A stretch of 64,000 bases of DNA, taken from positions 1-64,000 of IMG/VR virus record IMGVR_UViG_3300032291_001597. One strand, written 5' to 3'. Position numbers and translations under genes: made by a program. Positions 1-64,000 of the stretch are shown here, in pieces. The notes below the pieces were generated by a model that was given only the letters and a program-made list of their open reading frames with translations, was not told the DNA's origin and ran no database searches. The stretch is from a virus. Position 1 is the stretch's first letter, and each line of letters opens with the position of its first letter.

Positions 1-68
1 AGATGTATGAGGTCGCCGACCCATATGGATATTACGGAAAAGACGAAGAAAAGAAAGGTAGTGAGTAA
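1..68 (+). CDS. 3' end of an upstream gene (partial)
   Basis: An open frame enters the window from the left and ends with TAA at 66-68, two bases before the next start codon. The visible tail is acidic and tyrosine-rich and ends in KDEEKKGSE. The tight junction with the following ATPase gene fits the packed operon style seen elsewhere. Too little remains to name a function, and the frame cannot be proven coding from this fragment. Confidence 0.5.
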   Translation, partial: MYEVADPYGYYGKDEEKKGSE

Positions 69-70
69 GC

Positions 71-844
71 ATGTCAGATGTACAGCGTTCACTAACTCTT
101 ATGGTCTATGGCGAGTCAAAGGTCGGTAAGTCGACTTTTGCTGTCACGGCACCATACCCTCGCCTAATGCTAGACGTTGAGGGTGGACACCGATTCCTCC
201 CAATCAACGTAAAGTATTGGGACCCTATGCGCGAGGAGCCACCAGTGGCTGACGGCACTTGGGACACTGTAGTTGTACAGGTTCGTGACTACGATGTAGT
301 CCTAAAAGCGTTCCAGTGGTTACAGTCAGGTAAGCACCAGTTCAAGTCACTAATCATCGACTCAATCTCTGAGTTGCAGGTTAAGTGTATGGACAACATT
401 GCTGGTACCGAACAGATGAAGATGCAACAGTGGGGCGAACTACTTCGCCACATGGGTGCTCTACTTCGTGACCTTCGTGACCTAACAATGCACCCAACTC
501 AGCCTCTCGAGGCTGTAGTGCTTACTGCTATGGCTAAGCGTGGTCAAGACAACCGTATGCACCCTTATCTACAGGGTCAGTTGGCTGTTCAGGCACCATA
601 CTTCTACGATGTTCTTGGATACATCTCTATGGAGACTATTCCAAACCCAGACCCTACCCAGTTGCCTTACAAGGCTCGTCGTATGTACGTAGAACGCACT
701 GACGAGATTGAGGCTGGAGAGCGCGTTCAGGGTCGACTCGGTTCAATTGTTGAACAGCAGGACCTAGGAGTCGAGCGTATGCTCGATATGATTTTTGGTC
801 AGAAAACTGATTCAAAGAAAAAGTCGTCCACGGCAACCGCCTAG
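71..844 (+). CDS. RecA-like phage ATPase (Sak4 / AAA_24 type)
   Basis: The protein has 257 aa with a clear Walker A motif, GESKVGKST, at residues 14-22 and a hydrophobic strand ending in IIDSISE near residue 95 as the likely Walker B. Size and motif layout fit the phage AAA_24/Sak4-like family of single-strand annealing or recombination ATPases, which often sit next to an SSB gene; the next gene here is SSB-like. Likely cytoplasmic role: loading onto or pairing single-stranded phage DNA during recombination and replication. A generic nucleotide-binding role cannot be excluded. The ATG follows a GAAAGG purine run. Confidence 0.75.
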   Translation: MSDVQRSLTLMVYGESKVGKSTFAVTAPYPRLMLDVEGGHRFLPINVKYWDPMREEPPVADGTWDTVVVQVRDYDVVLKAFQWLQSGKHQFKSLIIDSISELQVKCMDNIAGTEQMKMQQWGELLRHMGALLRDLRDLTMHPTQPLEAVVLTAMAKRGQDNRMHPYLQGQLAVQAPYFYDVLGYISMETIPNPDPTQLPYKARRMYVERTDEIEAGERVQGRLGSIVEQQDLGVERMLDMIFGQKTDSKKKSSTATA

Positions 845-879
845 ACGATTCGTTAACGAATAGATAAGGAACGAAACAG

Positions 880-1404
880 ATGAGTTCACTCAACTGGGGC
901 GATTTGGTAAAGGACGCTGGCGAATCTGCTAGCGGAAGTTACGAGCCGTTGCCCGACGGCGACTACGACCTCAAGGTACTTGAGGCATCTTCTAGCGTGA
1001 CTGCTACTGGTAAAACCATGTTCAAGGTTAAGGCTGAAGTACAGGGAGGCGCTTACAGCAAGCGTCTCGTCTGGGATAACCTAGTTATCTCACCAGAGAA
1101 CAAGAACGCACTGGGCATCTTCTTTGCGAAGATGGCAGCACTTGGTGTTCCTCGTGACTTCTTCTCTAACAACAACCCGACTAATGCTCAGATTGAGGCC
1201 GCCATTAGTGGTAAGTTGTTCCGCGCTAACATTGGTTCTCGCGTGTGGCAGGGTGACCGTCGCAACGAAATCAAGAAGTATTACGTAGGTGCTCCTGCTA
1301 CTGCTCAAGCGCCTGCGTCTGCTCCAGCAGTTGCTTCTGCTCCACCTGCTCCACCTGCTCCACCAGCACCACCTGTGGCAGCACCAGCAGACGCGCCTTT
1401 CTAA
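880..1404 (+). CDS. SSB-like single-stranded DNA-binding protein
   Basis: The protein has 174 aa: a compact N-terminal domain (about 1-135), then a low-complexity Pro/Ala linker (about 136-168), and a tip ending in ADAPF. The layout of folded domain, disordered linker and a C-terminal tip ending in Pro-Phe mirrors bacterial SSB proteins, whose acidic tip ends in IPF and recruits partner proteins; here the tip is only weakly acidic. The N-terminal part (YEPLPDGDYDLKVLEA) resembles phage DUF669-type ssDNA-binding proteins. It follows the Sak4-like ATPase in the same operon. AAGGAA precedes the ATG. Confidence 0.65.
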   Translation: MSSLNWGDLVKDAGESASGSYEPLPDGDYDLKVLEASSSVTATGKTMFKVKAEVQGGAYSKRLVWDNLVISPENKNALGIFFAKMAALGVPRDFFSNNNPTNAQIEAAISGKLFRANIGSRVWQGDRRNEIKKYYVGAPATAQAPASAPAVASAPPAPPAPPAPPVAAPADAPF

Positions 1405-1427
1405 ACTTAGAAAGACAAAATCACGGA

Positions 1428-1468
1428 GGGACATCGCCTATTTATTTAGGCGGTGTCCCCCGCTTTTA
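1428..1468 (+). terminator. Hairpin terminator after the SSB-like gene
   Basis: A 13-bp stem (1428-1440 with 1447-1459, one G-U pair) closes a 6-nt loop and is followed by a short pyrimidine/T stretch (CCGCTTTT). It lies in the only gap between the recombination genes and the next gene, so it probably ends or attenuates the first transcript. Confidence 0.75.
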
Positions 1469-1478
1469 GCGAGAGAAT

Positions 1479-2486
1479 ATGTCAAAAATTTTTATTACTG
1501 GGATGTCAGCCCAACACGCGTCCCCAAATGCAAATACAAAAAATCTTAGTTTCGCGGGAGTAATAAATGCCGTATTGGAATCAACTGGTAGACACGAAAT
1601 AACTTGGGCTAGCCCCAGTATTTATATGACCAAGGATTCGCTAGAAAAGTATGACTTAGTTCTAGTGGGAGTTTCACCAGTTACTAGCATTGGAGCAAAT
1701 AGAGTTTATGGTGCTCTAAACGTAATTAGTGAAATGTGGGGAAGCGATAAACTCAAACTTTTCACAGACAGTCCAAACAAGTCACAAATAGAGGTGTCTC
1801 TTAGGGCAACTGTAAACAACTCGGAAACCATCACCAAGCCGTTTTTTGCTTCTAGAAAAGAATACTCAAACTTACTTTCAGACAATGAATTATTGAATCG
1901 AGTAATGCGTGGCGCTGAATTGCTTTTTACCGAGGACTGGCCTGTAACTATCGTGGCATCATTACCTTGGAACAAGGCTGAAGAATTAAAACTTTCAAAA
2001 AATGCTAAGCCAAACCTAAATCTAGTGAATCTAGATTCTCACCTAATTTTGGGTGACCCCGTGGAGTATCAAAGGGCTGATAAATGGTCGGTCGATTCTC
2101 CTACGTCTAAGTGGGCTAAATCTATACTTGCTAGCGTATCTCTACCTAGTTCTCCTATGAAGTGGAATAAAGGCTGGGACGACGAGCAAGTGTTTCTACA
2201 AATAGGCAGGTCAATAGGTGCGCTAATCAGCCCAGAACAAAAAGACGGCACTTGGTGGTCTTACAGGTACATACAGGCACTTAACTCAAATACCCCTGTG
2301 GTGACCGAATGGAAAGAGAGCCAGAGTATTGGACTAGAATGGGCTATGCTGGCATCGTCCATAGATAGCCTACCTCAGGAGAGTAGAAATCTCTTGGCTA
2401 CGGCGCAAAGGGACATTTACTTATCTTCAATTAAAGACAAAAAAGAATCACTTAAAAATTTAGAGAATATTTTAGGAGTTAAATAA
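1479..2486 (+). CDS. Possible GT-B-type glycosyltransferase
   Basis: The 335-aa protein starts with an alternating hydrophobic Rossmann-like segment (KIFITGMSAQ). Its C-terminal third carries GALISPEQKDGTWWSYRY followed by ALNSNTPVVTEW, a pattern like the donor-binding half of GT-B glycosyltransferases, where an acidic/aromatic helix follows a strand and precedes a Pro-Val-Val strand. I see no catalytic signature strong enough to name a sugar or acceptor. It begins 10 nt after the terminator and overlaps the next gene by one base. An unrelated Rossmann-fold protein is the main alternative. Confidence 0.4.
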   Translation: MSKIFITGMSAQHASPNANTKNLSFAGVINAVLESTGRHEITWASPSIYMTKDSLEKYDLVLVGVSPVTSIGANRVYGALNVISEMWGSDKLKLFTDSPNKSQIEVSLRATVNNSETITKPFFASRKEYSNLLSDNELLNRVMRGAELLFTEDWPVTIVASLPWNKAEELKLSKNAKPNLNLVNLDSHLILGDPVEYQRADKWSVDSPTSKWAKSILASVSLPSSPMKWNKGWDDEQVFLQIGRSIGALISPEQKDGTWWSYRYIQALNSNTPVVTEWKESQSIGLEWAMLASSIDSLPQESRNLLATAQRDIYLSSIKDKKESLKNLENILGVK

Positions 2487-2911
2487 TGGCAAAAGTAAAT
2501 TACAAATGGGTAAAAGAGCAGTTTGCTAAAACTGGAGTATCTCTAGAAGTAGGCACGTCTGTTCTAGAACTACTTAAATTGTGGGAGACCGTATCTCCTA
2601 AGAACATAGAAGATTCTAAAAAAGTCTTAGATATTTTCTCAAAACTATCTTTAGGTCACGCTCTTGTCAGTGAACCCGTAGGCCCCGAGATTTGGGAAGA
2701 TGCCAGACCCGGCTTTATCAAAGTTGCCGATATTGTGAGAGTAAAGCACGATGCTTTTGACGGCGACATCGGTAGCCTCCATAACGGTAGAGTTGGTAAG
2801 ATTGTGGCAATCCGCTCTGGAGACGTTATTATTAACTCTATAGACGACGTTAGTCCTGAAATTAAGGGGGCGCACTACTCCCCAAACAAACTAGAGAAAA
2901 GAGTTCGCTAG
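2486..2911 (+). CDS. Hypothetical protein with a possible SH3/KOW-like C-terminus
   Basis: The 141-aa protein shares one base with the preceding stop (TAATG) and ends at the next GTG start, so it is translationally coupled on both sides. Residues 1-65 look helical; residues 70-141 are beta-rich with DIVRVKHDAF and NGRVGKIVAIRSGDVII, a spacing that resembles small SH3-like barrels. No catalytic motif is visible and I do not recognise the family. Confidence 0.65.
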   Translation: MAKVNYKWVKEQFAKTGVSLEVGTSVLELLKLWETVSPKNIEDSKKVLDIFSKLSLGHALVSEPVGPEIWEDARPGFIKVADIVRVKHDAFDGDIGSLHNGRVGKIVAIRSGDVIINSIDDVSPEIKGAHYSPNKLEKRVR

Positions 2912-3129
2912 TGAGAACCAGAATGACTTTTATAGTAAGTGGTACTACCCACAGCAATATTGTAAGACTGGCTACTCAGGTGGTGGCGGACTACTTACAG
3001 TGTTCGGTGGCGGATGTAGAGAAGTTAGCAGACATCGAGATAGAGGTTGAGCAGAAGGCTCCTGTAGGCTCTATACCTGATGGATACTTAGAGGATTACT
3101 CTGGAAAAGTATTTGCAAAAATCAAATAA
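2911..3129 (+). CDS. Small hypothetical protein
   Basis: A 72-aa protein with a GTG start overlapping the previous stop codon. It contains an amphipathic helix (IVRLATQVVADYLQ) followed by an acidic strand region. No motif is recognised. Coupling to the two upstream genes is the main evidence that it is real. Confidence 0.6.
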   Translation: MRTRMTFIVSGTTHSNIVRLATQVVADYLQCSVADVEKLADIEIEVEQKAPVGSIPDGYLEDYSGKVFAKIK

Positions 3130-3164
3130 TTACGCTACTATAGACACAAAGACAAAGGACAAAC

Positions 3165-3662
3165 ATGCAAACTTTCATTACAAGTAAGTATTCTTCTGAA
3201 ATCGCTCAGAACTTAGACAATAAGCGCTTACACAAGCAGGCTTTAGAGGCTTGGCAAATTCTTATGGTCTTGTGTGAATTGGACCCTCAGGGCAATGAGC
3301 GCAAGCCTAAAGGTTGGGTGAACCACCCTGCCGTCAAGATGTGGCGCGGTCACGAGTACTACCTTTACTACTACGCCTGCCAAATGGTAGACGAGTGGGA
3401 AAATCGAGGCTACAAAAGCACCCTCAAAAGCAAACTATGGAACACTCTAATCGCTGCCGACCGAAAGGGTGTTGTCAATATCGGTGAAGGTATCAACGAA
3501 CCTGCTTGGTGGCTGAACGATGAAACTATAAAAAAGGTCATATCTACCCACAGGCGTGCCTTACTTGTAAAAGATTATGAGTGGTATCACAGATTTGGGT
3601 GGGAAGAAGATACCGAATTTTATCCAGAGAGTTACGAATATTTCTGGCCTTTAGCCTCCTAA
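3165..3662 (+). CDS. Pyrimidine dimer DNA glycosylase (DenV / Pyr_excise family)
   Basis: The 165-aa protein has the family hallmarks: a Thr-based N-terminus, LDNKRLHKQALEAWQIL, GWVNHPAVKMWRGHEYYLYYY and the WENRGYK stretch. T4 endonuclease V and relatives cut the glycosyl bond at cyclobutane pyrimidine dimers and then the abasic site. This suggests repair of UV-damaged phage DNA, sensible for a phage of sunlit water. After removal of Met the N-terminal residue is Gln followed by Thr, which matters because the N-terminal amine is the nucleophile in this family. Short bacterial relatives of unknown activity share the motif, so catalysis is inferred. Confidence 0.75.
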   Translation: MQTFITSKYSSEIAQNLDNKRLHKQALEAWQILMVLCELDPQGNERKPKGWVNHPAVKMWRGHEYYLYYYACQMVDEWENRGYKSTLKSKLWNTLIAADRKGVVNIGEGINEPAWWLNDETIKKVISTHRRALLVKDYEWYHRFGWEEDTEFYPESYEYFWPLAS

Positions 3663-3707
3663 ACTGTTTCGGCGTGTCGTAAGGCACTATTTTTCTTTAT
3701 AGTAATG

Positions 3708-3713
3708 TATAAT
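3708..3713 (+). promoter_or_regulatory. Candidate -10 box (TATAAT) for the 3731 gene
   Basis: A consensus TATAAT lies 18 nt upstream of the ATG at 3731. No good -35 is visible at 16-18 nt upstream, so the call rests on the -10 and its place in a short gap. GAGG at about 8 nt before the ATG would serve as ribosome-binding site. Confidence 0.45.
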
Positions 3714-3730
3714 CTTATTGAGGTTATACA

Positions 3731-4078
3731 ATGAAAGATTCTAGAATCGGCGAACTCCTTTGGAGTGAGTGGACTGGCAACGGGTATTCTCCCGAAGACT
3801 CCCAGTCCAGTTTTTCATTTTTTACCGAAGGACATATAGACATATCCAACGAAATTGTAAGACGTGCGCTCGCATCGGCAATACAAAGAGACGGCTCGGT
3901 TGACTCACTGTCCCAAGCCTTCAAATTATTAGAGCCTTGCGAACCTGTTTTTACTTACGCTGGATTCATTGAAGGTGACACTGAATATACCGCCTGTGAT
4001 GAAAATGGAATGACATCTCACGAAGACATAGTGGATGAAATAATTCCAATCACGGTGGTAAATATTAATGTTGTTTGA
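3731..4078 (+). CDS. Hypothetical acidic protein
   Basis: A 115-aa acidic protein of unknown family, beginning with KDSRIGELLWSEWTGNGYSP. GAGG at about 8 nt supports the ATG. Its 3' end overlaps the WhiB gene by 11 nt, so the two are probably co-expressed from the candidate promoter at 3708. Confidence 0.6.
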   Translation: MKDSRIGELLWSEWTGNGYSPEDSQSSFSFFTEGHIDISNEIVRRALASAIQRDGSVDSLSQAFKLLEPCEPVFTYAGFIEGDTEYTACDENGMTSHEDIVDEIIPITVVNINVV

Positions 4079-4547
4079 ACCAGACGAAGAGGCTCAGCGT
4101 TGGCAAGACAAAGCCTTATGCGCTAAAAAAGAAAACAAAAGAATGATTGACTGGTTCTTTTCTGACGATACAGAAGAAAAGTACGCAGCCAAGAATCTTT
4201 GCTTTGCTTGTCCAGTCAGAAAAGATTGCGTGAAATACGCCCTCGAAACTAAGAAAATTTGGGGAGTGTGGGGAGGTAAGGATGAAAACGAACTTCGCAG
4301 GACCCTATCAGTGGATGCCAATGGGGACGAGTATCGCAGAAACAGATATCCTCAGTGTCCATACTGCTCTGCTAGAACTAACAAACTAAAAACTTACATT
4401 GTGGACCTACCTGGCGGTGGACGCTGGACCACGGCGCGAATGGTGGAGTGTAACGACTGCGGTTTTGCTTGGAGAAGTAGAACCAGTGCTAATGCGGTAA
4501 ATGCGTATCACTCGCAAAAAACCGATAAGAAGCCTAAGAAATCTTAG
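4068..4547 (+). CDS. WhiB-like regulator fused to a zinc ribbon
   Basis: The 159-aa protein carries the Wbl [4Fe-4S] cysteines C18, C45, C48 and C54 (LCFACPVRKDC) followed by the GVWGG turn at 66-70, the signature of actinobacterial WhiB transcription factors that bind the primary sigma factor. Unlike ordinary 80-110 aa Wbl proteins it continues into a second domain with CPYC (97-100) and CNDC (128-131), a four-cysteine zinc ribbon that could add DNA or protein contacts. Phage WhiBs can redirect host transcription. Its stop overlaps the convergent gene's stop by 4 nt. Confidence 0.9.
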   Translation: MLFEPDEEAQRWQDKALCAKKENKRMIDWFFSDDTEEKYAAKNLCFACPVRKDCVKYALETKKIWGVWGGKDENELRRTLSVDANGDEYRRNRYPQCPYCSARTNKLKTYIVDLPGGGRWTTARMVECNDCGFAWRSRTSANAVNAYHSQKTDKKPKKS

Positions 4548-5590
4548 TTAGGTTTGTAGAACTCCATATTTTTTGCCAAACGTTCGTTTTTTGGGTCTAA
4601 CTCAAGAGCAGTGGCTCCATATTTATAGGCGCTATCTTTGTCTCCTAAGTTGTATGAAGCAATAGCGGCAAGGTCATACGGAAGTGCGCCCCAAGCAAAT
4701 TCTTCACACAGATAGTCAAGTGGCTTTTCTTTAGCAAGCAAAGATATTTTTGCCCAGTCCAAGCATTCTTCCCAGTTTTGTTGTTCATAGTAATACTGAG
4801 ATAGTTCTACGGCGGACTCACGCCTATTAGGTGCTTCTAGGTTTGCTTTTACTAGCCAATGCTCGGCTGAGTCTGGATTGCACTTAGCGAGATACCTGCA
4901 AGACGCGGCACGCTCTGGACCCCACTTAGAGTTTGGGTTCTCCAAGTGCTTGATAAACATATTGGTGGCTTTGTCATACATTTTGTTGAAGTAATACTCG
5001 CGGGCTAAGTAATACTGATTACGGTCATTCGTTGGGTCTTCTAAGACAGCCAGTTCTAGCAAGGGAAAGTATTGACCACGGCTTTTTGTGTCGTCTGGAT
5101 GGTGGTGAATCTCTAGTCCAATCCACTCTTGTATTTCTTGGATTCGGTCAGCAGTAATTACTTCGTGGACTGGGTGCTTCCATCTATATCCGTGACGTCT
5201 GTGGATTTTATCTCCACCGTATTGGAGCCCTGGCGAGCCATCTTCTTGCCAAGACCAAGTGTATTGATATCTAGGTCTAGTGGTTTCTGACTTTATTTTC
5301 TCAATTTCTTTACGCCATCCTTCAACAAGGACTTCATCCATGTCCAAGGCAATACAAATATCAATATCGTCAGGAAGAAGAGCAAGGCTAACATTCCTAG
5401 CGTCATCGAAACGCCAAGGACTAATACTAGCCACAGCAACCTCAACGCCTGCGCTCCTCGCCACTTCCACAGTCTTATCTGTAGAACCAGTGTCCAATAT
5501 AAATCTATAATCTGCTTCTTCACAAGACTTAGCCCACCTTTCGACAAATTGCTCTTCGTTTTTAGCAATTGTGTAAACCGCTACTTTCAC
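4544..5590 (-). CDS. GT2-family glycosyltransferase with C-terminal TPR-like repeats
   Basis: Residues 1-110 form a GT-A nucleotide-sugar binding half: VAVYTIAKNEEQFVERW, DTGSTDKT and the acidic DMDE motif for metal and sugar-nucleotide. HPVHEVI and a His-rich IHHHPDD follow. Residues about 190-348 are helical repeats (YYLAREYYFNKMYDKA; DSAYKYGATALELDP) resembling TPRs and probably hold the acceptor protein. Length (348 aa) suits SunS-like and phage GT2-TPR enzymes. It is last in a minus-strand operon, overlapping the cytidylyltransferase gene by 4 nt, which points to a shared sugar-transfer pathway. The acceptor is unknown. Confidence 0.85.
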   Translation of the reverse strand: MKVAVYTIAKNEEQFVERWAKSCEEADYRFILDTGSTDKTVEVARSAGVEVAVASISPWRFDDARNVSLALLPDDIDICIALDMDEVLVEGWRKEIEKIKSETTRPRYQYTWSWQEDGSPGLQYGGDKIHRRHGYRWKHPVHEVITADRIQEIQEWIGLEIHHHPDDTKSRGQYFPLLELAVLEDPTNDRNQYYLAREYYFNKMYDKATNMFIKHLENPNSKWGPERAASCRYLAKCNPDSAEHWLVKANLEAPNRRESAVELSQYYYEQQNWEECLDWAKISLLAKEKPLDYLCEEFAWGALPYDLAAIASYNLGDKDSAYKYGATALELDPKNERLAKNMEFYKPN

Positions 5591-6015
5591 TTCTGATTGC
5601 TCTCCAAAATACGTCTACGTAGTTCGGTGCTACTGACTCCGTCGGTGTATGGCAAGTAGACCAGAGCGATGTCTCTCTCATTCAACCACTCTTGAGTAAA
5701 ACTCATTTGTGAGTGGTAGTCCTTAGTAGCCCAGTCCGAACCAACAACAATAAAATCTGGCTTTACTAGTTCGATTGCGGGCTTGGAGTCAGCGCCTCCA
5801 AAGTTTGGGATTACCTCGTCAACCCACTTACAGTTCAGTAGAACTTCTCTGCGTTCTTCATAAGACATAATCAAAGTCTTACCTTTGTATTGCTTAGAGA
5901 AGTCATTTAGGTTTAGGGCAACGGTCACGGAGCCGAGACGCGACGCTCTTTCCAATAATCTGTAGTGACCGTGATGCGGCAAATCAAATGAACCGCCCGT
6001 GTAAACTCTAGGCAT
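5587..6015 (-). CDS. Cytidylyltransferase-like nucleotidyltransferase
   Basis: A 142-aa protein with the HxGH motif in FDLPHHGHYRLL and the C-terminal VSSTELRRRI, equivalent to the ISSTxxR motif of the nucleotidyltransferase superfamily. Size and sequence resemble glycerol-3-phosphate cytidylyltransferase and the RfaE/HldE nucleotidyl domain. It probably activates a sugar- or polyol-phosphate for the flanking glycosyltransferases, with which it overlaps by 4 nt and 8 nt. The exact substrate cannot be read from the sequence. Confidence 0.85.
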   Translation of the reverse strand: MPRVYTGGSFDLPHHGHYRLLERASRLGSVTVALNLNDFSKQYKGKTLIMSYEERREVLLNCKWVDEVIPNFGGADSKPAIELVKPDFIVVGSDWATKDYHSQMSFTQEWLNERDIALVYLPYTDGVSSTELRRRILESNQK

Positions 6016-6826
6016 TTTTTACCGCCTCGTAATTTGTGTACATAATTTCTCTAGATAAAGTAACCGAACCTGAGTTTCTAACTTTTTCTAGAATTTTATC
6101 AATTATATGTTTTATTCTTTCAGGTCTAATCATTAGGACTTCCATAGCAAATTTGTTGAAAGCGTTGAGCGTTGCGTAAAACTCTTCTAGTCCTTGTTGT
6201 TGAGAATAAGACTGAGTCGGAGGGTGATACATAGTTACGGAACTATCTCTATAAATAATTTTATTCAAGAATATGGCTAGGGCGCAGTAGGCAATGTCTA
6301 ATCCCCACCCAGAGCGCATCTTTGTGAAGTCTATTTCCCCTGTCTCTATTGTCCAGTCTTGAAACATAGAAATGTAGCCAGCCATATCTCTAGACATCGC
6401 CACATAAATCCCGTTGGTGTTGGTAGACAAATACATTTCTGGGTATTTGATTGATTTACTTATTGTAGAAGGTTCTCCGACAAACACGTCGTTGGTGCAG
6501 TCTGGAGCGAGAAGGACTAAGTCCCTATTATCTTCAAATAGTTTTTCTATACGACGAGTGTATTTAGAGTAACTGTCATACTTCATATCTCCAGCATTAA
6601 AGATAAATATGTCGTGCTCTGTAGACAAGAAGTCTTTTATAGCATTAAAAAAATGTCCGTAGTATCTGACGTCTTCGGCTGTGTTCCAGTGTGATGTTTG
6701 ATTTTCTAATTTTGAGACGTTGTAAAACTTATGAGGAACATCTGCTTCCACTAACTGCCTACTTATGTCTAGGCAATTGTCTATGGCTTCGTCCCAAGCA
6801 ACGATATAAGTTTTACTGCTAGTCAA
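6008..6826 (-). CDS. Putative GT-A glycosyltransferase-like protein
   Basis: The 272-aa protein has TYIVAWDEA at the N-terminus, FIFNAGDMKYD where a DxD-like motif would be, GIYVAMSRDMAGYI, and MRSGWGLDIAYCALA followed by MYHPP. The GWGLD segment followed by a metal-binding His is typical of GT-A enzymes. It sits between a metallophosphoesterase and the cytidylyltransferase in one operon. It is annotated as a transferase mainly by pattern and context; a nucleotide-diphosphate-sugar binding protein without activity is possible. Confidence 0.55.
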   Translation of the reverse strand: MTSSKTYIVAWDEAIDNCLDISRQLVEADVPHKFYNVSKLENQTSHWNTAEDVRYYGHFFNAIKDFLSTEHDIFIFNAGDMKYDSYSKYTRRIEKLFEDNRDLVLLAPDCTNDVFVGEPSTISKSIKYPEMYLSTNTNGIYVAMSRDMAGYISMFQDWTIETGEIDFTKMRSGWGLDIAYCALAIFLNKIIYRDSSVTMYHPPTQSYSQQQGLEEFYATLNAFNKFAMEVLMIRPERIKHIIDKILEKVRNSGSVTLSREIMYTNYEAVKNA

Positions 6827-8023
6827 TTACTTTACCGACAATACGCTTATGTGTTCTCTAGGCTCAAAGTCTCCACCCATAACCATCGTAAGTAGCCCTG
6901 GTTTCGATTGAACACCAGCGCGGTCGCGGAACCAATCTGAGCCGGGGTCGGTGGTTGGACACTGAAGCCATAAGCGGTGACCGATATCGGCACATTTATA
7001 GTTGTGAAAGTGTCCTGACACCCAGACGTCGCAGTTTCCCAATGCGGTCTGCCCAGCAGCCTGACCCGATAAATATTTATTTACGTCTCTACCTGCTTGA
7101 TGACCGTGGAATAGGCCCAACATTGTTCCACCCACATCCACGGCTAAAGTTTGGTGCCCAGAGGCTGGATAGCGGAACTCGATGTGTGACAGTGCTTGGT
7201 TTTCCGCACACGCATCCTGAACGGCAGATGCAATTTCCACATTCCATCCATCGGCAGGGTCTGCCGCTACCTGACGAGTAACTTCGTCGTGGTTTCCATT
7301 GACCACTGGGACAATCATGCGCTCTGCGAGAGGAGCGAGGGCTTTAATCTGTGCCATCAACAAACGACGCGCGACGCGAACCTGCTCGGTAAGTCCTAGG
7401 TCAGATGATGCTACTCCTTGTAGTCTTCCGCCTTGGCTGACGTTACCTTCAACGTGGTCGCCAGGTAGACCTAAAACTATTCCTCCAAGATTTAGACCCA
7501 TACGCCTGAGACCTTTGAACCGCTCTACAGATGCTTCGGTCAGGTAGAGCAAGCGTTCGATAGATTGCTCTGTTCCGCCTGAAGCAGCCTTTTTACCAAT
7601 CTGTTGGTCGCTTGGAAAAACTGAAAAATATCCGTTGCCAGTAGATTGCTTGATTCCACGGTCTGGACGCCACTTTTTAATTTCATCAATTAGTTGTTCC
7701 GCGTCTAGTTGGTCCTCGGCAGTTGCACCAAGTGGTATTAGATTTACTCGCATCGACTCGAGCCATTCGCCATTGTAAGTTTGCCACCTAGAACGACGTA
7801 AGGATGTAACTGACCAAGAATTGGGGTCCAATCCAAACTCTTCTAAGACTTCTTTGGCGTCTGGTAATTGCCCCGCTGGTCTTGGAGTAGATACAACAAA
7901 ACCGCCCCTAGTCTCATCTACGTCTAGACGCGGTCGCCATTCTTCTGGAGTATTTAGTGCTTTGATGTCTGAGCCACTTTTGCCTGGCTCACTAAATTCT
8001 TTGAGTTTGTCCGAGATGCCCAT
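6827..8023 (-). CDS. Calcineurin-like metallophosphoesterase
   Basis: A 398-aa protein in which the metallophosphoesterase metal ligands can be followed in order: GLPGDHVEG, VNGNHDE, LFHGHQAG and SGHFHNYK. The first 90 residues (LDVDETRGGFVVSTPRP) form an extension I do not recognise. Such phage proteins are usually treated as DNA or RNA phosphodiesterases or nucleases; the N-terminal part may bind DNA. It abuts the next gene by one base and follows the HTH-like small gene by 3 nt. Substrate unknown. Confidence 0.8.
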   Translation of the reverse strand: MGISDKLKEFSEPGKSGSDIKALNTPEEWRPRLDVDETRGGFVVSTPRPAGQLPDAKEVLEEFGLDPNSWSVTSLRRSRWQTYNGEWLESMRVNLIPLGATAEDQLDAEQLIDEIKKWRPDRGIKQSTGNGYFSVFPSDQQIGKKAASGGTEQSIERLLYLTEASVERFKGLRRMGLNLGGIVLGLPGDHVEGNVSQGGRLQGVASSDLGLTEQVRVARRLLMAQIKALAPLAERMIVPVVNGNHDEVTRQVAADPADGWNVEIASAVQDACAENQALSHIEFRYPASGHQTLAVDVGGTMLGLFHGHQAGRDVNKYLSGQAAGQTALGNCDVWVSGHFHNYKCADIGHRLWLQCPTTDPGSDWFRDRAGVQSKPGLLTMVMGGDFEPREHISVLSVK

Positions 8024-8026
8024 TAT

Positions 8027-8296
8027 TTACTTACCTATTCTGGTAGCCATATAGCAACCGCAGTCGTGATTTCTGTGTCTATCTACGGTGCTCAGTCCTA
8101 GTTCAAAACCCTCGGATAGTAAAATCTTGTGAATTTGAACGTTCGAAAGTCCGCCTGAAGAGTGCGGTGGCTTATCAAACGCTTGTATCAAAGAGTCTCT
8201 ATCTTCTTCAGATAAGTCCAAAAGAAGTAGCCCGATTTTGCATCGCTTAGCAATAATCTTGGTTGATTCTGCTTTTATCTGGTCTGACAACGACAC
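8027..8296 (-). CDS. Small HTH-like protein
   Basis: An 89-aa protein with a GTG start preceded by AGAGAG. Residues about 50-80 (LSNVQIHKILLSEGFELGLSTVDRHR) could form a helix-turn-helix, followed by HDCGCYM. It may regulate the sugar/phosphoesterase operon or serve as a small packaging-type DNA-binding protein. Family not recognised with certainty. Confidence 0.55.
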   Translation of the reverse strand: MSLSDQIKAESTKIIAKRCKIGLLLLDLSEEDRDSLIQAFDKPPHSSGGLSNVQIHKILLSEGFELGLSTVDRHRNHDCGCYMATRIGK

Positions 8297-8362
8297 GATA
8301 GGTCTCTCTTTCGTATGTCGATTACGTCTTTATGATACTTCATAGCGGCTTATAAAAGACCA

Positions 8363-8695
8363 CTAACTCACCTTTTTTACACGAGGTTTTTTTATTGTAG
8401 AAACTGGTGTTTGATTTGATGCTAATAGCAAATTTTCTATTAGTTCAAGTTTTGCGGTGCTACTAATAGCGTGAGCCTCGATGCTGTTGACTCTATCTGC
8501 CAACGACGAGCCACCGTTTTCCCAGAGTTGGTGCTCGACACGGTCTAAGCGTTCTGAAAGAGTGCGACCGTTTCTGTCCACTCCGATTGAGTCGCCAATT
8601 TTTCTAGCCAGTTTATAGATAGCCATGAGTGAGCCAATAATTACGCCCGTTGCAGTAATCAGGGCGGCTATTGTAAAAATGAGTTCGTTAGCCAT
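8363..8695 (-). CDS. Single-pass membrane protein with coiled coil
   Basis: The 110-aa protein has one N-terminal membrane segment (about residues 5-27, IAALITATGVIIGSLMAIY), then a basic/acidic helical region with heptad character (LSERLDRVEHQLW; LADRVNSIEAH) and a basic tail. The layout resembles small actinophage membrane proteins of the DUF2746 kind near lysis or replication genes. It could be a holin-like or membrane-anchoring factor. It is first in the minus operon; a TACTAT box reading leftward lies at 8704-8709, only 8 nt before the start. Confidence 0.55.
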   Translation of the reverse strand: MANELIFTIAALITATGVIIGSLMAIYKLARKIGDSIGVDRNGRTLSERLDRVEHQLWENGGSSLADRVNSIEAHAISSTAKLELIENLLLASNQTPVSTIKKPRVKKVS

Positions 8696-8749
8696 GAGTT
8701 AGAATAGTAATCCAATAAATTTAGCCTAGTTGCTCTTATTATTGTATCC

Positions 8750-8755
8750 TATAAT
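8750..8755 (+). promoter_or_regulatory. Candidate -10 (TATAAT) for the primase/helicase gene
   Basis: A perfect TATAAT sits in the divergent gap between the minus operon and the primase gene; transcription would start near 8762. A poor -35 (TAGTTG, 8727-8732) lies 17 nt upstream. Confidence 0.5.
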
Positions 8756-8820
8756 TGCTCACATCGATTTGAGCAAACACAGCCCCTAAAGTTGCTACAT
8801 TTGTCGTCTTGGGTGTTATT

Positions 8821-11511
8821 ATGGGTGAACGATTGAAAGGCAATTATGGAACGACACTTATGCGCGGAGAGGGTTTAGCGACACATATGGACTCTCCACA
8901 CCAACAAAAACTTAAAAAAGCATCCGCGTGGTACGCCCAAAAAGGCTGGAAAATACTTCCTTGCTATGGCATTAATGACTCTGGACGTTGTACCTGTAAT
9001 GGTCAGCACAGCGAGCCTAAAGACGTAGGTAAGCACCCCACTATTGGAGATTGGAACGTTCGCGCTACTGACGACGAACTAGTGGTCCACAACTGGTGGC
9101 AAAACTCTCCTGCCAATAACATCGGCGTTGTTTGTCAAAAAACTGGTTTTGTAGTTATCGATATTGACCCTCGTTCTGGAGGTATCGATTCTTGGGATAA
9201 ATTTTTAGAACTTCTTGAGCACGACTTGCCAGATACTGTCGAGGCATACACTGGCGTATATAGCCACAAGGGTAAGCAGGTAAGAGGTAGACACATATTT
9301 TTTAAGTGCTCTCCTGATGAAAAACTTTTAGGTAACTTGAAGGCCGCTGGGTTGTCTGGTATTGACATCAAGCACAACGGATACGTGATGCTTGCTCCCT
9401 CTCGTCACGGCTCTGGTGTCGACTATGAGTGGGCGGACGGTAAGGCTCCTTGGCAGATTGAAATGGCAGACGCCCCAGACAACCTACTAAACGTGTTGCG
9501 TAAGTCTGGGCGTAGGTCTTCCACTTCTTTGGGAGAAGGCGACTGGGGCTGGCTCGGTGACTTAGACTTCAAAGGTGACCGCGTAGACATCGCAAAGATG
9601 CTTGAAGAGGGTATCGATGAAGGCTCTCGCGCTATTGATATCTATAAGTTGGCTTGCGCTATCTCAAACAAGTTTGGTGTAGATACTCCAGAAAAGCGTC
9701 TAATGATTGAAACCATGATGATGCGTTTTAACTTTGAAAAAGTTCGTCCACCGATGGACCTTGAAGGTCCCAACTCGCTACTTATGCACACTCGTCGTGC
9801 GATGGATTTTGTTGCTGAAAATCCTGTGACTGAACTTATTTATCCTGGGCTACAAGAGTGGTCGGAAAGAAATAGAGCACAAGCCCAAGCCAGTGTTCAA
9901 AGAACTGACACCAGACCAAGAACATCTGACCCAGATGACGTGGAAGAGTCTGACTCTTCTTACTTGCCTGGAACTCTCGGTGGAGAAATGACCGAGGCTG
10001 CTCGTAGTGGTATGTCCATCTCAGAGGCTTTCAGTTCTGGAAATGTTGATGTTCCTAAGGACCCAGATGCTTTGACCGAAGCAGAGGGTGGAACTCCGGG
10101 CAAGCGTTCGCTATCTGATACTGGTAACGGCAGACGTCTTGTAGACACATTTGGTTCGTCTATTCGCTACACGCCTGGAATTGGTTGGTTTATTTGGGAC
10201 GGTCAGTATTGGCGTCCAGATGCTGAAGATTTAGGTATGCAAGAACTATGTAAAAAACTTGCTCCGATTATTGCTACTGAAGTTGTCCACTATGACGACC
10301 CAGATAAGCAAACTGAAGTTGTGAAGTGGTCTAGTCAGGCTAAATCAAACTCACGTCTAAAGTCTGCTATTGAGAGCGCCAACTCTGACGAACGTGTTGT
10401 TACGTCAGTAGAGCGCTGGGACGGTGACGAATACTTGCTGGGTGTGTCGAACGGTGTTGTTGACCTAAGGACTGGAGAACTACTAAAGGGACGCCCAGAC
10501 CTATTCATTACTAAGCGTGCTCCAGTTGGCTATACCCAAGGAATGAGAAATATCCGTTGGGAGCAGTTTGTGGATTACGCAACTGGTGGAGATAAAGAAC
10601 TTCAGGATTGGCTCCAGCGTGCTGCTGGATACACTCTTACTGGTCTAAATACCCAAGACGTTATGTTCTTGGTTTATGGTCCACCGGGTTCTGGTAAGAA
10701 CACATTTGTCGAGGCAATCGTCAAGGCTCTTGGGACTGCTCAGTATGCTTGGCCTTTGGACTCTAACATTCTTGCTGATGCTAACGGACAGTCTTCTTCC
10801 ACTGACCTATACCACTGGGCTGAGTTGCGTGGTCGTCGTATGGTTTGGGTTGACGAGTTGCCTGAGTCTGAGCGTCTAAAAGAGAACGCAGTGAAGAAGT
10901 TGACAGGTTCATCTGAAATTTCTGCTCGTTCTCCTGGTGAGAAGCCTTTTACATTCAAGGCTATGGCTAAGTTGTGGGTCACTACAAACCACCGACCTAT
11001 GATTACTGACGATGCTATGTGGCGTCGACTACGCCCAATTCCTTGGAGCAACGTGCCTGAGTCGCCAGACCCTGACCTAAAGGCATACTTGTTTGACCCA
11101 GAGGGCGCTCTGCCTGCTATTTTGTCTTGGGCAGTTGAAGGTGCCATCAAGTATCTTGGCTCTAGTGCTCGCGACCCGTTGGGTTGGTGTACTGCCGTGT
11201 CAGAAGCGTCTGACATTTACCGCAAGAACGAAGACCGCATTGGTATGTTCCTAAACGAAGAATCTAGAGAGAGCGAAGGCGCTCTTCTAAGAGTCAGGGA
11301 ACTGTATCAGATTTACCGCGCTTGGTCTGAAGACCGAGGTGAAAAGCCTATGACTCAGATTGCTTTCCAGCGCAAGTTGTCTGACCGAGGTATGGAGATA
11401 ATTGGGCAGGGAACGAACGCTGAAATTAAGGGCCGTATGCTGGTACCTAGGGCAGTTCCTCAGAGTTCTGATGTAAATTGGTCGCTTGTCACTCGCTTTA
11501 GTTCACTATAA
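8821..11511 (+). CDS. Bifunctional primase-polymerase / SF3 helicase
   Basis: About 896 aa. Residues 40-250 match archaeo-eukaryotic prim-pol primases: VVIDIDPRSGG supplies the catalytic acids, GRHIFFK the His motif and IDIKHNGYVMLAPS the third motif. A Ser/Gly-rich linker follows. The C-terminal half is a D5/P4-type superfamily 3 helicase with Walker A YGPPGSGKNT, Walker B RRMVWVDELPE, motif C KLWVTTNHRP and the arginine finger DDAMWRRLRPIPW. It would prime and unwind phage DNA at forks. The start is uncertain: ATG at 8821, 8860 or 8887 are all in frame, and only the last has a purine-rich GGAGAGGG upstream, at a long 15 nt. Confidence 0.9.
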   Translation: MGERLKGNYGTTLMRGEGLATHMDSPHQQKLKKASAWYAQKGWKILPCYGINDSGRCTCNGQHSEPKDVGKHPTIGDWNVRATDDELVVHNWWQNSPANNIGVVCQKTGFVVIDIDPRSGGIDSWDKFLELLEHDLPDTVEAYTGVYSHKGKQVRGRHIFFKCSPDEKLLGNLKAAGLSGIDIKHNGYVMLAPSRHGSGVDYEWADGKAPWQIEMADAPDNLLNVLRKSGRRSSTSLGEGDWGWLGDLDFKGDRVDIAKMLEEGIDEGSRAIDIYKLACAISNKFGVDTPEKRLMIETMMMRFNFEKVRPPMDLEGPNSLLMHTRRAMDFVAENPVTELIYPGLQEWSERNRAQAQASVQRTDTRPRTSDPDDVEESDSSYLPGTLGGEMTEAARSGMSISEAFSSGNVDVPKDPDALTEAEGGTPGKRSLSDTGNGRRLVDTFGSSIRYTPGIGWFIWDGQYWRPDAEDLGMQELCKKLAPIIATEVVHYDDPDKQTEVVKWSSQAKSNSRLKSAIESANSDERVVTSVERWDGDEYLLGVSNGVVDLRTGELLKGRPDLFITKRAPVGYTQGMRNIRWEQFVDYATGGDKELQDWLQRAAGYTLTGLNTQDVMFLVYGPPGSGKNTFVEAIVKALGTAQYAWPLDSNILADANGQSSSTDLYHWAELRGRRMVWVDELPESERLKENAVKKLTGSSEISARSPGEKPFTFKAMAKLWVTTNHRPMITDDAMWRRLRPIPWSNVPESPDPDLKAYLFDPEGALPAILSWAVEGAIKYLGSSARDPLGWCTAVSEASDIYRKNEDRIGMFLNEESRESEGALLRVRELYQIYRAWSEDRGEKPMTQIAFQRKLSDRGMEIIGQGTNAEIKGRMLVPRAVPQSSDVNWSLVTRFSSL

Positions 11512-11555
11512 ATAGTGATAGATTAAAAGTGTGTTGCGGGAGAGCATCACATTAT

Positions 11556-11596
11556 GGGGAGGGCTAAGTATTAGTTCATGGTTCTTAGTCCTCTCC
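11556..11596 (+). promoter_or_regulatory. Strong leader hairpin upstream of the 11622 gene
   Basis: A 13-bp stem (11556-11568 with 11584-11596, two G-U pairs) encloses a 15-nt loop in the 110-nt gap between the helicase and the next gene. No T-run follows, so it is more likely a regulatory or processing element in the 5' leader than a classical terminator. Confidence 0.5.
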
Positions 11597-11621
11597 TACA
11601 TAAAAAGAAAGAAGACATCTC

Positions 11622-12434
11622 GTGAAGATTTTTATTGCTACCCCTATGTATGGTGGAAACTGCAAGGGTATTTACACCGAAAGCCTAATCAACCTGATTG
11701 TTGCATTAGCAAATAAGGGGCACCAAACCGTTTACTCTAAGGTCTATAATGAAAGCCTTATAACTAGAGCACGCAATGCCTTGTCTTATGAGTTTGAAAA
11801 GACCGACTGTGACGCTCTTCTATTTATCGACGCTGACCACTGGTTCGATGCGGACCACGTTGTAAAAATGATTGAGTCTGGCGTAGACCTTATTGGTGCT
11901 ATCTATCCGATGAAAAACATCAACTGGGATATGGTGCGTAATGCTGCGCTGAAAGGTAAAGAAGACCTAAGTCTTTATAGCGGATTCTTTTCTGCTAACT
12001 TGCCTAAGGGACAAGTGACCATCCAACTTGACCAACCGCTAGAGGTTGTGAACGTTGCTACTGGAATGATGTTTATTCGTCGTAACGTGTTCGAGGCTAT
12101 GAAGCCACACTGCAAGACTTATGCCCACCACGGTAGCACTGGAGCAATTGATTTTAGCCAGCAAGTTACTGAATACTTTGCTACTGAAGTGGATGAAAGC
12201 GGTATTCTTCTTTCTGAAGATTACTATTTCTGCCGTAAATGGCAAGACTTAGGCAACAAGGTTTACGCAGCGCCTTGGGTAAACATTACTCACGCTGGAG
12301 ACTACAACTTCCCAGGTAACTTTGCTCAGACTGTTATTCTGCGCTCTCAGTTGGAGGCTTCTCCTGCTCCGCTAGAGCAAGTTGGTGTAGATTCCGAACC
12401 GTCGTCGGATACCACTGACGACCGTTCTGAGTAG
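11622..12434 (+). CDS. GT-A-fold glycosyltransferase
   Basis: A 270-aa protein with a GTG start. It opens with KIFIATPMYGGNCKGIYTES and carries ITRARNALSYEF then LLFIDADHWFDADHV, the DAD being the metal-binding DxD motif; later come VNVATGMMFIRRNV and LLSEDYYFCRKW, the acceptor-side acidic motif. This is the phage GT-A type also found at 47748-48413, so the two may be paralogues. Residues past about 245 are a disordered acidic tail. The last 101 nt overlap the convergent recombinase gene. Confidence 0.8.
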   Translation: MKIFIATPMYGGNCKGIYTESLINLIVALANKGHQTVYSKVYNESLITRARNALSYEFEKTDCDALLFIDADHWFDADHVVKMIESGVDLIGAIYPMKNINWDMVRNAALKGKEDLSLYSGFFSANLPKGQVTIQLDQPLEVVNVATGMMFIRRNVFEAMKPHCKTYAHHGSTGAIDFSQQVTEYFATEVDESGILLSEDYYFCRKWQDLGNKVYAAPWVNITHAGDYNFPGNFAQTVILRSQLEASPAPLEQVGVDSEPSSDTTDDRSE

Positions 12435-13026
12435 GTTCCCCGCTCTTGTTTAGGGAATCAGCGATAGCCTGATAGGTCTTTCCTGAATCCCTAAGTGAAA
12501 TAATAAAGTCCTTCAATTCTTGAGGGGCTTTATTTTTTGGACCCATATCTACGCCCCAAACAATCCCGCGGTCGCGTCGGTCTTTGTGGACTTCCTTCTG
12601 GCGCGAAGCAATGATGCCACGCTCCATCTCCGCGAGCGCGGACATGATAGTAACCACGAATCGACCTTGATAAGTGGCGGTGTCTAGATTTAGGTCAAGC
12701 ATAATTAGACGCCAGCCGTTAGTATTTGCTCTATCTATGATGCTCAAAAAGTCCTTTGTAGAGCGTGCTAGGCGGTCTATGCGGGTCACAAAAAGAGCCT
12801 TGACTTCTCCGCTATCTAGTCTCTTTAGGGCTTCTGTGAGCGCAGGACGCCCCGAAATGGACTTACCTGAGCGACCCTCTTCCCTAACAAGTTCGATGCT
12901 GGTATATCCAGCCAACTCAGCGGCGTGCTGTAGTTGACGTTCTTGAACGTCTAGAGAAACGCCATCGTTTACTTGGAGTTGCGTGGACACGCGTGCGTAT
13001 AATAAAGCAATGCCTAGGTCTTCCAT
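12334..13026 (-). CDS. Small serine recombinase (resolvase/invertase type)
   Basis: The 230-aa protein has the resolvase catalytic layout: LLYARVSTQLQ with the nucleophilic serine, EEGRSGKSISGRPAL, VTRIDRLARSTKDFL with the arginines, and the E-helix AEMERGIIASRQ. The C-terminal DSGKTYQAIADSLNKSG is a helix-turn-helix. It is far shorter than large serine integrases (over 450 aa), so resolution, inversion or a moron-like role is more likely than lysogenic integration. It shares TAATG with the upstream ABC-GNAT gene and overlaps the convergent GT gene tail by 101 nt. Confidence 0.9.
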   Translation of the reverse strand: MEDLGIALLYARVSTQLQVNDGVSLDVQERQLQHAAELAGYTSIELVREEGRSGKSISGRPALTEALKRLDSGEVKALFVTRIDRLARSTKDFLSIIDRANTNGWRLIMLDLNLDTATYQGRFVVTIMSALAEMERGIIASRQKEVHKDRRDRGIVWGVDMGPKNKAPQELKDFIISLRDSGKTYQAIADSLNKSGEPTQNGRQWYPTTVRNLHQLALAEQEKPPTESAE

Positions 13027-14108
13027 TAGGCTCCAATGTATTCGTGAGAATAACTCCAGCGGTTCGGGTCAATGGACCATCTGGACTTTCCATCTAAGTT
13101 TAGCCCATCGGTTCTACGCATATGATTTTTGGAAGTCGGCTTCCAGAGAGGCGACTGGTCTCTGTATCCGCCTAAGCGTGGGTGGCTAGTCTTTGAGTAA
13201 TAACGTTTGCCGTTATTAATGTAATGTTGGGCAATCAATTCCGAAAGTTTTGGTCCCAGCCCGAATCCTTGATAGTCGGGGTGAATTACCAATCGGTGCT
13301 CTCGGTATGCTTCTTTCACTGTTCCAGAAGGATAAGCAATCGAAGCAACAAAACCTACTACTTCTCCATTCCAGAGTGCCAAGTAGCAGTGTGCCGATTT
13401 GTTGAGCGATTCGGAGAGATAGTGGTGCGAAGCGAAGTGGCTCCAAATTTGGTTTGAGCAAGGATGGACTTCAAGTACCATCTCTGGTCGATGAAGGTAC
13501 CTTCCCGAAGCCCACTCGCCTCTGTCGGTATCAATAATCCAATCTGGCTCCAAGTATTCAAGAATGTCTCGGTGGCAAGTCGCCAAAACTATACCTTCTA
13601 TTTCATTCTTTCTGACGTATCTAGCCATTGCGGTGGAAGCAGCCTTAGCGACGTTGCGGTCAATAACGGATGTGAATTCATCGATGCGGGCGCAGTTGTA
13701 TAGGGAGCGTGCTAGGTCTGCTCGAAACTGCTGTCCGTTTGATAAAACGTCATAAGGTTTTACCCATTCTGGGACCGACATCAAGCCAGCGGCAGACAGT
13801 TTTTCATTAGCATCAATTGGACCGTCAAAATGAGATGCGATTGACATTCCAAAGGTCCACTCTGGCTTCGGGGTTATTTCACCATCAAACTGAGCAAGCA
13901 GTTTAGATTTACCAGTGCCAGAAGCGCCAACAATTACGCCAATACCCCAAGAATCTGGCAGGTCTTCTGGCAGTAAATACGGGTAAAACTCCTCGGTCCC
14001 GTCTGAGTTGTAGTCAAAAGGCTTGATTAGTTCAGATGTGATTTCGTCCATGACCACCTTAGATGTGAGCGGGGTGGTGGAGCGTTTTAGTTTCTTCCAT
14101 TCCGTCAT
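13026..14108 (-). CDS. ABC-type ATPase fused to a GNAT acetyltransferase
   Basis: A 360-aa fusion. Residues about 55-195 are an ABC ATPase without membrane segments: Walker A VGASGTGKSKLL, signature LSNGQQFRADLARSL, Walker B region IDEFTSVIDRNVA and the H-loop ATCHRD. Residues about 205-330 are a GNAT fold with EHRLVIHPDYQGFGLGPKL as acetyl-CoA loop. No transporter permease is near. I infer an ATP-gated modification enzyme, possibly acting on nucleic acid like the Mom-type GNAT at 48932, but the substrate is unknown. It is co-transcribed with the serine recombinase. Confidence 0.8.
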   Translation of the reverse strand: MTEWKKLKRSTTPLTSKVVMDEITSELIKPFDYNSDGTEEFYPYLLPEDLPDSWGIGVIVGASGTGKSKLLAQFDGEITPKPEWTFGMSIASHFDGPIDANEKLSAAGLMSVPEWVKPYDVLSNGQQFRADLARSLYNCARIDEFTSVIDRNVAKAASTAMARYVRKNEIEGIVLATCHRDILEYLEPDWIIDTDRGEWASGRYLHRPEMVLEVHPCSNQIWSHFASHHYLSESLNKSAHCYLALWNGEVVGFVASIAYPSGTVKEAYREHRLVIHPDYQGFGLGPKLSELIAQHYINNGKRYYSKTSHPRLGGYRDQSPLWKPTSKNHMRRTDGLNLDGKSRWSIDPNRWSYSHEYIGA

Positions 14109-14169
14109 ATAAATAGCCTAGCATTCGGCGTGGGATAATTGTTTTAGATTACCCAGCGTTTAGGGAGAT

Positions 14170-14361
14170 ATGGCTAAAAGTGATGGAAACTCAAACCAGT
14201 GTGCGGTCTGTAAAGAAAGATTTGTGGTTAACTCTTTAGCCAGGTGTTGTGAAATGAAACACGATGGCGTGGTATTTGTTAGGCGAGAATCTCAGATGCC
14301 AAGAAAGCCTGCTCTTACGGTATTAGACGGAGAAAAAGAAAACGGCTCGGAGGCCGCTTAG
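14170..14361 (+). CDS. Small zinc-finger-like protein
   Basis: A 63-aa protein with CAVC (residues 11-14) and CCEMKH (27-32), a plausible Cys/His zinc site, followed by a charged tail. GGGAGAT directly precedes the ATG at good spacing. It overlaps the stop of the convergent DUF2061 gene by 4 nt. Function unknown. Confidence 0.6.
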   Translation: MAKSDGNSNQCAVCKERFVVNSLARCCEMKHDGVVFVRRESQMPRKPALTVLDGEKENGSEAA

Positions 14362-14573
14362 TTTTTATCTAATTTGTTCCAAATTCTTTCGTGCCAGTAG
14401 TAGACAACTAGTTTTACTATAATTTCTACGCTAACTATCTGAGCCGCGGTTTCAAATTTTCCTGTAAACAAAAGGGCAATAAAAAAAGTATTTATGCTTT
14501 GCCAGAGTCGATATGTGAAAGCCTTGACAACAGAGCGGGTGTTGGAGTTTCGGTCTTTAAGTTTTTCTAACAA
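14358..14573 (-). CDS. DUF2061-type membrane protein
   Basis: A 71-aa protein with two membrane helices (about 20-40 and 45-62) and the family pattern VVKAFTYRLWQS ... YYWHERIWNKL. DUF2061 proteins are small integral membrane proteins of unknown role. A paralogue lies at 35774-35974. It is last in the long minus block and directly abuts the APS-kinase-like gene. Confidence 0.8.
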   Translation of the reverse strand: MLEKLKDRNSNTRSVVKAFTYRLWQSINTFFIALLFTGKFETAAQIVSVEIIVKLVVYYWHERIWNKLDKN

Positions 14574-15332
14574 TTAGATTCCCAGTGCCTTGCGTTTTTG
14601 AGTAGCGGAAATTTGTTGTAGTTCTGGGCTTAGTTCTACTTTTTCAATCTTGTAGCCAACATCTCTACCATAAATAATGTTTGTAATGTTGGGCAGTCTT
14701 AGGACTAGAGTCCCCACTCGTTCCTTGCTATTCTCACGTATATATCCGACAACTTCTTCGTAAGTGAGCGGGTCTTTTTCCGAAGTTCCGTGGGTATCGC
14801 GGATTCCAACCAATACTTGAGCAGTTCTTTTATGCGCTTCATCTTTTAGTGCCTCGTGTCCCTCGTGCCAAGGTTGGTACCTACCAAGCATTAGAGTAGT
14901 GGGCTTTTTCCAATCAAGCAGTTGTGCCACGCTCATAACCACTGATACGGAAGACTCTAGTGGTATTCCTTCTACAATACGAGCATCTACTTCCTCTGGG
15001 TCTTCCCAGATTGAATTAGTGTCTTCGAATCTACTCTGCTGAATTCGGTCTACCCAAATCGATACGTCCGCGGTTCCAAATGCTTCTCTAGTCTGAGAAG
15101 TGGGGTTTACAAAATCCACAATTACAGTCTGTCCTTGACTAGATAAAAGTCTCGCTATCGCTCCTAGGCGGCGAGCATTTTCTATTCTGTCTTCTATGGA
15201 GAATCCTAAATCGGAGTTTAGTTCTGCTCTAACCTCGTCGGCGTTGAGGTGTATCGCTGGGGTTCTCTCTAATAGTGCTTTGGCTAAAGTAGTTTTTCCG
15301 CTACCAGGCAATCCAAAAATCAAAATAATCAT
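14574..15332 (-). CDS. APS-kinase-like domain fused to an HxGH nucleotidyltransferase
   Basis: About 252 aa. The start at 15332 is preferred because it follows the upstream stop by 2 nt, whereas an ATG at 15365 would overlap it by 31 nt. Residues 1-130 resemble adenylylsulfate kinase: IFGLPGSGKTT, then LNADEVRAELNSDLGFS and EDRIENARRLGAIARLL. Residues 140-252 are a nucleotidyltransferase with GRYQPWHEGHEALK (HxGH) and ISATQKRK in place of ISSTxxR. ATP sulfurylase belongs to the same HxGH superfamily, so a sulfate-activating (PAPS) enzyme is attractive beside the sulfotransferase at 15939. An NadR-like kinase/NMN adenylyltransferase is the alternative. Confidence 0.75.
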   Translation of the reverse strand: MIILIFGLPGSGKTTLAKALLERTPAIHLNADEVRAELNSDLGFSIEDRIENARRLGAIARLLSSQGQTVIVDFVNPTSQTREAFGTADVSIWVDRIQQSRFEDTNSIWEDPEEVDARIVEGIPLESSVSVVMSVAQLLDWKKPTTLMLGRYQPWHEGHEALKDEAHKRTAQVLVGIRDTHGTSEKDPLTYEEVVGYIRENSKERVGTLVLRLPNITNIIYGRDVGYKIEKVELSPELQQISATQKRKALGI

Positions 15333-15334
15333 TA

Positions 15335-15931
15335 CTAAATTATATCTTTCCAGAAGGCTGGGCACATGTATTTGTTGCCAGAAATGATTTCTCTAGATTC
15401 GTGATAGAACGGTGCGACTGATGGGAAAATTACTATGCTCCCAGCCTCTGGTTTTATGGTCACACCTTGCTCTTTGAAGTGCAGTTCACCGCCCTCGTAT
15501 TCATCGTTCAAGTAAAGAACCGCCGACATAATTGGCTTAACTTTTGGGTTAGTTCCATAGTCGTCGACGTGTGGTCCCATTCCAGCGCCTTTTATATATT
15601 TAGAGATACTTAGCGGACTAGGCTTGGCAATGCTTAGATTATTTTTTCTGGCGTAATCGTTACCTACAAAAAGTAGTGACGTATAAAAAATGTCGTAAAT
15701 AAGTTTGGCGTCTACAGTAGAAAACTCATACATCTCTGGTTTACTACTAATCTTCGAGCCAAACTGAAAGTCTTTATCGTCCGAAGCAGTCCAAGGCTCC
15801 CATTGGGTAAGCACGTTTCCATCACCTAAAGTTGGCTGAATTTCTTCCAGTAGGTCTACTAATTCTTTACAGTTTGCTACTACATTCTTATAGTAAAAAA
15901 TCTTGTCTGCAAATATTTCTAAATTAGTCAT
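15335..15931 (-). CDS. 2OG-Fe(II) oxygenase (prolyl 4-hydroxylase-like)
   Basis: A 198-aa protein with the P4H iron facial triad and co-substrate Lys/Arg region in order: MGPHVDDYG (HxD), VLYLNDEYEGGELHF, IKPEAGSIVIFPS, YHESREI (distal His) and SGNKYMCPAFW. Such enzymes hydroxylate Pro or other residues using 2-oxoglutarate and oxygen. It lies in the minus block between the APS-kinase-like gene and the oxygenase-sulfotransferase fusion, 7 nt from the latter. Acceptor not proven; the fibre proteins upstream in the same operon are the obvious candidates. Confidence 0.85.
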   Translation of the reverse strand: MTNLEIFADKIFYYKNVVANCKELVDLLEEIQPTLGDGNVLTQWEPWTASDDKDFQFGSKISSKPEMYEFSTVDAKLIYDIFYTSLLFVGNDYARKNNLSIAKPSPLSISKYIKGAGMGPHVDDYGTNPKVKPIMSAVLYLNDEYEGGELHFKEQGVTIKPEAGSIVIFPSVAPFYHESREIISGNKYMCPAFWKDII

Positions 15932-15938
15932 TTACGCC

Positions 15939-17381
15939 TTAGAAATTAGTCTTACTGTATACGTAATAGTCGAACTCAAAGTAATTCCTTAGTAGTTCTA
16001 ACTGCTCTTCGGTCAAAGAATCGTAAAGGTTCTTAGAGTATTTGTTAGTGAAAACTTCTCTAGGGTTTTCTTTTAGGCTCTCAAAGTAGCGATTTTCGTT
16101 GTCTATACCAACTAAATCCAACTGTTTGCTGTCGCTACCCAAATAGTTGTGTAATTCTCTTCTAAGAATGTGGAACTTTTCTTTTGAGAACTCCTCTAAT
16201 TTTATTACTTTATTAAATTTAGAAAGTTGCTCGTCAATTTCTTCTTTTGATTTATAGTACTCTTCGTCAGAGTCTACAAACTTATTTATGTTATCGAAGC
16301 CGTCTTCGAACAGACTTATGGTCATAAATTTGCCAAAGTTCTTGCGAGACATAAAATAGTCCCACATTTTGTCAAACGTCAATAAGGACATATCAATATT
16401 GTCTTCTGAATTAAGTAGACCAGTCGAAGTCAGACAAACTCCGTGACAGTACTGACTTACTGCGCGGGCTATCGGGTCCCTAAGTGTAGTAAATACATAA
16501 GTATTTTTTGTGATTCTTTCGGAACTAAATCCAAAATGTTCTACTTTATTAGGAATCTTTTTGTAGCCAACCATGTAACTTTCTACTATATGGTCGGAAT
16601 GGGTGAGTCTTTGAATAAGTTCTCTGCCGCCAGTTTTTTGGATGTGGAGAAAGTAAATTCTTTTATTGCCAGAGGTGGAATCTTCGATTGACAATCTTCT
16701 CTGCTCTTCTATCAGAGATGAGCGTTCTTTTCTTAACTCTCTTTGTTGTTTTTCCTCTGCCTGCTCTTGTCTTACTTTCTTGATTTCCTCTTCCCACTCC
16801 GCTTTTCTTTCTTCTGAATACTCTGCGTCTGCGTAGTCCCAAAATGACACCATTGTATATCTAGTGCCTTCAGTGATGTGGGTTACTCCATGGATGTTTT
16901 CGTGTCCGCCTGGAAAAGTAATAAACATTCCTGCTTCTGGCTTGATAGTTATCTCGTGGTGCGGGAAGTATAGTTCTCCACCTTCGTAATTATCATTCAA
17001 ATAAAGAATTCCTACGTACTTATTTATCTCAAAAGCGTTTGGATTTCCATCAAAGTCTGAGTTATCAGAGTGCGGATTAGCGAAAGCGCCTACTTCCCAT
17101 TTTTGAGCGTGAGAAGTATTTGGTCTAACTGCTCTACCGTGAGACTCTGCCACCGCCGATTGGTATTTATCTCTTAGCGTTCCGAAATAGTCTGCTTCTA
17201 GGCCGTAGTTTGTAGCAGAGTTGTCACTACCCGGAATTCCCATTCCGTAAGACTCGAAGAACGCAACGTCATTCCAAAGATGTCCCATTGACTCAAAGTA
17301 GTCAATTATTTTTTGTAGGTCGCCTTGAGGCACAAAATTTTTGTAGCCGATGATGTCGTGTTTGTATACTACGGTTTCCAT
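15939..17381 (-). CDS. 2OG-Fe(II) oxygenase-sulfotransferase fusion
   Basis: A 480-aa two-domain protein. Residues 1-200 are P4H-like: ANPHSDNSD (HxD), LYLNDNYEGGELYFP, IKPEAGMFITFPGG, HGVTHITEG and RYTMVSFW. A charged coiled-coil linker (about 200-240) leads to a sulfotransferase: YFLHIQKTGGREL is the 5'-phosphosulfate loop for PAPS and TTLRDPIARAVSQYCH the 3'-phosphate motif. The fusion suggests that hydroxylation creates an OH group that is then sulfated, or that both act on one protein. Neighbouring genes supply more hydroxylases and a likely PAPS-forming kinase. It overlaps the next oxygenase gene by one base. Confidence 0.85.
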   Translation of the reverse strand: METVVYKHDIIGYKNFVPQGDLQKIIDYFESMGHLWNDVAFFESYGMGIPGSDNSATNYGLEADYFGTLRDKYQSAVAESHGRAVRPNTSHAQKWEVGAFANPHSDNSDFDGNPNAFEINKYVGILYLNDNYEGGELYFPHHEITIKPEAGMFITFPGGHENIHGVTHITEGTRYTMVSFWDYADAEYSEERKAEWEEEIKKVRQEQAEEKQQRELRKERSSLIEEQRRLSIEDSTSGNKRIYFLHIQKTGGRELIQRLTHSDHIVESYMVGYKKIPNKVEHFGFSSERITKNTYVFTTLRDPIARAVSQYCHGVCLTSTGLLNSEDNIDMSLLTFDKMWDYFMSRKNFGKFMTISLFEDGFDNINKFVDSDEEYYKSKEEIDEQLSKFNKVIKLEEFSKEKFHILRRELHNYLGSDSKQLDLVGIDNENRYFESLKENPREVFTNKYSKNLYDSLTEEQLELLRNYFEFDYYVYSKTNF

Positions 17382-18049
17382 TATTCTCCAGTGTGCTTAG
17401 TAATGTTCCAGAAAAACGGGCAGGTATATCTGATGCCAGACTCTATTTTTGTTACTCCGTGAACGTAATTCATATCGCCTGGAAAAAAGTATGCGGCTCG
17501 TGGCTTGGGCTTGATAGTTATGCCTTGTAGCGGAAAGTAAAGTTCACCGCCGACATAGTCATCGTTGATGTAAAAAAGACTGGCTAAATCATAATAAGGA
17601 AAGTCGTTAGGTTTGCCTCTATGCTCGCCTTCGTGTAGTTCTTTATCTGCGTGCGGGTGTTGGTATTGACCTGGCAACCATCTAACCATCGCTGGGCTAG
17701 TTGGATTTGCCTCTACCTTAAAGAAGTCTTGGATTATTGGTCTTAATCTGTTTACTAAGTTTTGAATAATCACTGGAATTTCTGGGTTTGCTTCTTCTAG
17801 GGTTCTACCAGTTGCTACCCTGTCTTTCCAATACTCTGACTCATAGATAACTACACCTTCATCGTTGTAGTGGGTCTCCGTAACATCCCAGTGGGTGTTA
17901 GTTCTAATGAAACTATCTAAAACTTGATGCTCTTCTTCAGTCATAAAGTTTTCCAACTCTACGATGTTGTCTTTAGAGTCACCAAAAAACCCAGACGGAG
18001 TAATAGAGATTGGCTTTTCTGGTTCGTAGTTTCTTGTGTTGTTATCCAT
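17381..18049 (-). CDS. 2OG-Fe(II) oxygenase (prolyl 4-hydroxylase-like)
   Basis: A 222-aa protein with YQHPHADKE (HxD), LFYINDDYVGGELYFP, IKPKPRAAYFFPGD, YVHGVTKIESG (distal His) and RYTCPFFW. The core is the same as in neighbouring genes but the N-terminal half differs, so acceptor specificity may differ. It shares one base with both neighbours, so translation is coupled. Confidence 0.85.
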   Translation of the reverse strand: MDNNTRNYEPEKPISITPSGFFGDSKDNIVELENFMTEEEHQVLDSFIRTNTHWDVTETHYNDEGVVIYESEYWKDRVATGRTLEEANPEIPVIIQNLVNRLRPIIQDFFKVEANPTSPAMVRWLPGQYQHPHADKELHEGEHRGKPNDFPYYDLASLFYINDDYVGGELYFPLQGITIKPKPRAAYFFPGDMNYVHGVTKIESGIRYTCPFFWNITKHTGE

Positions 18050-18777
18050 TATTTGTAGGTCCTTCTTTCCCAGACTTCTCTCTGATAAACGCCACCATCA
18101 GGGACTCTATATTTTTTAGCATTTTCCATATTTTTGTCATACAATTTTTCTGGTGGTTCAATTATAACTGTTGATTCCCAGTTCTCTCTTTTGAACGGAA
18201 TTAGTTGAGCGTATGGGGTTCCAGCAGGAATCACCCCAGTAAAACCTTTTACTAGAAAGAATGGCATAGTGCCGGGCAGGTTTACCTTGTCGTTGTCGAT
18301 GATTCCATTAGTAGTTATGAAAGGTAATTCATATCTGTTTAGGGGAGTGGTGTATAAAACGCTATACCCTTCTGGGACTTCTACAGCCCAGTCTGCCCAC
18401 CAAGCAAAATGCTGTTCGTAGAAACCTTCTGGGTGTGTGAACTGTGGGAGTGGCTCTCTGTAGGTACAAAAGTCCTGATAATAAGGATTATCAATCTTCA
18501 CATCGATTCGACCTTGCTCGTTGATAAAAAACTCTACGTCGCAGGGGGTCTTATACACATATCCAGAACCCATTACGTCGTAGATAGCGGGGCAAGCCTT
18601 CCAAGTTGGAATTTTGCCGTTATCAGGACCTATGGCATATTCACCATTATGTGGATTTTTGTAGTGCCTATCAGCATTGATGTACCAATCGGGGATGGTC
18701 TTTATGATTGGCTCTGGCTTGGAGATACTGATTTGAGTCAACCAAGGTCTGTTAGATACAAATTTAATTTCTGGCAT
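18049..18777 (-). CDS. Phage protein of a DUF6065/cupin-like type
   Basis: A 242-aa protein with many aromatic and proline residues. The C-terminal part has PFFLVKGFTGVIPAGTPYAQ followed by LIPFKRENWE, a beta-rich signature that parallels IPAGTPVASVLPI in the next gene, so the two are probably distant paralogues. In several phages I recall such proteins next to prolyl hydroxylases; their role is unknown. A jelly-roll scaffold, binding partner or inactive oxygenase relative are possibilities. I see no iron-binding HxD triad. Confidence 0.6.
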   Translation of the reverse strand: MPEIKFVSNRPWLTQISISKPEPIIKTIPDWYINADRHYKNPHNGEYAIGPDNGKIPTWKACPAIYDVMGSGYVYKTPCDVEFFINEQGRIDVKIDNPYYQDFCTYREPLPQFTHPEGFYEQHFAWWADWAVEVPEGYSVLYTTPLNRYELPFITTNGIIDNDKVNLPGTMPFFLVKGFTGVIPAGTPYAQLIPFKRENWESTVIIEPPEKLYDKNMENAKKYRVPDGGVYQREVWERRTYK

Positions 18778-19480
18778 TTTTTGTCTTGTCTGTTGTGATT
18801 AGGCTGATGTTTCTTACTTCGTGACGACCCATTGAGTCGCCATTCTCATTTACAGCGTTTTTGTAAAAATTTGACCAGTCGCCATTTAGGTTGTGCTGGT
18901 GGACCGCCATTCCGTAAGAAGCCATCCTCTGCCAGTCTGCTTCTTCAAAGTTAGCATCCTCCACTAGAACTTCATAAGTTTGCAAATTTGCCAAGGAAAT
19001 AGGCAAAACAGATGCGACCGGGGTTCCCGCTGGGATTGTAATTTCTACGTTTGGTTTAGTTATTCTCCAAGCAACTGGCAGGGCACTGTCTAAAAATGAA
19101 GTGCTGATTAGGGTAGTAAAGCAATATGTACCATCAATAAATTGATTAGGAACAGGCATCACCAAAGTAGTTACATCTTCGTCAGTCTCGAAATGTAAAT
19201 TAGTGTTAAAACTGATAGTCGCATTTCCTCTATTAGTAGAGCAATACTGTTCACCAGCAATTATTTTCACGTGCTGATTGGTTGTATCAGAAATGCCGTC
19301 CCAGATAAAAACAATATCTTCAGGGAAAGAAATGCCCCACCCCATCCTGTTGGTTAGAGTAAGTGGGAAGCAGTGATAAGAGTGTCTACCAGCAGTCTCC
19401 TCCATCCAATCCCTAGCGACTGGTAACTGCTTAATCTCAGCGGTCGAAGAGGTGGATTTTTTGACTCTTATTGTCGGCAC
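18764..19480 (-). CDS. DUF6065-like phage protein
   Basis: A 238-aa protein with NRMGWGISFPEDIVFIWDG, NATISFNTNLHF, TLVMPVPNQFIDG and VEITIPAGTPVASVLPIS. I associate this motif set with DUF6065, a beta-rich family without known function that recurs near 2OG oxygenase genes. The start overlaps the upstream oxygenase stop by one base, and the 3' end overlaps the paralogue by 14 nt. Confidence 0.65.
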   Translation of the reverse strand: MPTIRVKKSTSSTAEIKQLPVARDWMEETAGRHSYHCFPLTLTNRMGWGISFPEDIVFIWDGISDTTNQHVKIIAGEQYCSTNRGNATISFNTNLHFETDEDVTTLVMPVPNQFIDGTYCFTTLISTSFLDSALPVAWRITKPNVEITIPAGTPVASVLPISLANLQTYEVLVEDANFEEADWQRMASYGMAVHQHNLNGDWSNFYKNAVNENGDSMGRHEVRNISLITTDKTKNARN

Positions 19481-20193
19481 TAACTTCCTGTCTCTTGAGA
19501 GAACTCTGCACTCTTGTGGAACTTGTCCGAGAAGTCGGTCATAGTCACGATTGAATACTTAGTTCCTTCAGTTACGGGCATAGCCTGATGCGGATACATA
19601 AAGTTAGATGGGAAGATATAGAGGTCTCCTGCCCTCGGCTTTACCTTTAGGTTTAGAAGCCTAAAGAATAGTTCTCCGCCCTCATAATCATCGTTTGGAT
19701 AGGCAACCATGGAAACGACGCAGTTGTATGAGTAGCCGTGGTCGTGGTGCTCCATAAAGTGCTGGTTCTTCTCATACTTGATGAAGTTCATTGCTTCCCA
19801 ATAGCGAAGTTCACCGATGTTGTGGCGCTTTGCGTAGTCCTTAAGAGCATTGATTTGTCGGTCATAAACGTCTTGCCACAGTTGCTGTAGTTTTAGCGAA
19901 TCTTCGGACTTTACATGGGCAATGCTGTCCTTTGTAAACTTAAAGTCATAACAGTCTCGATACTCGGGCATCTTAGTCATGTATCCGACCATTGCTTCTT
20001 GGTAAGCAAATTCGCTATCTGGATTTAAGATAACTTCTTCAAGGCGCTGAATGATTTTCATGTCAGTCGGCAGGGCGTCTCTATAGACGTAGAGTCCAAA
20101 TCCGAGTTCTTCTACTGAAGACCAAGTCTGCTCTTTGACCGTGTAGTATTCCTGAATTCTACGACTAATCTCTTGTATTTCTGAGTTGTCCAT
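19480..20193 (-). CDS. 2OG-Fe(II) oxygenase (prolyl 4-hydroxylase-like)
   Basis: About 237 aa. The start at 20193 is chosen over an upstream ATG at 20250 because a GGAGG lies 4-5 nt before it. Motifs: FMEHHDHGYSY (HxD), MVAYPNDDYEGGELFF, VKPRAGDLYIFPS, MYPHQAMPVTEG (distal His) and KYSIVTMTDF. It is first of the oxygenase run, directly downstream of the FFPP-repeat protein gene. Confidence 0.85.
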   Translation of the reverse strand: MDNSEIQEISRRIQEYYTVKEQTWSSVEELGFGLYVYRDALPTDMKIIQRLEEVILNPDSEFAYQEAMVGYMTKMPEYRDCYDFKFTKDSIAHVKSEDSLKLQQLWQDVYDRQINALKDYAKRHNIGELRYWEAMNFIKYEKNQHFMEHHDHGYSYNCVVSMVAYPNDDYEGGELFFRLLNLKVKPRAGDLYIFPSNFMYPHQAMPVTEGTKYSIVTMTDFSDKFHKSAEFSQETGS

Positions 20194-20253
20194 TTTTCCT
20201 CCATCTGAGTGTAAAAAGATATTATCACGGATGAAGAAAAAATACATCAACTC

Positions 20254-21000
20254 TTAGTACATAGGTACTAGACCGAATCTAGGCGGGAAAAAAGGTGGGA
20301 AGAATGGCGGAGCAAAATAAGGTGGGAAGAATGGTGGAGCAAAATAAGGTGGGAAGAATGGTGGGAAAAACGGCGGGAAGAATGGTGGGAAGAATGGGGC
20401 CAAGGTGTCAATCGAGTTTGAGTAGGCAGAGACTGTCGAGTTTCCGTTAGCGTTGGCTGCTATTACGCGATAAGCATTTGTAGAGTTTCCAGTGCCTTCT
20501 TGGGCTACGGTTACCGACGTGGATACCGTGTTACCACTCTTGCCATCATCGCACTGCCAGTAGTAAATGCTAATAGTCTTACCACCAGTTGCTGGGGCAG
20601 ACCAGTTGACTACGTCTTGGTCGGCAACGGTGGATGATGCGGTTGGAGCATTGGGGGTTGCTGGAACGCTAGTGACTGTTACAGAGGAAGAAGGGGAAGA
20701 AGGAGCGGAGTTTCCGCTAGCGTTTCCAGCAATTACCGTAAAGGTATAGGCAGTGTTTGAAGTAAGACCGCCAATTGTAATTGGAGAAGATGCTCCGTTT
20801 ACGGTTATGCTATCTGGATTGGAAGTTACATAATAAATAGTCGCTGCTGGTGAGCCACCGGGCAGTGAAAAAGAAACAGTTGCCGCAGCGTTACCAAACG
20901 CCCTGCCAGTACCAACGTCAGTGGCAGAAACGCTAGTTGGCACTGATGGCTGTAAGAAGTCGTTTTGTTGCTGTGACTTTCTTCCTGCTCTTTTCGACAT
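20254..21000 (-). CDS. Fn3-domain virion protein with a Phe-Phe-Pro-Pro repeat tail
   Basis: A 248-aa protein: a basic N-terminus, two fibronectin type III-like domains (about 18-112 and 113-203), then a tail (about 205-243) made almost only of FFPP and YFAPP units. Fn3 domains are common on phage tail fibres and bind cell-surface glycans. The tail is unusual: nearly every residue is Phe, Tyr or Pro, which could form a polyproline-like rod and offers many prolines to the adjacent hydroxylases. It lies 16 nt downstream of the collagen-like fibre gene, supporting a shared structure. Confidence 0.75.
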   Translation of the reverse strand: MSKRAGRKSQQQNDFLQPSVPTSVSATDVGTGRAFGNAAATVSFSLPGGSPAATIYYVTSNPDSITVNGASSPITIGGLTSNTAYTFTVIAGNASGNSAPSSPSSSVTVTSVPATPNAPTASSTVADQDVVNWSAPATGGKTISIYYWQCDDGKSGNTVSTSVTVAQEGTGNSTNAYRVIAANANGNSTVSAYSNSIDTLAPFFPPFFPPFFPPFFPPYFAPPFFPPYFAPPFFPPFFPPRFGLVPMY

Positions 21001-21015
21001 TTAATCTCTCCCGTA

Positions 21016-25946
<4,931 letters not shown>

Positions 25947-25947
<1 letters not shown>

Positions 25948-26312
25948 TATCTAGTAACCTCCGCACGGACCACAAAGTTTCCGTATAAAAGACGAGTGAC
26001 TGTTCCACTTACTGGGGCAATTATTTCTAGGTCATAGACATATTTGTCTGCTACGACGTTAGCCATATCTGATGCCGATACTGTCAGTTCAAATATGCCG
26101 TTCGCTCCATCTACTGAAATTCTATTATTTTCAGTAGTCAAAACTAGGACGGTGGTATTTGAGGCTGCTGTGTCACGGACATGCATACGAGCGGTATATC
26201 CAGTCGTATTGATTGCAGTTCGAGCCGAATCCTTCCAAGTCACGGTCTGCGACAAAGTAGCGCCTTGGTCGGCGATAACGTTGTATAGTCCTGCTGGGGA
26301 GTAACGGCTCAA
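25947..26312 (-). CDS. Beta-rich virion protein upstream of the fibre
   Basis: A 121-aa protein with [19 protein letters not shown] and [11 protein letters not shown], a pattern seen in many phages in small beta-sandwich proteins encoded next to fibre or baseplate genes. It probably adapts the fibre to the tail. Its stop overlaps the fibre start by one base. A 14-bp palindrome at 26318-26331 sits just upstream. Confidence 0.65.
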
Positions 26313-26317
26313 TTTTG

Positions 26318-26331
26318 CTCTTTCGAAAGAG
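26318..26331. promoter_or_regulatory. 14-bp perfect palindrome upstream of the fibre operon
   Basis: CTCTTTCGAAAGAG lies 6 nt before the start of the first gene of the long minus-strand virion and modification block, in its probable ribosome-binding region. It may be an operator or a small hairpin controlling the operon. Confidence 0.45.
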
Positions 26332-26433
26332 GATGTAGTCCCTATTATTTTACAATAAACGCCACTAAGTGTGTTTAGAAAAGGGCGGAACTCAACTCAG
26401 CGGGGCGGCTAAAATTGAGCGTCTTGACAGTCT

Positions 26434-26454
26434 AAAAGCCAGTCTTTGGCTTTT
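26434..26454 (-). terminator. Terminator after the DUF7455-like gene
   Basis: An 8-bp perfect stem, AAAAGCCA (26434-26441) with TGGCTTTT (26447-26454), closes a 5-nt loop and has A/T runs on both sides. It lies just past the stop of the minus gene at 26460. The rest of the 147-nt gap 26313-26459 holds the palindrome and a possible leftward promoter, and no gene. Confidence 0.65.
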
Positions 26455-26459
26455 CTCTA

Positions 26460-26663
26460 TTATCGGATTAGTAATCTTTCCGACTCATCAAGAACTTGCA
26501 GTGCCAACGGTGAAAGGGATTCACTGTTGTGCTTCCAGTGGTGTAGACAGAAAAACAGTTCTCCTGACTCTAGTTGGACATAGACGTACGCTTGCGCTTG
26601 GCAAGCATCGCAGCGGTCCGAAGTATTTATTAAATAGTCTTCAACTTGAGTTTCTGGCTCCAC
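26460..26663 (-). CDS. DUF7455-like small zinc protein
   Basis: A 67-aa protein with SDRCDACQAQAYVYVQL and GELFFCLHHW. The CxxC plus CxxH arrangement is that of small actinobacterial and actinophage zinc proteins of the DUF7455 type. Function unknown. It is divergent from the GH130-like gene, and the start regions almost touch. Confidence 0.75.
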   Translation of the reverse strand: MEPETQVEDYLINTSDRCDACQAQAYVYVQLESGELFFCLHHWKHNSESLSPLALQVLDESERLLIR

Positions 26664-26678
26664 AGTTATGATTATAAG

Positions 26679-27632
26679 ATGCTTAATTACCCCTTATTTT
26701 CCTCTTTTGGAGGTTCTGTCAAAAAAGTCAGGCGTTTGATAGACCCTGAGGTGAAGACTTGGTCAGCAACCAACCCGTCTATTGCTTACTCTGATGGGGG
26801 CGGTCTGGTTATGGCAATTAGGTCAAGTAACTATGTGGTAAACCCTGAAACAGGTGAATACAGCGTCACTACTGGTAATAAAATACAAAATAAAGTATAT
26901 TTTTGCGAATTAAATTTTGATTTAGAGATTGAGAATTTAAGGGAAATAAAGTTTGACTCGATACCGCTTGCAGATGAGGACTTGAAAGTGGTCAGAGGCG
27001 CTGAGGACGCAAAACTTTTTTGGCGAAACGGTGCTTGGCATTTCACTGCCGTTATGAAAGAGCCTTACGGAATACCTATTCCAAGACTGGCGAAATTTAT
27101 TATAAAAAATGATGTTGCTCACTTTTTAGACTTAAACGGATTTGTCAACGAAGACAATAAAAAAGCAGAAAAAAATTGGATGACCCCTTATGAAGAAAAC
27201 CCAAACTTTGATTACGTATACGGACCTAATCAAATTGTGAAAGACAGAGAACTAATAACTATCAGAGACCTAAATGATGAAATAAAAAATTTTAGAGGAG
27301 GCTCTAACCTGTGGGACCTAGGGGATTCTACATATTTGGCAATAGGACACAAAACTTATATAAAAAAGATTGAATATTTTTGTTCCAGAAGATTCGGGGT
27401 GGTGGGGGCAGAACTAAGAAACTACGAACATAGGTTTGCTCGATACGACTACTACGGAAAACTTATCCAACTATCCAAGCCTTTTCAGTTTATAAGTGGT
27501 GGAATCGAATTTGCTGCTGGGCTTGTTGTCTTAGATAATCAAGTGGTGGTATCGTTTGGTAAAAATGATGCGGCTTCTTATCTAGCCAGCATTAATTTGG
27601 ACAAAGTGATGGAAATGTTGAGAGACGTATGA
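26679..27632 (+). CDS. GH130-like glycosidase/phosphorylase
   Basis: About 317 aa; the ATG at 26679 is preferred to a TTG at 26646 that would run into the divergent gene. ATNPSIAYSDGG, RGAEDAKLFW and KNWMTPYEENPNF follow the order of the GH130 five-bladed propeller (RxAEDP and EKNWxP motifs). GH130 enzymes cleave or phosphorolyse beta-mannosides and related sugars. One deviation is RGAEDAK instead of RxAEDPR. It could trim host glycans or act with the phage glycosyltransferases on a shared sugar chain. It overlaps the next gene by 4 nt. Confidence 0.7.
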   Translation: MLNYPLFSSFGGSVKKVRRLIDPEVKTWSATNPSIAYSDGGGLVMAIRSSNYVVNPETGEYSVTTGNKIQNKVYFCELNFDLEIENLREIKFDSIPLADEDLKVVRGAEDAKLFWRNGAWHFTAVMKEPYGIPIPRLAKFIIKNDVAHFLDLNGFVNEDNKKAEKNWMTPYEENPNFDYVYGPNQIVKDRELITIRDLNDEIKNFRGGSNLWDLGDSTYLAIGHKTYIKKIEYFCSRRFGVVGAELRNYEHRFARYDYYGKLIQLSKPFQFISGGIEFAAGLVVLDNQVVVSFGKNDAASYLASINLDKVMEMLRDV

Positions 27633-27856
27633 GTACAGAACTATTAGAAGCACCAGCAACTAAATCTACTGATAACGAAGAGAATCACTTTGCTCACTAT
27701 GCGGAGGCTGCTAAAGTCACCGAGTCTTACGTTATGGGAAATCCTATAGAGGCTTTATGTGGCAAGATTTTTGTGCCTCATAGGGACCCGAAAAAATATC
27801 CCGTTTGCCCTGAATGTCGTGAAATTATGGATGCCCTGTTTTTATCGGGCGAATAA
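27629..27856 (+). CDS. DUF3039 zinc-binding protein
   Basis: A 75-aa protein ending in ALCGKIFVPHRDPKKYPVC then PECREIMD, the signature of actinobacterial DUF3039, with a single C...CxxC zinc site preceded by HYAEAAKVTESYVMG. Role unknown. It is strong evidence for an actinobacterial host range. Confidence 0.85.
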   Translation: MSTELLEAPATKSTDNEENHFAHYAEAAKVTESYVMGNPIEALCGKIFVPHRDPKKYPVCPECREIMDALFLSGE

Positions 27857-27863
27857 TTTTTGC

Positions 27864-27981
27864 TATACTTATTCAACATCCAATACCAGATAGCCCGCTT
27901 TTCGGGCGCTTTAGTGCCCCCAAATTTGGTCGCTATTTGGTTTGGATTTTTATTTATTTACGGTCAATTTGGGAGTCGTCA
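27864..27981 (+). promoter_or_regulatory. Promoter and structured leader of the nrd operon
   Basis: TATACT at 27864-27869 is preceded by TG one base upstream, an extended -10. Transcription from about 27876 gives a leader of about 105 nt containing a GCCCG/CGGGC hairpin and a CCAAATTTGG dyad before the GTG of nrdI. I see no clear NrdR box. Confidence 0.55.
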
Positions 27982-28371
27982 GTGGAGATAGTTTATTTCT
28001 CTAACCACTCTGGCAATACTAAAAAATTTGTCGAAAAATTAACTGACGCGCCGATTCGCATCCCTATCAAATGGGAGGAGTCCGAGCCTCTGATTGTTAA
28101 TAAACCTTATGTTTTGTTTGTCCCTACTTATGGTGGAGGCAATGATTCACACGTTGTGCCAAAGCAAGTTGTTAAATTTCTAAACATCTTGGATAATAGG
28201 CAGAACATAAAAGCAGTAGTCGGTATGGGAAACACCAATTTTGGTGAGCACTATTGCCGAGGAGCAGAAGTTGTTGCTCAAAAAACAGGTGTGCCAGTGA
28301 TATACAAAGTTGAAATTACTGGAACTTTAGACGACGTTATGGAAGTAAATAAAAGAATGGAGTTGCTGTGA
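27982..28371 (+). CDS. nrdI: NrdI flavodoxin-like ribonucleotide reductase activator
   Basis: A 129-aa protein. The GTG at 27982 is chosen because GGGAG lies 6 nt upstream and the protein then begins at the first strand ([16 protein letters not shown], the FMN phosphate loop). VPTYGGG and [13 protein letters not shown] are the other FMN loops. NrdI supplies oxidant to build the Mn(III)2-tyrosyl radical of NrdF. It overlaps nrdE by 4 nt. Confidence 0.92.
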
Positions 28372-30482
28372 CAGATTACAGTTACCACGAACTAAACGCG
28401 ATGCTCAACCTTTACGATGATGAAGGCAAGATTCAATTTGGTAAGGACAAAGAGGCAGCACGCGCTTACTTCCTAGACCACGTAAACCAGAACACCGTCT
28501 TCTTCCACTCGATTGAGGAAAAACTCCACTACTTAGTTGAGAACGAGTACTACGAGAAGGAAGTTCTAGACCAGTATGACCCTGAGTTCGTAAAAGAAGC
28601 CTTCAAGCACGCCTACGCTTACAAGTTCCGCTTTGATGCTTTCCTAGGTGCCTACAAGTTTTACACCTCTTACGCCCTAAAGACTTTTGATGGCTCGCGT
28701 TACTTAGAGCGCTTTGAAGACCGAATCGTAATGAACTCCCTAACCTTGGCTGCTGGAGACAAGAAGCAAGTTCTTGCGCTAATTGACGAAATTATTACTG
28801 GACGTTTTCAGCCTGCTACTCCAACTTTCTTAAACGCTGGTAAGAAGCAGCGCGGCGAGTTCGTCTCCTGCTTCCTACTTCGCATCGAAGACAACATGGA
28901 GTCGATTGCTCGTGCAGTCAACTCTGCTCTACAACTTTCAAAGCGTGGTGGCGGAGTGGCATTGAGCCTAAGCAACTTGCGCGAGCACGGAGCACCAATT
29001 AAGAAAATTGAGGGTCAGTCATCTGGTGTAATTCCTGTAATGAAAATGCTAGAAGATGCTTTCTCATACGCCAACCAGTTGGGTGCCCGTCAGGGTGCAG
29101 GAGCGGTCTACCTAAACGCCCACCACCCAGACATCTTGAAGTTCTTGGACACCAAGCGTGAGAACGCTGACGAGAAGATTCGTATCAAGACTCTTTCCAT
29201 CGGTGTGGTTATTCCAGACATCACTGTCGAATTGGCTAAAACGAACGAAGATATGTACCTCTTCTCTCCTTATGACGTAGAGCGTGTATATGGCGTTCCG
29301 TTCGGCGACATCTCGGTTACTGATAAGTATCAAGAAATGGTAGATGACCCTCGTATCAAGAAGAGCAAGATTAAGGCTCGTGTTTTGTTTGAGCGTATTG
29401 CGGAACTTCAGTTTGAGTCTGGCTACCCATACATCATGTATGAGGACACCGTGAACAAGGCAAACCCTGTCGAGGGTCGTATCAATATGTCAAACCTCTG
29501 CTCTGAAATTCTTCAGGTCAACACTCCAACCACCTATAACAACGACCTGTCTTACAAGGAAATTGGTAATGACATCTCTTGTAACTTGGGTTCGATGAAC
29601 ATCGCTAAGGTGATGGACGGTGGAGACATTCTAAAAACTGTTGAAACCTCTATTCGTGCCCTGACTTCAGTTTCAGACCTGAGTTACATTGACTCAGTTA
29701 TGTCTATTGCCGAAGGAAACAAGCGTTCCCGCGCTATTGGACTAGGTCAAATGAACCTCCACGGATACTTTGGTCGTGAAAAAATTCACTATGGCTCGGA
29801 AGAGGCGTTGGACTTTACCAACATCTACTTCTACACCGTGCTGTTCCACGCTGTAAAAGCATCAAACAAGTTGGCGATTGAGCGAGACTCTAAGTTCCAC
29901 AACTTTGAAAACTCGAAGTATGCCAGCGGCGAGTTCTTCACTAAGTACATTGAGAACGAGTGGAAGCCTAAGACCAAGCGTGTAGAAAAGTTGTTTGCTG
30001 ACGCTGGAATCGAAATCCCTAACCAAGAGGACTGGAAAAAGTTGGCTACCAAAGTTGCCAAGCACGGCATCTACAACCAGAACCTTCAGGCTGTGCCACC
30101 GACTGGTTCGATTTCTTACATCAATAACTCGACCTCTAGCATCCACCCGATTGCTTCTCAGATTGAGATTCGCAAGGAAGGTAAGTTGGGTCGCGTCTAC
30201 TACCCAGCGCCTTATCTGACCAACGACAACCGAGAATATTTCAAAGATGCTTATGAAATTGGTCCAGAAGCAATTATCGACACTTACGCTGAGGCAACCC
30301 AGCACGTTGACCAAGGTCTATCGCTAACCCTCTTCTTCAAGGACACCGCAACCACTCGCGATGTCAACCGTGCACAGATTTACGCATGGAAAAAGGGCAT
30401 CAAGACCATTTACTACATTCGCATTCGCCAGATGGCTCTCGACGGCACTGACGTCGAAGGCTGTGTCTCCTGCATGCTCTAA
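28368..30482 (+). CDS. nrdE: Class Ib ribonucleotide reductase, alpha subunit
   Basis: A 704-aa protein with a GTG start. It shows GEFVSCFLL and [10 protein letters not shown] (the redox cysteine pair), NLCSEI with the catalytic Cys, [18 protein letters not shown] in the active-site barrel, and the C-terminal CVSCML tail that receives electrons from NrdH. It reduces ribonucleoside diphosphates to deoxy forms for phage DNA synthesis. Order nrdI-nrdE-nrdF is the classic class Ib operon; nrdH is placed apart at 34391. Confidence 0.95.
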
Positions 30483-31456
<974 letters not shown>

Positions 31457-31457
<1 letters not shown>

Positions 31458-31642
31458 TGCCTACTTACGATTATGTTTGCGACAAGAATAAAGAACACAA
31501 ATACACCGAGGTAAGAAGTATCCACGCGGACCAACAGCAGACAACTTGCGCTGCTAATGGTTGCGATGGTAAACTCAATCAAATAGTTTCGGCTCCACCA
31601 ATTATCTTCAAAGGTAGCGGGTTTAGTTCGAACCGTGGATAA
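31457..31642 (+). CDS. FmdB-like zinc ribbon protein
   Basis: A 61-aa protein beginning MPTYDYVCDKN and ending after NQIVSAPPIIFKGSGF, the pattern of the FmdB/CxxC regulatory zinc ribbon family. Here the first knuckle keeps a single Cys (YVCDKNKEH) with a nearby His, while the second is CAANGC. Function is unknown in phages. Confidence 0.8.
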
Positions 31643-31658
31643 CTGGAAAGAGTAAAAC

Positions 31659-31970
31659 TTGTCTCTAGGCGTTTTTCTGTCCGACGAAGAAATAGAAAAA
31701 TTTAGCAAGTATGGTCCGCCAATGTGCGCTGAAACTGACCCAGAGGCTTTCTTCCCTCAAGAAAACTACGACTCTCGTGGAAATTTGATAAGTTCTTCTT
31801 ATTATGACGAATCTGGCGCAAAAGCGCTTTGTAATGCTTGTCCTTACAAAATAGAGTGCTTGGCATTGGCTATCAAGTTACAGGCAGAAGGTATTTGGGG
31901 CGGGACAAATGCCAATGAACGCAACCTGCTAGTGAAACGAATGAAGCGTGCTGGTAAACTTCTAAAATAG
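31659..31970 (+). CDS. WhiB-like transcription regulator
   Basis: A 103-aa Wbl protein with cysteines C23, C58, C61 and C67 (LCNACPYKIEC) and the turn GIWGG at 78-82. The spacing between the first and second cysteines (34 residues) is longer than usual because of a Ser/Tyr-rich insert. The TTG start has GGAAAGAG upstream. It is the second WhiB in the window and lies downstream of the nrd genes, so it may switch host sigma-factor use after early expression. Confidence 0.88.
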   Translation: MSLGVFLSDEEIEKFSKYGPPMCAETDPEAFFPQENYDSRGNLISSSYYDESGAKALCNACPYKIECLALAIKLQAEGIWGGTNANERNLLVKRMKRAGKLLK

Positions 31971-32047
31971 GCAATCCATAAAAGAGGTAAAATAGATGTA
32001 ATGCCCTTGGGAGAGAGGCTTTAATAACTCACTCTTAGGGAGAAAAC

Positions 32048-32308
32048 ATGGAAATCGTAAAAACAATCTTCAAGCGTACGATTGCGCTTGTAATCCTCAA
32101 GGTCAGCGCGGTTCTTGCTGCTGGTAGTCTCGGTGGCGTAGAACTTTGGCAGTCAGCCCTTATCGCCGCTTTTGTCGGTGTCATGGAAGTTGCTGAATCT
32201 CTAGCCCGTGCCTATGTTGTAGACGGAAACCTGAGCGAAGACGAAATCAACGTTGCGTTCGCATCGTCTGCTGAGGCTGAAGTTGCTAAGAACAAGGGAA
32301 CTCGCTAG
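32048..32308 (+). CDS. Small membrane protein
   Basis: An 86-aa protein with a basic N-terminus and two hydrophobic stretches (ALVILKVSAVLAAGSLGG; LWQSALIAAFVGVMEV), then an acidic/alanine tail. It may be a holin-like or membrane-stress protein, but it is far from the endolysin. AGGGAG lies 6 nt upstream; the leader carries TAAAAT at 31988-31993 and a small hairpin. Confidence 0.65.
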   Translation: MEIVKTIFKRTIALVILKVSAVLAAGSLGGVELWQSALIAAFVGVMEVAESLARAYVVDGNLSEDEINVAFASSAEAEVAKNKGTR

Positions 32309-32320
32309 TCATTAAATAAG

Positions 32321-32350
32321 AAACCCCCTCTTTCGAGGGGGTTTTCTTGT
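32321..32350. terminator. Bidirectional terminator
   Basis: AACCCCCTC pairs with GAGGGGGTT around a 4-nt loop, with A's before and T's after. It separates the plus-strand nrd/WhiB operon from the convergent HTH gene and can serve both. Confidence 0.9.
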
Positions 32351-32355
32351 TTAAC

Positions 32356-32814
32356 CTACTTCTTGAGTTTGGTTCTAGCAACTCCATAGTAAAGGGGGTT
32401 AGAAGAACTTAGCCCCAAGCCTTTGGCAATCTTGGTTAGCGAGATTCCGTTGTCCTCGTACTCGTGGCGAAGTGCTTCGTGATACTCCTCCACGCTCTTG
32501 TCCTTGGCAATCTTGATGCGCTCTATTGCTTCCGCTAGTTGCTCTGGAGTTGCCTTGCTACGAATCCTCTTGGTTGCTGGAGCAATGCCTACAGTGGTGA
32601 CGCGTCTGCGTACACCAGCGTATGTGACTCCTACAGCGTTAGAGATGGCGATAAGACTTCCACCCTTTGAGTAATACTCAACTAGTAGGCGAGTGTATTC
32701 ACGGCTAGCGTCGTGCTGAGGCGATTTGGTGTTGCGTGAGCCGTAAGCCTTGCGAGCCAATGGCAATAGTTCCTTTAGGAGTGGAGCGTAGTGCTCTACT
32801 AATTGTTCTGACAT
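32356..32814 (-). CDS. HTH DNA-binding protein
   Basis: A 152-aa basic protein with two HTH-like segments: GGSLIAISNAVGVTYAGVRRRV (about 52-73) and NGISLTKIAKGLGLSSSNPL (about 126-145). It resembles actinophage HTH proteins of unknown targets. It is expressed alone from its own promoter (32862-32891) and ends at the bidirectional terminator, as expected of a regulator. Confidence 0.7.
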   Translation of the reverse strand: MSEQLVEHYAPLLKELLPLARKAYGSRNTKSPQHDASREYTRLLVEYYSKGGSLIAISNAVGVTYAGVRRRVTTVGIAPATKRIRSKATPEQLAEAIERIKIAKDKSVEEYHEALRHEYEDNGISLTKIAKGLGLSSSNPLYYGVARTKLKK

Positions 32815-32861
32815 TATGTCCTTTCAAGTCATTTGTCTTTAGGTCGAAACCTTTATACCTG

Positions 32862-32891
32862 ATTATAGACAGAACGTTTATAAAATCGCAA
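32862..32891 (-). promoter_or_regulatory. Promoter of the HTH gene
   Basis: Reading leftward, TTGCGA (32891-32886), an 18-nt spacer and a perfect TATAAT (32867-32862) lie about 50 nt upstream of the HTH start. AAGGAC precedes the ATG. Confidence 0.6.
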
Positions 32892-32930
32892 ATTAATTGC
32901 GTCCGCTGTCAGAGAACTAGTGACTGGCTT

Positions 32931-33533
32931 TTAGTTAGGGTACTTGCTTTTATCTGAGTGAGTAAACATTGTAAGCGCGTATCTTTCACCTGAAATTACT
33001 TCTTTGACCCCGTGCTGGTATTCCTCGCTACCTGGGTGAATCACAATGCTGTGCTTCTTAGGCTTCATAGATAGGGCTTTTTGAGGATAGTAAATCTCCC
33101 CTCCCGTATAGTCGTCATTCAAATAAATAACGAAGCCGTGAAGGATGTCACTATTTCCTTCGTGTGGACCTCTGTCACTATGCACTGGCATTGAGTCTCC
33201 AGATTTGAATCTATTTATACAGTTAATGTAGGAGTAAGAAACCTGCCCCTTTAGTTCGGGGTATGTCTTTTCGTATAATAGTCTGGCTTTTATTTCTATC
33301 TCTCTTAGAACGTTTCGGTCTAAATCTGGCATTTCTGTTACAAAAAGGCTTTTGCCTTCCCAAAAATTAGAGTGGTCGTCTTTTTCTTTTGGCACTTGTC
33401 CGTCGGTCCACTTGGCTCTAGCCTGAAACTCGGCGGTGGAGATTAGGTAGTCAGCCTGCTCTTCTGTGATGAAATCTTCTTCTATAAGAATTTTGGTGTT
33501 TCCGTAAAAATAAGCCATAGCAAATTTTACCAT
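32931..33533 (-). CDS. 2OG-Fe(II) oxygenase (prolyl 4-hydroxylase-like)
   Basis: A 200-aa protein with SMPVHSDRGPH (HxD), VIYLNDDYTGGEIYYP, MKPKKHSIVIHPGS, EYQHGVKEV (distal His) and RYALTMFTHSD. It lies far from the main oxygenase block, between an HTH gene and a tRNA region, in the opposite orientation to its neighbours on the right. The start is ATG 33533 or 33518; neither has a good Shine-Dalgarno. Confidence 0.82.
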   Translation of the reverse strand: MVKFAMAYFYGNTKILIEEDFITEEQADYLISTAEFQARAKWTDGQVPKEKDDHSNFWEGKSLFVTEMPDLDRNVLREIEIKARLLYEKTYPELKGQVSYSYINCINRFKSGDSMPVHSDRGPHEGNSDILHGFVIYLNDDYTGGEIYYPQKALSMKPKKHSIVIHPGSEEYQHGVKEVISGERYALTMFTHSDKSKYPN

Positions 33534-33560
33534 TTTGTCTGGAAACTGAATTTGTTTGTG

Positions 33561-33790
33561 TTATAGTTTCTTCCAACAGGTTGTCGACGGAGAACCTGGA
33601 GTATGGCTGAATAATCCTCAAAGTCAAATGGGGAGGATAAGGCAACGTCTGACCTTAGCGGGTCGCCTTAGCGGGCAAAGGGCGGGTGTGCTCAAAAGCG
33701 GTACTGATGAACCGTATTGACTAGGCACTGGTGGTAAAAGGCAATCCACCTACTCACCACCACTCCTCTCATTAATGGGGAGTGGTACCC
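33561..33790 (+). ncRNA. Candidate structured RNA leading into tRNA-Gly
   Basis: About 230 nt without a convincing gene. Going right: a 6-bp hairpin CAGGTT/AACCTG (about 33577-33598), ATCCTC/GAGGAT (about 33617-33641), a direct repeat CCTTAGCGGG twice 13 nt apart, CGGT/ACCG, GGTGG/CCACC, and a perfect 8-bp ACCACTCC/GGAGTGGT hairpin ending just before the tRNA. The density of stems suggests a transcribed structured RNA or tRNA leader. No known family is assigned. Confidence 0.4.
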
Positions 33791-33861
33791 GCGTGTGTAG
33801 TTCAATGGCAGAACTCCAGTTTTCCAAACTGGTAGCGCAGGTTCGATTCCTGCTACACGCT
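33791..33861 (+). tRNA. tRNA-Gly (TCC)
   Basis: The cloverleaf is complete: acceptor GCGTGTG with TACACGC (last pair G-U), D stem GTTC/GAAC, anticodon stem CCAGT/ACTGG with loop TTTCCAA (anticodon TCC), T stem GCAGG/CCTGC with loop TTCGATT. CCA is not encoded. It would read GGA/GGG codons; glycine is abundant in the collagen-like fibre. Confidence 0.93.
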
Positions 33862-33872
33862 CAAGTAAGGCA

Positions 33873-33903
33873 TTGACAAAATGTCAGTGGTGTAGTGTAT
33901 AGT
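33873..33903 (+). promoter_or_regulatory. TTGACA promoter with TGACA-AAA-TGTCA dyad
   Basis: TTGACA at 33873-33878 overlaps the 13-bp dyad at 33874-33886. TATAGT (33898-33903) is a 19-nt-spaced -10; 7 nt further lies the ATG at 33911, so the mRNA is probably leaderless. Confidence 0.65.
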
Positions 33904-33910
33904 GGGGATT

Positions 33911-34255
33911 ATGGGAAGAAAAAAGAAAGCAACAGAACCAGTGGTGGCTAGACCAAATGCTAACTGGGAGTACATTACCGAGATGCAAATCAATGGTCGA
34001 AATGTGACTAAGGGGACCGAACTCAAAATCTCTGGCGAGCGCGGTCGCTTTGTGTTTGTCAATTACACAAAGACTGACAATGGCAAAGAGTGGCTCACGG
34101 TTTGGGGTGGACCTAAGGGTATGGAGTCTATGCGTAGTTTCTATCTAGACAAAGTCAAGACAGTCCATTCTAAGAACAAGACTGACGCCAACTTGGTCAA
34201 GGCTCTCAAAGAGCGCAAGAAGGCTGAGAAACAAGCCAATCAAGACGAGCAGTAG
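33911..34255 (+). CDS. Hypothetical basic protein
   Basis: A 114-aa basic protein (RKKKATEPVV at the N-terminus, lysine-rich C-terminus). The middle (NGRNVTKGTELKISGERGRF and WLTVWGGPKGMESMRSFYLD) looks like a small beta-barrel. The ATG is 7 nt past the -10, so translation is probably leaderless; a GTG at 33902 lies inside the promoter and is rejected. Function unknown; basic composition suggests nucleic-acid binding. Confidence 0.65.
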   Translation: MGRKKKATEPVVARPNANWEYITEMQINGRNVTKGTELKISGERGRFVFVNYTKTDNGKEWLTVWGGPKGMESMRSFYLDKVKTVHSKNKTDANLVKALKERKKAEKQANQDEQ

Positions 34256-34390
34256 ATTCCTTTTTATAAACTTAGGTTTAGGTTTATAAGAGAAGTTCTG
34301 TCCAAAAGTGATACATTATTATACAACTTTGGTTCTGTAGCACGTTTCTGCTAGTGGTAGACTTGATAAAAATAACTAGGAGATGACTCG

Positions 34391-34633
34391 GTGGAAACTA
34401 TTGTTTACCACATTGGACCAGCGTGCGTTCAGTGCAACCAAACCAAGAAAATGATGACCAAACTCGACATTGACTTCAGAGAAGTCGACTTGCGAGAAGA
34501 GCCTGAACTGACTGAGAAGTTCAAGGCAGAAGGTCTTATGAGCGCTCCTATAGTAACTAGCGCCATCGGCACTTGGTCAGGATTCCGACTAGACCTAATT
34601 CAAGACTTGGCTGAGGCTAAGCCCAAGGGTTAG
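34391..34633 (+). CDS. nrdH: NrdH-like glutaredoxin
   Basis: An 80-aa redoxin with a GTG start and AGGAGA at 7 nt. The CVQC active site (residues 13-16) and MSAPIV cis-Pro loop identify a thioredoxin-fold protein; short length, and REVDLREEPEL after the strand, fit NrdH, electron donor of class Ib reductase. It is detached from nrdIEF by about 3 kb. The 135-nt gap upstream holds a TTATAAAC/GTTTATAA inverted repeat. Confidence 0.85.
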   Translation: METIVYHIGPACVQCNQTKKMMTKLDIDFREVDLREEPELTEKFKAEGLMSAPIVTSAIGTWSGFRLDLIQDLAEAKPKG

Positions 34634-35144
34634 ACTTATTTAGGTGGGTAGGCTCTGGAAACGGAGTCATTGACGTAAGTGGGAATCTCCAACCTCCGAT
34701 GTAGGCGTCCTCGTATTCTGACTTCCCAATCACATCGTCTGCCATAACCCAGCCATAAATCTCCACCTCGGAGAAGAAATCCTCGTCTGGGACATAACAG
34801 CCCACGACTGCCTTACCAGCGTCCTTTTTCCAGATGGGAACTTCTCCACGGGTGCGAACGGTGCGAACCTCCATGTTGCCACCGACGTCAGGAAGGTGCT
34901 TTCTGTATCGGTGCAGGTAGTTGGAGTAGACGGGGTAATTAAGGGAGGTGTTTGTCGCTTTGGCGACAGCCATCTCTGCAATGATGGTTCTAGTGTTTGA
35001 GATTAGGTCGTGCTGTAAAGAGCCGTTCTTCTTGCCTTCGGCATAGTTGGGGCGGTCTTCGCTACCAAACTTCTCTAGCCAAAGTTCAGTCGCCATGTTA
35101 GCGCAACGGCGGATTTCATCTTTTGTCATTTGAACTATAAACAT
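34617..35144 (-). CDS. Phage protein, possible PD-(D/E)XK-like nuclease
   Basis: A 175-aa protein. A helix with IIAEMAVAKATN, then DVGGNMEVRTVR and AVVGCYVPDE, follow the order helix-Glu, Asp...Glu-x-Arg and strand seen in restriction-endonuclease-like folds, with Arg in place of the usual Lys. This is a pattern-level guess. It is convergent with nrdH (17-nt overlap) and divergent from the Asp-hydroxylase-like gene. Confidence 0.6.
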   Translation of the reverse strand: MFIVQMTKDEIRRCANMATELWLEKFGSEDRPNYAEGKKNGSLQHDLISNTRTIIAEMAVAKATNTSLNYPVYSNYLHRYRKHLPDVGGNMEVRTVRTRGEVPIWKKDAGKAVVGCYVPDEDFFSEVEIYGWVMADDVIGKSEYEDAYIGGWRFPLTSMTPFPEPTHLNKSNPWA

Positions 35145-35153
35145 AGAGCCATC

Positions 35154-35182
35154 TTACAACGTCGACGTCCAGAAGGTAAGAT
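35154..35182 (+). promoter_or_regulatory. Promoter of the Asp/Asn-hydroxylase-like gene
   Basis: TTACAA (35154-35159), a 17-nt spacer that contains GTCGACGTCC, and TAAGAT (35177-35182) lie 6 nt before the ATG at 35189, consistent with a leaderless start. Confidence 0.45.
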
Positions 35183-35188
35183 AAGTGT

Positions 35189-35749
35189 ATGTCGCAGAAA
35201 GAACACGAGCCATTCAACTTTAAAAAGTCTGGCTTTTTTGAGGTAGATGGTATAAAAGAACTGGTGGGTAAGTTCAAAGACGAATGGCTAATCGATACTT
35301 CGCGTCAAGAAACTTATGCTGTTCATCAAGACACCGAGTCCTACTTTCTCTATCAGACTGACCTTACTTGGGAGTCTGGTGAGCCTTTTATAGTAACTAA
35401 ACACGACATTGACCCTGAGTTAGAAGACTTGGTAGAGCCGATAATTAGTGAATTAGAGGGACTCCACGACGGTCAGCGCGGGAATGTGTTACTTATCAAG
35501 TTGAAGGCTGGGCGTTCTATAGCCAGCCACCGAGATGGCGGTGAGTATTTAGACTCGGCTAGAAGACATCACATAGCAATTATTACTTCTGACGAGACCA
35601 AGTTTGGTGTGGGCGACGAAGAAATCTCTATGACCGAAGGCGTCTGCTGGGAGATAAACAACTCTCGCGTCCACTATGTAATAAACGATTCTGACACTGA
35701 CAGAGTTCACCTACTTGTGGACATAATGCCAAATTCAAAAACAAAATAG
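35189..35749 (+). CDS. Aspartyl/asparaginyl beta-hydroxylase-like 2OG oxygenase
   Basis: A 186-aa protein with IASHRDGGEY (HxD), HHIAIITSDETKF, GVCWEINNSRVHYVIN (distal His) and DRVHLLVDIM. This layout matches the Asp/Asn beta-hydroxylase branch rather than prolyl hydroxylases, so its acceptor may be Asp or Asn, or a small molecule. The gene is bracketed by near-identical 15-bp direct repeats (35161-35175 and 35749-35763). Confidence 0.8.
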   Translation: MSQKEHEPFNFKKSGFFEVDGIKELVGKFKDEWLIDTSRQETYAVHQDTESYFLYQTDLTWESGEPFIVTKHDIDPELEDLVEPIISELEGLHDGQRGNVLLIKLKAGRSIASHRDGGEYLDSARRHHIAIITSDETKFGVGDEEISMTEGVCWEINNSRVHYVINDSDTDRVHLLVDIMPNSKTK

Positions 35750-35773
35750 TCGACGTCCATAAGAAAGGAAGAA

Positions 35774-35974
35774 ATGACTGGAAACAAACTAGCAATCTAC
35801 AAAAGCCTAAGTTGGCACGTAGTTCACATCTTTATGTTGACAGTGACCGTTTTTCTGTTTACTGGTAGGCTAGACATTGTGGCTGGAATCGTATCTGTCC
35901 ACGTAATCTCTGAGACGGTGATTTACTACCTACACGAACGGGTTTGGCAAAAGACAAATCGAAAGAAGGACTAA
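35774..35974 (+). CDS. DUF2061-type membrane protein (paralogue)
   Basis: A 66-aa two-helix membrane protein with YKSLSWHVVHIFML and YYLHERVWQKTN, clearly related to the protein at 14358-14573. AAGGAAG precedes the ATG. Role unknown. Confidence 0.8.
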   Translation: MTGNKLAIYKSLSWHVVHIFMLTVTVFLFTGRLDIVAGIVSVHVISETVIYYLHERVWQKTNRKKD

Positions 35975-35977
35975 GAG

Positions 35978-36151
35978 TTGATAAAAGTTAGCGGGAAAGA
36001 ACTTTTAGTAATTTCAGCAATCGTAGTCTCAATGCTTGGCTCTTTGGCTTATGGGTTCTTTGCCTTAGGCGTAGGCAAGATGCCTGATAACTGTTGGGAC
36101 AAATACTCCACAGAGCAGGAAGCAATTATCAACTGTGAGGGTGAGCAGTAG
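35978..36151 (+). CDS. Small single-pass membrane protein
   Basis: A 57-aa protein starting at TTG 35978, with AGAAGGA upstream inside the end of the previous gene. One membrane helix (about residues 8-30: ELLVISAIVVSMLGSLAYGF) is followed by a conserved-looking KMPDNCWDKYSTEQEAIINC tail with two cysteines. The stop overlaps the next GTG. I have the impression that small phage proteins with this NCWDKYxTE tail recur in aquatic phages; function unknown. Confidence 0.65.
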   Translation: MIKVSGKELLVISAIVVSMLGSLAYGFFALGVGKMPDNCWDKYSTEQEAIINCEGEQ

Positions 36152-36258
36152 TGGCTAAAAGAATTGGTTACCCCTGTCGTAAACATCGCATAAGATTTCG
36201 CGGAAGTTATTGCCCTAAATGCTACAAAGAAAGAAGAGACCTAGAAAGGTCCCGCTAG
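36151..36258 (+). CDS. Tiny zinc-ribbon-like basic protein
   Basis: A 35-aa, very basic protein from a GTG overlapping the previous stop by one base. It carries CRKHR and CPKCYK, a possible single zinc knuckle. Coupled translation is the main support. Confidence 0.5.
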   Translation: MAKRIGYPCRKHRIRFRGSYCPKCYKERRDLERSR

Positions 36259-36292
36259 TTTTAATATCAATTCGTGAAGGATGAAAGTAAAA

Positions 36293-36928
36293 ATGAGTGA
36301 GTATCCAAAAATCATAAGCAACTTCATTTCTGATGAAGAGATAGCAAGAATAGAGTCTTTCTTGGACTCTCTGGCTAAACCTGCTCCTCATATGGATAGC
36401 CTGAGGGTTTGCTTGGGCTACCAGAACTCAAAGATTGCTTCAAAGATTGGGTATGAGCATCCTGTCTTGAATGGTTATCAGTCTGGCGAACATTCTGAAA
36501 CTGTCAAAGACATTGGAGACGTTCTTCTTAGAACTAAGTCAGTATTAGAAGAAGAGTTCGGTCAAGAGATGGATACCGTGAATTTTCTTTACCAGCAACT
36601 GCTGGAGGGTGGATTCAACCAACTTCACTCCGATAGCACCAAACTTGATGGCACCCCGCTTAGCGATGATGGAACTCCAGAAGAGACTGAGTGGTCCGCT
36701 TTACTATACCTAACCTCTGGTGGTGGCGAAGACTTTGAAGGTGGAGAACTGATTTTCCCTAAGCAAGGACTTACCTACGTTCCAGTCAAAGGTGACTTAG
36801 TGTTTTTTATTGGAGACGTTCACCACCCGCACAGGGTTGCCAAAGTCACTAGCGGAGTTAGAAGCACTCTTGTTTCTTTCTTTGCTAGAAAAGGAAACAT
36901 CTCTGAAGTAATCGCATTTCACGATTAG
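36293..36928 (+). CDS. 2OG-Fe(II) oxygenase
   Basis: About 211 aa. The start at 36293 has GAAGGA 11 nt upstream; ATG 36281 is too close to that site. Motifs: NQLHSDSTK (HxD), LLYLTSGGGEDFEGGELIFP, YVPVKGDLVFFIGD, HHPHRVAKVTSG (distal His) and RSTLVSFF. The loop GGGEDFEGGEL is longer than in the other copies, marking a separate sub-type. Substrate unknown. Confidence 0.82.
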   Translation: MSEYPKIISNFISDEEIARIESFLDSLAKPAPHMDSLRVCLGYQNSKIASKIGYEHPVLNGYQSGEHSETVKDIGDVLLRTKSVLEEEFGQEMDTVNFLYQQLLEGGFNQLHSDSTKLDGTPLSDDGTPEETEWSALLYLTSGGGEDFEGGELIFPKQGLTYVPVKGDLVFFIGDVHHPHRVAKVTSGVRSTLVSFFARKGNISEVIAFHD

Positions 36929-36933
36929 TAAAA

Positions 36934-37006
36934 CCCCGCGTAACTCAGTGGATAGAGTGAGACCCTTCTAATGTCTAAGTCGCAAGTTCGATTCTTGCCG
37001 CGGGGA
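36934..37006 (+). tRNA. tRNA-Arg (TCT)
   Basis: Acceptor CCCCGCG/CGCGGGG is perfect, D stem ACTC/GAGT, anticodon stem AGACC/TGTCT (innermost pair mismatched) with loop CTTCTAA (anticodon TCT), and T stem GCAAG/CTTGC with loop TTCGATT. CCA not encoded. It reads AGA/AGG, codons used moderately often by this AT-richer phage but rare in GC-rich actinobacteria. Confidence 0.88.
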
Positions 37007-37009
37007 CTA

Positions 37010-37015
37010 TAGAAT
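37010..37015 (+). promoter_or_regulatory. -10 box giving a leaderless methyltransferase mRNA
   Basis: TAGAAT lies 3 nt after the tRNA-Arg gene and 6 nt before the ATG at 37022. The distance matches other probable leaderless starts in the window. No clear -35. Confidence 0.4.
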
Positions 37016-37021
37016 AAAGCA

Positions 37022-38320
37022 ATGAGCAAATACATGAAGACGGAGCAGGCGGTTGTGTATCACGGCAACTGTCTAGATGAACTAAAAAACATCCCCGACA
37101 ATTACGTAGATGCCATCGTCACCGACCCTCCTTATGGTCTTGGTGACTCCGACCCTGCCTACATCCTTGACGCTTTGAAGATGTGGATGGATGGTGACCG
37201 CTCGCACATTCCTGCTGGTAAGGGCTTTATGGGAAAGCAGTGGGACGCTTTCGTTCCACCGCCTGCTGTATGGGACGAGTGCTTTAGAGTGCTAAAGCCG
37301 GGTGGATACATTCTAGTTTTTGCGGGAACTCGAACCGTGGACCTTATGGGTCTTTCAGTTCGTATGGCTGGGTTTGAGATTCGTGACTCGCTTACTTGGA
37401 TTTATTCGCAAGGCTTTCCTAAATCGCTCGACGTCCAGAAGGCAATAGAAAAGATAGACGCGTCTGAAGCCAGCAATTGGGCTGGTTGGGGCACTGCTCT
37501 AAAGCCAGCATCTGAGCCAATTGTCATGGCGCGAAAGCCTCTAAGCGAAAAAACCGTAGCAAAGAACGTGTTGGAGTGGGGTACTGGTGGAATCAACATC
37601 GACGGTATTCGCATCGGTGTAGCAGAAGGCGATGAGCCAGTCGCTGGACATCGCACCGCGACATTCGGCACGCAAGAGACTTTCTCTGGCGGAGACGGCT
37701 CTGGAGATTGGGCTTGGTCAGGTAAAGGTCGCTTTCCATCAAACGTAATGTTTAGCCACGACGAAGAGTGTGTTCAAGTAGGAGTTGCTCAAGACTCTTA
37801 CGTAATAAACAGAACTGAAGAGTGGACGGGCTTTGGGCAGAAAGAGCGCCCAGACTACGAAAGCGAATCGCAAACTGTCGACGTCCCTATTTATGAGTGT
37901 GTAGAAGGATGCCCCGTAAAAGAACTTGGAGACGTTAGTCGCTTTTTCTATGTTGCCAAGGCAAACAAGAAAGACCGCAACGAAGGTCTAGATGGGTTTG
38001 CTGAAAAGGGTAAAGTCTTCAACGGAAAGTCTGGGGCAAGTGCTGGCAATGCGCCGGGTTCGGTGGAAGACAAGTTCACTACGGCTCCGCAAAAGAACTT
38101 CCACCCGACCGTGAAGCCGACGTCCCTAATGAGACAATTAGTAAAGATGGTCGCACCTGAAGGGGCGATTGTTCTAGACCCGTTTGCTGGGTCTGGCTCT
38201 ACTGGCAAGGCCACGATTCTTGAGGGTCGCAGATTCATTGGAATTGAGATGACAGACGAGTATCTGCCAATCATTCAAGGTAGACTCGAACACGCAATCA
38301 GAGAAAGAAAAGAAAAATGA
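37022..38320 (+). CDS. DNA methyltransferase (N4-cytosine/N6-adenine, beta class)
   Basis: A 432-aa protein. Motif IV DAIVTDPPYG occurs near residue 35 and the SAM-binding motif I LDPFAGSGSTG near residue 388, the order of beta-class enzymes. FHPTVKPTSLMRQLV precedes motif I, as in phage and type II enzymes. A large middle region (about 190-340) is probably the target-recognition domain. It may protect phage DNA from host restriction. No cognate endonuclease is adjacent. Confidence 0.9.
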   Translation: MSKYMKTEQAVVYHGNCLDELKNIPDNYVDAIVTDPPYGLGDSDPAYILDALKMWMDGDRSHIPAGKGFMGKQWDAFVPPPAVWDECFRVLKPGGYILVFAGTRTVDLMGLSVRMAGFEIRDSLTWIYSQGFPKSLDVQKAIEKIDASEASNWAGWGTALKPASEPIVMARKPLSEKTVAKNVLEWGTGGINIDGIRIGVAEGDEPVAGHRTATFGTQETFSGGDGSGDWAWSGKGRFPSNVMFSHDEECVQVGVAQDSYVINRTEEWTGFGQKERPDYESESQTVDVPIYECVEGCPVKELGDVSRFFYVAKANKKDRNEGLDGFAEKGKVFNGKSGASAGNAPGSVEDKFTTAPQKNFHPTVKPTSLMRQLVKMVAPEGAIVLDPFAGSGSTGKATILEGRRFIGIEMTDEYLPIIQGRLEHAIRERKEK

Positions 38321-38766
38321 TGATAGTTAGTTACTACGCTGACGACCAAAATCGTATGCCAGCCTATGGCACTAGTGAATCTGCTGGCGCAGACGTAAAG
38401 GCTTCAGAGAGCGTGATGATTCGAGCAGGCGAACGTAAGTTAGTAAAGACTGGTCTGAAACTAGTTATGCCAAAAGGTGTGGTTGGGCTAATTCATCCTC
38501 GCTCTGGACTAGCACTGAGAAACGGAATCACCGTGCTAAACGCGCCTGGAACTATCGACTCGGATTATCGCGGAGAAATTGGCGTAATTCTTTACAACTC
38601 TTCTACAGAAGATTATGTAGTTGAGCAGGGGGACCGCATCGCGCAAATTGTTTTCCAAAGATACATCGGCGTTCAATTCGAATACGGTGGCGTCGACATC
38701 CCTATGGAAGACGAAACCGAACGAGGCGAAGGTGGATTTGGGTCAACTGGAGTTGGTGAAGAGTAG
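38317..38766 (+). CDS. dut: dUTPase
   Basis: A 149-aa trimeric-type dUTPase with all five motifs: SAGADVKAS, HPRSGLALRNG, NAPGTIDSDYRGEIGVIL, QGDRIAQIVFQ and RGEGGFGSTG. It converts dUTP to dUMP, lowering uracil incorporation and feeding dTMP synthesis. It overlaps the methyltransferase by 4 nt. Confidence 0.95.
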   Translation: MMIVSYYADDQNRMPAYGTSESAGADVKASESVMIRAGERKLVKTGLKLVMPKGVVGLIHPRSGLALRNGITVLNAPGTIDSDYRGEIGVILYNSSTEDYVVEQGDRIAQIVFQRYIGVQFEYGGVDIPMEDETERGEGGFGSTGVGEE

Positions 38767-39083
38767 TGATTCCAGATATTGACTTTACTTTGCGTGACGC
38801 AAAAATTGAGGCCGTTGCTTTTGATGAGCGCGATGAAGTGGTTGTAGACAAAATTGGTAAAGCAGTTCGGCAGGCGGTGAAAGCCAGAGAAGATGTACAG
38901 AACGCTTTGGCTGAAGCAATTGATAGTTCGTCGACGTTCGGTTATGAATTAGGTGTAATAGACGAGCGCCACAGAATACTGGACCTTATGCGACCAGCGC
39001 TTTGTGATGAAGAAAACTGCGAAAAAGAAGTTTGTAAGCAATACTTGTCCGTATACAGAAAGGTAGAAAGTGGCAAAGAGTAA
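38766..39083 (+). CDS. Hypothetical acidic protein
   Basis: A 105-aa helical protein with a GTG start overlapping the dUTPase stop. CDEENCEKEVC near the C-terminus may bind metal. No family recognised. Confidence 0.6.
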   Translation: MIPDIDFTLRDAKIEAVAFDERDEVVVDKIGKAVRQAVKAREDVQNALAEAIDSSSTFGYELGVIDERHRILDLMRPALCDEENCEKEVCKQYLSVYRKVESGKE

Positions 39084-39201
39084 AGGTGGAGGCGCTCCGC
39101 AGAAGAAGACAGGCGACAACTCGGACCGTAAGAACGGTAAAGCGAGCAAGAAGCGCCCTAAGATTTTCGACGCAATCAAGCGTCGCCTTGTATCTAAGTA
39201 G
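39070..39201 (+). CDS. Small, very basic protein
   Basis: A 43-aa Lys/Arg-rich protein from a GTG inside the end of the previous gene (14-nt overlap). Sequence begins AKSKGGGAPQKKTGDN and ends FDAIKRRLVSK. The composition suggests nucleic-acid binding; the frame stays open through a crowded region. Confidence 0.5.
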   Translation: MAKSKGGGAPQKKTGDNSDRKNGKASKKRPKIFDAIKRRLVSK

Positions 39202-39207
39202 TCTCAA

Positions 39208-39465
39208 TTGAGTGAGATAGTCGACGACCCTAACCCTGAAATCAAAGATGCTACGCATCGAATGTCTGTAGACATAGATGAAGCCACGAAACTGATAGTA
39301 AAACTATTCATTCAAGAAGGCATCATTCAAGAACGAGAACGTATCGCAACTTGGATAAAGGCGCACAGGACCGAAGTAACTAACGGAGTATTCAGAGACC
39401 ACTTCAATTCCGAGTATCTACTAAACAATGTAATTCCTTTACCTGAGGTGGAGAGCGAAGACTAA
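39208..39465 (+). CDS. Hypothetical protein
   Basis: An 85-aa protein with a TTG start. The helical centre (IVKLFIQEGIIQERERIATW) resembles the central helix of several small phage early proteins. It overlaps the next gene by one base. Confidence 0.55.
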   Translation: MSEIVDDPNPEIKDATHRMSVDIDEATKLIVKLFIQEGIIQERERIATWIKAHRTEVTNGVFRDHFNSEYLLNNVIPLPEVESED

Positions 39466-39914
39466 TGGGAGATTTTGTAAGTGACAACAGAAAACTATTT
39501 CACTTAGAGATAATCGACACCGACGGCGACCGCTTCGTCGAATGGGAATGGGCAAACTCTAAAGAAGAAATCTTAGGGCGTGACGAAATGGGATATGACA
39601 TTGCTCACATTGAAGTAAGAATCGCTACTGACGATGAATTGGACGCTTGGCTAGAAGGACATAGCGAGGCGATGATGGTCAGTATGGCTGAAGAAAGATT
39701 GGCTAATTGGAACGGTGTCGCCTACAAGGTCGAGTCATTTGTACCAATGGTCACTAAAGAAGTCTTTACTTGTGGCGTCTGCGAGAAGTCATTAGAAATA
39801 GAAACTAAGGCTGCTACCCTCGGCAACTTCTATCTAAGCGTTAGAACTCCAAAAGACAATCAAGCAAACAAAACCATTCTTTGGCACGTTTGTATTGACT
39901 GCTCTATCGAATAG
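39465..39914 (+). CDS. Hypothetical protein with C-terminal zinc ribbon
   Basis: A 149-aa acidic protein. The last third carries TCGVCEKSL and HVCIDCSIE, two CxxC knuckles of a zinc ribbon separated by about 40 residues. Role unknown; it belongs to the nucleotide-metabolism operon by position. Confidence 0.6.
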   Translation: MGDFVSDNRKLFHLEIIDTDGDRFVEWEWANSKEEILGRDEMGYDIAHIEVRIATDDELDAWLEGHSEAMMVSMAEERLANWNGVAYKVESFVPMVTKEVFTCGVCEKSLEIETKAATLGNFYLSVRTPKDNQANKTILWHVCIDCSIE

Positions 39915-39922
39915 GAAAACAA

Positions 39923-40816
39923 TTGAAGATTTACATCGCTGGACCAATGACTGGCTACGACCAGTGGAACTTTCCTGCTTTCTTTAAGTTAGAAGAGTCG
40001 TTACTTAAACTTGGCTATCGAGTCGTTAATCCAGCGCACAATGACGGACCAACTTTAGAGTTAGCACTAGAGTCCGCGGGTGAGCCAGAGAGACCAAACA
40101 ATAGTTGGAACTGGTATATGAAACGCGACTTGCCACACTTACTTGAGTGTGATGCTATTTGTGTTCTACCTAACTGGCAAAAATCAAAGGGCGCTTCTCT
40201 GGAGGTCCAAGTTGCCACCGCGATTGGTGTTCCAGTTTATGTATTAGAAAATGACAAACTAGTTCCTCGCGTCAGAGCGTTAGGCATAAGCGGGTGGGCT
40301 AGGTCTGGCAAAGATTCGGTTGCCGAATACTTGATAGAGAATAACGGCTATGGAAAAGCATCTTTTGCCCAAGCCATAAAAGATGCTCTAATTATTCTGA
40401 ACCCTGTAATCGACGTACACGAAACCCGCGTTGCGCTAAGTTCGTCCCTTGGGCACCTCGACTGGGATTACCTAAAAAGCGCCAGCACCGAAATTCGACC
40501 CCTACTACAACGATTCGGAACCGAGGTTGGAAGGGAGATGTTCGGGGACGACTTCTGGGTTGACTATGCAATAAAACACGTTCCAGACGGTTCTAAAGTC
40601 GTTTTCTCCGACGTCCGATACCCGAACGAGGCTGATGCGATTAGGAAACTAGGCGGTCAAATCTGGCGTGTAGAGCGGGAGGGATACGGACCAGCCAATG
40701 ACCACGCATCTGAGCACGCCTTGAACGGATACAACTTTGACCAGAGAATCTATAATGATAAAGACCTAGAAAGTCTCTGGGACAAAGTTGGAGTGCTCTG
40801 CCGTGAACTGCCCTAA
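39923..40816 (+). CDS. DUF4406 (deoxyribosyltransferase-like) fused to dNMP kinase
   Basis: A 297-aa fusion from a TTG start. Residues 1-110 (IYIAGPMTGYDQWNFPAFF; RDLPHLLECDAICVLPNW; GASLEVQVATAIGVPV) match the nucleoside 2-deoxyribosyltransferase-like DUF4406 fold. Residues about 117-297 are a phage deoxynucleoside monophosphate kinase: ISGWARSGKDSVAEYL Walker A, SFAQAIKDAL and FSDVRYPNEADAIRKLG. The fusion would join base/nucleotide handling with phosphorylation, next to dut and the methyltransferase. Confidence 0.85.
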   Translation: MKIYIAGPMTGYDQWNFPAFFKLEESLLKLGYRVVNPAHNDGPTLELALESAGEPERPNNSWNWYMKRDLPHLLECDAICVLPNWQKSKGASLEVQVATAIGVPVYVLENDKLVPRVRALGISGWARSGKDSVAEYLIENNGYGKASFAQAIKDALIILNPVIDVHETRVALSSSLGHLDWDYLKSASTEIRPLLQRFGTEVGREMFGDDFWVDYAIKHVPDGSKVVFSDVRYPNEADAIRKLGGQIWRVEREGYGPANDHASEHALNGYNFDQRIYNDKDLESLWDKVGVLCRELP

Positions 40817-41153
40817 AAGTGTGAAAATTGGCACCCACGTCTTTGACATAGTTGAAAGACTAAAAGAAGAAGACGGGATGCTAAATGATTCCACTTTGGG
40901 CTACACCCTTGAAGCAAAAACTCTTATAGTAATCGACAAAGGATTGTCGGACAGTAAAAAGCGCCAGACGTTACTTCACGAAATTATGCACGCTTGCGTT
41001 TATGTATTTGATACCAGCGTCAAGCCTAAGAAGACCGACGAGTTCGACATTTGGGAACATTATTTCATTGGGATTTGGGAAGAGCCACTACTAATGGTGA
41101 TGCAAGATAATCCAAAATTAATAGAATTTTTATTGGCAAAAACTTCAAAATAG
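40803..41153 (+). CDS. HExxH metallopeptidase-like protein
   Basis: About 116 aa from GTG 40803, with GGAG 9 nt upstream. LLHEIMHACV holds the HExxH zinc motif, followed by an acidic helix with EHYFIGIWEE that may supply the third ligand. Small phage proteins of this type resemble ImmA/IrrE or SprT-like peptidases. It may cleave a host regulator, but no target is evident. Confidence 0.65.
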   Translation: MNCPKSVKIGTHVFDIVERLKEEDGMLNDSTLGYTLEAKTLIVIDKGLSDSKKRQTLLHEIMHACVYVFDTSVKPKKTDEFDIWEHYFIGIWEEPLLMVMQDNPKLIEFLLAKTSK

Positions 41154-41154
41154 T

Positions 41155-41308
41155 TTGCAATTTTTATCAATCGTGATAATCTAGACAAGCAGTCAAAGGT
41201 CTCTCGAGTTGCCTGAGATTGTGTTTGTGTTGTTGTACATAGTTATTCATCTCCTTTCAATCAATTGGGTAACGGAAAAGCCTCCACGAAAGTGGGGGCT
41301 TTTCTTTT
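41155..41308 (+). ncRNA. Candidate small RNA with its own promoter and terminator
   Basis: TTGCAA (41155-41160), 16 nt, then TAATCT (41177-41182) preceded by TG one base upstream form an extended -10 promoter. A terminator closes at 41276-41308. The transcript of about 120 nt has no credible gene but contains ATCTCCTTTC, complementary to Shine-Dalgarno sequences. Confidence 0.4.
41276..41308 (+). terminator. Rho-independent terminator
   Basis: GCCTCCAC (41280-41287) pairs with GTGGGGGC (41292-41299, one G-U pair) over a GAAA tetraloop, extended by AAAA/TTTT and followed by CTTTT. Confidence 0.9.
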
Positions 41309-41328
41309 ATCGGTTTCTGGAGATAATT

Positions 41329-41334
41329 TATAAT
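41329..41334 (+). promoter_or_regulatory. -10 box (TATAAT) for a leaderless gene
   Basis: A perfect TATAAT right after the terminator and 6 nt before the ATG at 41341 implies a transcript beginning at the start codon. Confidence 0.6.
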
Positions 41335-41340
41335 AGACGT

Positions 41341-41559
41341 ATGGGTGACGCTTTCGATTCTCAAGACATCAATATGGGCTTGCTAGGCAAGCACGTCACT
41401 TTACATTCCCCGTATTTTCCATCAAGTCAGCCACGCGTTGAGGGTGAAGTTACTTATATCGAGCAGGCTAAAGTTCCAGTCAAGATTGTTGTTAGACAAG
41501 ACAACGACAGAATGATTATGGTGAACGTGGCTCAGTATCGAGTGAAAGAAATCGATTAG
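41341..41559 (+). CDS. Hypothetical SH3-like small protein
   Basis: A 72-aa protein from the leaderless ATG at 41341. An upstream TTG at 41209 in the same frame is rejected because it would translate through the terminator. The sequence (LLGKHVTLHSP; VEGEVTYIEQAKVPVKIVV; IMVNVAQYRVKEI) looks like a small beta-barrel. It overlaps the convergent gene's stop by 4 nt. Confidence 0.65.
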   Translation: MGDAFDSQDINMGLLGKHVTLHSPYFPSSQPRVEGEVTYIEQAKVPVKIVVRQDNDRMIMVNVAQYRVKEID

Positions 41560-42842
41560 ACGATTGGTCCGCCAGCAGCCCAAGCATTACAAGTTCTTGA
41601 GGCAGCGCACTTGAAGTCAAGGGCCTCACAAAAGCCCAACTCTGCTTGGTCAATAGCATCCCAAGCGTTCTTCTCGCCCGAGGCTCCCTGCTCGATTCCC
41701 TTAGAGATGCAGTCGAGCATTTCTGGAGTGCGAACAAAGAACACGCAGTTTCCGCAGATGCTCTTGCTTGCCTCGACTGGAGTGGTGTCCCAGCGGTCAG
41801 CCTTCTCTTGCCAAAACTCTGTGTTTGGTTCGTCTGGGTTTAGTGGCCCGTAACCAACATTGTCGATAGCGTTCTGTCTGTTCTCGATATTGAGAACGAT
41901 GTCCTGAGTTGCTGGTGGACAAGAGTTGTCATCCAAAGCAAAAACCATCGACGCCAGTAAGGGAGACATAGTAGATGCCTCTGAGTGTCTTGGGTGCATC
42001 TTAGGTAGCAAGTCATTGTCCTGAACGTACTTAGAGTTGTTAGGTTTGCCTGAGCGAACCAACTTTAGGAAAGCGTTGACTCGAGCCATTGCCCACGAGT
42101 TACGGTTCTGGTCTGGACGGTGAGAAGTTGAGAACGCGCCTGCGCCGCGACGGTAGACAGCCTTGAGTTTTGCTAGAGTGACCTTGCGACCATTCTTTGC
42201 TTTCTCGTTGTGTTCGGCAACTTTCTTCTCTAGAGACTTAGTGATGGCTGCGGTAAAAGTTACACCCTTGCCATCCGAAGCAGAGCCTTTTTTGTTCTTA
42301 TCTGAGCCTTTGATTTGGTCTTTCTTAGGTGCTGGCTTAGAGCCAGCGGTGGCAGTTACAGACGCTTCGTTATCTGGTACGCAGTTGGGGACCATCTTTC
42401 CATCTTTCTTTTTCATACCAACTTGCTTGTAGCCATCCCAGCAGGGACCCTTGTTAGAAAACTCCATGTCTTCAGGATTAATTGCTATTGGCTTAGGCAT
42501 AAGTGGGTCTTGCTTTGAGTCAACGGTTACTAGAATTTTGTGCTCTCCAGCGCTTTTTCCTTCTGGCGACTTGCTTGGGTCAACAGCCCCTTCTGGTAGA
42601 ACTGCAAAACGGCAATAGCCGTCTGGGTGAACAGCATAAGCAATAATCGCGCACTCTTGACCTCCGCGGTATAGGACACAGTTGCCACACTTGACGCCCA
42701 TCTCGGCGTAGGGGTTATCTTCTGGTTCGTGATAGTCAGCCCAGATGCCTGTCTGGTCTTCGTTAAACTTGCCGTACTTGTCGGCAATAGTAATTAGCGC
42801 TTCGGCTAATTCTTTTTCTTCAGGAACCAGATTGTCAGCCAT
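41556..42842 (-). CDS. Phage protein with DUF5824-like domain and cysteine knuckles
   Basis: A 428-aa protein. Residues about 50-80 have CGNCVLYRGGQEC and PDGYCRF, a cysteine cluster repeated in simpler form near the C-terminus (ICGNCVFFVRTPEMLDC). Residues 130-155 hold PCWDGYKQVGMKKKDGK, a motif found in virion proteins. Residues about 225-285 (LKAVYRRGAGAFST; WAMARVNAFLKLV; DLLPKMHP) match DUF5824. It is probably a structural or scaffold component; it shares one base with the endolysin gene. Confidence 0.65.
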   Translation of the reverse strand: MADNLVPEEKELAEALITIADKYGKFNEDQTGIWADYHEPEDNPYAEMGVKCGNCVLYRGGQECAIIAYAVHPDGYCRFAVLPEGAVDPSKSPEGKSAGEHKILVTVDSKQDPLMPKPIAINPEDMEFSNKGPCWDGYKQVGMKKKDGKMVPNCVPDNEASVTATAGSKPAPKKDQIKGSDKNKKGSASDGKGVTFTAAITKSLEKKVAEHNEKAKNGRKVTLAKLKAVYRRGAGAFSTSHRPDQNRNSWAMARVNAFLKLVRSGKPNNSKYVQDNDLLPKMHPRHSEASTMSPLLASMVFALDDNSCPPATQDIVLNIENRQNAIDNVGYGPLNPDEPNTEFWQEKADRWDTTPVEASKSICGNCVFFVRTPEMLDCISKGIEQGASGEKNAWDAIDQAELGFCEALDFKCAASRTCNAWAAGGPIV

Positions 42843-43717
42843 TATTTAATCTTGCTCCAAGTAAGTGGACCAACAATGCCATCGTCTAGGGTGATGTCAG
42901 CGTGCTTCTTTTGGAGACCGATAACGGCAACGTGAAGTGCTTGGTCAAAAACGCCAGTAACTTCTAGACCGAGAGCCTTCTGAAGATAGGCAACAGTCGC
43001 GCCCTTAGAACCCTTCTTGAGTTCACCCTTCAATGCTGGCTTAGTTGCTGGAACCGCTACTGCTGGCTTTGCTGGGACAGGAGGAGTGGCAGGTGTTGCG
43101 TGTTGCGCTACAGGCTCCACCTTAGCCTGAGCCTTGCTCGCTTCGTACTTAGCCTGAACCTTGTTAGCAAACTCTTCAGTGTGCTCTGGCTCATCGTTAG
43201 TTGGAGCATCTTCTGGAGTTGGCTTTGGTGCCAACGCTAGTTCTGCTTCTTGAGCAATCAAAGCCTTGAAGAACTTGACTGCGTTTACGAAGCCCTTGCC
43301 ATCTGGTGTCCATCCGTGAGTCTTACCAGCCCACATCTCCCAGTGGAGGTGAACGCCAGTGGACATACCAGTGGTGCCCATAATGCCTAGAACAGTTCCA
43401 GCCTCAATCTTCTGACCTGGCTTTACCTTAGTAGAGTCGTCCTTTAGGTGAGCATAAAGAGTGGTGTAGAACTTGCCGTTGATTTTGTGCTGGACGATAA
43501 CGTAGTTACCAAAACCAGCGGGGGACTTTTGTGCCTTTAGAACCTTGCCAGCATAAGGTGCCTCAATATAAAACGGACCCTTGCCAAGACCGATAATGTC
43601 AGCACCATTGTGATGCTTCTTTTCCTTCTTGACTGGGTGCATACGCCAACCCATTTCGCTGGTAATCTTCCAGTCTTTGCCTAGTCTCCCATCAAGTGGG
43701 TATTGTGCCTTTGCCAT
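42842..43717 (-). CDS. M23 peptidase / peptidoglycan-binding endolysin
   Basis: A 291-aa protein. Residues 1-150 form an M23 LytM-type zinc peptidase: HHNGADIIG, YVIVQHKINGKFYTTLYAHL and GVHLHWEMW hold the ligands and active histidine. An Ala/Pro linker (about 165-225) leads to a PG_binding domain (GSKGATVAYLQKALGLEVTG). It would cut peptide cross-links at lysis. No signal peptide, so it needs the holin candidate encoded immediately downstream at 43785. Confidence 0.9.
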   Translation of the reverse strand: MAKAQYPLDGRLGKDWKITSEMGWRMHPVKKEKKHHNGADIIGLGKGPFYIEAPYAGKVLKAQKSPAGFGNYVIVQHKINGKFYTTLYAHLKDDSTKVKPGQKIEAGTVLGIMGTTGMSTGVHLHWEMWAGKTHGWTPDGKGFVNAVKFFKALIAQEAELALAPKPTPEDAPTNDEPEHTEEFANKVQAKYEASKAQAKVEPVAQHATPATPPVPAKPAVAVPATKPALKGELKKGSKGATVAYLQKALGLEVTGVFDQALHVAVIGLQKKHADITLDDGIVGPLTWSKIK

Positions 43718-43784
43718 GATTAATCCTTAGTTTTTGTTTACTATAAGTTTATGACAGATACAATTCGCTGATTCTAGAAGAAAC

Positions 43785-44057
43785 TTAAATTTGCGCGTCT
43801 TTCTTTGGCTTCTTTACTGTAGCCTTGCGTTCCTTCTTAGTTCCGTCATAAACGAGACCGTCTCCATCGCCGTCCTTAGGACTTTCCTTAGGCTCGGCTG
43901 GGTTTCTTAGCGGATAGGTCGCCACCCACACTGCTAGGGTTCCGATGATGCAATAACCCACGATGGTCTTTGCTGACCCTTCGAGAACTACCCACGCCAC
44001 GAACATACCTAGCAAAGTCCATACTTGACCGATTAGGTCACTCAGGATTTTCTTCAT
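43785..44057 (-). CDS. Putative holin
   Basis: A 90-aa protein with two membrane helices (about 10-27 and 31-50) and a hydrophilic basic tail holding DGDGDGLVYDG, which resembles a Ca-binding or excalibur-like acidic loop. Size, topology and position beside the endolysin suit a class II holin. It overlaps the large secreted protein's tail region by no more than a few bases. Confidence 0.65.
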   Translation of the reverse strand: MKKILSDLIGQVWTLLGMFVAWVVLEGSAKTIVGYCIIGTLAVWVATYPLRNPAEPKESPKDGDGDGLVYDGTKKERKATVKKPKKDAQI

Positions 44058-44074
44058 TAGTTTTCTTCCTTTTC

Positions 44075-46576
<2,502 letters not shown>

Positions 46577-46634
46577 GAGACATCCTTTAAATAGTGGACT
46601 GTCTCTCCCCCTATAATTTTACCTTATTTTGGGG

Positions 46635-46871
46635 TCAACTATCTTCTGGCGCTGGCTTTAGGTTTTCGTGCCAAACCATTCCCCTGACTGCGTTCATCAA
46701 CTCGAATGAGACGCTTGTGAGGTCTTCTGTGGCTAGTAGCAGGTCTGCTTGACGCTCGGGGTTGAATGGGTCTAATAGGCTCTGTTGGACTTCCTCAAGA
46801 ACGTGAGCGCATAGTTTTATCTTGCGAATGTTGTCACTAACTTGCTGGTCATAGTCATCTAAAAAAGCCAT
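46635..46871 (-). CDS. Hypothetical helical protein
   Basis: A 78-aa helical, acidic protein (FLDDYDQQVSDNIRKIKLC at the N-terminus). It is the first gene of the minus lysis/structural block. Family unknown. Confidence 0.55.
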   Translation of the reverse strand: MAFLDDYDQQVSDNIRKIKLCAHVLEEVQQSLLDPFNPERQADLLLATEDLTSVSFELMNAVRGMVWHENLKPAPEDS

Positions 46872-47062
46872 GGAATTATTATAAGTGGTTCGGTTCTGGT
46901 TGTATTTTAATGTATCACTTTTTCTGCGACGGTGTTCTTTTGTGGGAGGCGGAGGATTAAAAATGGTCGACGTCGTTATGAAATAAAGGAAGTGTTGGGA
47001 AATGTCAGGAAATCGGGAAAAAGGATACTGAAGGAAAAAGTGAAAAATAATTGATAAAAGTG

Positions 47063-47140
47063 GATAGTATCTCGGAAGGGTGAAAACTGAGATACTATCG
47101 AAAAATAGTAAAAGATAATTATTGTTTTGCGATAGTATCT
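47063..47140. repeat. Three GATAGTATC operator-like dyads
   Basis: GATAGTATCTC at 47063-47073 and its exact inverse at 47089-47099 form an 11-bp inverted repeat; a third direct copy is at 47131-47140. Each copy is itself a GATA-N-TATC dyad, as expected for a dimeric repressor or initiator. Confidence 0.6.
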
Positions 47141-47184
47141 ACAACCTAATACAACCTAAAAATCCAATCAATCGAAGTTCTATT

Positions 47185-47198
47185 ACGCGCATGCGCGT
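47185..47198. promoter_or_regulatory. 14-bp GC-rich palindrome
   Basis: ACGCGCATGCGCGT is a perfect palindrome in an AT-rich gap, alternating purine-pyrimidine and so also prone to Z-DNA. It lies about 100 nt before the first plus gene. Confidence 0.5.
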
Positions 47199-47293
47199 GC
47201 GTGTATAGGTGGCAGAAAACACGGTTGAATGGATAAATAGGTTTATTACTTGATTGGGTCGTAATGGATTGTATTTGGGTGTAGGATTTAGTT

Positions 47294-47755
47294 ATGACTA
47301 ATCCATTCGAATTTTTGGACATTGACGAGAACGAAGCCAAAGAAACTCTGTCCGAAATCAATCGAGTAGGTAATCGAGATAAACGCATTTGTATCTGCGG
47401 ACACTCAATCAATTACCACTCATTTATTTCGACAAGAGGACATCACACTTGTAACGCACAGAAAAATGCTTGTAAGTGTCGAAACCCTAGACCAGTTCTA
47501 GAAACCACTAACGCACGAGTATTCAATCGAAAGACACAAGGCGCTGCTGGACTTCACGCATTGACGCAAGGAATTGCTGGTGCGATGGAAGTTGGGGCAA
47601 CAATAGAGTGGCTCATTGAAATGAAATGCGACAAGTGTGACACTGTTGGACCAGTAGTTCCAGTTCCAGTAACACAACAAGGAGTGATTAGCAGTAGCGG
47701 TCACACTGGCTTTGACAAAATGCTATGTAGAGGATGTCGCACAAATGGACAGTAA
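47294..47755 (+). CDS. Zinc-finger-like hypothetical protein
   Basis: A 153-aa protein with an N-terminal Cys/His cluster (CICGHSINYH, HHTC, CKCR) and a C-terminal four-cysteine site (CDKCD, CRGC). Two zinc sites suggest a scaffold or nucleic-acid binding role. It overlaps the next gene by 8 nt. Confidence 0.65.
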   Translation: MTNPFEFLDIDENEAKETLSEINRVGNRDKRICICGHSINYHSFISTRGHHTCNAQKNACKCRNPRPVLETTNARVFNRKTQGAAGLHALTQGIAGAMEVGATIEWLIEMKCDKCDTVGPVVPVPVTQQGVISSSGHTGFDKMLCRGCRTNGQ

Positions 47756-48413
47756 TGCTAAACCGCACTACAACGTAGTGATTGCTACACCGGGCAGACA
47801 GTTTCACGCTGACTATGTGATGTCGCTATTGGAAACAACTAAGTGGCTGAATGAGAATGGGTTGACTTACACGATGCTCAACACCTATTCGTCTTTTGTT
47901 CCAAGTGCCAGAGAAATGACAGCAACTGGAACCTACGTCCACAACTGGGAGACCAAAGAAGTTGGGAGTGGCAAATTCACCTACGACAAAATCTTCTGGA
48001 TTGATTCAGATATCTCTTGGACTAACGAAGACTTTCGAAGAATCTACGAAAGTGAATTAGATGTTGTCAGCGGACTCTACCAAACGGATGTCTACGGAAC
48101 GGTTGCTTGTAACTATCCAGACAACGAAGGCAGACCTACCAAAGTCAACAAGGTTGAGTTCCTATTGTTCGATGAGCCTGTCGAAGTAGGTGGAGTAGGT
48201 TTCGGATTCGTCGCGATGAAGCAGGGCGTCTTCGAGAGTATCCCAAGACCTTGGTTTGGTATCAAGAAAATCAAATGGCCTGAACACGACTTTTTGACTA
48301 ATGTTGGAGAAGACTATTCGTGGTGCTACAACGCGACTGGCGCAGGGTACAAAATTTGGATTGACCCATTGGTCAAAGTAAATCACCACAAGGAGACTGT
48401 CTATGTCGTTTAG
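47748..48413 (+). CDS. GT-A-fold glycosyltransferase
   Basis: About 221 aa from ATG 47748, with AGAGGATG upstream. YNVVIATPGRQFHADYV, SAREMTATG and FWIDSDISWTNEDF (DSD as the DxD motif) and then VGGVGFGFVAMKQGVF and TNVGEDYSWCYNA match phage GT-A enzymes, including the one at 11622. HHKE at the end supplies the usual C-terminal His. Sugar and acceptor unknown. Confidence 0.78.
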   Translation, partial: DSNAKPHYNVVIATPGRQFHADYVMSLLETTKWLNENGLTYTMLNTYSSFVPSAREMTATGTYVHNWETKEVGSGKFTYDKIFWIDSDISWTNEDFRRIYESELDVVSGLYQTDVYGTVACNYPDNEGRPTKVNKVEFLLFDEPVEVGGVGFGFVAMKQGVFESIPRPWFGIKKIKWPEHDFLTNVGEDYSWCYNATGAGYKIWIDPLVKVNHHKETVYVV

Positions 48414-48702
48414 TGACAACATCAAAGTAATGACCATAAACTACGCCAGCATCAAAGACTGCGATATCTTGTCGTTCGACGAAATCCCAGAAGAGCAAAC
48501 CAAAATTCTTAGAGAACGTCCAGAGAGCGAAGAAGCGTTCCTTGAGAGATTCCAGAAGATTATCCAACTGGCACTAATCGACCCTGCTCGTTGGAGCGAG
48601 TTTGAAGAATTATCTATGGATGAGTTCTTTACGTTCTTTTGGAAATGGGTCCAAGCCAGTAGTATAATAGACGAAGAAGACGTAGAGCACGGAACGATTT
48701 AG
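48403..48702 (+). CDS. Hypothetical acidic helical protein
   Basis: A 99-aa protein overlapping the GT gene by 11 nt. ALIDPARWSEFEELSMDEFF in the C-terminal half resembles phage tail-assembly chaperone-type proteins, though this is only a weak pattern match. Confidence 0.55.
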   Translation: MSFSDNIKVMTINYASIKDCDILSFDEIPEEQTKILRERPESEEAFLERFQKIIQLALIDPARWSEFEELSMDEFFTFFWKWVQASSIIDEEDVEHGTI

Positions 48703-48935
48703 TGGCAAACATCTGCGGATGGTGTATGACTGGGTATCACGACACGTGTAAGCCCAAGATTGTTTTCTACGACAAAGTTTGGTATTGTAACTGTGTCCAA
48801 TGTAAAGACAAGCAAACTGAAGGAGTGACGAATGAGGAACCTGTTTCGCAAACTGTTCTACCCGAACCGACCGCTGACACATCAGCACGGTCCGAGGCAC
48901 CTACTACTAAAAAAGTAAAAAGAAAACTGAAATGA
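48702..48935 (+). CDS. Cysteine-rich zinc protein
   Basis: A 77-aa protein from a GTG overlapping the previous stop by one base. ICGWCMTGYHDTCKPK then YCNCVQCKD give six cysteines and a histidine, likely two zinc ions. A disordered tail follows. It overlaps the Mom-like gene by 4 nt, so it may act with it. Confidence 0.65.
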   Translation: MANICGWCMTGYHDTCKPKIVFYDKVWYCNCVQCKDKQTEGVTNEEPVSQTVLPEPTADTSARSEAPTTKKVKRKLK

Positions 48936-49558
48936 TTGACTACACCATAAAGCAGGTGTCTTCCAAAGAATCAAACCAGATGGTCGTGGACAACCACTAC
49001 CTTCATCGCAAGGCATCGAATATGTATGCCTATGGTTTGTTCGATGGCGAAGAAATGATTGGCTGTGTGATTTACGGGAAACCAGCATCACCCAGTTTGT
49101 GTGTGGGAGTTTGTGGTCCAGAGGAATCTAGTCAAGTGCTAGAACTAACCAGACTCTGGATTGCTGACAAAACTCCAAAGAACACAGAGTCATACCTGAT
49201 TGGTCGTAGCCTAAGGATGTTGCCAAAAGACAGAGACATCATCGTGTCCTATGCCGAAATCGGAGCAGGTCACGTTGGTACTGTCTACCAAGCAACCAAC
49301 TGGATTTACACAGGAATGTCCGACCGCCACGTTGAGTGGAGATTGGATGGAGAATCCAGCACACACTCTCGCCACATCTTTGACGAGCACGGCGGAGTAA
49401 ACGGAGCAAAGGCTTTCTTTGGCGACAGACTCGAAAGAGCAGAACGTCCACGAAAGCATCGATACGTTTTCTTCAACACTTCATCAAAGAGAAGGAAACG
49501 AGAACTTCTAGACAAACTAAGATATAAAATCCAACCCTATCCAAAGAAGGAAACCTAA
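48932..49558 (+). CDS. Mom-like DNA adenine modification protein (GNAT fold)
   Basis: A 208-aa protein matching the Mom family: MVVDNHYLHRKASN, GVCGPEESSQVLELTRLW, YLIGRSLRMLP, VSYAEIGAGHVGTVYQATNW and a C-terminal RKHRYVFF. Phage Mu Mom adds a methylcarbamoyl (acetamido) group to N6 of adenine and blocks many host restriction enzymes. Here it overlaps a zinc-cysteine protein and precedes a basic CC-rich protein by one base, suggesting a small modification operon. The Mu regulator Com is a zinc protein; the gene just upstream might be analogous, by inference. Confidence 0.85.
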   Translation: MIDYTIKQVSSKESNQMVVDNHYLHRKASNMYAYGLFDGEEMIGCVIYGKPASPSLCVGVCGPEESSQVLELTRLWIADKTPKNTESYLIGRSLRMLPKDRDIIVSYAEIGAGHVGTVYQATNWIYTGMSDRHVEWRLDGESSTHSRHIFDEHGGVNGAKAFFGDRLERAERPRKHRYVFFNTSSKRRKRELLDKLRYKIQPYPKKET

Positions 49559-49966
49559 ATGAAGAAATGGTTCGAAGAGTTCCTAAACAAAATTAGACCA
49601 GCCAAGACAACCAAGGCTGAAACAATCACCCTTATTGAAACCGTAAACAACATCGCCAGAGACAACACAGGCAGATGGGTTTCGGACGATTTGGGAAAGC
49701 CAGTCCTAAAGACTGACGACCCAGCACGAATCGCAAAGTTCACTAAGCGCCAAGAAGATTACTACTTGTCGGTCGCCAAGAAAGTATCCTGCTGCGGCGG
49801 TGGCGCTTCAGGTTGCCAGTGCTCCCTGAAGCCGACGGACAACAAAAAGGTTGAAGAAGTAAAAGCCGAAGCCAAGCGTCAGCAAGAAAAGTATGGAACT
49901 CAAAAGCCAGTTGCTAAGAAAAAGCCAACTGGTGGAGGCACCAAAAAAGAACAAGCAACAGAGTAA
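49559..49966 (+). CDS. Hypothetical basic protein with a CC-C-C site
   Basis: A 135-aa lysine-rich protein. SCCGGGASGCQCS near residue 80 gives four cysteines for zinc or iron. The C-terminal KKKPTGGGTKKEQATE is disordered. It directly abuts the Mom-like gene and ends just before a strong terminator, so it closes this operon. Confidence 0.6.
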   Translation: MKKWFEEFLNKIRPAKTTKAETITLIETVNNIARDNTGRWVSDDLGKPVLKTDDPARIAKFTKRQEDYYLSVAKKVSCCGGGASGCQCSLKPTDNKKVEEVKAEAKRQQEKYGTQKPVAKKKPTGGGTKKEQATE

Positions 49967-49989
49967 TTTCAAAACAGTTTCAAACTAAG

Positions 49990-50029
49990 CCCCGAAAAAA
50001 TCACTAACCCTGATTTTTCGGGGTTTTTT
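49990..50029 (+). terminator. Rho-independent terminator
   Basis: CCCCGAAAAAATCA pairs with TGATTTTTCGGGG (one bulge in the A/T run) followed by six T's. It ends the Mom-like operon. Confidence 0.92.
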
Positions 50030-50102
50030 CTGCCTTTCTAAATGAAAAAGGTAGCGGTCAGGCTCACCTCATCAAAAATTTCGTCCAAATCAAAAATAAA
50101 GA

Positions 50103-50221
50103 TTGACTTTATAGTGATAACTGTCAGGTTGTATAAACCTGTGGGATGAGACACCCTTAGGTTGCCCAAAGCACACGAATGGGTCGGGCGGGAAGCAGTC
50201 TCTCCCCCGACTTCCCGTCCG
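50103..50221 (+). promoter_or_regulatory. Promoter/leader region of the packaging-lysis operon
   Basis: TTGACT (50103-50108), a CAGGTT/AACCTG inverted repeat around GTATA (50125-50141) and a strong 10-bp hairpin (50186-50195 with 50211-50220, one G-U pair) fill the 286-nt gap before 50253. The -10 is ambiguous. The hairpin lacks a T-run and is more likely a leader control element than a terminator. Confidence 0.45.
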
Positions 50222-50252
50222 ACTCTTATGAAATAGCAAGGACGTAATTTCA

Positions 50253-51182
50253 ATGTCAGACCCTCGTGCTATAGATTCGGCGGACCCTTTCTCTACTCCT
50301 ATCGCAGAGAAGCCAGACGTTCAGGTCGACACTCCAACTAACCTCCGCCCCGACCTTTCTCAATATGGAATCGAAGAAGTAGACAAGGGCATCTGCGAAG
50401 ACACGTATGAGAACCGCGCTGCCTTACGTCGAGCAAAGATGAACTGGATTCCTGTTTACGCAGTGAACGGCGTTCCTACTGGAACCATCCAAGCCATCTC
50501 TCCTGAGATGCAAACTCAGCAAAGAATGTTGAGCCTCGATGAGAAGGTCGCAATTCTTTCAGACCCTAAAAATAAAAACTCGGATTACTTGACGGGCTTC
50601 GACCTTCTTGCTGAATCCGAGGGCGACTTGATTGCGCCACCTTGGGTTCTCGGCGCGACGCGCGTTTGGGCAAAACTCTATAATGAAGCGAACGGCGATT
50701 TCGAATCGCTTGGAAAAAAGGTACCCCCTTTACCATCACGTTGTAAGGCCATCAAGGACGACGGCATCCGCTGTCAGTTATGGACTGGAGGACGTCCACA
50801 GGATGACGGCTTCTGTCGCGTTCACCTTGGCGCGTTACGCAATAAACCGACGGACTCAGTTGAACGCGCTCGCGCACGTCTGACTCAGGTTGCCCCTGTT
50901 GCTGTCGACACCCTTGAGCAGTTGATGGAGTCAGCCGAGTCTGAGCCAGTGAAACTAAAAGCAGCCACAGAAATTTTGGACCGCGCGGGTGTCAGAGCAG
51001 GCTTTGATATAAATACTGATGTTACTCTAGACGTCAGGCCCGCTGCTTCTATAATCGCCGAACGTCTACAACGGTTAGCCCAAAACACGCTCGATGCTCA
51101 AAGACGTATCGACGAAGCACAGCCACCGACCATTGAAGTAGAAGTAGAAGAAGCAGAGGTAGTTCCAGATGACGCTAAGTGA
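50253..51182 (+). CDS. Terminase small-subunit-like protein with zinc motif
   Basis: A 309-aa protein. Residues about 163-193 carry CKAIKDDGIRC and DGFCRVHLG, a C/C/C/H zinc site. Residues 205-285 (ERARARLTQVAPVAVDTLEQ; LKAATEILDRAGVRAGFD) are a helical pattern typical of phage small terminase-like and DNA-binding scaffold proteins. A DNA-packaging role is inferred; the large terminase is not in this window. Confidence 0.55.
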   Translation: MSDPRAIDSADPFSTPIAEKPDVQVDTPTNLRPDLSQYGIEEVDKGICEDTYENRAALRRAKMNWIPVYAVNGVPTGTIQAISPEMQTQQRMLSLDEKVAILSDPKNKNSDYLTGFDLLAESEGDLIAPPWVLGATRVWAKLYNEANGDFESLGKKVPPLPSRCKAIKDDGIRCQLWTGGRPQDDGFCRVHLGALRNKPTDSVERARARLTQVAPVAVDTLEQLMESAESEPVKLKAATEILDRAGVRAGFDINTDVTLDVRPAASIIAERLQRLAQNTLDAQRRIDEAQPPTIEVEVEEAEVVPDDAK

Positions 51183-51378
51183 ACTAATTGAGTTAGCGAC
51201 GGAGCACACCTTACGGCTCGCGGAAGACGTCAAACTTGCGTCGACTAGAATGGAACACGTGCGGGTTACGGCTCGCGCTAATGAAGCATCGAACTTACTC
51301 CACGCCCTAATGCACTACACACCCGACGGATTGCCAGCAAACAATGTCTCTATTTCAGAAGCCGAACCCGACGAGTAA
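51169..51378 (+). CDS. Small helical hypothetical protein
   Basis: A 69-aa protein overlapping both neighbours (14 nt and 35 nt). Helical N-terminus (LSELIELATEHTLRLAEDV). The nested start arrangement suggests translational coupling with the lysin. Confidence 0.55.
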   Translation: MTLSELIELATEHTLRLAEDVKLASTRMEHVRVTARANEASNLLHALMHYTPDGLPANNVSISEAEPDE

Positions 51379-52120
51379 CGTCGAGCGTTTTATTGCACAA
51401 GCCCTAAGTTATAACGGATACACCGCGAGCGCGGGCCGTATCAATATCTTCGGCGAGCGCCTTGGTATGAACGGCTTGCCTTGGGACGGTATCTTTATTG
51501 ACGTCGTCGCCCGCGAAGTCGGCGTGCCCCTACCTTCCCACATTTATCCACCCGTCGCGCTCGCGGAATACATGGGGTCGGGACTTTTCCGTGCGAAGCC
51601 TCGACGGGGAGACATTGTGTTCTTTGCGACGTCTGAGGTAATGGACTTCGGCTCGCCTCACGTTGGTATAGTAACGGATGCCTCACGGCACGCGATAGAC
51701 GGAACCTTCACAACGGTGGAGGGTATGGTCGGAAACGGCAAGCCTAAGAGTCCCCAAAATGGAGACGGAGTGCATGTGCGTGTCCGTCACCAAACGGAGG
51801 TCATCGGATATGCCCGTCCACGTTTTATTTCTTTAGCAGAACGGATGACCAAAGCGGGAGATGTTCCGACGGTTGTTCCTGCCCAGTTGCGTAACGGCTT
51901 GCGTCATAAGAACGTCGAGGTGGTTCAACTCGCGCTCGCTGGATTGTTCACGGACGTTCGCGGTTTGCCACGGGGACACTTCGATACACGGACTCGACTT
52001 GCTTACGCCAGATTCCAACGGAGCATCGGATATCCGCCTTCGCGTGCAACGGGTGAGGTTGACCTCGCTTCCCTGCAACGGCTTGCCGAGATGACGGGTT
52101 TGTTCACCGCGAGCGCGTAG
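51344..52120 (+). CDS. CHAP-like peptidoglycan hydrolase with PG-binding domain
   Basis: A 258-aa protein. Residues 10-140 follow the CHAP layout (IAQALSYNGY; GLPWDGIFIDVVAREVG; RGDIVFFAT; SPHVGIVTDA with the active His). However, the catalytic Cys expected after PW is Asp (PWDGIF), so it may use a different nucleophile or be a binding-only pseudo-enzyme. Residues 180-258 (VEVVQLALAGLF; ARFQRSIGYPPS) are a peptidoglycan-binding domain. It is a second lysin-type gene besides the M23 enzyme; a virion-associated role is plausible. Confidence 0.75.
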   Translation: MSLFQKPNPTSNVERFIAQALSYNGYTASAGRINIFGERLGMNGLPWDGIFIDVVAREVGVPLPSHIYPPVALAEYMGSGLFRAKPRRGDIVFFATSEVMDFGSPHVGIVTDASRHAIDGTFTTVEGMVGNGKPKSPQNGDGVHVRVRHQTEVIGYARPRFISLAERMTKAGDVPTVVPAQLRNGLRHKNVEVVQLALAGLFTDVRGLPRGHFDTRTRLAYARFQRSIGYPPSRATGEVDLASLQRLAEMTGLFTASA

Positions 52121-52152
52121 GTAACGAAATGATAACGGCTTATGATTTAATC

Positions 52153-52264
52153 TTGACAAACCGAGAAAAGTCACTTTAAAATGTCTCCGACATTTTAAAG
52201 CAAATTTCGATACACTTCCCTCTACAGGCCAGTGTTTAGGCGGGGGTCGATTTTCCCCCTTTTA
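52153..52264 (+). ncRNA. Promoter, 12-bp palindrome and terminator: candidate small RNA or operator
   Basis: TTGACA (52153-52158), an 18-nt spacer and TAAAAT (52177-52182) form a promoter whose -10 lies inside a perfect 12-bp inverted repeat (52174-52185/52189-52200). A GGGGG/CCCCC hairpin with TTTT ends at 52264. The transcript would be only about 75 nt. The palindrome may be an operator or the terminator of the lysin gene. Confidence 0.45.
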
Positions 52265-52471
52265 TTTCATACGGTAAGCAATGATGAGGCCCGCCTCTCG
52301 AAAAGGGGTCCCCATTTTTCCAAGCGGCGAGCCAGGTTTTGCCAGGCGCTTCAGCACGGTTATTTCATAACGGCCTGCCTTAGCGCGAAGCGGGGAACGT
52401 TGACGGCGAGCGTTTACACGCGCTATGTTTGTTTACACAACGGCAAGCCAATAACGGAAAGTAGGAGACGG
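52265..52471 (+). promoter_or_regulatory. Leader region with promoter for the 52472 gene
   Basis: This gap holds one copy of the AAAAGGGGT...TTTTTCCAAGCG repeat (52301-52326) and a promoter, TTGACG (52400-52405), 18 nt, TATGTT (52424-52429). I see no gene here; an open frame from 52232 is rejected. Confidence 0.5.
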
Positions 52472-52699
52472 ATGGACTTTGACGCGTGGTTGAAGATGGG
52501 TTACGAGAACGGGTGGGTAGGACCCGACGTGTGCTTTACGCACGACGGCGTGCCAATGACGGCAAGCGAAGAAGCGGAGTTCGAGACGGGGGACCCTTGC
52601 GTACACATAGTGCGCCTGTACGAGTCAACGGATGCGAAACGTGACGTCGAGGAGAACCACTCACCGAGTTTATGGAGAGCCACTAACAAGGGGTGGTAG
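52472..52699 (+). CDS. Conserved small phage protein
   Basis: A 75-aa acidic protein with AGGAG 4-5 nt before the ATG. FDAWLKMGYENGWVGPDVCF then THDGVPMTASEEAEFE and HSPSLWRATN form a motif set I have the impression of in other actinophages, without known function. The last codons overlap a copy of the TTTTTCCAAGCG repeat. Confidence 0.7.
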   Translation: MDFDAWLKMGYENGWVGPDVCFTHDGVPMTASEEAEFETGDPCVHIVRLYESTDAKRDVEENHSPSLWRATNKGW

Positions 52700-52764
52700 T
52701 TTTTCCAAGCGGGGGTTGACGGACTCTCGAATCAAGCCTCCGGGTTTGTTTTATGATAAAAGCC

Positions 52765-52977
52765 ATGAGACACATCGAGGTACATTTAGTCGAGAGTAAT
52801 GACGACAGAGAGTCGCTGAACATTGCTGGCTTTGAGTTGTTTGAGGTTGAAACCTGCGAACAATGCTTTGAGGAAGTTGGTTTAGTTGAAGACGCTGAGT
52901 TCGTCGCGTTTGTCGCGTGTCTCGACGAAGATGACGAGTGGATTGTCTGCGCTGAGTGCGCTGAGCCAATTCTTTAA
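52765..52977 (+). CDS. Small acidic CxxC protein
   Basis: A 70-aa very acidic protein with CEQC and CAEC, a likely zinc ribbon. The ATG at 52765 is 7 nt after TATGAT (52752-52757), a leaderless arrangement; ATG 52753 overlaps the -10 and is rejected. Confidence 0.6.
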   Translation: MRHIEVHLVESNDDRESLNIAGFELFEVETCEQCFEEVGLVEDAEFVAFVACLDEDDEWIVCAECAEPIL

Positions 52978-52994
52978 GGGGTAGGGGTTTTTCC

Positions 52995-53534
52995 GTGCTA
53001 AAGCCGAAAATCGCTGTTTATTTAAATTTAGAAATTGAACTTTCAGAAGTTCTAAAACTCGCTGAAGACACAGAGTGGGTAGAAGCCACACTTGGTGGCA
53101 GATTTGTTGGGGTGGACGAGACTCTCATCAAATTAGAACCCAGCATTAGAGACGCTTCGCTAAAGAAATTAAAAGTTTTACAGGAAGCGATATTTCCTGA
53201 ACTAAAAAATTATGTCGAAGATTTTACGCACGACAGCGTAGTGATGGATACCTTTGCTTTGGTCAAATACACAGAGGGTCAGTTTTTTTCCGAGCACTCT
53301 GATGGGGTAGAGAATTTTGGTCGCGCCCTCTCAATTGTTATTTATTTGAATGACGACTACGAAGGCGGGGAGTTGTATTTTCGTAATCAAAACCTGACCC
53401 TGAAGCCAGTAGCCAAATCAATGGTTATGTTCCCTTCGACTGAAGAATTTCTCCACGAGGCTAAGCCAGTGATTTCTGGAACTAAATACGCAATCGTCAG
53501 TTTCTGGCATCAGCAACCTAGCGTGGAAAACTAG
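52995..53534 (+). CDS. 2OG-Fe(II) oxygenase (prolyl 4-hydroxylase-like)
   Basis: A 179-aa protein with a GTG start. Motifs: FFSEHSDGVENFG (HxD), VIYLNDDYEGGELYF, LKPVAKSMVMFPS, FLHEAKPVISG (distal His) and KYAIVSFWHQ. It is the eighth 2OG enzyme in the window and stands alone among small early-type genes, so it may act on a different target from the fibre-block enzymes. The start codon lies inside a degenerate copy of the TTTTTCC repeat. Confidence 0.82.
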   Translation: MLKPKIAVYLNLEIELSEVLKLAEDTEWVEATLGGRFVGVDETLIKLEPSIRDASLKKLKVLQEAIFPELKNYVEDFTHDSVVMDTFALVKYTEGQFFSEHSDGVENFGRALSIVIYLNDDYEGGELYFRNQNLTLKPVAKSMVMFPSTEEFLHEAKPVISGTKYAIVSFWHQQPSVEN

Positions 53535-53596
53535 CGACCCCTTTTTCTTTGCCAACCCACTTTCAAAATGTCAGTGGCTGCTCATACACTCTGAGT

Positions 53597-53923
53597 ATGG
53601 ATGAATTTACAAATTACACAGAAGACGACTGGATGAGTTGGTGGACAGAGGTTTTCTATGGCATCGAGAACGATGACATACTTCACATCTGCGACCCACA
53701 CGAAACCAAGCAGTGCGTCGATTGCGCGAAGGTCGACAATTGCTGGAACGAGAATGGTCTCTACATTCTCTGTACAGATTGCCTCGCAGTCGAGAGCACG
53801 TTGGAGATGAACCAAGTTCCCGAACTCGACGAGGACAGCCCCTACGCGCACCTGAGCGAAGAAGAGAAAAAAGAAAAGTTCTTGGAGATGTATCGCGAGA
53901 ATCCAGATATGTTCGACTTCTAA
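53597..53923 (+). CDS. Acidic protein with two CxxC knuckles
   Basis: A 108-aa protein from ATG 53597, 6 nt after TACACT (53585-53590), a probable leaderless start; an ATG further upstream at 53549 lies inside the promoter. CVDCAKVDNC and LCTDC probably bind zinc. C-terminal SEEEKKEKFLEMYRENPD is helical. Function unknown. Confidence 0.6.
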   Translation: MDEFTNYTEDDWMSWWTEVFYGIENDDILHICDPHETKQCVDCAKVDNCWNENGLYILCTDCLAVESTLEMNQVPELDEDSPYAHLSEEEKKEKFLEMYRENPDMFDF

Positions 53924-53941
53924 AAGTTTTTATAAATAAAC

Positions 53942-53970
53942 TTGACAAAAAGATTTTTATCACTCATACT
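53942..53970 (+). promoter_or_regulatory. Early-type promoter
   Basis: TTGACA (53942-53947), 17 nt, CATACT (53965-53970). Confidence 0.75.
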
Positions 53971-53997
53971 GTTACCAACAACTCTTGAAGGAGAGAA

Positions 53998-54297
53998 ATG
54001 ACAACCAAGATGAAAGACATCACCATCACCACAGCCACGATTGACTTTGGCGATTGGAACCTAACTGCCACTGGTCAACTAGGTGAGTTCTGGGACTGGC
54101 GCATTGAGCAGACCACTCCAGCGATTCACTACACGAACGACTGGAAGACTCGCGAATACTTCAGCGACCAAGAAGAACTTGAAGAGTGGATGTGGGCTGA
54201 GGTTCAGCGAATCAACCAAAAGTATTCAGTCTGCGTGTTCGAGGAAACTATCGAGCAGGTCGAAGACGAGGACTACTTCGAGGAAGAGGACAACTAA
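53998..54297 (+). CDS. Acidic hypothetical protein
   Basis: A 99-aa Trp-rich acidic protein (ATIDFGDWNLTATGQLGEFW; ending EDEDYFEEEDN). GAAGGAGAG precedes the ATG. It shares TAATG with the next gene. Strong acidity resembles phage DNA mimics or host-takeover proteins, but there is no specific evidence. Confidence 0.65.
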   Translation: MTTKMKDITITTATIDFGDWNLTATGQLGEFWDWRIEQTTPAIHYTNDWKTREYFSDQEELEEWMWAEVQRINQKYSVCVFEETIEQVEDEDYFEEEDN

Positions 54298-54449
54298 TGT
54301 CAGAGCGCGAGTGTTCAGAACTACTCTGCGAGCGCCTAGCAGATGTCTACGCAGGTGGACCATATGCTAACGACTGGGCAGACTACTATTGCCACGACCA
54401 CATCCCAGCAGGTTTTCGGGTCTGGGATAGACTTGACAAACAGAAATAA
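54297..54449 (+). CDS. Small Cys/His protein
   Basis: A 50-aa protein starting at the ATG that overlaps the previous stop by one base. SERECSELLCERLADVYAGG and DYYCHDHIPAGF give three Cys and two His. The next promoter's TTGACA lies inside its 3' end. Confidence 0.6.
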   Translation: MSERECSELLCERLADVYAGGPYANDWADYYCHDHIPAGFRVWDRLDKQK

Positions 54450-54461
54450 ATCTGCTTTACT
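54433..54461 (+). promoter_or_regulatory. Early-type promoter
   Basis: TTGACA (54433-54438), 17 nt, TTTACT (54456-54461). It is nearly identical to the promoter at 54906. Confidence 0.78.
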
Positions 54462-54493
54462 AGCAGAGTCATAAAAAACAAGAAGGAGACAAA

Positions 54494-54886
54494 ATGACAG
54501 AACGAGTAACTTGGGTGGACTACCAGTGGAAAGACGAAGCAATGTCTGGAGACAAGATGGCAATGGTGGTAATTCTCAACGACAAAGACCTTTACGAGAA
54601 GTTGTCTACAGACGACGAGTTCGACCAGCGTGTCTGGTTTTACTTTCAAGACGAGGCAGAGTTCAAGCGTGCGTTCAATAAGGACAACGACGAACACGAG
54701 TTCTACTTGGTCGCACAGTATGACGAAGAGGACAACCCAATCTGTCCATCGTGCGATGGATTCATCCCAAGCAACGAGAACCCAGGCGCATACCCAGGGG
54801 CTATCTCTCGCAAGGACAACAGCACAGAGATTTGCTCTGCCTGTGGGATGGCTGAGGCGCTCGCGGACTTTTATTCAAACACGTAA
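54494..54886 (+). CDS. Acidic zinc-ribbon protein
   Basis: A 130-aa acidic protein with ICPSCDGFI and ICSACGMAEA, a zinc ribbon in the C-terminal half. The N-terminal half (VTWVDYQWKDEAMSGDKMAM) is unrecognised. AAGGAGAC precedes the ATG. Confidence 0.65.
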   Translation: MTERVTWVDYQWKDEAMSGDKMAMVVILNDKDLYEKLSTDDEFDQRVWFYFQDEAEFKRAFNKDNDEHEFYLVAQYDEEDNPICPSCDGFIPSNENPGAYPGAISRKDNSTEICSACGMAEALADFYSNT

Positions 54887-54905
54887 AAAAAGTTTCGCGA
54901 CACGC

Positions 54906-54934
54906 TTGACAAATAAAAATAAATCTGTTTTACT
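54906..54934 (+). promoter_or_regulatory. Early-type promoter
   Basis: TTGACA (54906-54911), 17 nt, TTTACT (54929-54934). Confidence 0.78.
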
Positions 54935-54974
54935 ATTCAAGTAAACAAAACCACTCGTTAGGAAGGAAAAACAA

Positions 54975-55469
54975 ATGAGTGTAAAAAACAAAAAGGACAG
55001 CGCAGGTAAGGCGCTGTATGTGGAGTTCCGCAAGGCAGGCTACACATATCAGTTCATCCTCACCCCTGAGGCTATCTTCAATGGTCAGTTCTATCCTGTC
55101 CACTTTATGCGTAGAAATATGAACGCTTTCCAGTCTCGCAAGAACTGGGCTATCGATGCGACTCGTCACCTCCCAAGCCCACCTCTCGACGAGGCAGGGG
55201 GCTTTGCTCAGGCATCAGATGTCGAGGCAAAGCAAATGGCAGAACTCAAGTTACAGTTTGTGAAAAGCACGCTGAGCGACTTGTTCTACAAAGAGTGGGT
55301 CGTCTTCAAAAACCCAATCGCTGTCGAAGTCACTTACGAGGACCTAGACCTGATTGCTCAGAAGAAAACCCCTCAAGCGCTGATTCGCCGAATCCAGCGT
55401 TCACGAATCGAGTTCGGTTTTGGAGAAGACCTAGTGCCTTCCACTGAGCCAGCGATTCCAGTAGCGTAA
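54975..55469 (+). CDS. Hypothetical protein upstream of the MoxR gene
   Basis: A 164-aa protein of unknown family. N-terminal residues (AGKALYVEFRKAGYTYQFIL) look beta-rich; the C-terminal half is helical. It shares a transcript with the MoxR-like ATPase (26-nt gap), so it may be an accessory of the MoxR/VWA machinery. AGGAAGG precedes the ATG. Confidence 0.6.
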   Translation: MSVKNKKDSAGKALYVEFRKAGYTYQFILTPEAIFNGQFYPVHFMRRNMNAFQSRKNWAIDATRHLPSPPLDEAGGFAQASDVEAKQMAELKLQFVKSTLSDLFYKEWVVFKNPIAVEVTYEDLDLIAQKKTPQALIRRIQRSRIEFGFGEDLVPSTEPAIPVA

Positions 55470-55494
55470 TTCTCAGATAGGAAGGAAATACAAA

Positions 55495-56499
55495 ATGACT
55501 GAGACTACAACAACCTTTATCGAGAAGGCAGAACGCCTTCACGCAGATTTGCCAGCAGTTCTTTATGGACTTGCTGGACAAGCGATAAACTCAGAGTTGG
55601 GAAAAACTCTCGACTCTTACTACGACGACAAAGTAGGTCGCGCTGTTATTCGCAATCGTGGATTAGTGAAAGGCAAAATCATTAGCGCAGATGCTCTTGT
55701 AGGAGAAGACTCTTACGCAAGACCTAATGGCGACAAATACTTTGCTCGCAACTGGGGTTCTAGCGCACACAAGGATGTCGAAGTTCTTCGCAAGAGTCGC
55801 GATGTCAATCAGTTCGTGTTGCTTTATGGCGCACCTGGTTGTGGAAAAACCGCGCTCGCGGAAGCCGCGTTTGGTTCAGACCTTTACACAGTTCTAGGTT
55901 CTGGCGACACAGAAGTTTCTGACTTGGTAGGTGGCTATGTCCAAACTCCAAGTGGTTCGTTCGAGTGGATTGATGGTCCTCTCCTTCGCGCAGCAGAAGA
56001 AGGCAAAGTTCTTCTGATTGACGAAGTGGGTCTTATCGACTCGAAGGTCCTGACTGTTGTCTATGGACTTATGGATGGTCGTCGCGAGTACACAGTTACT
56101 GCTAACCCAGAGCGTGGCACAGTCAAGGCGCAAGAAGGATTCTTCGTAATCGCCGCGACTAACCCAAACGCACCGGGCGTAGTTCTGTCAGAGGCTTTGC
56201 TATCGCGATTCACAGTTCAGGCAGAAATGACTACTGACTGGTCGCTCGCGAAGAAGTTGGGCGTTCCAATGCAAATGGTTACTGCGGCGCAGAACCTTGC
56301 TAAGAAGTTCACCAGCGACGAAGTTTCGTGGGTCCCTCAGATGCGCGAGTTGCTCGCGTTCCGAGACCTGTCGAAAGTGTTTGGCACCTCGTGGGCTATC
56401 GAGAATCTGATAGCCGCCTGCCCTGAGTTAGACAGACCAACTGTGGTCGATGTGCTGACTCGTGTGTATGGCGAAGAGTGCCGCTCAGCCAGAATCTAG
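55495..56499 (+). CDS. MoxR-like AAA+ ATPase
   Basis: A 334-aa protein with Walker A YGAPGCGKTALA, the ring-interface DTEVSDLVGGYVQTPSGSF, Walker B VLLIDEVGLID, sensor 1 FFVIAATNPNAPG and arginine finger LLSRFTVQAEM, as in the MoxR/CbbQ branch. These ATPases remodel or load cofactors into partners with VWA proteins; the next gene encodes such a VWA protein. Phage MoxR/VWA pairs are of unknown target. Confidence 0.9.
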   Translation: MTETTTTFIEKAERLHADLPAVLYGLAGQAINSELGKTLDSYYDDKVGRAVIRNRGLVKGKIISADALVGEDSYARPNGDKYFARNWGSSAHKDVEVLRKSRDVNQFVLLYGAPGCGKTALAEAAFGSDLYTVLGSGDTEVSDLVGGYVQTPSGSFEWIDGPLLRAAEEGKVLLIDEVGLIDSKVLTVVYGLMDGRREYTVTANPERGTVKAQEGFFVIAATNPNAPGVVLSEALLSRFTVQAEMTTDWSLAKKLGVPMQMVTAAQNLAKKFTSDEVSWVPQMRELLAFRDLSKVFGTSWAIENLIAACPELDRPTVVDVLTRVYGEECRSARI

Positions 56500-56524
56500 G
56501 CTCCTTCCCCTAGATTCTCCAGCG

Positions 56525-56561
56525 AGGGGGTGGGTTAGTTCCCCCACTAACTCACCCTCTC
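56525..56561 (+). terminator. Hairpin after the MoxR gene
   Basis: A long imperfect stem pairs GAGGGGGTGGGTTAGT with ACTAACTCACCCTC. No T-run follows, so it may be a partial terminator or processing site between the MoxR and VWA genes. Confidence 0.55.
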
Positions 56562-56567
56562 TTCAAC

Positions 56568-56596
56568 TTGACAATCAATAAAAAAACCTTTACCAT
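56568..56596 (+). promoter_or_regulatory. Early-type promoter
   Basis: TTGACA (56568-56573), 17 nt, TACCAT (56591-56596), upstream of the VWA gene. It shares its -10 with the promoter at 60592. Confidence 0.75.
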
Positions 56597-56633
56597 TACA
56601 GAGTAGCAATTAGATGAAAGGACACAAAGACTA

Positions 56634-58496
56634 ATGGCTCATTACTCACCTAGTATCGAAACTAGAAAATCCACTCCAACTGAGTGGCTACGAATTGGCG
56701 CACAGATTGGTCAAATCGTAAACAACTGGTCTTACAGAGACGACCTCGTGGTCTATCTAGGAGAAGAGATGTCTGCGCCTTACGCAGCGCTCTTCAATCC
56801 TGCGAGCGCCGAGGTCGAGGTCAACGTGGTTCGAGCATTTGGCTCGTTCGCAAATCCTGCTTTGATTGGCGACCTCACCAAGCGCAAGAACCAACTCGAG
56901 CACGCATCAGGTTGTGGCTCTGTCTATCACGAGGCTTGCCACGCGCGATTCACTCGTTGGTCTCTCGCAGACGCTGCTCGTGTTTTGACTAAGCGCGAGC
57001 ACGATGCTCTGATGCTTTTGGAAGAAGGTCGCATCGAATCTTTTGGAGTCGCCTCAATCCCGGGCAACAAAATTCTTCTTCGCTCTTCTGGTATGGAAAT
57101 CGCGATTGGCGACTTCGACAAAGTTAAGGAGAACCTCACCAGCATCGATAGCGTCGTTCAGTTGTGTGGGCTAATGCTTGCTCGCGTTGATGCTGGCGTT
57201 TTCACAGAAGAAGATGTCGAGCCTTTGGCAGAAGTCGTTGACTTAGCGATTGGCGCAGACAACGTTGCCAAGTTGCGTTCTATCTGGATTGCGTTCCAAG
57301 CGCACGACCAGCACACCAACGCTCTGCCTCTTTACGACCTTGCTCGCGAGTGGGTCAAGATTGTAGACGAGATTAAATCAGAGAAGGGCGAAGAGTCTAA
57401 CGATGGTGGATGCTCTTACCCCGGAGCATCAGGTGAGCCGGGCGCATCAGGTGAGCCGGGCGAGCCAAGCGAATCAGGTGAGCCAAGCGAGAACCCAATT
57501 TGGAAAGCAGTCAACAAGGCTCTTGAAGATGCTATCGAAGAAATAAAAGACAACATCCAGATTGACAACCAAACTATTATTGATAACGCAATCGAAGACG
57601 AAGAGATGCGCGAAGAAGTTCAGGCTCGCAACTCTGAGGCAGAACGTCGTCAAGAAGAGAAGAAGGTTTCTGATGAAGTCTTTGGTCGTGGCACTGGTCC
57701 TAGCGCAGACACTAAGACTCGCTCGAGACTAATCGAGAGTCGCAAGCCAACTAGTTCAGAGCGAGCCTCTGCTGTTCGAGTTGCTCGACTACTCGACAAA
57801 GCGAAATACCGCGAGCGCGAGCAAACTCGTATCAAGAGCGTAGTTCCACCGGGTCGCCTTCGCACGCGAGCAATCGTTCAGGGTCAGGCTCTCAAGTCGA
57901 AGGGTATCAACCAAGAGACAGAGGCGTGGCGTAGAACCCAGCGCAAGCACACAGAAGACCCAACTCTTCACGTGGGCGTGCTGGTAGACATCTCAGGCTC
58001 GATGCGTAGCGCGATGAACCCAATGGCGACAACTGCTTGGGTTCTGTCAGAGGCTGGTCGTAGGATTCAGGCTCAGACTTCGATGGTCTACTTCGGCAAT
58101 GGCGTGTTCCCGACTCTCAAGCCGGGACAGCACCTAGACGAAGTGAAGGTCTACTCGGCTACTGACAACACCGAGCGATTCGAGAAGGCGTTCAAGGCGT
58201 TGAACGGTCAGATGAATCTGACTCGCAGTTCGGGCGCTCGTCTGCTCGTGATTGTGTCTGACGGATACTACGACTACGACCAGCGCGAGGCTGCTAGCAA
58301 AGCGGTAGCGGAGTGCGACAAGGCAGGCGTGGCAGTTATCTGGCTCACCTACGACGAAGGCTCGACGGCTAAGGCGATTCTCCAAAACACCAAGAACGCC
58401 CGACTGATTCTCGCGAACGGCAAGACATCGGAAGAGGTCGCCCAACTAATCGGTAGCGAGTCTGCCGATGCGCTGACCAAGGTCGGCAGGAGATAA
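56634..58496 (+). CDS. VWA-domain protein with HExxH-like motif, MoxR partner
   Basis: A 620-aa protein. N-terminal: GSVYHEACHARFTRW, where HEACH fits the HExxH zinc site. Middle: a low-complexity GASGEPGEPSESGEPSE stretch. C-terminal (about 440-610): a von Willebrand A domain with MIDAS DISGSMRSAM, SSGARLLVIVSDGYYDYD and the AVIWLTYDEG strand, as in CobT/CbbO-type partners of MoxR ATPases. The pair resembles metal-chelatase or protein-activation complexes. A possible protease role for the HEACH site is inference. Confidence 0.85.
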   Translation: MAHYSPSIETRKSTPTEWLRIGAQIGQIVNNWSYRDDLVVYLGEEMSAPYAALFNPASAEVEVNVVRAFGSFANPALIGDLTKRKNQLEHASGCGSVYHEACHARFTRWSLADAARVLTKREHDALMLLEEGRIESFGVASIPGNKILLRSSGMEIAIGDFDKVKENLTSIDSVVQLCGLMLARVDAGVFTEEDVEPLAEVVDLAIGADNVAKLRSIWIAFQAHDQHTNALPLYDLAREWVKIVDEIKSEKGEESNDGGCSYPGASGEPGASGEPGEPSESGEPSENPIWKAVNKALEDAIEEIKDNIQIDNQTIIDNAIEDEEMREEVQARNSEAERRQEEKKVSDEVFGRGTGPSADTKTRSRLIESRKPTSSERASAVRVARLLDKAKYREREQTRIKSVVPPGRLRTRAIVQGQALKSKGINQETEAWRRTQRKHTEDPTLHVGVLVDISGSMRSAMNPMATTAWVLSEAGRRIQAQTSMVYFGNGVFPTLKPGQHLDEVKVYSATDNTERFEKAFKALNGQMNLTRSSGARLLVIVSDGYYDYDQREAASKAVAECDKAGVAVIWLTYDEGSTAKAILQNTKNARLILANGKTSEEVAQLIGSESADALTKVGRR

Positions 58497-58502
58497 CGGC
58501 TT

Positions 58503-58531
58503 GGGGGTAGGGATTGTGTCCCCCTACCCCC
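58503..58531 (+). terminator. Strong GC hairpin after the VWA gene
   Basis: GGGGGTAGGG (58503-58512) pairs perfectly with CCCTACCCCC (58522-58531). No T-run; the next promoter block begins right after (CGACACGCC at 58531). Confidence 0.7.
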
Positions 58532-58552
58532 GACACGCCGATACAATAAAAC

Positions 58553-58581
58553 TTGACACGGCAAGCGAATAGCGCAATAAT
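58553..58581 (+). promoter_or_regulatory. Early-type promoter
   Basis: TTGACA (58553-58558), 17 nt, AATAAT (58576-58581), preceded by CGACACGCC. Confidence 0.72.
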
Positions 58582-58622
58582 TAGATACACGAGCCAACGG
58601 CTCGCCTAACGGAAGGACAGAA

Positions 58623-59048
58623 ATGGGACAGTATCATCGGCTCGTCAATCTAGACAAGCAGGAGTGGGTAGACCCACACGGCTTGGGATTGGGTAGCAAA
58701 CAATTAGAGCACACGGGTGCGTTCAACGGGTCGCTCTCTGACGCAATGTATTTACTCGTAATGAGTAGCCCGAGACGCGGTGGCGGAGACTGGGCAGAGA
58801 CCGAGGTCTCTGGGCGCTGGGTTGGAGATAGGGTCGTTCTACTGGGCGACTACACAGAAGACGCAGACATTCCCGGTATCGAGAACGCAGGGAAACTCTA
58901 CGCTCAGGTCGAGCAAGAGTTTCTGGACATCACGCCTCAGGTGCGAGACGCTTTCAAACTCGTGTTCAAATTGGACTACGAGATGAAGGTCAGCGATTGG
59001 GACTCTGAGTATTCGTATTGGATAGTCAAGGACCCTGAGCGAGTCTAA
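58623..59048 (+). CDS. Conserved actinobacterial/actinophage protein
   Basis: A 141-aa protein starting MGQYHRLVNLDKQEWVDPHG, with SSPRRGGGDWAE and GRWVGDRVVLLGDYTED. I recognise this as a small conserved protein shared by actinobacteria and their phages, of unknown function. AAGGACAG precedes the ATG. Confidence 0.72.
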   Translation: MGQYHRLVNLDKQEWVDPHGLGLGSKQLEHTGAFNGSLSDAMYLLVMSSPRRGGGDWAETEVSGRWVGDRVVLLGDYTEDADIPGIENAGKLYAQVEQEFLDITPQVRDAFKLVFKLDYEMKVSDWDSEYSYWIVKDPERV

Positions 59049-59061
59049 AAACTGACGAAAG

Positions 59062-59093
59062 CCACGAGCCTCGAAAGGGGTTCGTGGTTTTTT
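59062..59093 (+). terminator. Rho-independent terminator
   Basis: CCACGAGCC (59062-59070) pairs with GGTTCGTGG (59079-59087, one G-U pair) followed by TTTTTT. Confidence 0.9.
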
Positions 59094-59102
59094 CGTATCT
59101 TG

Positions 59103-59130
59103 AAAAAGGGGTAGCCCTTTTTCCAAGCGA
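59103..59130. repeat. Dispersed AAAAGGGGTA...TTTTTCCAAGCG repeat, copy with hairpin
   Basis: This copy folds as AAAAAGGG/CCCTTTTT over a GTAG loop and is followed by CCAAGCGA. Other copies lie at 52301-52326, 52688-52711, 63773-63800 and, inverted, 62010-62034; degenerate copies at 52976-52997, 63603-63626 and 63977-64000. The gap 59049-59291 also holds the terminator and a promoter, and no gene. Confidence 0.7.
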
Positions 59131-59221
59131 GGTTTTGACTCGCTCGCTCACTCGCTGTGAAATAAAAATCTGAGTCGTGCTTCTCCTGAACGACACGCCA
59201 AAAAAAAGTTCTATAAATAAC

Positions 59222-59250
59222 TTGACTTAATGTCAGGGCTATGTTTTACT
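59222..59250 (+). promoter_or_regulatory. Early-type promoter with TGAC...GTCA dyad
   Basis: TTGACT (59222-59227), 17 nt, TTTACT (59245-59250). The dyad TGACTTAATGTCA spans 59223-59235. A CGACACGCC element lies 31 nt upstream. Confidence 0.78.
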
Positions 59251-59291
59251 ATACCTACATCAAAGTTCTTTGGAAGGAGAACAAACAAAAA

Positions 59292-59696
59292 ATGGCAAAT
59301 TACTACGAGTCAGCAAGAAGCAATTATTTCTTTGTCAAGGACATTGAAGCGTTCGAGGAAGAACTAAATGGTTCTGGTCTCGAAATCAGCACCAAGAAGA
59401 TTGACGACCTAACTCAGGTGTGTCTTCTCGCAAGCGAGGAAAATGGTTTCCCCTTCGAGAAATACGACCTAGACACTTTCGACTCAGAAGAGTTGGATTG
59501 GTCAGACATCTTCAAGCGACACCTAGTTGATAACCAAGTGGCAATCATTATGGGGTCTGGTGCTGAGAAACTCCGCTACATCACAGGCTGGGCTATGGCG
59601 TTCAACAACAAGGGCGAGAGCAAGTCAATCAACCTCGACGCAATCTACGACCTAGCCAAAGAACTTGGCTCAGAAATCACCACAGCAACATACTAA
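59292..59696 (+). CDS. Acidic hypothetical protein
   Basis: A 134-aa acidic protein from ATG 59292, with GGAAGGAG upstream; an earlier ATG at 59241 lies in the promoter -10 region and is rejected. NYYESARSNYFFVKDIEAFE begins a mixed alpha/beta sequence. Similar small phage proteins exist, function unknown. Confidence 0.65.
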   Translation: MANYYESARSNYFFVKDIEAFEEELNGSGLEISTKKIDDLTQVCLLASEENGFPFEKYDLDTFDSEELDWSDIFKRHLVDNQVAIIMGSGAEKLRYITGWAMAFNNKGESKSINLDAIYDLAKELGSEITTATY

Positions 59697-59715
59697 AAAT
59701 AGTTGGGCGTGGTGC

Positions 59716-59745
59716 TTGACAAATGTCAGGCACTACGCTTATACT
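59716..59745 (+). promoter_or_regulatory. Early-type promoter with TGACA-AA-TGTCA dyad
   Basis: TTGACA (59716-59721), 18 nt, TATACT (59740-59745). The perfect dyad is at 59717-59728. Confidence 0.78.
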
Positions 59746-59774
59746 GAAAACATAAGTTCTTGGAAGGAGAACAA

Positions 59775-59894
59775 ATGGACATCACAACCCAAGTCTGTAT
59801 TTGCGACATCTGCGAATCACCAGACAAGCACAACATCTACGCAGAAGGTTTCTGCCAAGAGTGCTACGAAGAGTGTCGAGAGGAAAACAACTAA
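59775..59894 (+). CDS. Tiny zinc-ribbon protein
   Basis: A 39-aa protein with CICDICESPDKH and CQECYEEC, a compact treble-clef zinc site. GGAAGGAG precedes the ATG. It shares one base with the next gene. Confidence 0.65.
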   Translation: MDITTQVCICDICESPDKHNIYAEGFCQECYEECREENN

Positions 59895-60040
59895 TGACAG
59901 AAATCAACAAGTGCGACTTGTGCCTAGAGGTCTCAACTGAGGCTCTAGTCAAGTTCGTGAAATTAGACATCTGCGCTGAGTGCGCCGAGAAAATTGACGA
60001 ACAGCACGAGCGTCTTATGCGCTATCTAGACCAACTCTAA
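59894..60040 (+). CDS. Small zinc-ribbon protein
   Basis: A 48-aa protein with CDLCLEVS and CAECAEK, four cysteines of a zinc ribbon, then a helical tail. It is coupled to the previous gene by TAATG. The two may be split or paralogous zinc adaptors. Confidence 0.65.
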   Translation: MTEINKCDLCLEVSTEALVKFVKLDICAECAEKIDEQHERLMRYLDQL

Positions 60041-60057
60041 AAAAGGAAAATAAGCAA

Positions 60058-60327
60058 ATGGAAAAAATCACAGTAAATCTAAAAAGCGAGGCGTTCGCCT
60101 CAATAGACCAACTCATTTCGACTTGGGACAACACCTTCTTGTATCGCCTAACTTGGACAGACAATGTGGCAAACACTTGGGAAGAGTATTACCCAACTTT
60201 GCCAATCGCTCTCGTTCGACTTTCGGCGCTCGCAGAGTGCGTGGATTTCCCAGACAAGTCGTTCAGGGCAGAGCCAGCGAAGTTCATTACTTCTGCTCAG
60301 GAGTTCCTAGACGAGCAGGTGGCATAA
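60058..60327 (+). CDS. Hypothetical protein
   Basis: An 89-aa protein (KITVNLKSEAFASIDQLIST; NTWEEYYPTLPIALVRLSAL). AAAAGGAAA precedes the ATG. It follows the zinc-ribbon pair by 17 nt on the same transcript. Family unknown. Confidence 0.6.
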   Translation: MEKITVNLKSEAFASIDQLISTWDNTFLYRLTWTDNVANTWEEYYPTLPIALVRLSALAECVDFPDKSFRAEPAKFITSAQEFLDEQVA

Positions 60328-60386
60328 AGAACGCTACCTAGGCGTTGATGTAAAATGAAAACATACAAAAGAAAGTTGAGGCTCTT

Positions 60387-60605
60387 ATGACTCAGTATCA
60401 GGTAGTAGTGCCTGTCTCGTTTATGCTCGAAGCAAATAGCGAGGCAGAGGCAAAGCGAATTGCCACAGGGCTAATTCACGAACACATTAATGGAAACAAG
60501 TTAGAGGCAGAGTTTATTGAGGAAACTTTTGGCAAGCAAGAAAAGCCAAACTTCTCTGTTCAAGACTTGGAAGCCATTGAGTGTTCCGCACTTGACAACG
60601 AATAA
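60387..60605 (+). CDS. Hypothetical small protein
   Basis: A 72-aa protein beginning with a beta strand and a helix (YQVVVPVSFMLEANSEAEAK), a pattern of small alpha/beta phage proteins. TAAAAT at 60351-60356 may be its -10. Family unknown. The next promoter's TTGACA overlaps its last codons. Confidence 0.58.
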   Translation: MTQYQVVVPVSFMLEANSEAEAKRIATGLIHEHINGNKLEAEFIEETFGKQEKPNFSVQDLEAIECSALDNE

Positions 60606-60620
60606 ATAAATCATTACCAT
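60592..60620 (+). promoter_or_regulatory. Early-type promoter
   Basis: TTGACA (60592-60597), 17 nt, TACCAT (60615-60620). Confidence 0.76.
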
Positions 60621-60652
60621 TGAGGTAATGTCAAAAAACAAAAAAGGACAAA

Positions 60653-61042
60653 ATGACAACTATGACAAAGGTTCTACAAGACTCAGCGTTCTACACGAAC
60701 GAAGCAGGCACAGAGGTTGTATGGGACAACGACCCTAACAAGCGCTTCTATGTCGTGCGTAATGGCGAAATGCGTATCCACGCAACCAAAGATGGAGAAC
60801 ACATTGAGGTTATTCGCTACACAGACCAACTCCGAGACTTTGGCATTACAGATGATTCCGCGCTCGCGGTCTGGTCTGCTAAAGATGAAGAAGTATTTTC
60901 TTGGGTAAACAACTCTTGGTTTGAGGTCTATGACACAAACGACAGCGAGTGGTATTCAGACCCAATCCACGCTTTCGACGAGGCAGTAGAGTTCGCTCTA
61001 GCCATCTCAGATAAGTTCGGCAAGGACAAGGTGGTGAAGTAA
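60653..61042 (+). CDS. Hypothetical protein
   Basis: A 129-aa acidic protein (TEVVWDNDPNKRFYVVRNGE; EVFSWVNNSWFEVYDTND) with a WD-rich centre. Family unknown. Its stop overlaps the ClgR-like start by one base, so the two are coupled. Confidence 0.62.
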   Translation: MTTMTKVLQDSAFYTNEAGTEVVWDNDPNKRFYVVRNGEMRIHATKDGEHIEVIRYTDQLRDFGITDDSALAVWSAKDEEVFSWVNNSWFEVYDTNDSEWYSDPIHAFDEAVEFALAISDKFGKDKVVK

Positions 61043-61317
61043 TGAAGGTGCGTCAAGCAGTTGGCGAGGTAATCCGTGAGGCACGCCTCGAACGCAAGAT
61101 GACTCTTCGAGACCTGTCTTCAGTTTCTAGCGTCGCCCTCGGATACCTGAGCGAACTAGAGCGTGGACAGAAAGAGGCTTCATCAGAAATCCTCGACAGC
61201 GTGGCACTCGGCTTGGGTATTTCACTTTCCGAATTGGTGGTTCAGACGGGTTATAGAATAATGTTGAACGAACCCGTCAACGAGCCTGAGAGACTCTTAG
61301 AGTTCGCACGGGTCTAA
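61042..61317 (+). CDS. ClgR/PopR-like XRE transcription regulator
   Basis: A 91-aa protein. GEVIREARLERKMTLRDLSS and SVALGYLSELERGQKEASSE match the XRE helix-turn-helix of actinobacterial ClgR, which controls clp protease genes; EASSEILDSVALGLGISLSE is the usual continuation. It probably represses or activates early promoters, or imitates host ClgR to change proteolysis. Coupled to the previous gene. Confidence 0.85.
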   Translation: MKVRQAVGEVIREARLERKMTLRDLSSVSSVALGYLSELERGQKEASSEILDSVALGLGISLSELVVQTGYRIMLNEPVNEPERLLEFARV

Positions 61318-61332
61318 ATAGTTAGGAACACA

Positions 61333-61512
61333 ATGGGTGCTTTAGAGACGCTCTGGAAACTTGCTGACGATTTTGAAATCAAACCCGAACGGCTCGCCGA
61401 GAGTGCGGAACTGTCCGCTCTGATTTCGAAGAACACCGCCTACGCCGAGTTATCGGCTTGGGTAAAGAAGAACCTTGGTGGTTTCAAGACCGCCAAGAAA
61501 TCTTCTAAATAA
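61333..61512 (+). CDS. Small basic protein
   Basis: A 59-aa protein (GALETLWKLADDFEIKPERL; ending GGFKTAKKSSK) from an ATG with TTAGGAA upstream. Helical with a lysine tail. It follows the ClgR-like gene by 15 nt and ends at the next promoter. Confidence 0.62.
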   Translation: MGALETLWKLADDFEIKPERLAESAELSALISKNTAYAELSAWVKKNLGGFKTAKKSSK

Positions 61513-61514
61513 AC

Positions 61515-61543
61515 TTGACACGGCTAGGCTTATCGGCTAGCCT
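61515..61543 (+). promoter_or_regulatory. Promoter of a candidate small RNA
   Basis: TTGACA (61515-61520), 17 nt, TAGCCT (61538-61543). The region is itself a GGCTA/TAGCC inverted repeat. Confidence 0.6.
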
Positions 61544-61549
61544 TGAAGA

Positions 61550-61666
61550 ACAACGGGCGTAGGTTCACCCCCCCTCGAACCTACGGCTCGTGCGTGATGA
61601 GTTTTATTGCTTTCTCATCACGGCTCGCCCCCTAACTGCTTCCCCCAGCGGTTAGGGGGTTTTCTT
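61550..61666 (+). ncRNA. Candidate three-hairpin small RNA
   Basis: From the promoter at 61515 a transcript of about 117 nt would contain three perfect stems: GTAGGTTC/GAACCTAC (61559-61566, 61577-61584), TGATGAG/CTCATCA, and the terminator CCCCCTAAC/GTTAGGGGG (61628-61636, 61651-61659) with T's. CGGCTCG links the stems. No gene fits. Confidence 0.6.
61628..61666 (+). terminator. Rho-independent terminator
   Basis: A 9-bp perfect stem followed by TTTTCTTTT; it closes the candidate small RNA. Confidence 0.9.
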
Positions 61667-61709
61667 TTGACGGCTCGCCCTTACACGCTATGCGTGTCGC
61701 CCGTAGCCC

Positions 61710-61737
61710 TTGACGGATAGCCCTGAGCGTGTATAAT
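61710..61737 (+). promoter_or_regulatory. Promoter for the 61777 gene
   Basis: TTGACG (61710-61715), 16 nt, TATAAT (61732-61737). Confidence 0.75.
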
Positions 61738-61776
61738 GGTAGGACAGCCAACGGAGACGCAACGGAAGGAGTTGTA

Positions 61777-62004
61777 ATGGCAAGGAAGAAGAAGCCAGCA
61801 CTCGACCAAGCGAACGAAGCAAGACGCAAGGCTGAGGCGAAAGCCTTGGCAGAGATACTGCGAGAGCGAGCGAGGTCGAACGCAAGTGGCGTTCACGAGG
61901 ACAAGCGAACAAAGCGTTTGCGAACTCGTGAGGCGAAGACGAGGGAAGCCCTGAGAGATTTTGACTCAGGGCTTTTTTCGTATCGAGCGAAGCGAGGGGT
62001 CTAG
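61777..62004 (+). CDS. Basic helical protein, terminator inside its 3' end
   Basis: A 75-aa Lys/Arg/Ala-rich protein (ARKKKPALDQANEARRKAEA) with AAGGAG 5 nt before the ATG. A strong terminator sits at 61946-61978, before the stop codon at 62002-62004, so most transcripts would lack an in-frame stop. The last 15 residues may not be translated normally, or the gene ends differently. Confidence 0.6.
   Translation: MARKKKPALDQANEARRKAEAKALAEILRERARSNASGVHEDKRTKRLRTREAKTREALRDFDSGLFSYRAKRGV
61946..61978 (+). terminator. Rho-independent terminator inside a coding frame
   Basis: AAGCCCTGAG (61946-61955) pairs with CTCAGGGCTT (61965-61974) plus a T-run. The T-run is followed by CGTATC, as after the terminator at 59062. 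Confidence 0.88.
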
Positions 62005-62009
62005 GTTTT

Positions 62010-62142
62010 CGCTTGGAAAAAGAGAGACCCCTTTACGCTTGACCGGGCTTCGAGTCTCGCCGCTGAGATTTTTATTTCGTAATCTCAAATCCTTTGACTC
62101 ATCAACTCAGCGACACGCCAAAAAACTTTTTTGAAAATGTGC
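62010..62142. other. Gap with inverted TTTTTCCAAGCG repeat and hairpin
   Basis: The gap 62005-62222 has no gene. It holds the inverted repeat copy (62010-62034), a TGAGATT/AATCTCA hairpin (62064-62070/62081-62087), and CGACACGCC at 62111 leading into the promoter at 62143. Confidence 0.55.
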
Positions 62143-62172
62143 TTGACAAATGTCGCAGGTGTCCCCTATCCT
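62143..62172 (+). promoter_or_regulatory. Early-type promoter with near-dyad
   Basis: TTGACA (62143-62148), 18 nt, TATCCT (62167-62172); TGACAAATGTCG overlaps the -35. Confidence 0.72.
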
Positions 62173-62222
62173 GACAGAGTGAAGTTAGATTGGCTTCACG
62201 AAAAAAGCAAAAGGAGTTTCAA

Positions 62223-62669
62223 ATGACCAACCCAGCAAGCGAGCGACAGGTCGCATACATCAACACGCTAATCGCAGAGCGTGGCTACCCAGAGCCTATT
62301 GACCTAAAAACCTTGACATCAAGAACTGCCAGCGAACTCATCTCCAAGTTGATGGCTATGCCAAAACTTGGGCGTGGGATTGACAAGGCTTTGTCTCAGG
62401 GTATGTATCACCTAGCAGGCGACATCTATCGCTTGAAGGAGAGTCGTGAGACAGGTCGTCTTTACGCCAAGCGTCTCACCATTGACCACAAGTTCGAGTA
62501 TGCTCCGGGGATTGCCTATCGCCTAACCAGCGAGAACAAAATGACCTTAGAGCAGGCAAAGGCTTATGGGGTCGAGACAGGGTTCTGCTGTGTCTGTGGG
62601 GCGTTCCTAACTGACGAGCGTTCTGTTCGTGATGGCATTGGCCCGGTCTGCGCCAAAAAGTATTTTTAG
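62223..62669 (+). CDS. DUF6011-like protein
   Basis: A 148-aa protein from ATG 62223, with AAGGAG 6 nt upstream; an upstream ATG at 62190 is too near the promoter's start point and lacks this site. ASERQVAYINTLIAERGYPE and the C-terminal CCVCGAFLTDERSVRDGIGP with VCAKKYF match DUF6011-type zinc proteins common in actinobacteria and phages; function unknown. Confidence 0.75.
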   Translation: MTNPASERQVAYINTLIAERGYPEPIDLKTLTSRTASELISKLMAMPKLGRGIDKALSQGMYHLAGDIYRLKESRETGRLYAKRLTIDHKFEYAPGIAYRLTSENKMTLEQAKAYGVETGFCCVCGAFLTDERSVRDGIGPVCAKKYF

Positions 62670-62707
62670 GCGTTATAAATCTGTTATAAAAAAGTTTATA
62701 AATGAAC

Positions 62708-62736
62708 TTGACAAGACAGACAATAGCGACAATACT
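62708..62736 (+). promoter_or_regulatory. Early-type promoter
   Basis: TTGACA (62708-62713), 17 nt, AATACT (62731-62736). Confidence 0.75.
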
Positions 62737-62801
62737 TAGACCATAACTGAATAACAACTGAATACAAAAAACTCAATCATCAAAAATCCAAGAAGGACAT
62801 A

Positions 62802-63101
62802 ATGAAAGAAATCAAGAAAGTTGAACTCGGTTTCAACGCAGACGCACGACAGGCACTCGCAGAGTTGCTTGAAGCCAAGGCAGTTATCGCTCAGGCTACC
62901 GCCAAGAAGGAAGCCGCCCAGAAGGTTCTGTTTGACCTAATCGGCGACAACAACCAAGCAACCTTCGGTGGCGTTCTATCGTTCAAGGTAATTGACGGCA
63001 AGAACCGCCACGCTGACCTGACAATTCTCGAAGAGAAGTATCCCGAGATTTTCGCCGAAGTAATCCGCACAACTGAATACAAGCAAATCCGAACCGCCTA
63101 A
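62802..63101 (+). CDS. Small coiled-coil phage protein
   Basis: A 99-aa protein: a long helix (ARQALAELLEAKAVIAQATA), then a beta segment (ATFGGVLSFKVIDGKNRHAD) and EEKYPEIFAEVIRTTEYKQI. The last part resembles the tail of small proteins encoded beside phage YqaJ-type exonucleases, but no exonuclease gene is next to it here. AAGGAC precedes the ATG. Confidence 0.62.
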   Translation: MKEIKKVELGFNADARQALAELLEAKAVIAQATAKKEAAQKVLFDLIGDNNQATFGGVLSFKVIDGKNRHADLTILEEKYPEIFAEVIRTTEYKQIRTA

Positions 63102-63127
63102 TCCCCCAACGGCGTTCGGTCGGCAAG

Positions 63128-63155
63128 CCCCCAGAGCAATCTGGGGGTTTTGTCT
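63128..63155 (+). terminator. Rho-independent terminator
   Basis: CCCCCAGA/TCTGGGGG over a GCAA loop followed by TTTTGTCTTT. It is the last clear transcription signal in the window. Confidence 0.92.
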
Positions 63156-63156
63156 T

Positions 63157-63620
63157 TAACGGCTTGCCCTTGACGGCTCGCCCCTATGACCGCCAACGGA
63201 TAAGACCAACGGCTCGCCCTTGACGGCTCGCCTGATACGGATTGACGGCTCGCCCTATGCCAACGGCTAGCCCTTGACGGATAGCACGCCAGCGGGTCGC
63301 TGACGGCTCGCCCTTGACGGCTCGCCCTTGACGGACAGACGGACACAGACGGCTCGCCCTATGACCGCTGACGGCTTGCCCGTAGGAAGTCCAACGGCTT
63401 GCCCTAAGAGACCCTGACGGGTCGCTAACGGCTTGCCTATGACGGCTTGCCCTAAACGCCCAACGGGTGAGCGTGTAGAGCCTGACGGGTCGTGTTTTGA
63501 CGGGTGGGTAGTGGGAGTCGGGAGAGCCTGACGGATAGGTAAAAGGGGGGTGAAGCGATTGACGGGTGGGAAGGGGAAGTCGCCGGGGATTGACGGGTGG
63601 GTAAAGGGGTAGTGGATTTT
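63157..63620. repeat. Array of degenerate TTGACGGCTCGCC repeats
   Basis: More than 25 copies of a core (T)GACGG(C/G)T(C/T/A)G(C)C occur in about 460 nt. Many are 14 nt apart (for example 63209-63237 and 63303-63331), some 22-23 nt (63371, 63394, 63417), and the last three exactly 31 nt (63531, 63562, 63593). Isolated copies also occur at 58590, 61388, 61674 and 61710. Confidence 0.75.
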
Positions 63621-63635
63621 CCAGACTAGACGCAG

Positions 63636-63790
63636 AGGCTGAGTCATGTGAAGGCACTCGAAGAAGGGGGTCGAAGGTGGGGGGACTCATGAAGGGGGGT
63701 TGGGAGTCATGGGGGGGAAGTGGGAAGAAGGGGGGAAGTTCAGGGGGGAAGGGGAAGCCGGGGGAGTTTTGGAAAAGGGGTAAGGGATTT
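63636..63790 (+). other. G-rich, strongly strand-asymmetric tract
   Basis: Runs of 4-8 G separated by short A/T stretches, with almost no C. Near-repeats GACTCATGAAGGGGGG and GAGTCATGGGGGGG lie about 30 nt apart. It has clear G-quadruplex potential on the plus strand. No gene is supported. Confidence 0.6.
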
Positions 63791-63811
63791 TCCAAGCGAG
63801 TTTTTAGGTCT

Positions 63812-63880
63812 AAAAAACACAAGATACACAAAAAGTCAAGTTGAGTCGAAAAAACATAAGATACACAAAAAGTCAAGTTG
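63812..63880. repeat. Two 32-bp direct repeats
   Basis: Copies at 63812-63843 and 63849-63880 differ at one base and are 37 bp apart start to start, each followed within a few bases by GAGTCGAA. They lie at the end of the repeat region. 63881-64000 shows no gene, only a degenerate AAAAAGGGGTA...TTTTTCC copy at the very end. Confidence 0.75.
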
Positions 63881-64000
63881 TGGTGAGTCGAAGTTCAGCA
63901 AGAAGCACGCAAGATGAGCAAGATAAGCAATAAAACAGGAGAAGTTCGAGAAAGTTGGGTCGAGAACAGCCTGGAGAAAAAGGGGTATAGGTTTTTCCAA

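Follow-up and report, generated by a model that had tools for sequence, protein, structure and literature searches.

A single-chain fusion of a 2-oxoglutarate oxygenase and a PAPS-type sulfotransferase in freshwater tailed phages and its candidate link to an FFPP-repeat protein

Introduction

Phages often carry 2-oxoglutarate (2OG) oxygenases. In the viral record IMGVR_UViG_3300032291_001597, such an oxygenase seems to share one polypeptide with a sulfotransferase, which raises the question of whether the joined protein is real and, if so, which molecule its two halves might modify. The window analyzed here is the stretch of 64,000 nucleotides at positions 1 to 64,000 of this record. An initial annotation, made from the sequence of the window, had proposed a single-chain fusion performing a two-step protein modification, with an FFPP-repeat tail and GPT collagen-like repeats as possible substrates.

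Results and Discussion

The fusion gene and its genomic setting

The source record (132.6 kb) encodes a terminase, a portal, and major head and tail proteins. The major head protein shares 68% identity with its counterpart in Actinomycetia phage DSL-LC01, a lake phage with a metagenome-assembled 129-kb genome and Actinomycetia as its predicted host. The carrier of the fusion is a tailed freshwater phage of bacteria. On the minus strand, the genes follow in the order collagen-like tail fibre, FFPP fibronectin type III (fn3) protein, 2OG oxygenase, DUF6065 protein, phrog_7084 protein, 2OG oxygenase, fusion, 2OG oxygenase, and APS-kinase-like gene (Table 1). The order from the FFPP protein to the last 2OG gene was the same in three other viral contigs (L008, L009, and L011) and, up to the contig end, in L012.

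Table 1. Features of the fusion gene and its neighbors in the window
Feature	Position	Strand	Basis or remark
APS-kinase-like + HxGH nucleotidyltransferase gene	14574..15365	-	PF01583, 4.5e-19; overlaps the 15335..15931 gene
Standalone 2OG oxygenase directly downstream of fusion	15335..15931	-	PF13640, 7e-12
2OG oxygenase + sulfotransferase fusion gene	15939..17381	-	480 aa
PAPS-type sulfotransferase domain, residues 239-480	15942..16667	-	Sulfotransfer_2-like; profiles, predicted fold
TLRDPIARAVSQY, 3'-phosphate-binding motif, residues 299-311	16449..16487	-	R301, P303, S309 invariant
H282, likely catalytic base	16536..16538	-	Invariant in 41-sequence alignment
HIQKTGG, 5'-phosphosulfate-binding motif, residues 246-252	16626..16646	-	Conserved in 41-sequence alignment
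Charged helical linker, residues 186-238	16668..16826	-	Sequence comparison
2OG-Fe(II) oxygenase domain, residues 1-185 (H104, D106, H164, R174)	16827..17381	-	PF13640
Standalone 2OG oxygenase directly upstream of fusion	17381..18049	-	Sequence matches; one base shared with fusion
phrog_7084 protein	18049..18777	-	PHROGs match
DUF6065 protein	18764..19480	-	Profile match; recurrent in FFPP/2OG clusters
Standalone 2OG oxygenase directly downstream of FFPP gene	19480..20250	-	PF13640, 1.2e-13
fn3 protein with FFPP-repeat tail, candidate substrate	20254..21000	-	Sequence, synteny
Collagen-like tail fibre, 1643 aa, alternative substrate	21016..25947	-	PHROGs match, repeat composition

The phrog_7084 protein is a distant relative of the adjacent DUF6065 protein. 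Outside the cluster, at 32931-33533, 36281-36928, 52995-53534, and 35189-35749, the window holds three more PF13640 oxygenases and one Asp/Asn beta-hydroxylase. A 360-aa protein with a P-loop/ABC-ATPase-like N-terminal half and a GNAT acetyltransferase C-terminal half is encoded at 13026-14108, and its gene is conserved beside the cluster in every fusion contig that reaches that far.

The fusion recurs with an intact reading frame

The fusion ORF starts with ATG and is translated without an internal stop. When 2.9 million viral contigs were scanned, L008, L009, and L011 proved to carry the full-length fusion, at 74-76% identity. L010 has a copy that is 95% identical but truncated by the end of the contig, and the sequence of L012 stops within the linker of the fusion protein. 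L008 and L009 are close relatives, and therefore about three further variants of the fusion are represented. When the fusion-type sulfotransferase alone was used as the query in a second scan, the same four contigs were recovered. The junction is common to L008, L009, L010, and L011, the sulfotransferase half is 70-95% identical in them, and all motifs of the fusion are kept wherever they are covered. Both halves are under purifying selection, with dN/dS values of about 0.04-0.17 where these could be calculated.

Two findings that would argue against the proposal had been named in the initial annotation, namely, a frameshift or assembly error joining two genes and a loss of iron or PAPS ligands in close relatives. 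The first is rejected because the same in-frame junction recurs in four other contigs and because both halves are under purifying selection, and the ligands were found to be kept in the relatives. We are thus practically certain that the single-chain fusion is real. It is highly improbable that the gene arose artificially, by read-through or misassembly, or that one half is inactive; the score of the sulfotransferase half, under its Pfam cut-off, would fit such an explanation, but the junction seen elsewhere, the intact motifs, the selection on both halves, and the predicted sulfotransferase fold all speak against it.

The search for further fusions of this architecture yielded the four additional contigs, all belonging to this clade. 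Among the viral-contig loci collected because they contain a sulfotransferase or FFPP repeats, no other ORF combined the two domains, and no full-length match to the fusion was found in the phage or plasmid collections. Within this scope, no hydroxylase-sulfotransferase fusion was found outside this clade.

The oxygenase half

Residues 94-180 of the N-terminal half matched PF13640 with an E value of 1.9e-9 and 38.8 bits, above the curated cut-off of 27. The HxD...H iron triad (H104, D106, and H164) and the basic 2OG anchor (R174) are all present, and the HSD...H...R pattern is also kept in the alignment with close standalone relatives. The best solved relative was prolyl 3-hydroxylase 1 (P3H1; E = 1e-9), followed by prolyl 4-hydroxylase (P4H) and the lysyl hydroxylase LH3 with much weaker E values. 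The 2OG anchor is an arginine in prolyl 3-hydroxylases and lysyl hydroxylases and a lysine in P4H. Of the "complete P4H-like triad" first described, the triad therefore stands, but "P4H-like" is a loose label, because P3H1 is the closest solved relative and the anchor is an arginine. By sequence, the domain appears to be related to the collagen prolyl and lysyl hydroxylases (P3H1/P4H/LH3), with peptidyl-proline hydroxylation as its putative activity. It shares the HxD...H signature with the prolyl hydroxylases of PF13640, and the distal arginine with prolyl 3-hydroxylases; unlike these enzymes, the phage domain is small, occurs in arrays of several paralogues, and is fused to a sulfotransferase.

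The nearest relatives of the N-terminal half are standalone oxygenases. Such standalone forms, 51-64% identical to it, occur at approximately 75 other loci and share the C-terminal charged helix; indeed, the first ~30 residues of the linker correspond to the C-terminal tail of the standalone proteins. An already existing oxygenase therefore seems to have gained the sulfotransferase at its C-terminal end.

The sulfotransferase half

The HIQKTGG and TLRDPIARAVSQY motifs, which had been read at the outset as sulfotransferase signatures, are both present, and their key residues are invariant or nearly so. In an alignment of 41 sulfotransferase sequences, the LHI histidine, one glycine of HIQKTGG, H282, R301, P303, and S309 are invariant, and K249 and T250 are nearly invariant. 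We presume, from the heparan sulfate sulfotransferases, that H282 acts as the catalytic base. With 19.5 bits against Pfam Sulfotransfer_2 (PF03567; cut-off, 22), the C-terminal half is a relative of that family and not a member. It also matched phrog_3347, labeled "galactose-3-O-sulfotransferase" (E = 1.3e-4), and the profile of the sulfotransferase family matched heparan sulfate 6-O-sulfotransferase 3 (HS6ST3; E = 2e-6). The HIQKTGG motif is identical to that of HS6ST3, and the RDP...S 3'-phosphate motif is shared with the heparan sulfate 6-O- and 2-O-sulfotransferases; the phage domain differs from these enzymes in scoring under the Pfam cut-off, in being fused, and in its linkage to 2OG oxygenases.

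For structure prediction, no combined two-domain alignment was used, since sulfotransferase-only sequences were misaligned there onto the oxygenase half. The AlphaFold2 model of the C-terminal half had a pLDDT of 88, and all 50 PDB matches listed for it had a sulfotransferase fold (48 sulfotransferase chains and 2 chains of retinol dehydratase, which we take to be a member of this fold). These fold matches were modest, with a best E value of 9.6e-4 and a TM score of about 0.45 among the matches listed. The motifs and the model point to a PAPS-dependent sulfotransferase fold, with sulfate transfer as the predicted reaction, and both putative domains of the fusion are very probably catalytic. 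The fusion sulfotransferase is about 20-30% identical to other phage sulfotransferases; the domain had no match in the phage collection, and matches in bacterial genomes were weak and confined to the N-terminal motif.

The FFPP-repeat protein as candidate substrate

The tail of the FFPP protein starts APFFPPFFPPFFPPFFPPYFAPPFFPP, and these 27 residues are identical in the window, L008, L009, L011, and L012, despite an fn3 part that differs among the fusion phages. In the family of the N-terminal half, a same-strand, fibronectin-like ORF with (F/Y)(F/Y)P(P) repeats lies upstream in 39 of the 41 loci that have at least 5.5 kb of upstream sequence, and a 2OG gene directly follows the repeat ORF in 33 of the 44 FFPP loci of this family. 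The repeat was present in 1/76 sulfotransferase loci and in 0/79 APS-kinase-like loci. A reverse search that started from FFPP repeat DNA alone gave a 2OG gene within 3 kb in 45 of 62 usable loci, compared to 114 among the 528 ORFs that served as background (Fisher P = 2e-15, with kinship ignored); FFPP/2OG loci are interrelated, so that these counts overstate independence. A scan of 124 ORFs that lie downstream of FFPP genes gave 76 matches to PF13640 and 20 to DUF6065. Cyanophage 2OG arrays, such as that of Synechococcus phage S-SCSM1, are similar in that several 2OG genes surround genes for tail fibres, but no FFPP protein was found near the 2OG genes in the five marine phage loci examined.

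Thus, of the two substrates suggested initially, the FFPP tail has good support from synteny, and we lean toward a phage protein of this cluster, most likely this tail, as the substrate. Its location beside the tail fibre gene suggests that the FFPP protein may be part of the virion. It is a better candidate than the collagen-like fibre. Because one family of phage oxygenases is here linked to a particular repeat protein, the question of its modification target can be put to a direct test.

The fusion could instead be an auxiliary metabolic gene product that acts on a small molecule or on glycans of the host surface, for example, to block superinfection. Glycan enzymes are indeed the closest relatives of the sulfotransferase, and a role in 2OG/nitrogen signalling or in DNA repair has been considered for cyanophage 2OG oxygenases (PMC3037559). 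This explanation is made improbable by the synteny, which is tight with a single phage repeat protein and not with metabolic genes.

Some FFPP ORFs run on after the repeats into a C..DT[LIV] stretch that resembles a Hint (hedgehog/intein) autoprocessing domain. This was read by eye in L269 (3762-5012) and L287 (3-782) and found as a pattern match only in L296 (6071-7390), L309 (517-1863), L333 (8066-9304), and L286 (1-3294).

The collagen-like fibre

If the fibre with its GPT/GAQ repeats were the substrate, it would be hydroxylated and sulfated much as eukaryotic collagen is hydroxylated and glycosylated. The fibre gene adjoins the cluster, GXX-repeat ORFs were found near 14/74 standalone-family loci compared to 4/76 and 3/79 in the other locus sets, and P3H1, the best solved relative of the oxygenase half, acts on X-position proline. 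In the fibre of the window, proline occurs almost only in the X position, with threonine or glutamine in Y. However, the collagen-like fibre of the fusion phage L011 has only 3 prolines per 83 GXY triplets, and most loci of the family have no GXX ORF within reach, whereas the FFPP repeat is nearly universal. The fibre is therefore a distinctly unlikely target, and the proposal of GPT repeats as a conserved substrate is weakened by the proline-poor L011 fibre and by the fact that Y positions hardly ever hold proline.

In DSL-LC01 (L263), a tryptophan halogenase and a glycosyltransferase lie beside collagen-like tail genes (102221-103792 of the record), and halogenase genes were also found close to the APS-kinase-like gene. 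There may be further fibre-decorating chemistry in such phages.

Separate sulfotransferases in FFPP/2OG clusters

Separate sulfotransferase genes stand between or beside FFPP and 2OG genes in L019, L079, L111, L285, L289, L302, L306, and L312, and these unfused genes frequently overlap 2OG genes. The cluster sulfotransferases comprise several lineages whose mutual identity is mostly <30%, and so the association of sulfotransferases with FFPP/2OG clusters probably arose repeatedly. Since unrelated lineages recur in this setting, the fusion unites enzymes that repeatedly travel together. A general linkage of sulfotransferases to 2OG oxygenases was considered and dropped: profile-found sulfotransferases lay near 2OG genes in 20/81 cases compared to 63/287 for other genes of the same loci, which is not above background. 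The link is thus confined to some lineages and is retained for the FFPP clusters only.

The recurrence of standalone sulfotransferases in 2OG/FFPP clusters lends indirect support to the two-step protein modification first suggested, while the placement of sulfate on the very hydroxyl made by the first domain stays a guess, and a doubtful one. Against it counts the resemblance of the fusion sulfotransferase to the carbohydrate-sulfating HS6ST, for which a glycan would fit better than hydroxyproline. The two domains might act on separate groups of the FFPP cluster product, with proline being hydroxylated and tyrosine, threonine, or a glycan being sulfated, so that the fusion would serve co-localisation. 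The sugar substrates of the sulfotransferase relatives and the replacement of phenylalanine by tyrosine at some positions of FFPP tails agree with this arrangement, but tyrosines are few in the tails of the fusion phages, and no glycosyltransferase match was obtained with any of the 124 ORFs lying downstream of FFPP genes. We consider it rather unlikely.

A proposed modification pathway and its nearest known counterparts

In the reading that we prefer, the fusion would be a bifunctional enzyme that both hydroxylates and sulfates one protein of the cluster, most likely at the FFPP tail; we hold the chances of this to be evenly balanced. The N-terminal domain, with Fe(II), O2, and 2-oxoglutarate, would hydroxylate a phage protein from the same cluster, most likely at prolines of the FFPP tail or at aromatic residues. 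The C-terminal domain would transfer sulfate from PAPS to a hydroxyl on that protein, either the new one or that of a nearby tyrosine, serine, threonine, or glycan. The fusion would tether the sulfotransferase where the oxygenase array operates, and the adjacent APS-kinase-like enzyme would boost PAPS; an effect on adsorption or stability is conceivable. In a more specific and tentative version, for which the odds are clearly unfavorable, the 2OG arrays would hydroxylate the FFPP protein and a sulfotransferase fed by phage-made PAPS would sulfate the new hydroxyls, resulting in sulfated hydroxyproline or sulfated hydroxylated aromatic residues on a virion protein. Taken together, the cluster suggests that a viral protein is chemically decorated in two steps by enzymes dedicated to this purpose. 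If this is true, the fusion would act as a compact enzyme that equips proline-rich proteins with negatively charged groups.

Mimivirus L230 and animal LH3 each combine a lysyl hydroxylase and a glycosyltransferase in one chain. By analogy, these may be the nearest known concept, since they too are viral or animal single chains that pair a 2OG hydroxylase with a hydroxyl-acting transferase, and LH3 is a weak match of the N-terminal half. The fusion differs from them in that its transferase is a PAPS sulfotransferase, its carrier is a phage of bacteria, and its likely target is an FFPP-repeat protein. In open-licence papers, no published description of a phage hydroxylase-sulfotransferase system was found, and searches that addressed phage sulfotransferases, prolyl hydroxylases in connection with virions or phage tail fibres, or fusions of this type gave no paper on the system. 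A phage-encoded pathway of protein sulfation would, to our knowledge, be without precedent.

Possible supply of PAPS by the neighboring gene

The kinase half of the neighboring gene passed the PF01583 cut-off, and all 50 PDB fold matches listed for it were APS kinases or PAPS synthetase. The product scored 69.3 bits against the TIGR00455 equivalog, under the required 138.7, and so it is labeled APS-kinase-like. As in human PAPSS1, the kinase domain precedes the nucleotidyltransferase; in contrast to PAPS synthetase, the nucleotidyltransferase half (small, HxGH) is by sequence nearest to NMN adenylyltransferase, its best solved match, and not to ATP sulfurylase. An identity as ATP sulfurylase was dropped, the GRD and ISATxxR resemblances being by eye only.

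The APS-kinase-like gene was present in 29/42 large sulfotransferase contigs compared to 1/31 contigs of the 2OG-family set and to 1/25 of that set's contigs without a sulfotransferase, counts that ignore kinship. In the sequence covered, it was missing from all six contigs of the 2OG-family set that bear a sulfotransferase. At five loci (L180, L189, L198, L209, and L228), a sulfotransferase gene (Sulfotransfer_1/3 or _2) ends at or inside the start of the APS-kinase-like gene. Within the fusion clade, the gene is found in the window and in L010; in L008 and L011, it is absent both beside the cluster and from the remainder of the contigs. The kinase matches, the co-occurrence, and the gene coupling make provision of PAPS by this product likely; de novo synthesis of PAPS from sulfate by it would be a guess.

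The APS-kinase-like gene is common in viral contigs (at least about 600), although PHROGs labels it merely "kinase," and in some of the L171-L249 loci, it is coupled to sulfotransferase genes. At many loci, a 196- to 200-aa ORF with an FVHIPKTAG motif lies ~0.5 kb upstream of it (for example, at 4842-5441 in L182 and at 4856-5452 in L231) and is perhaps a shortened sulfotransferase.
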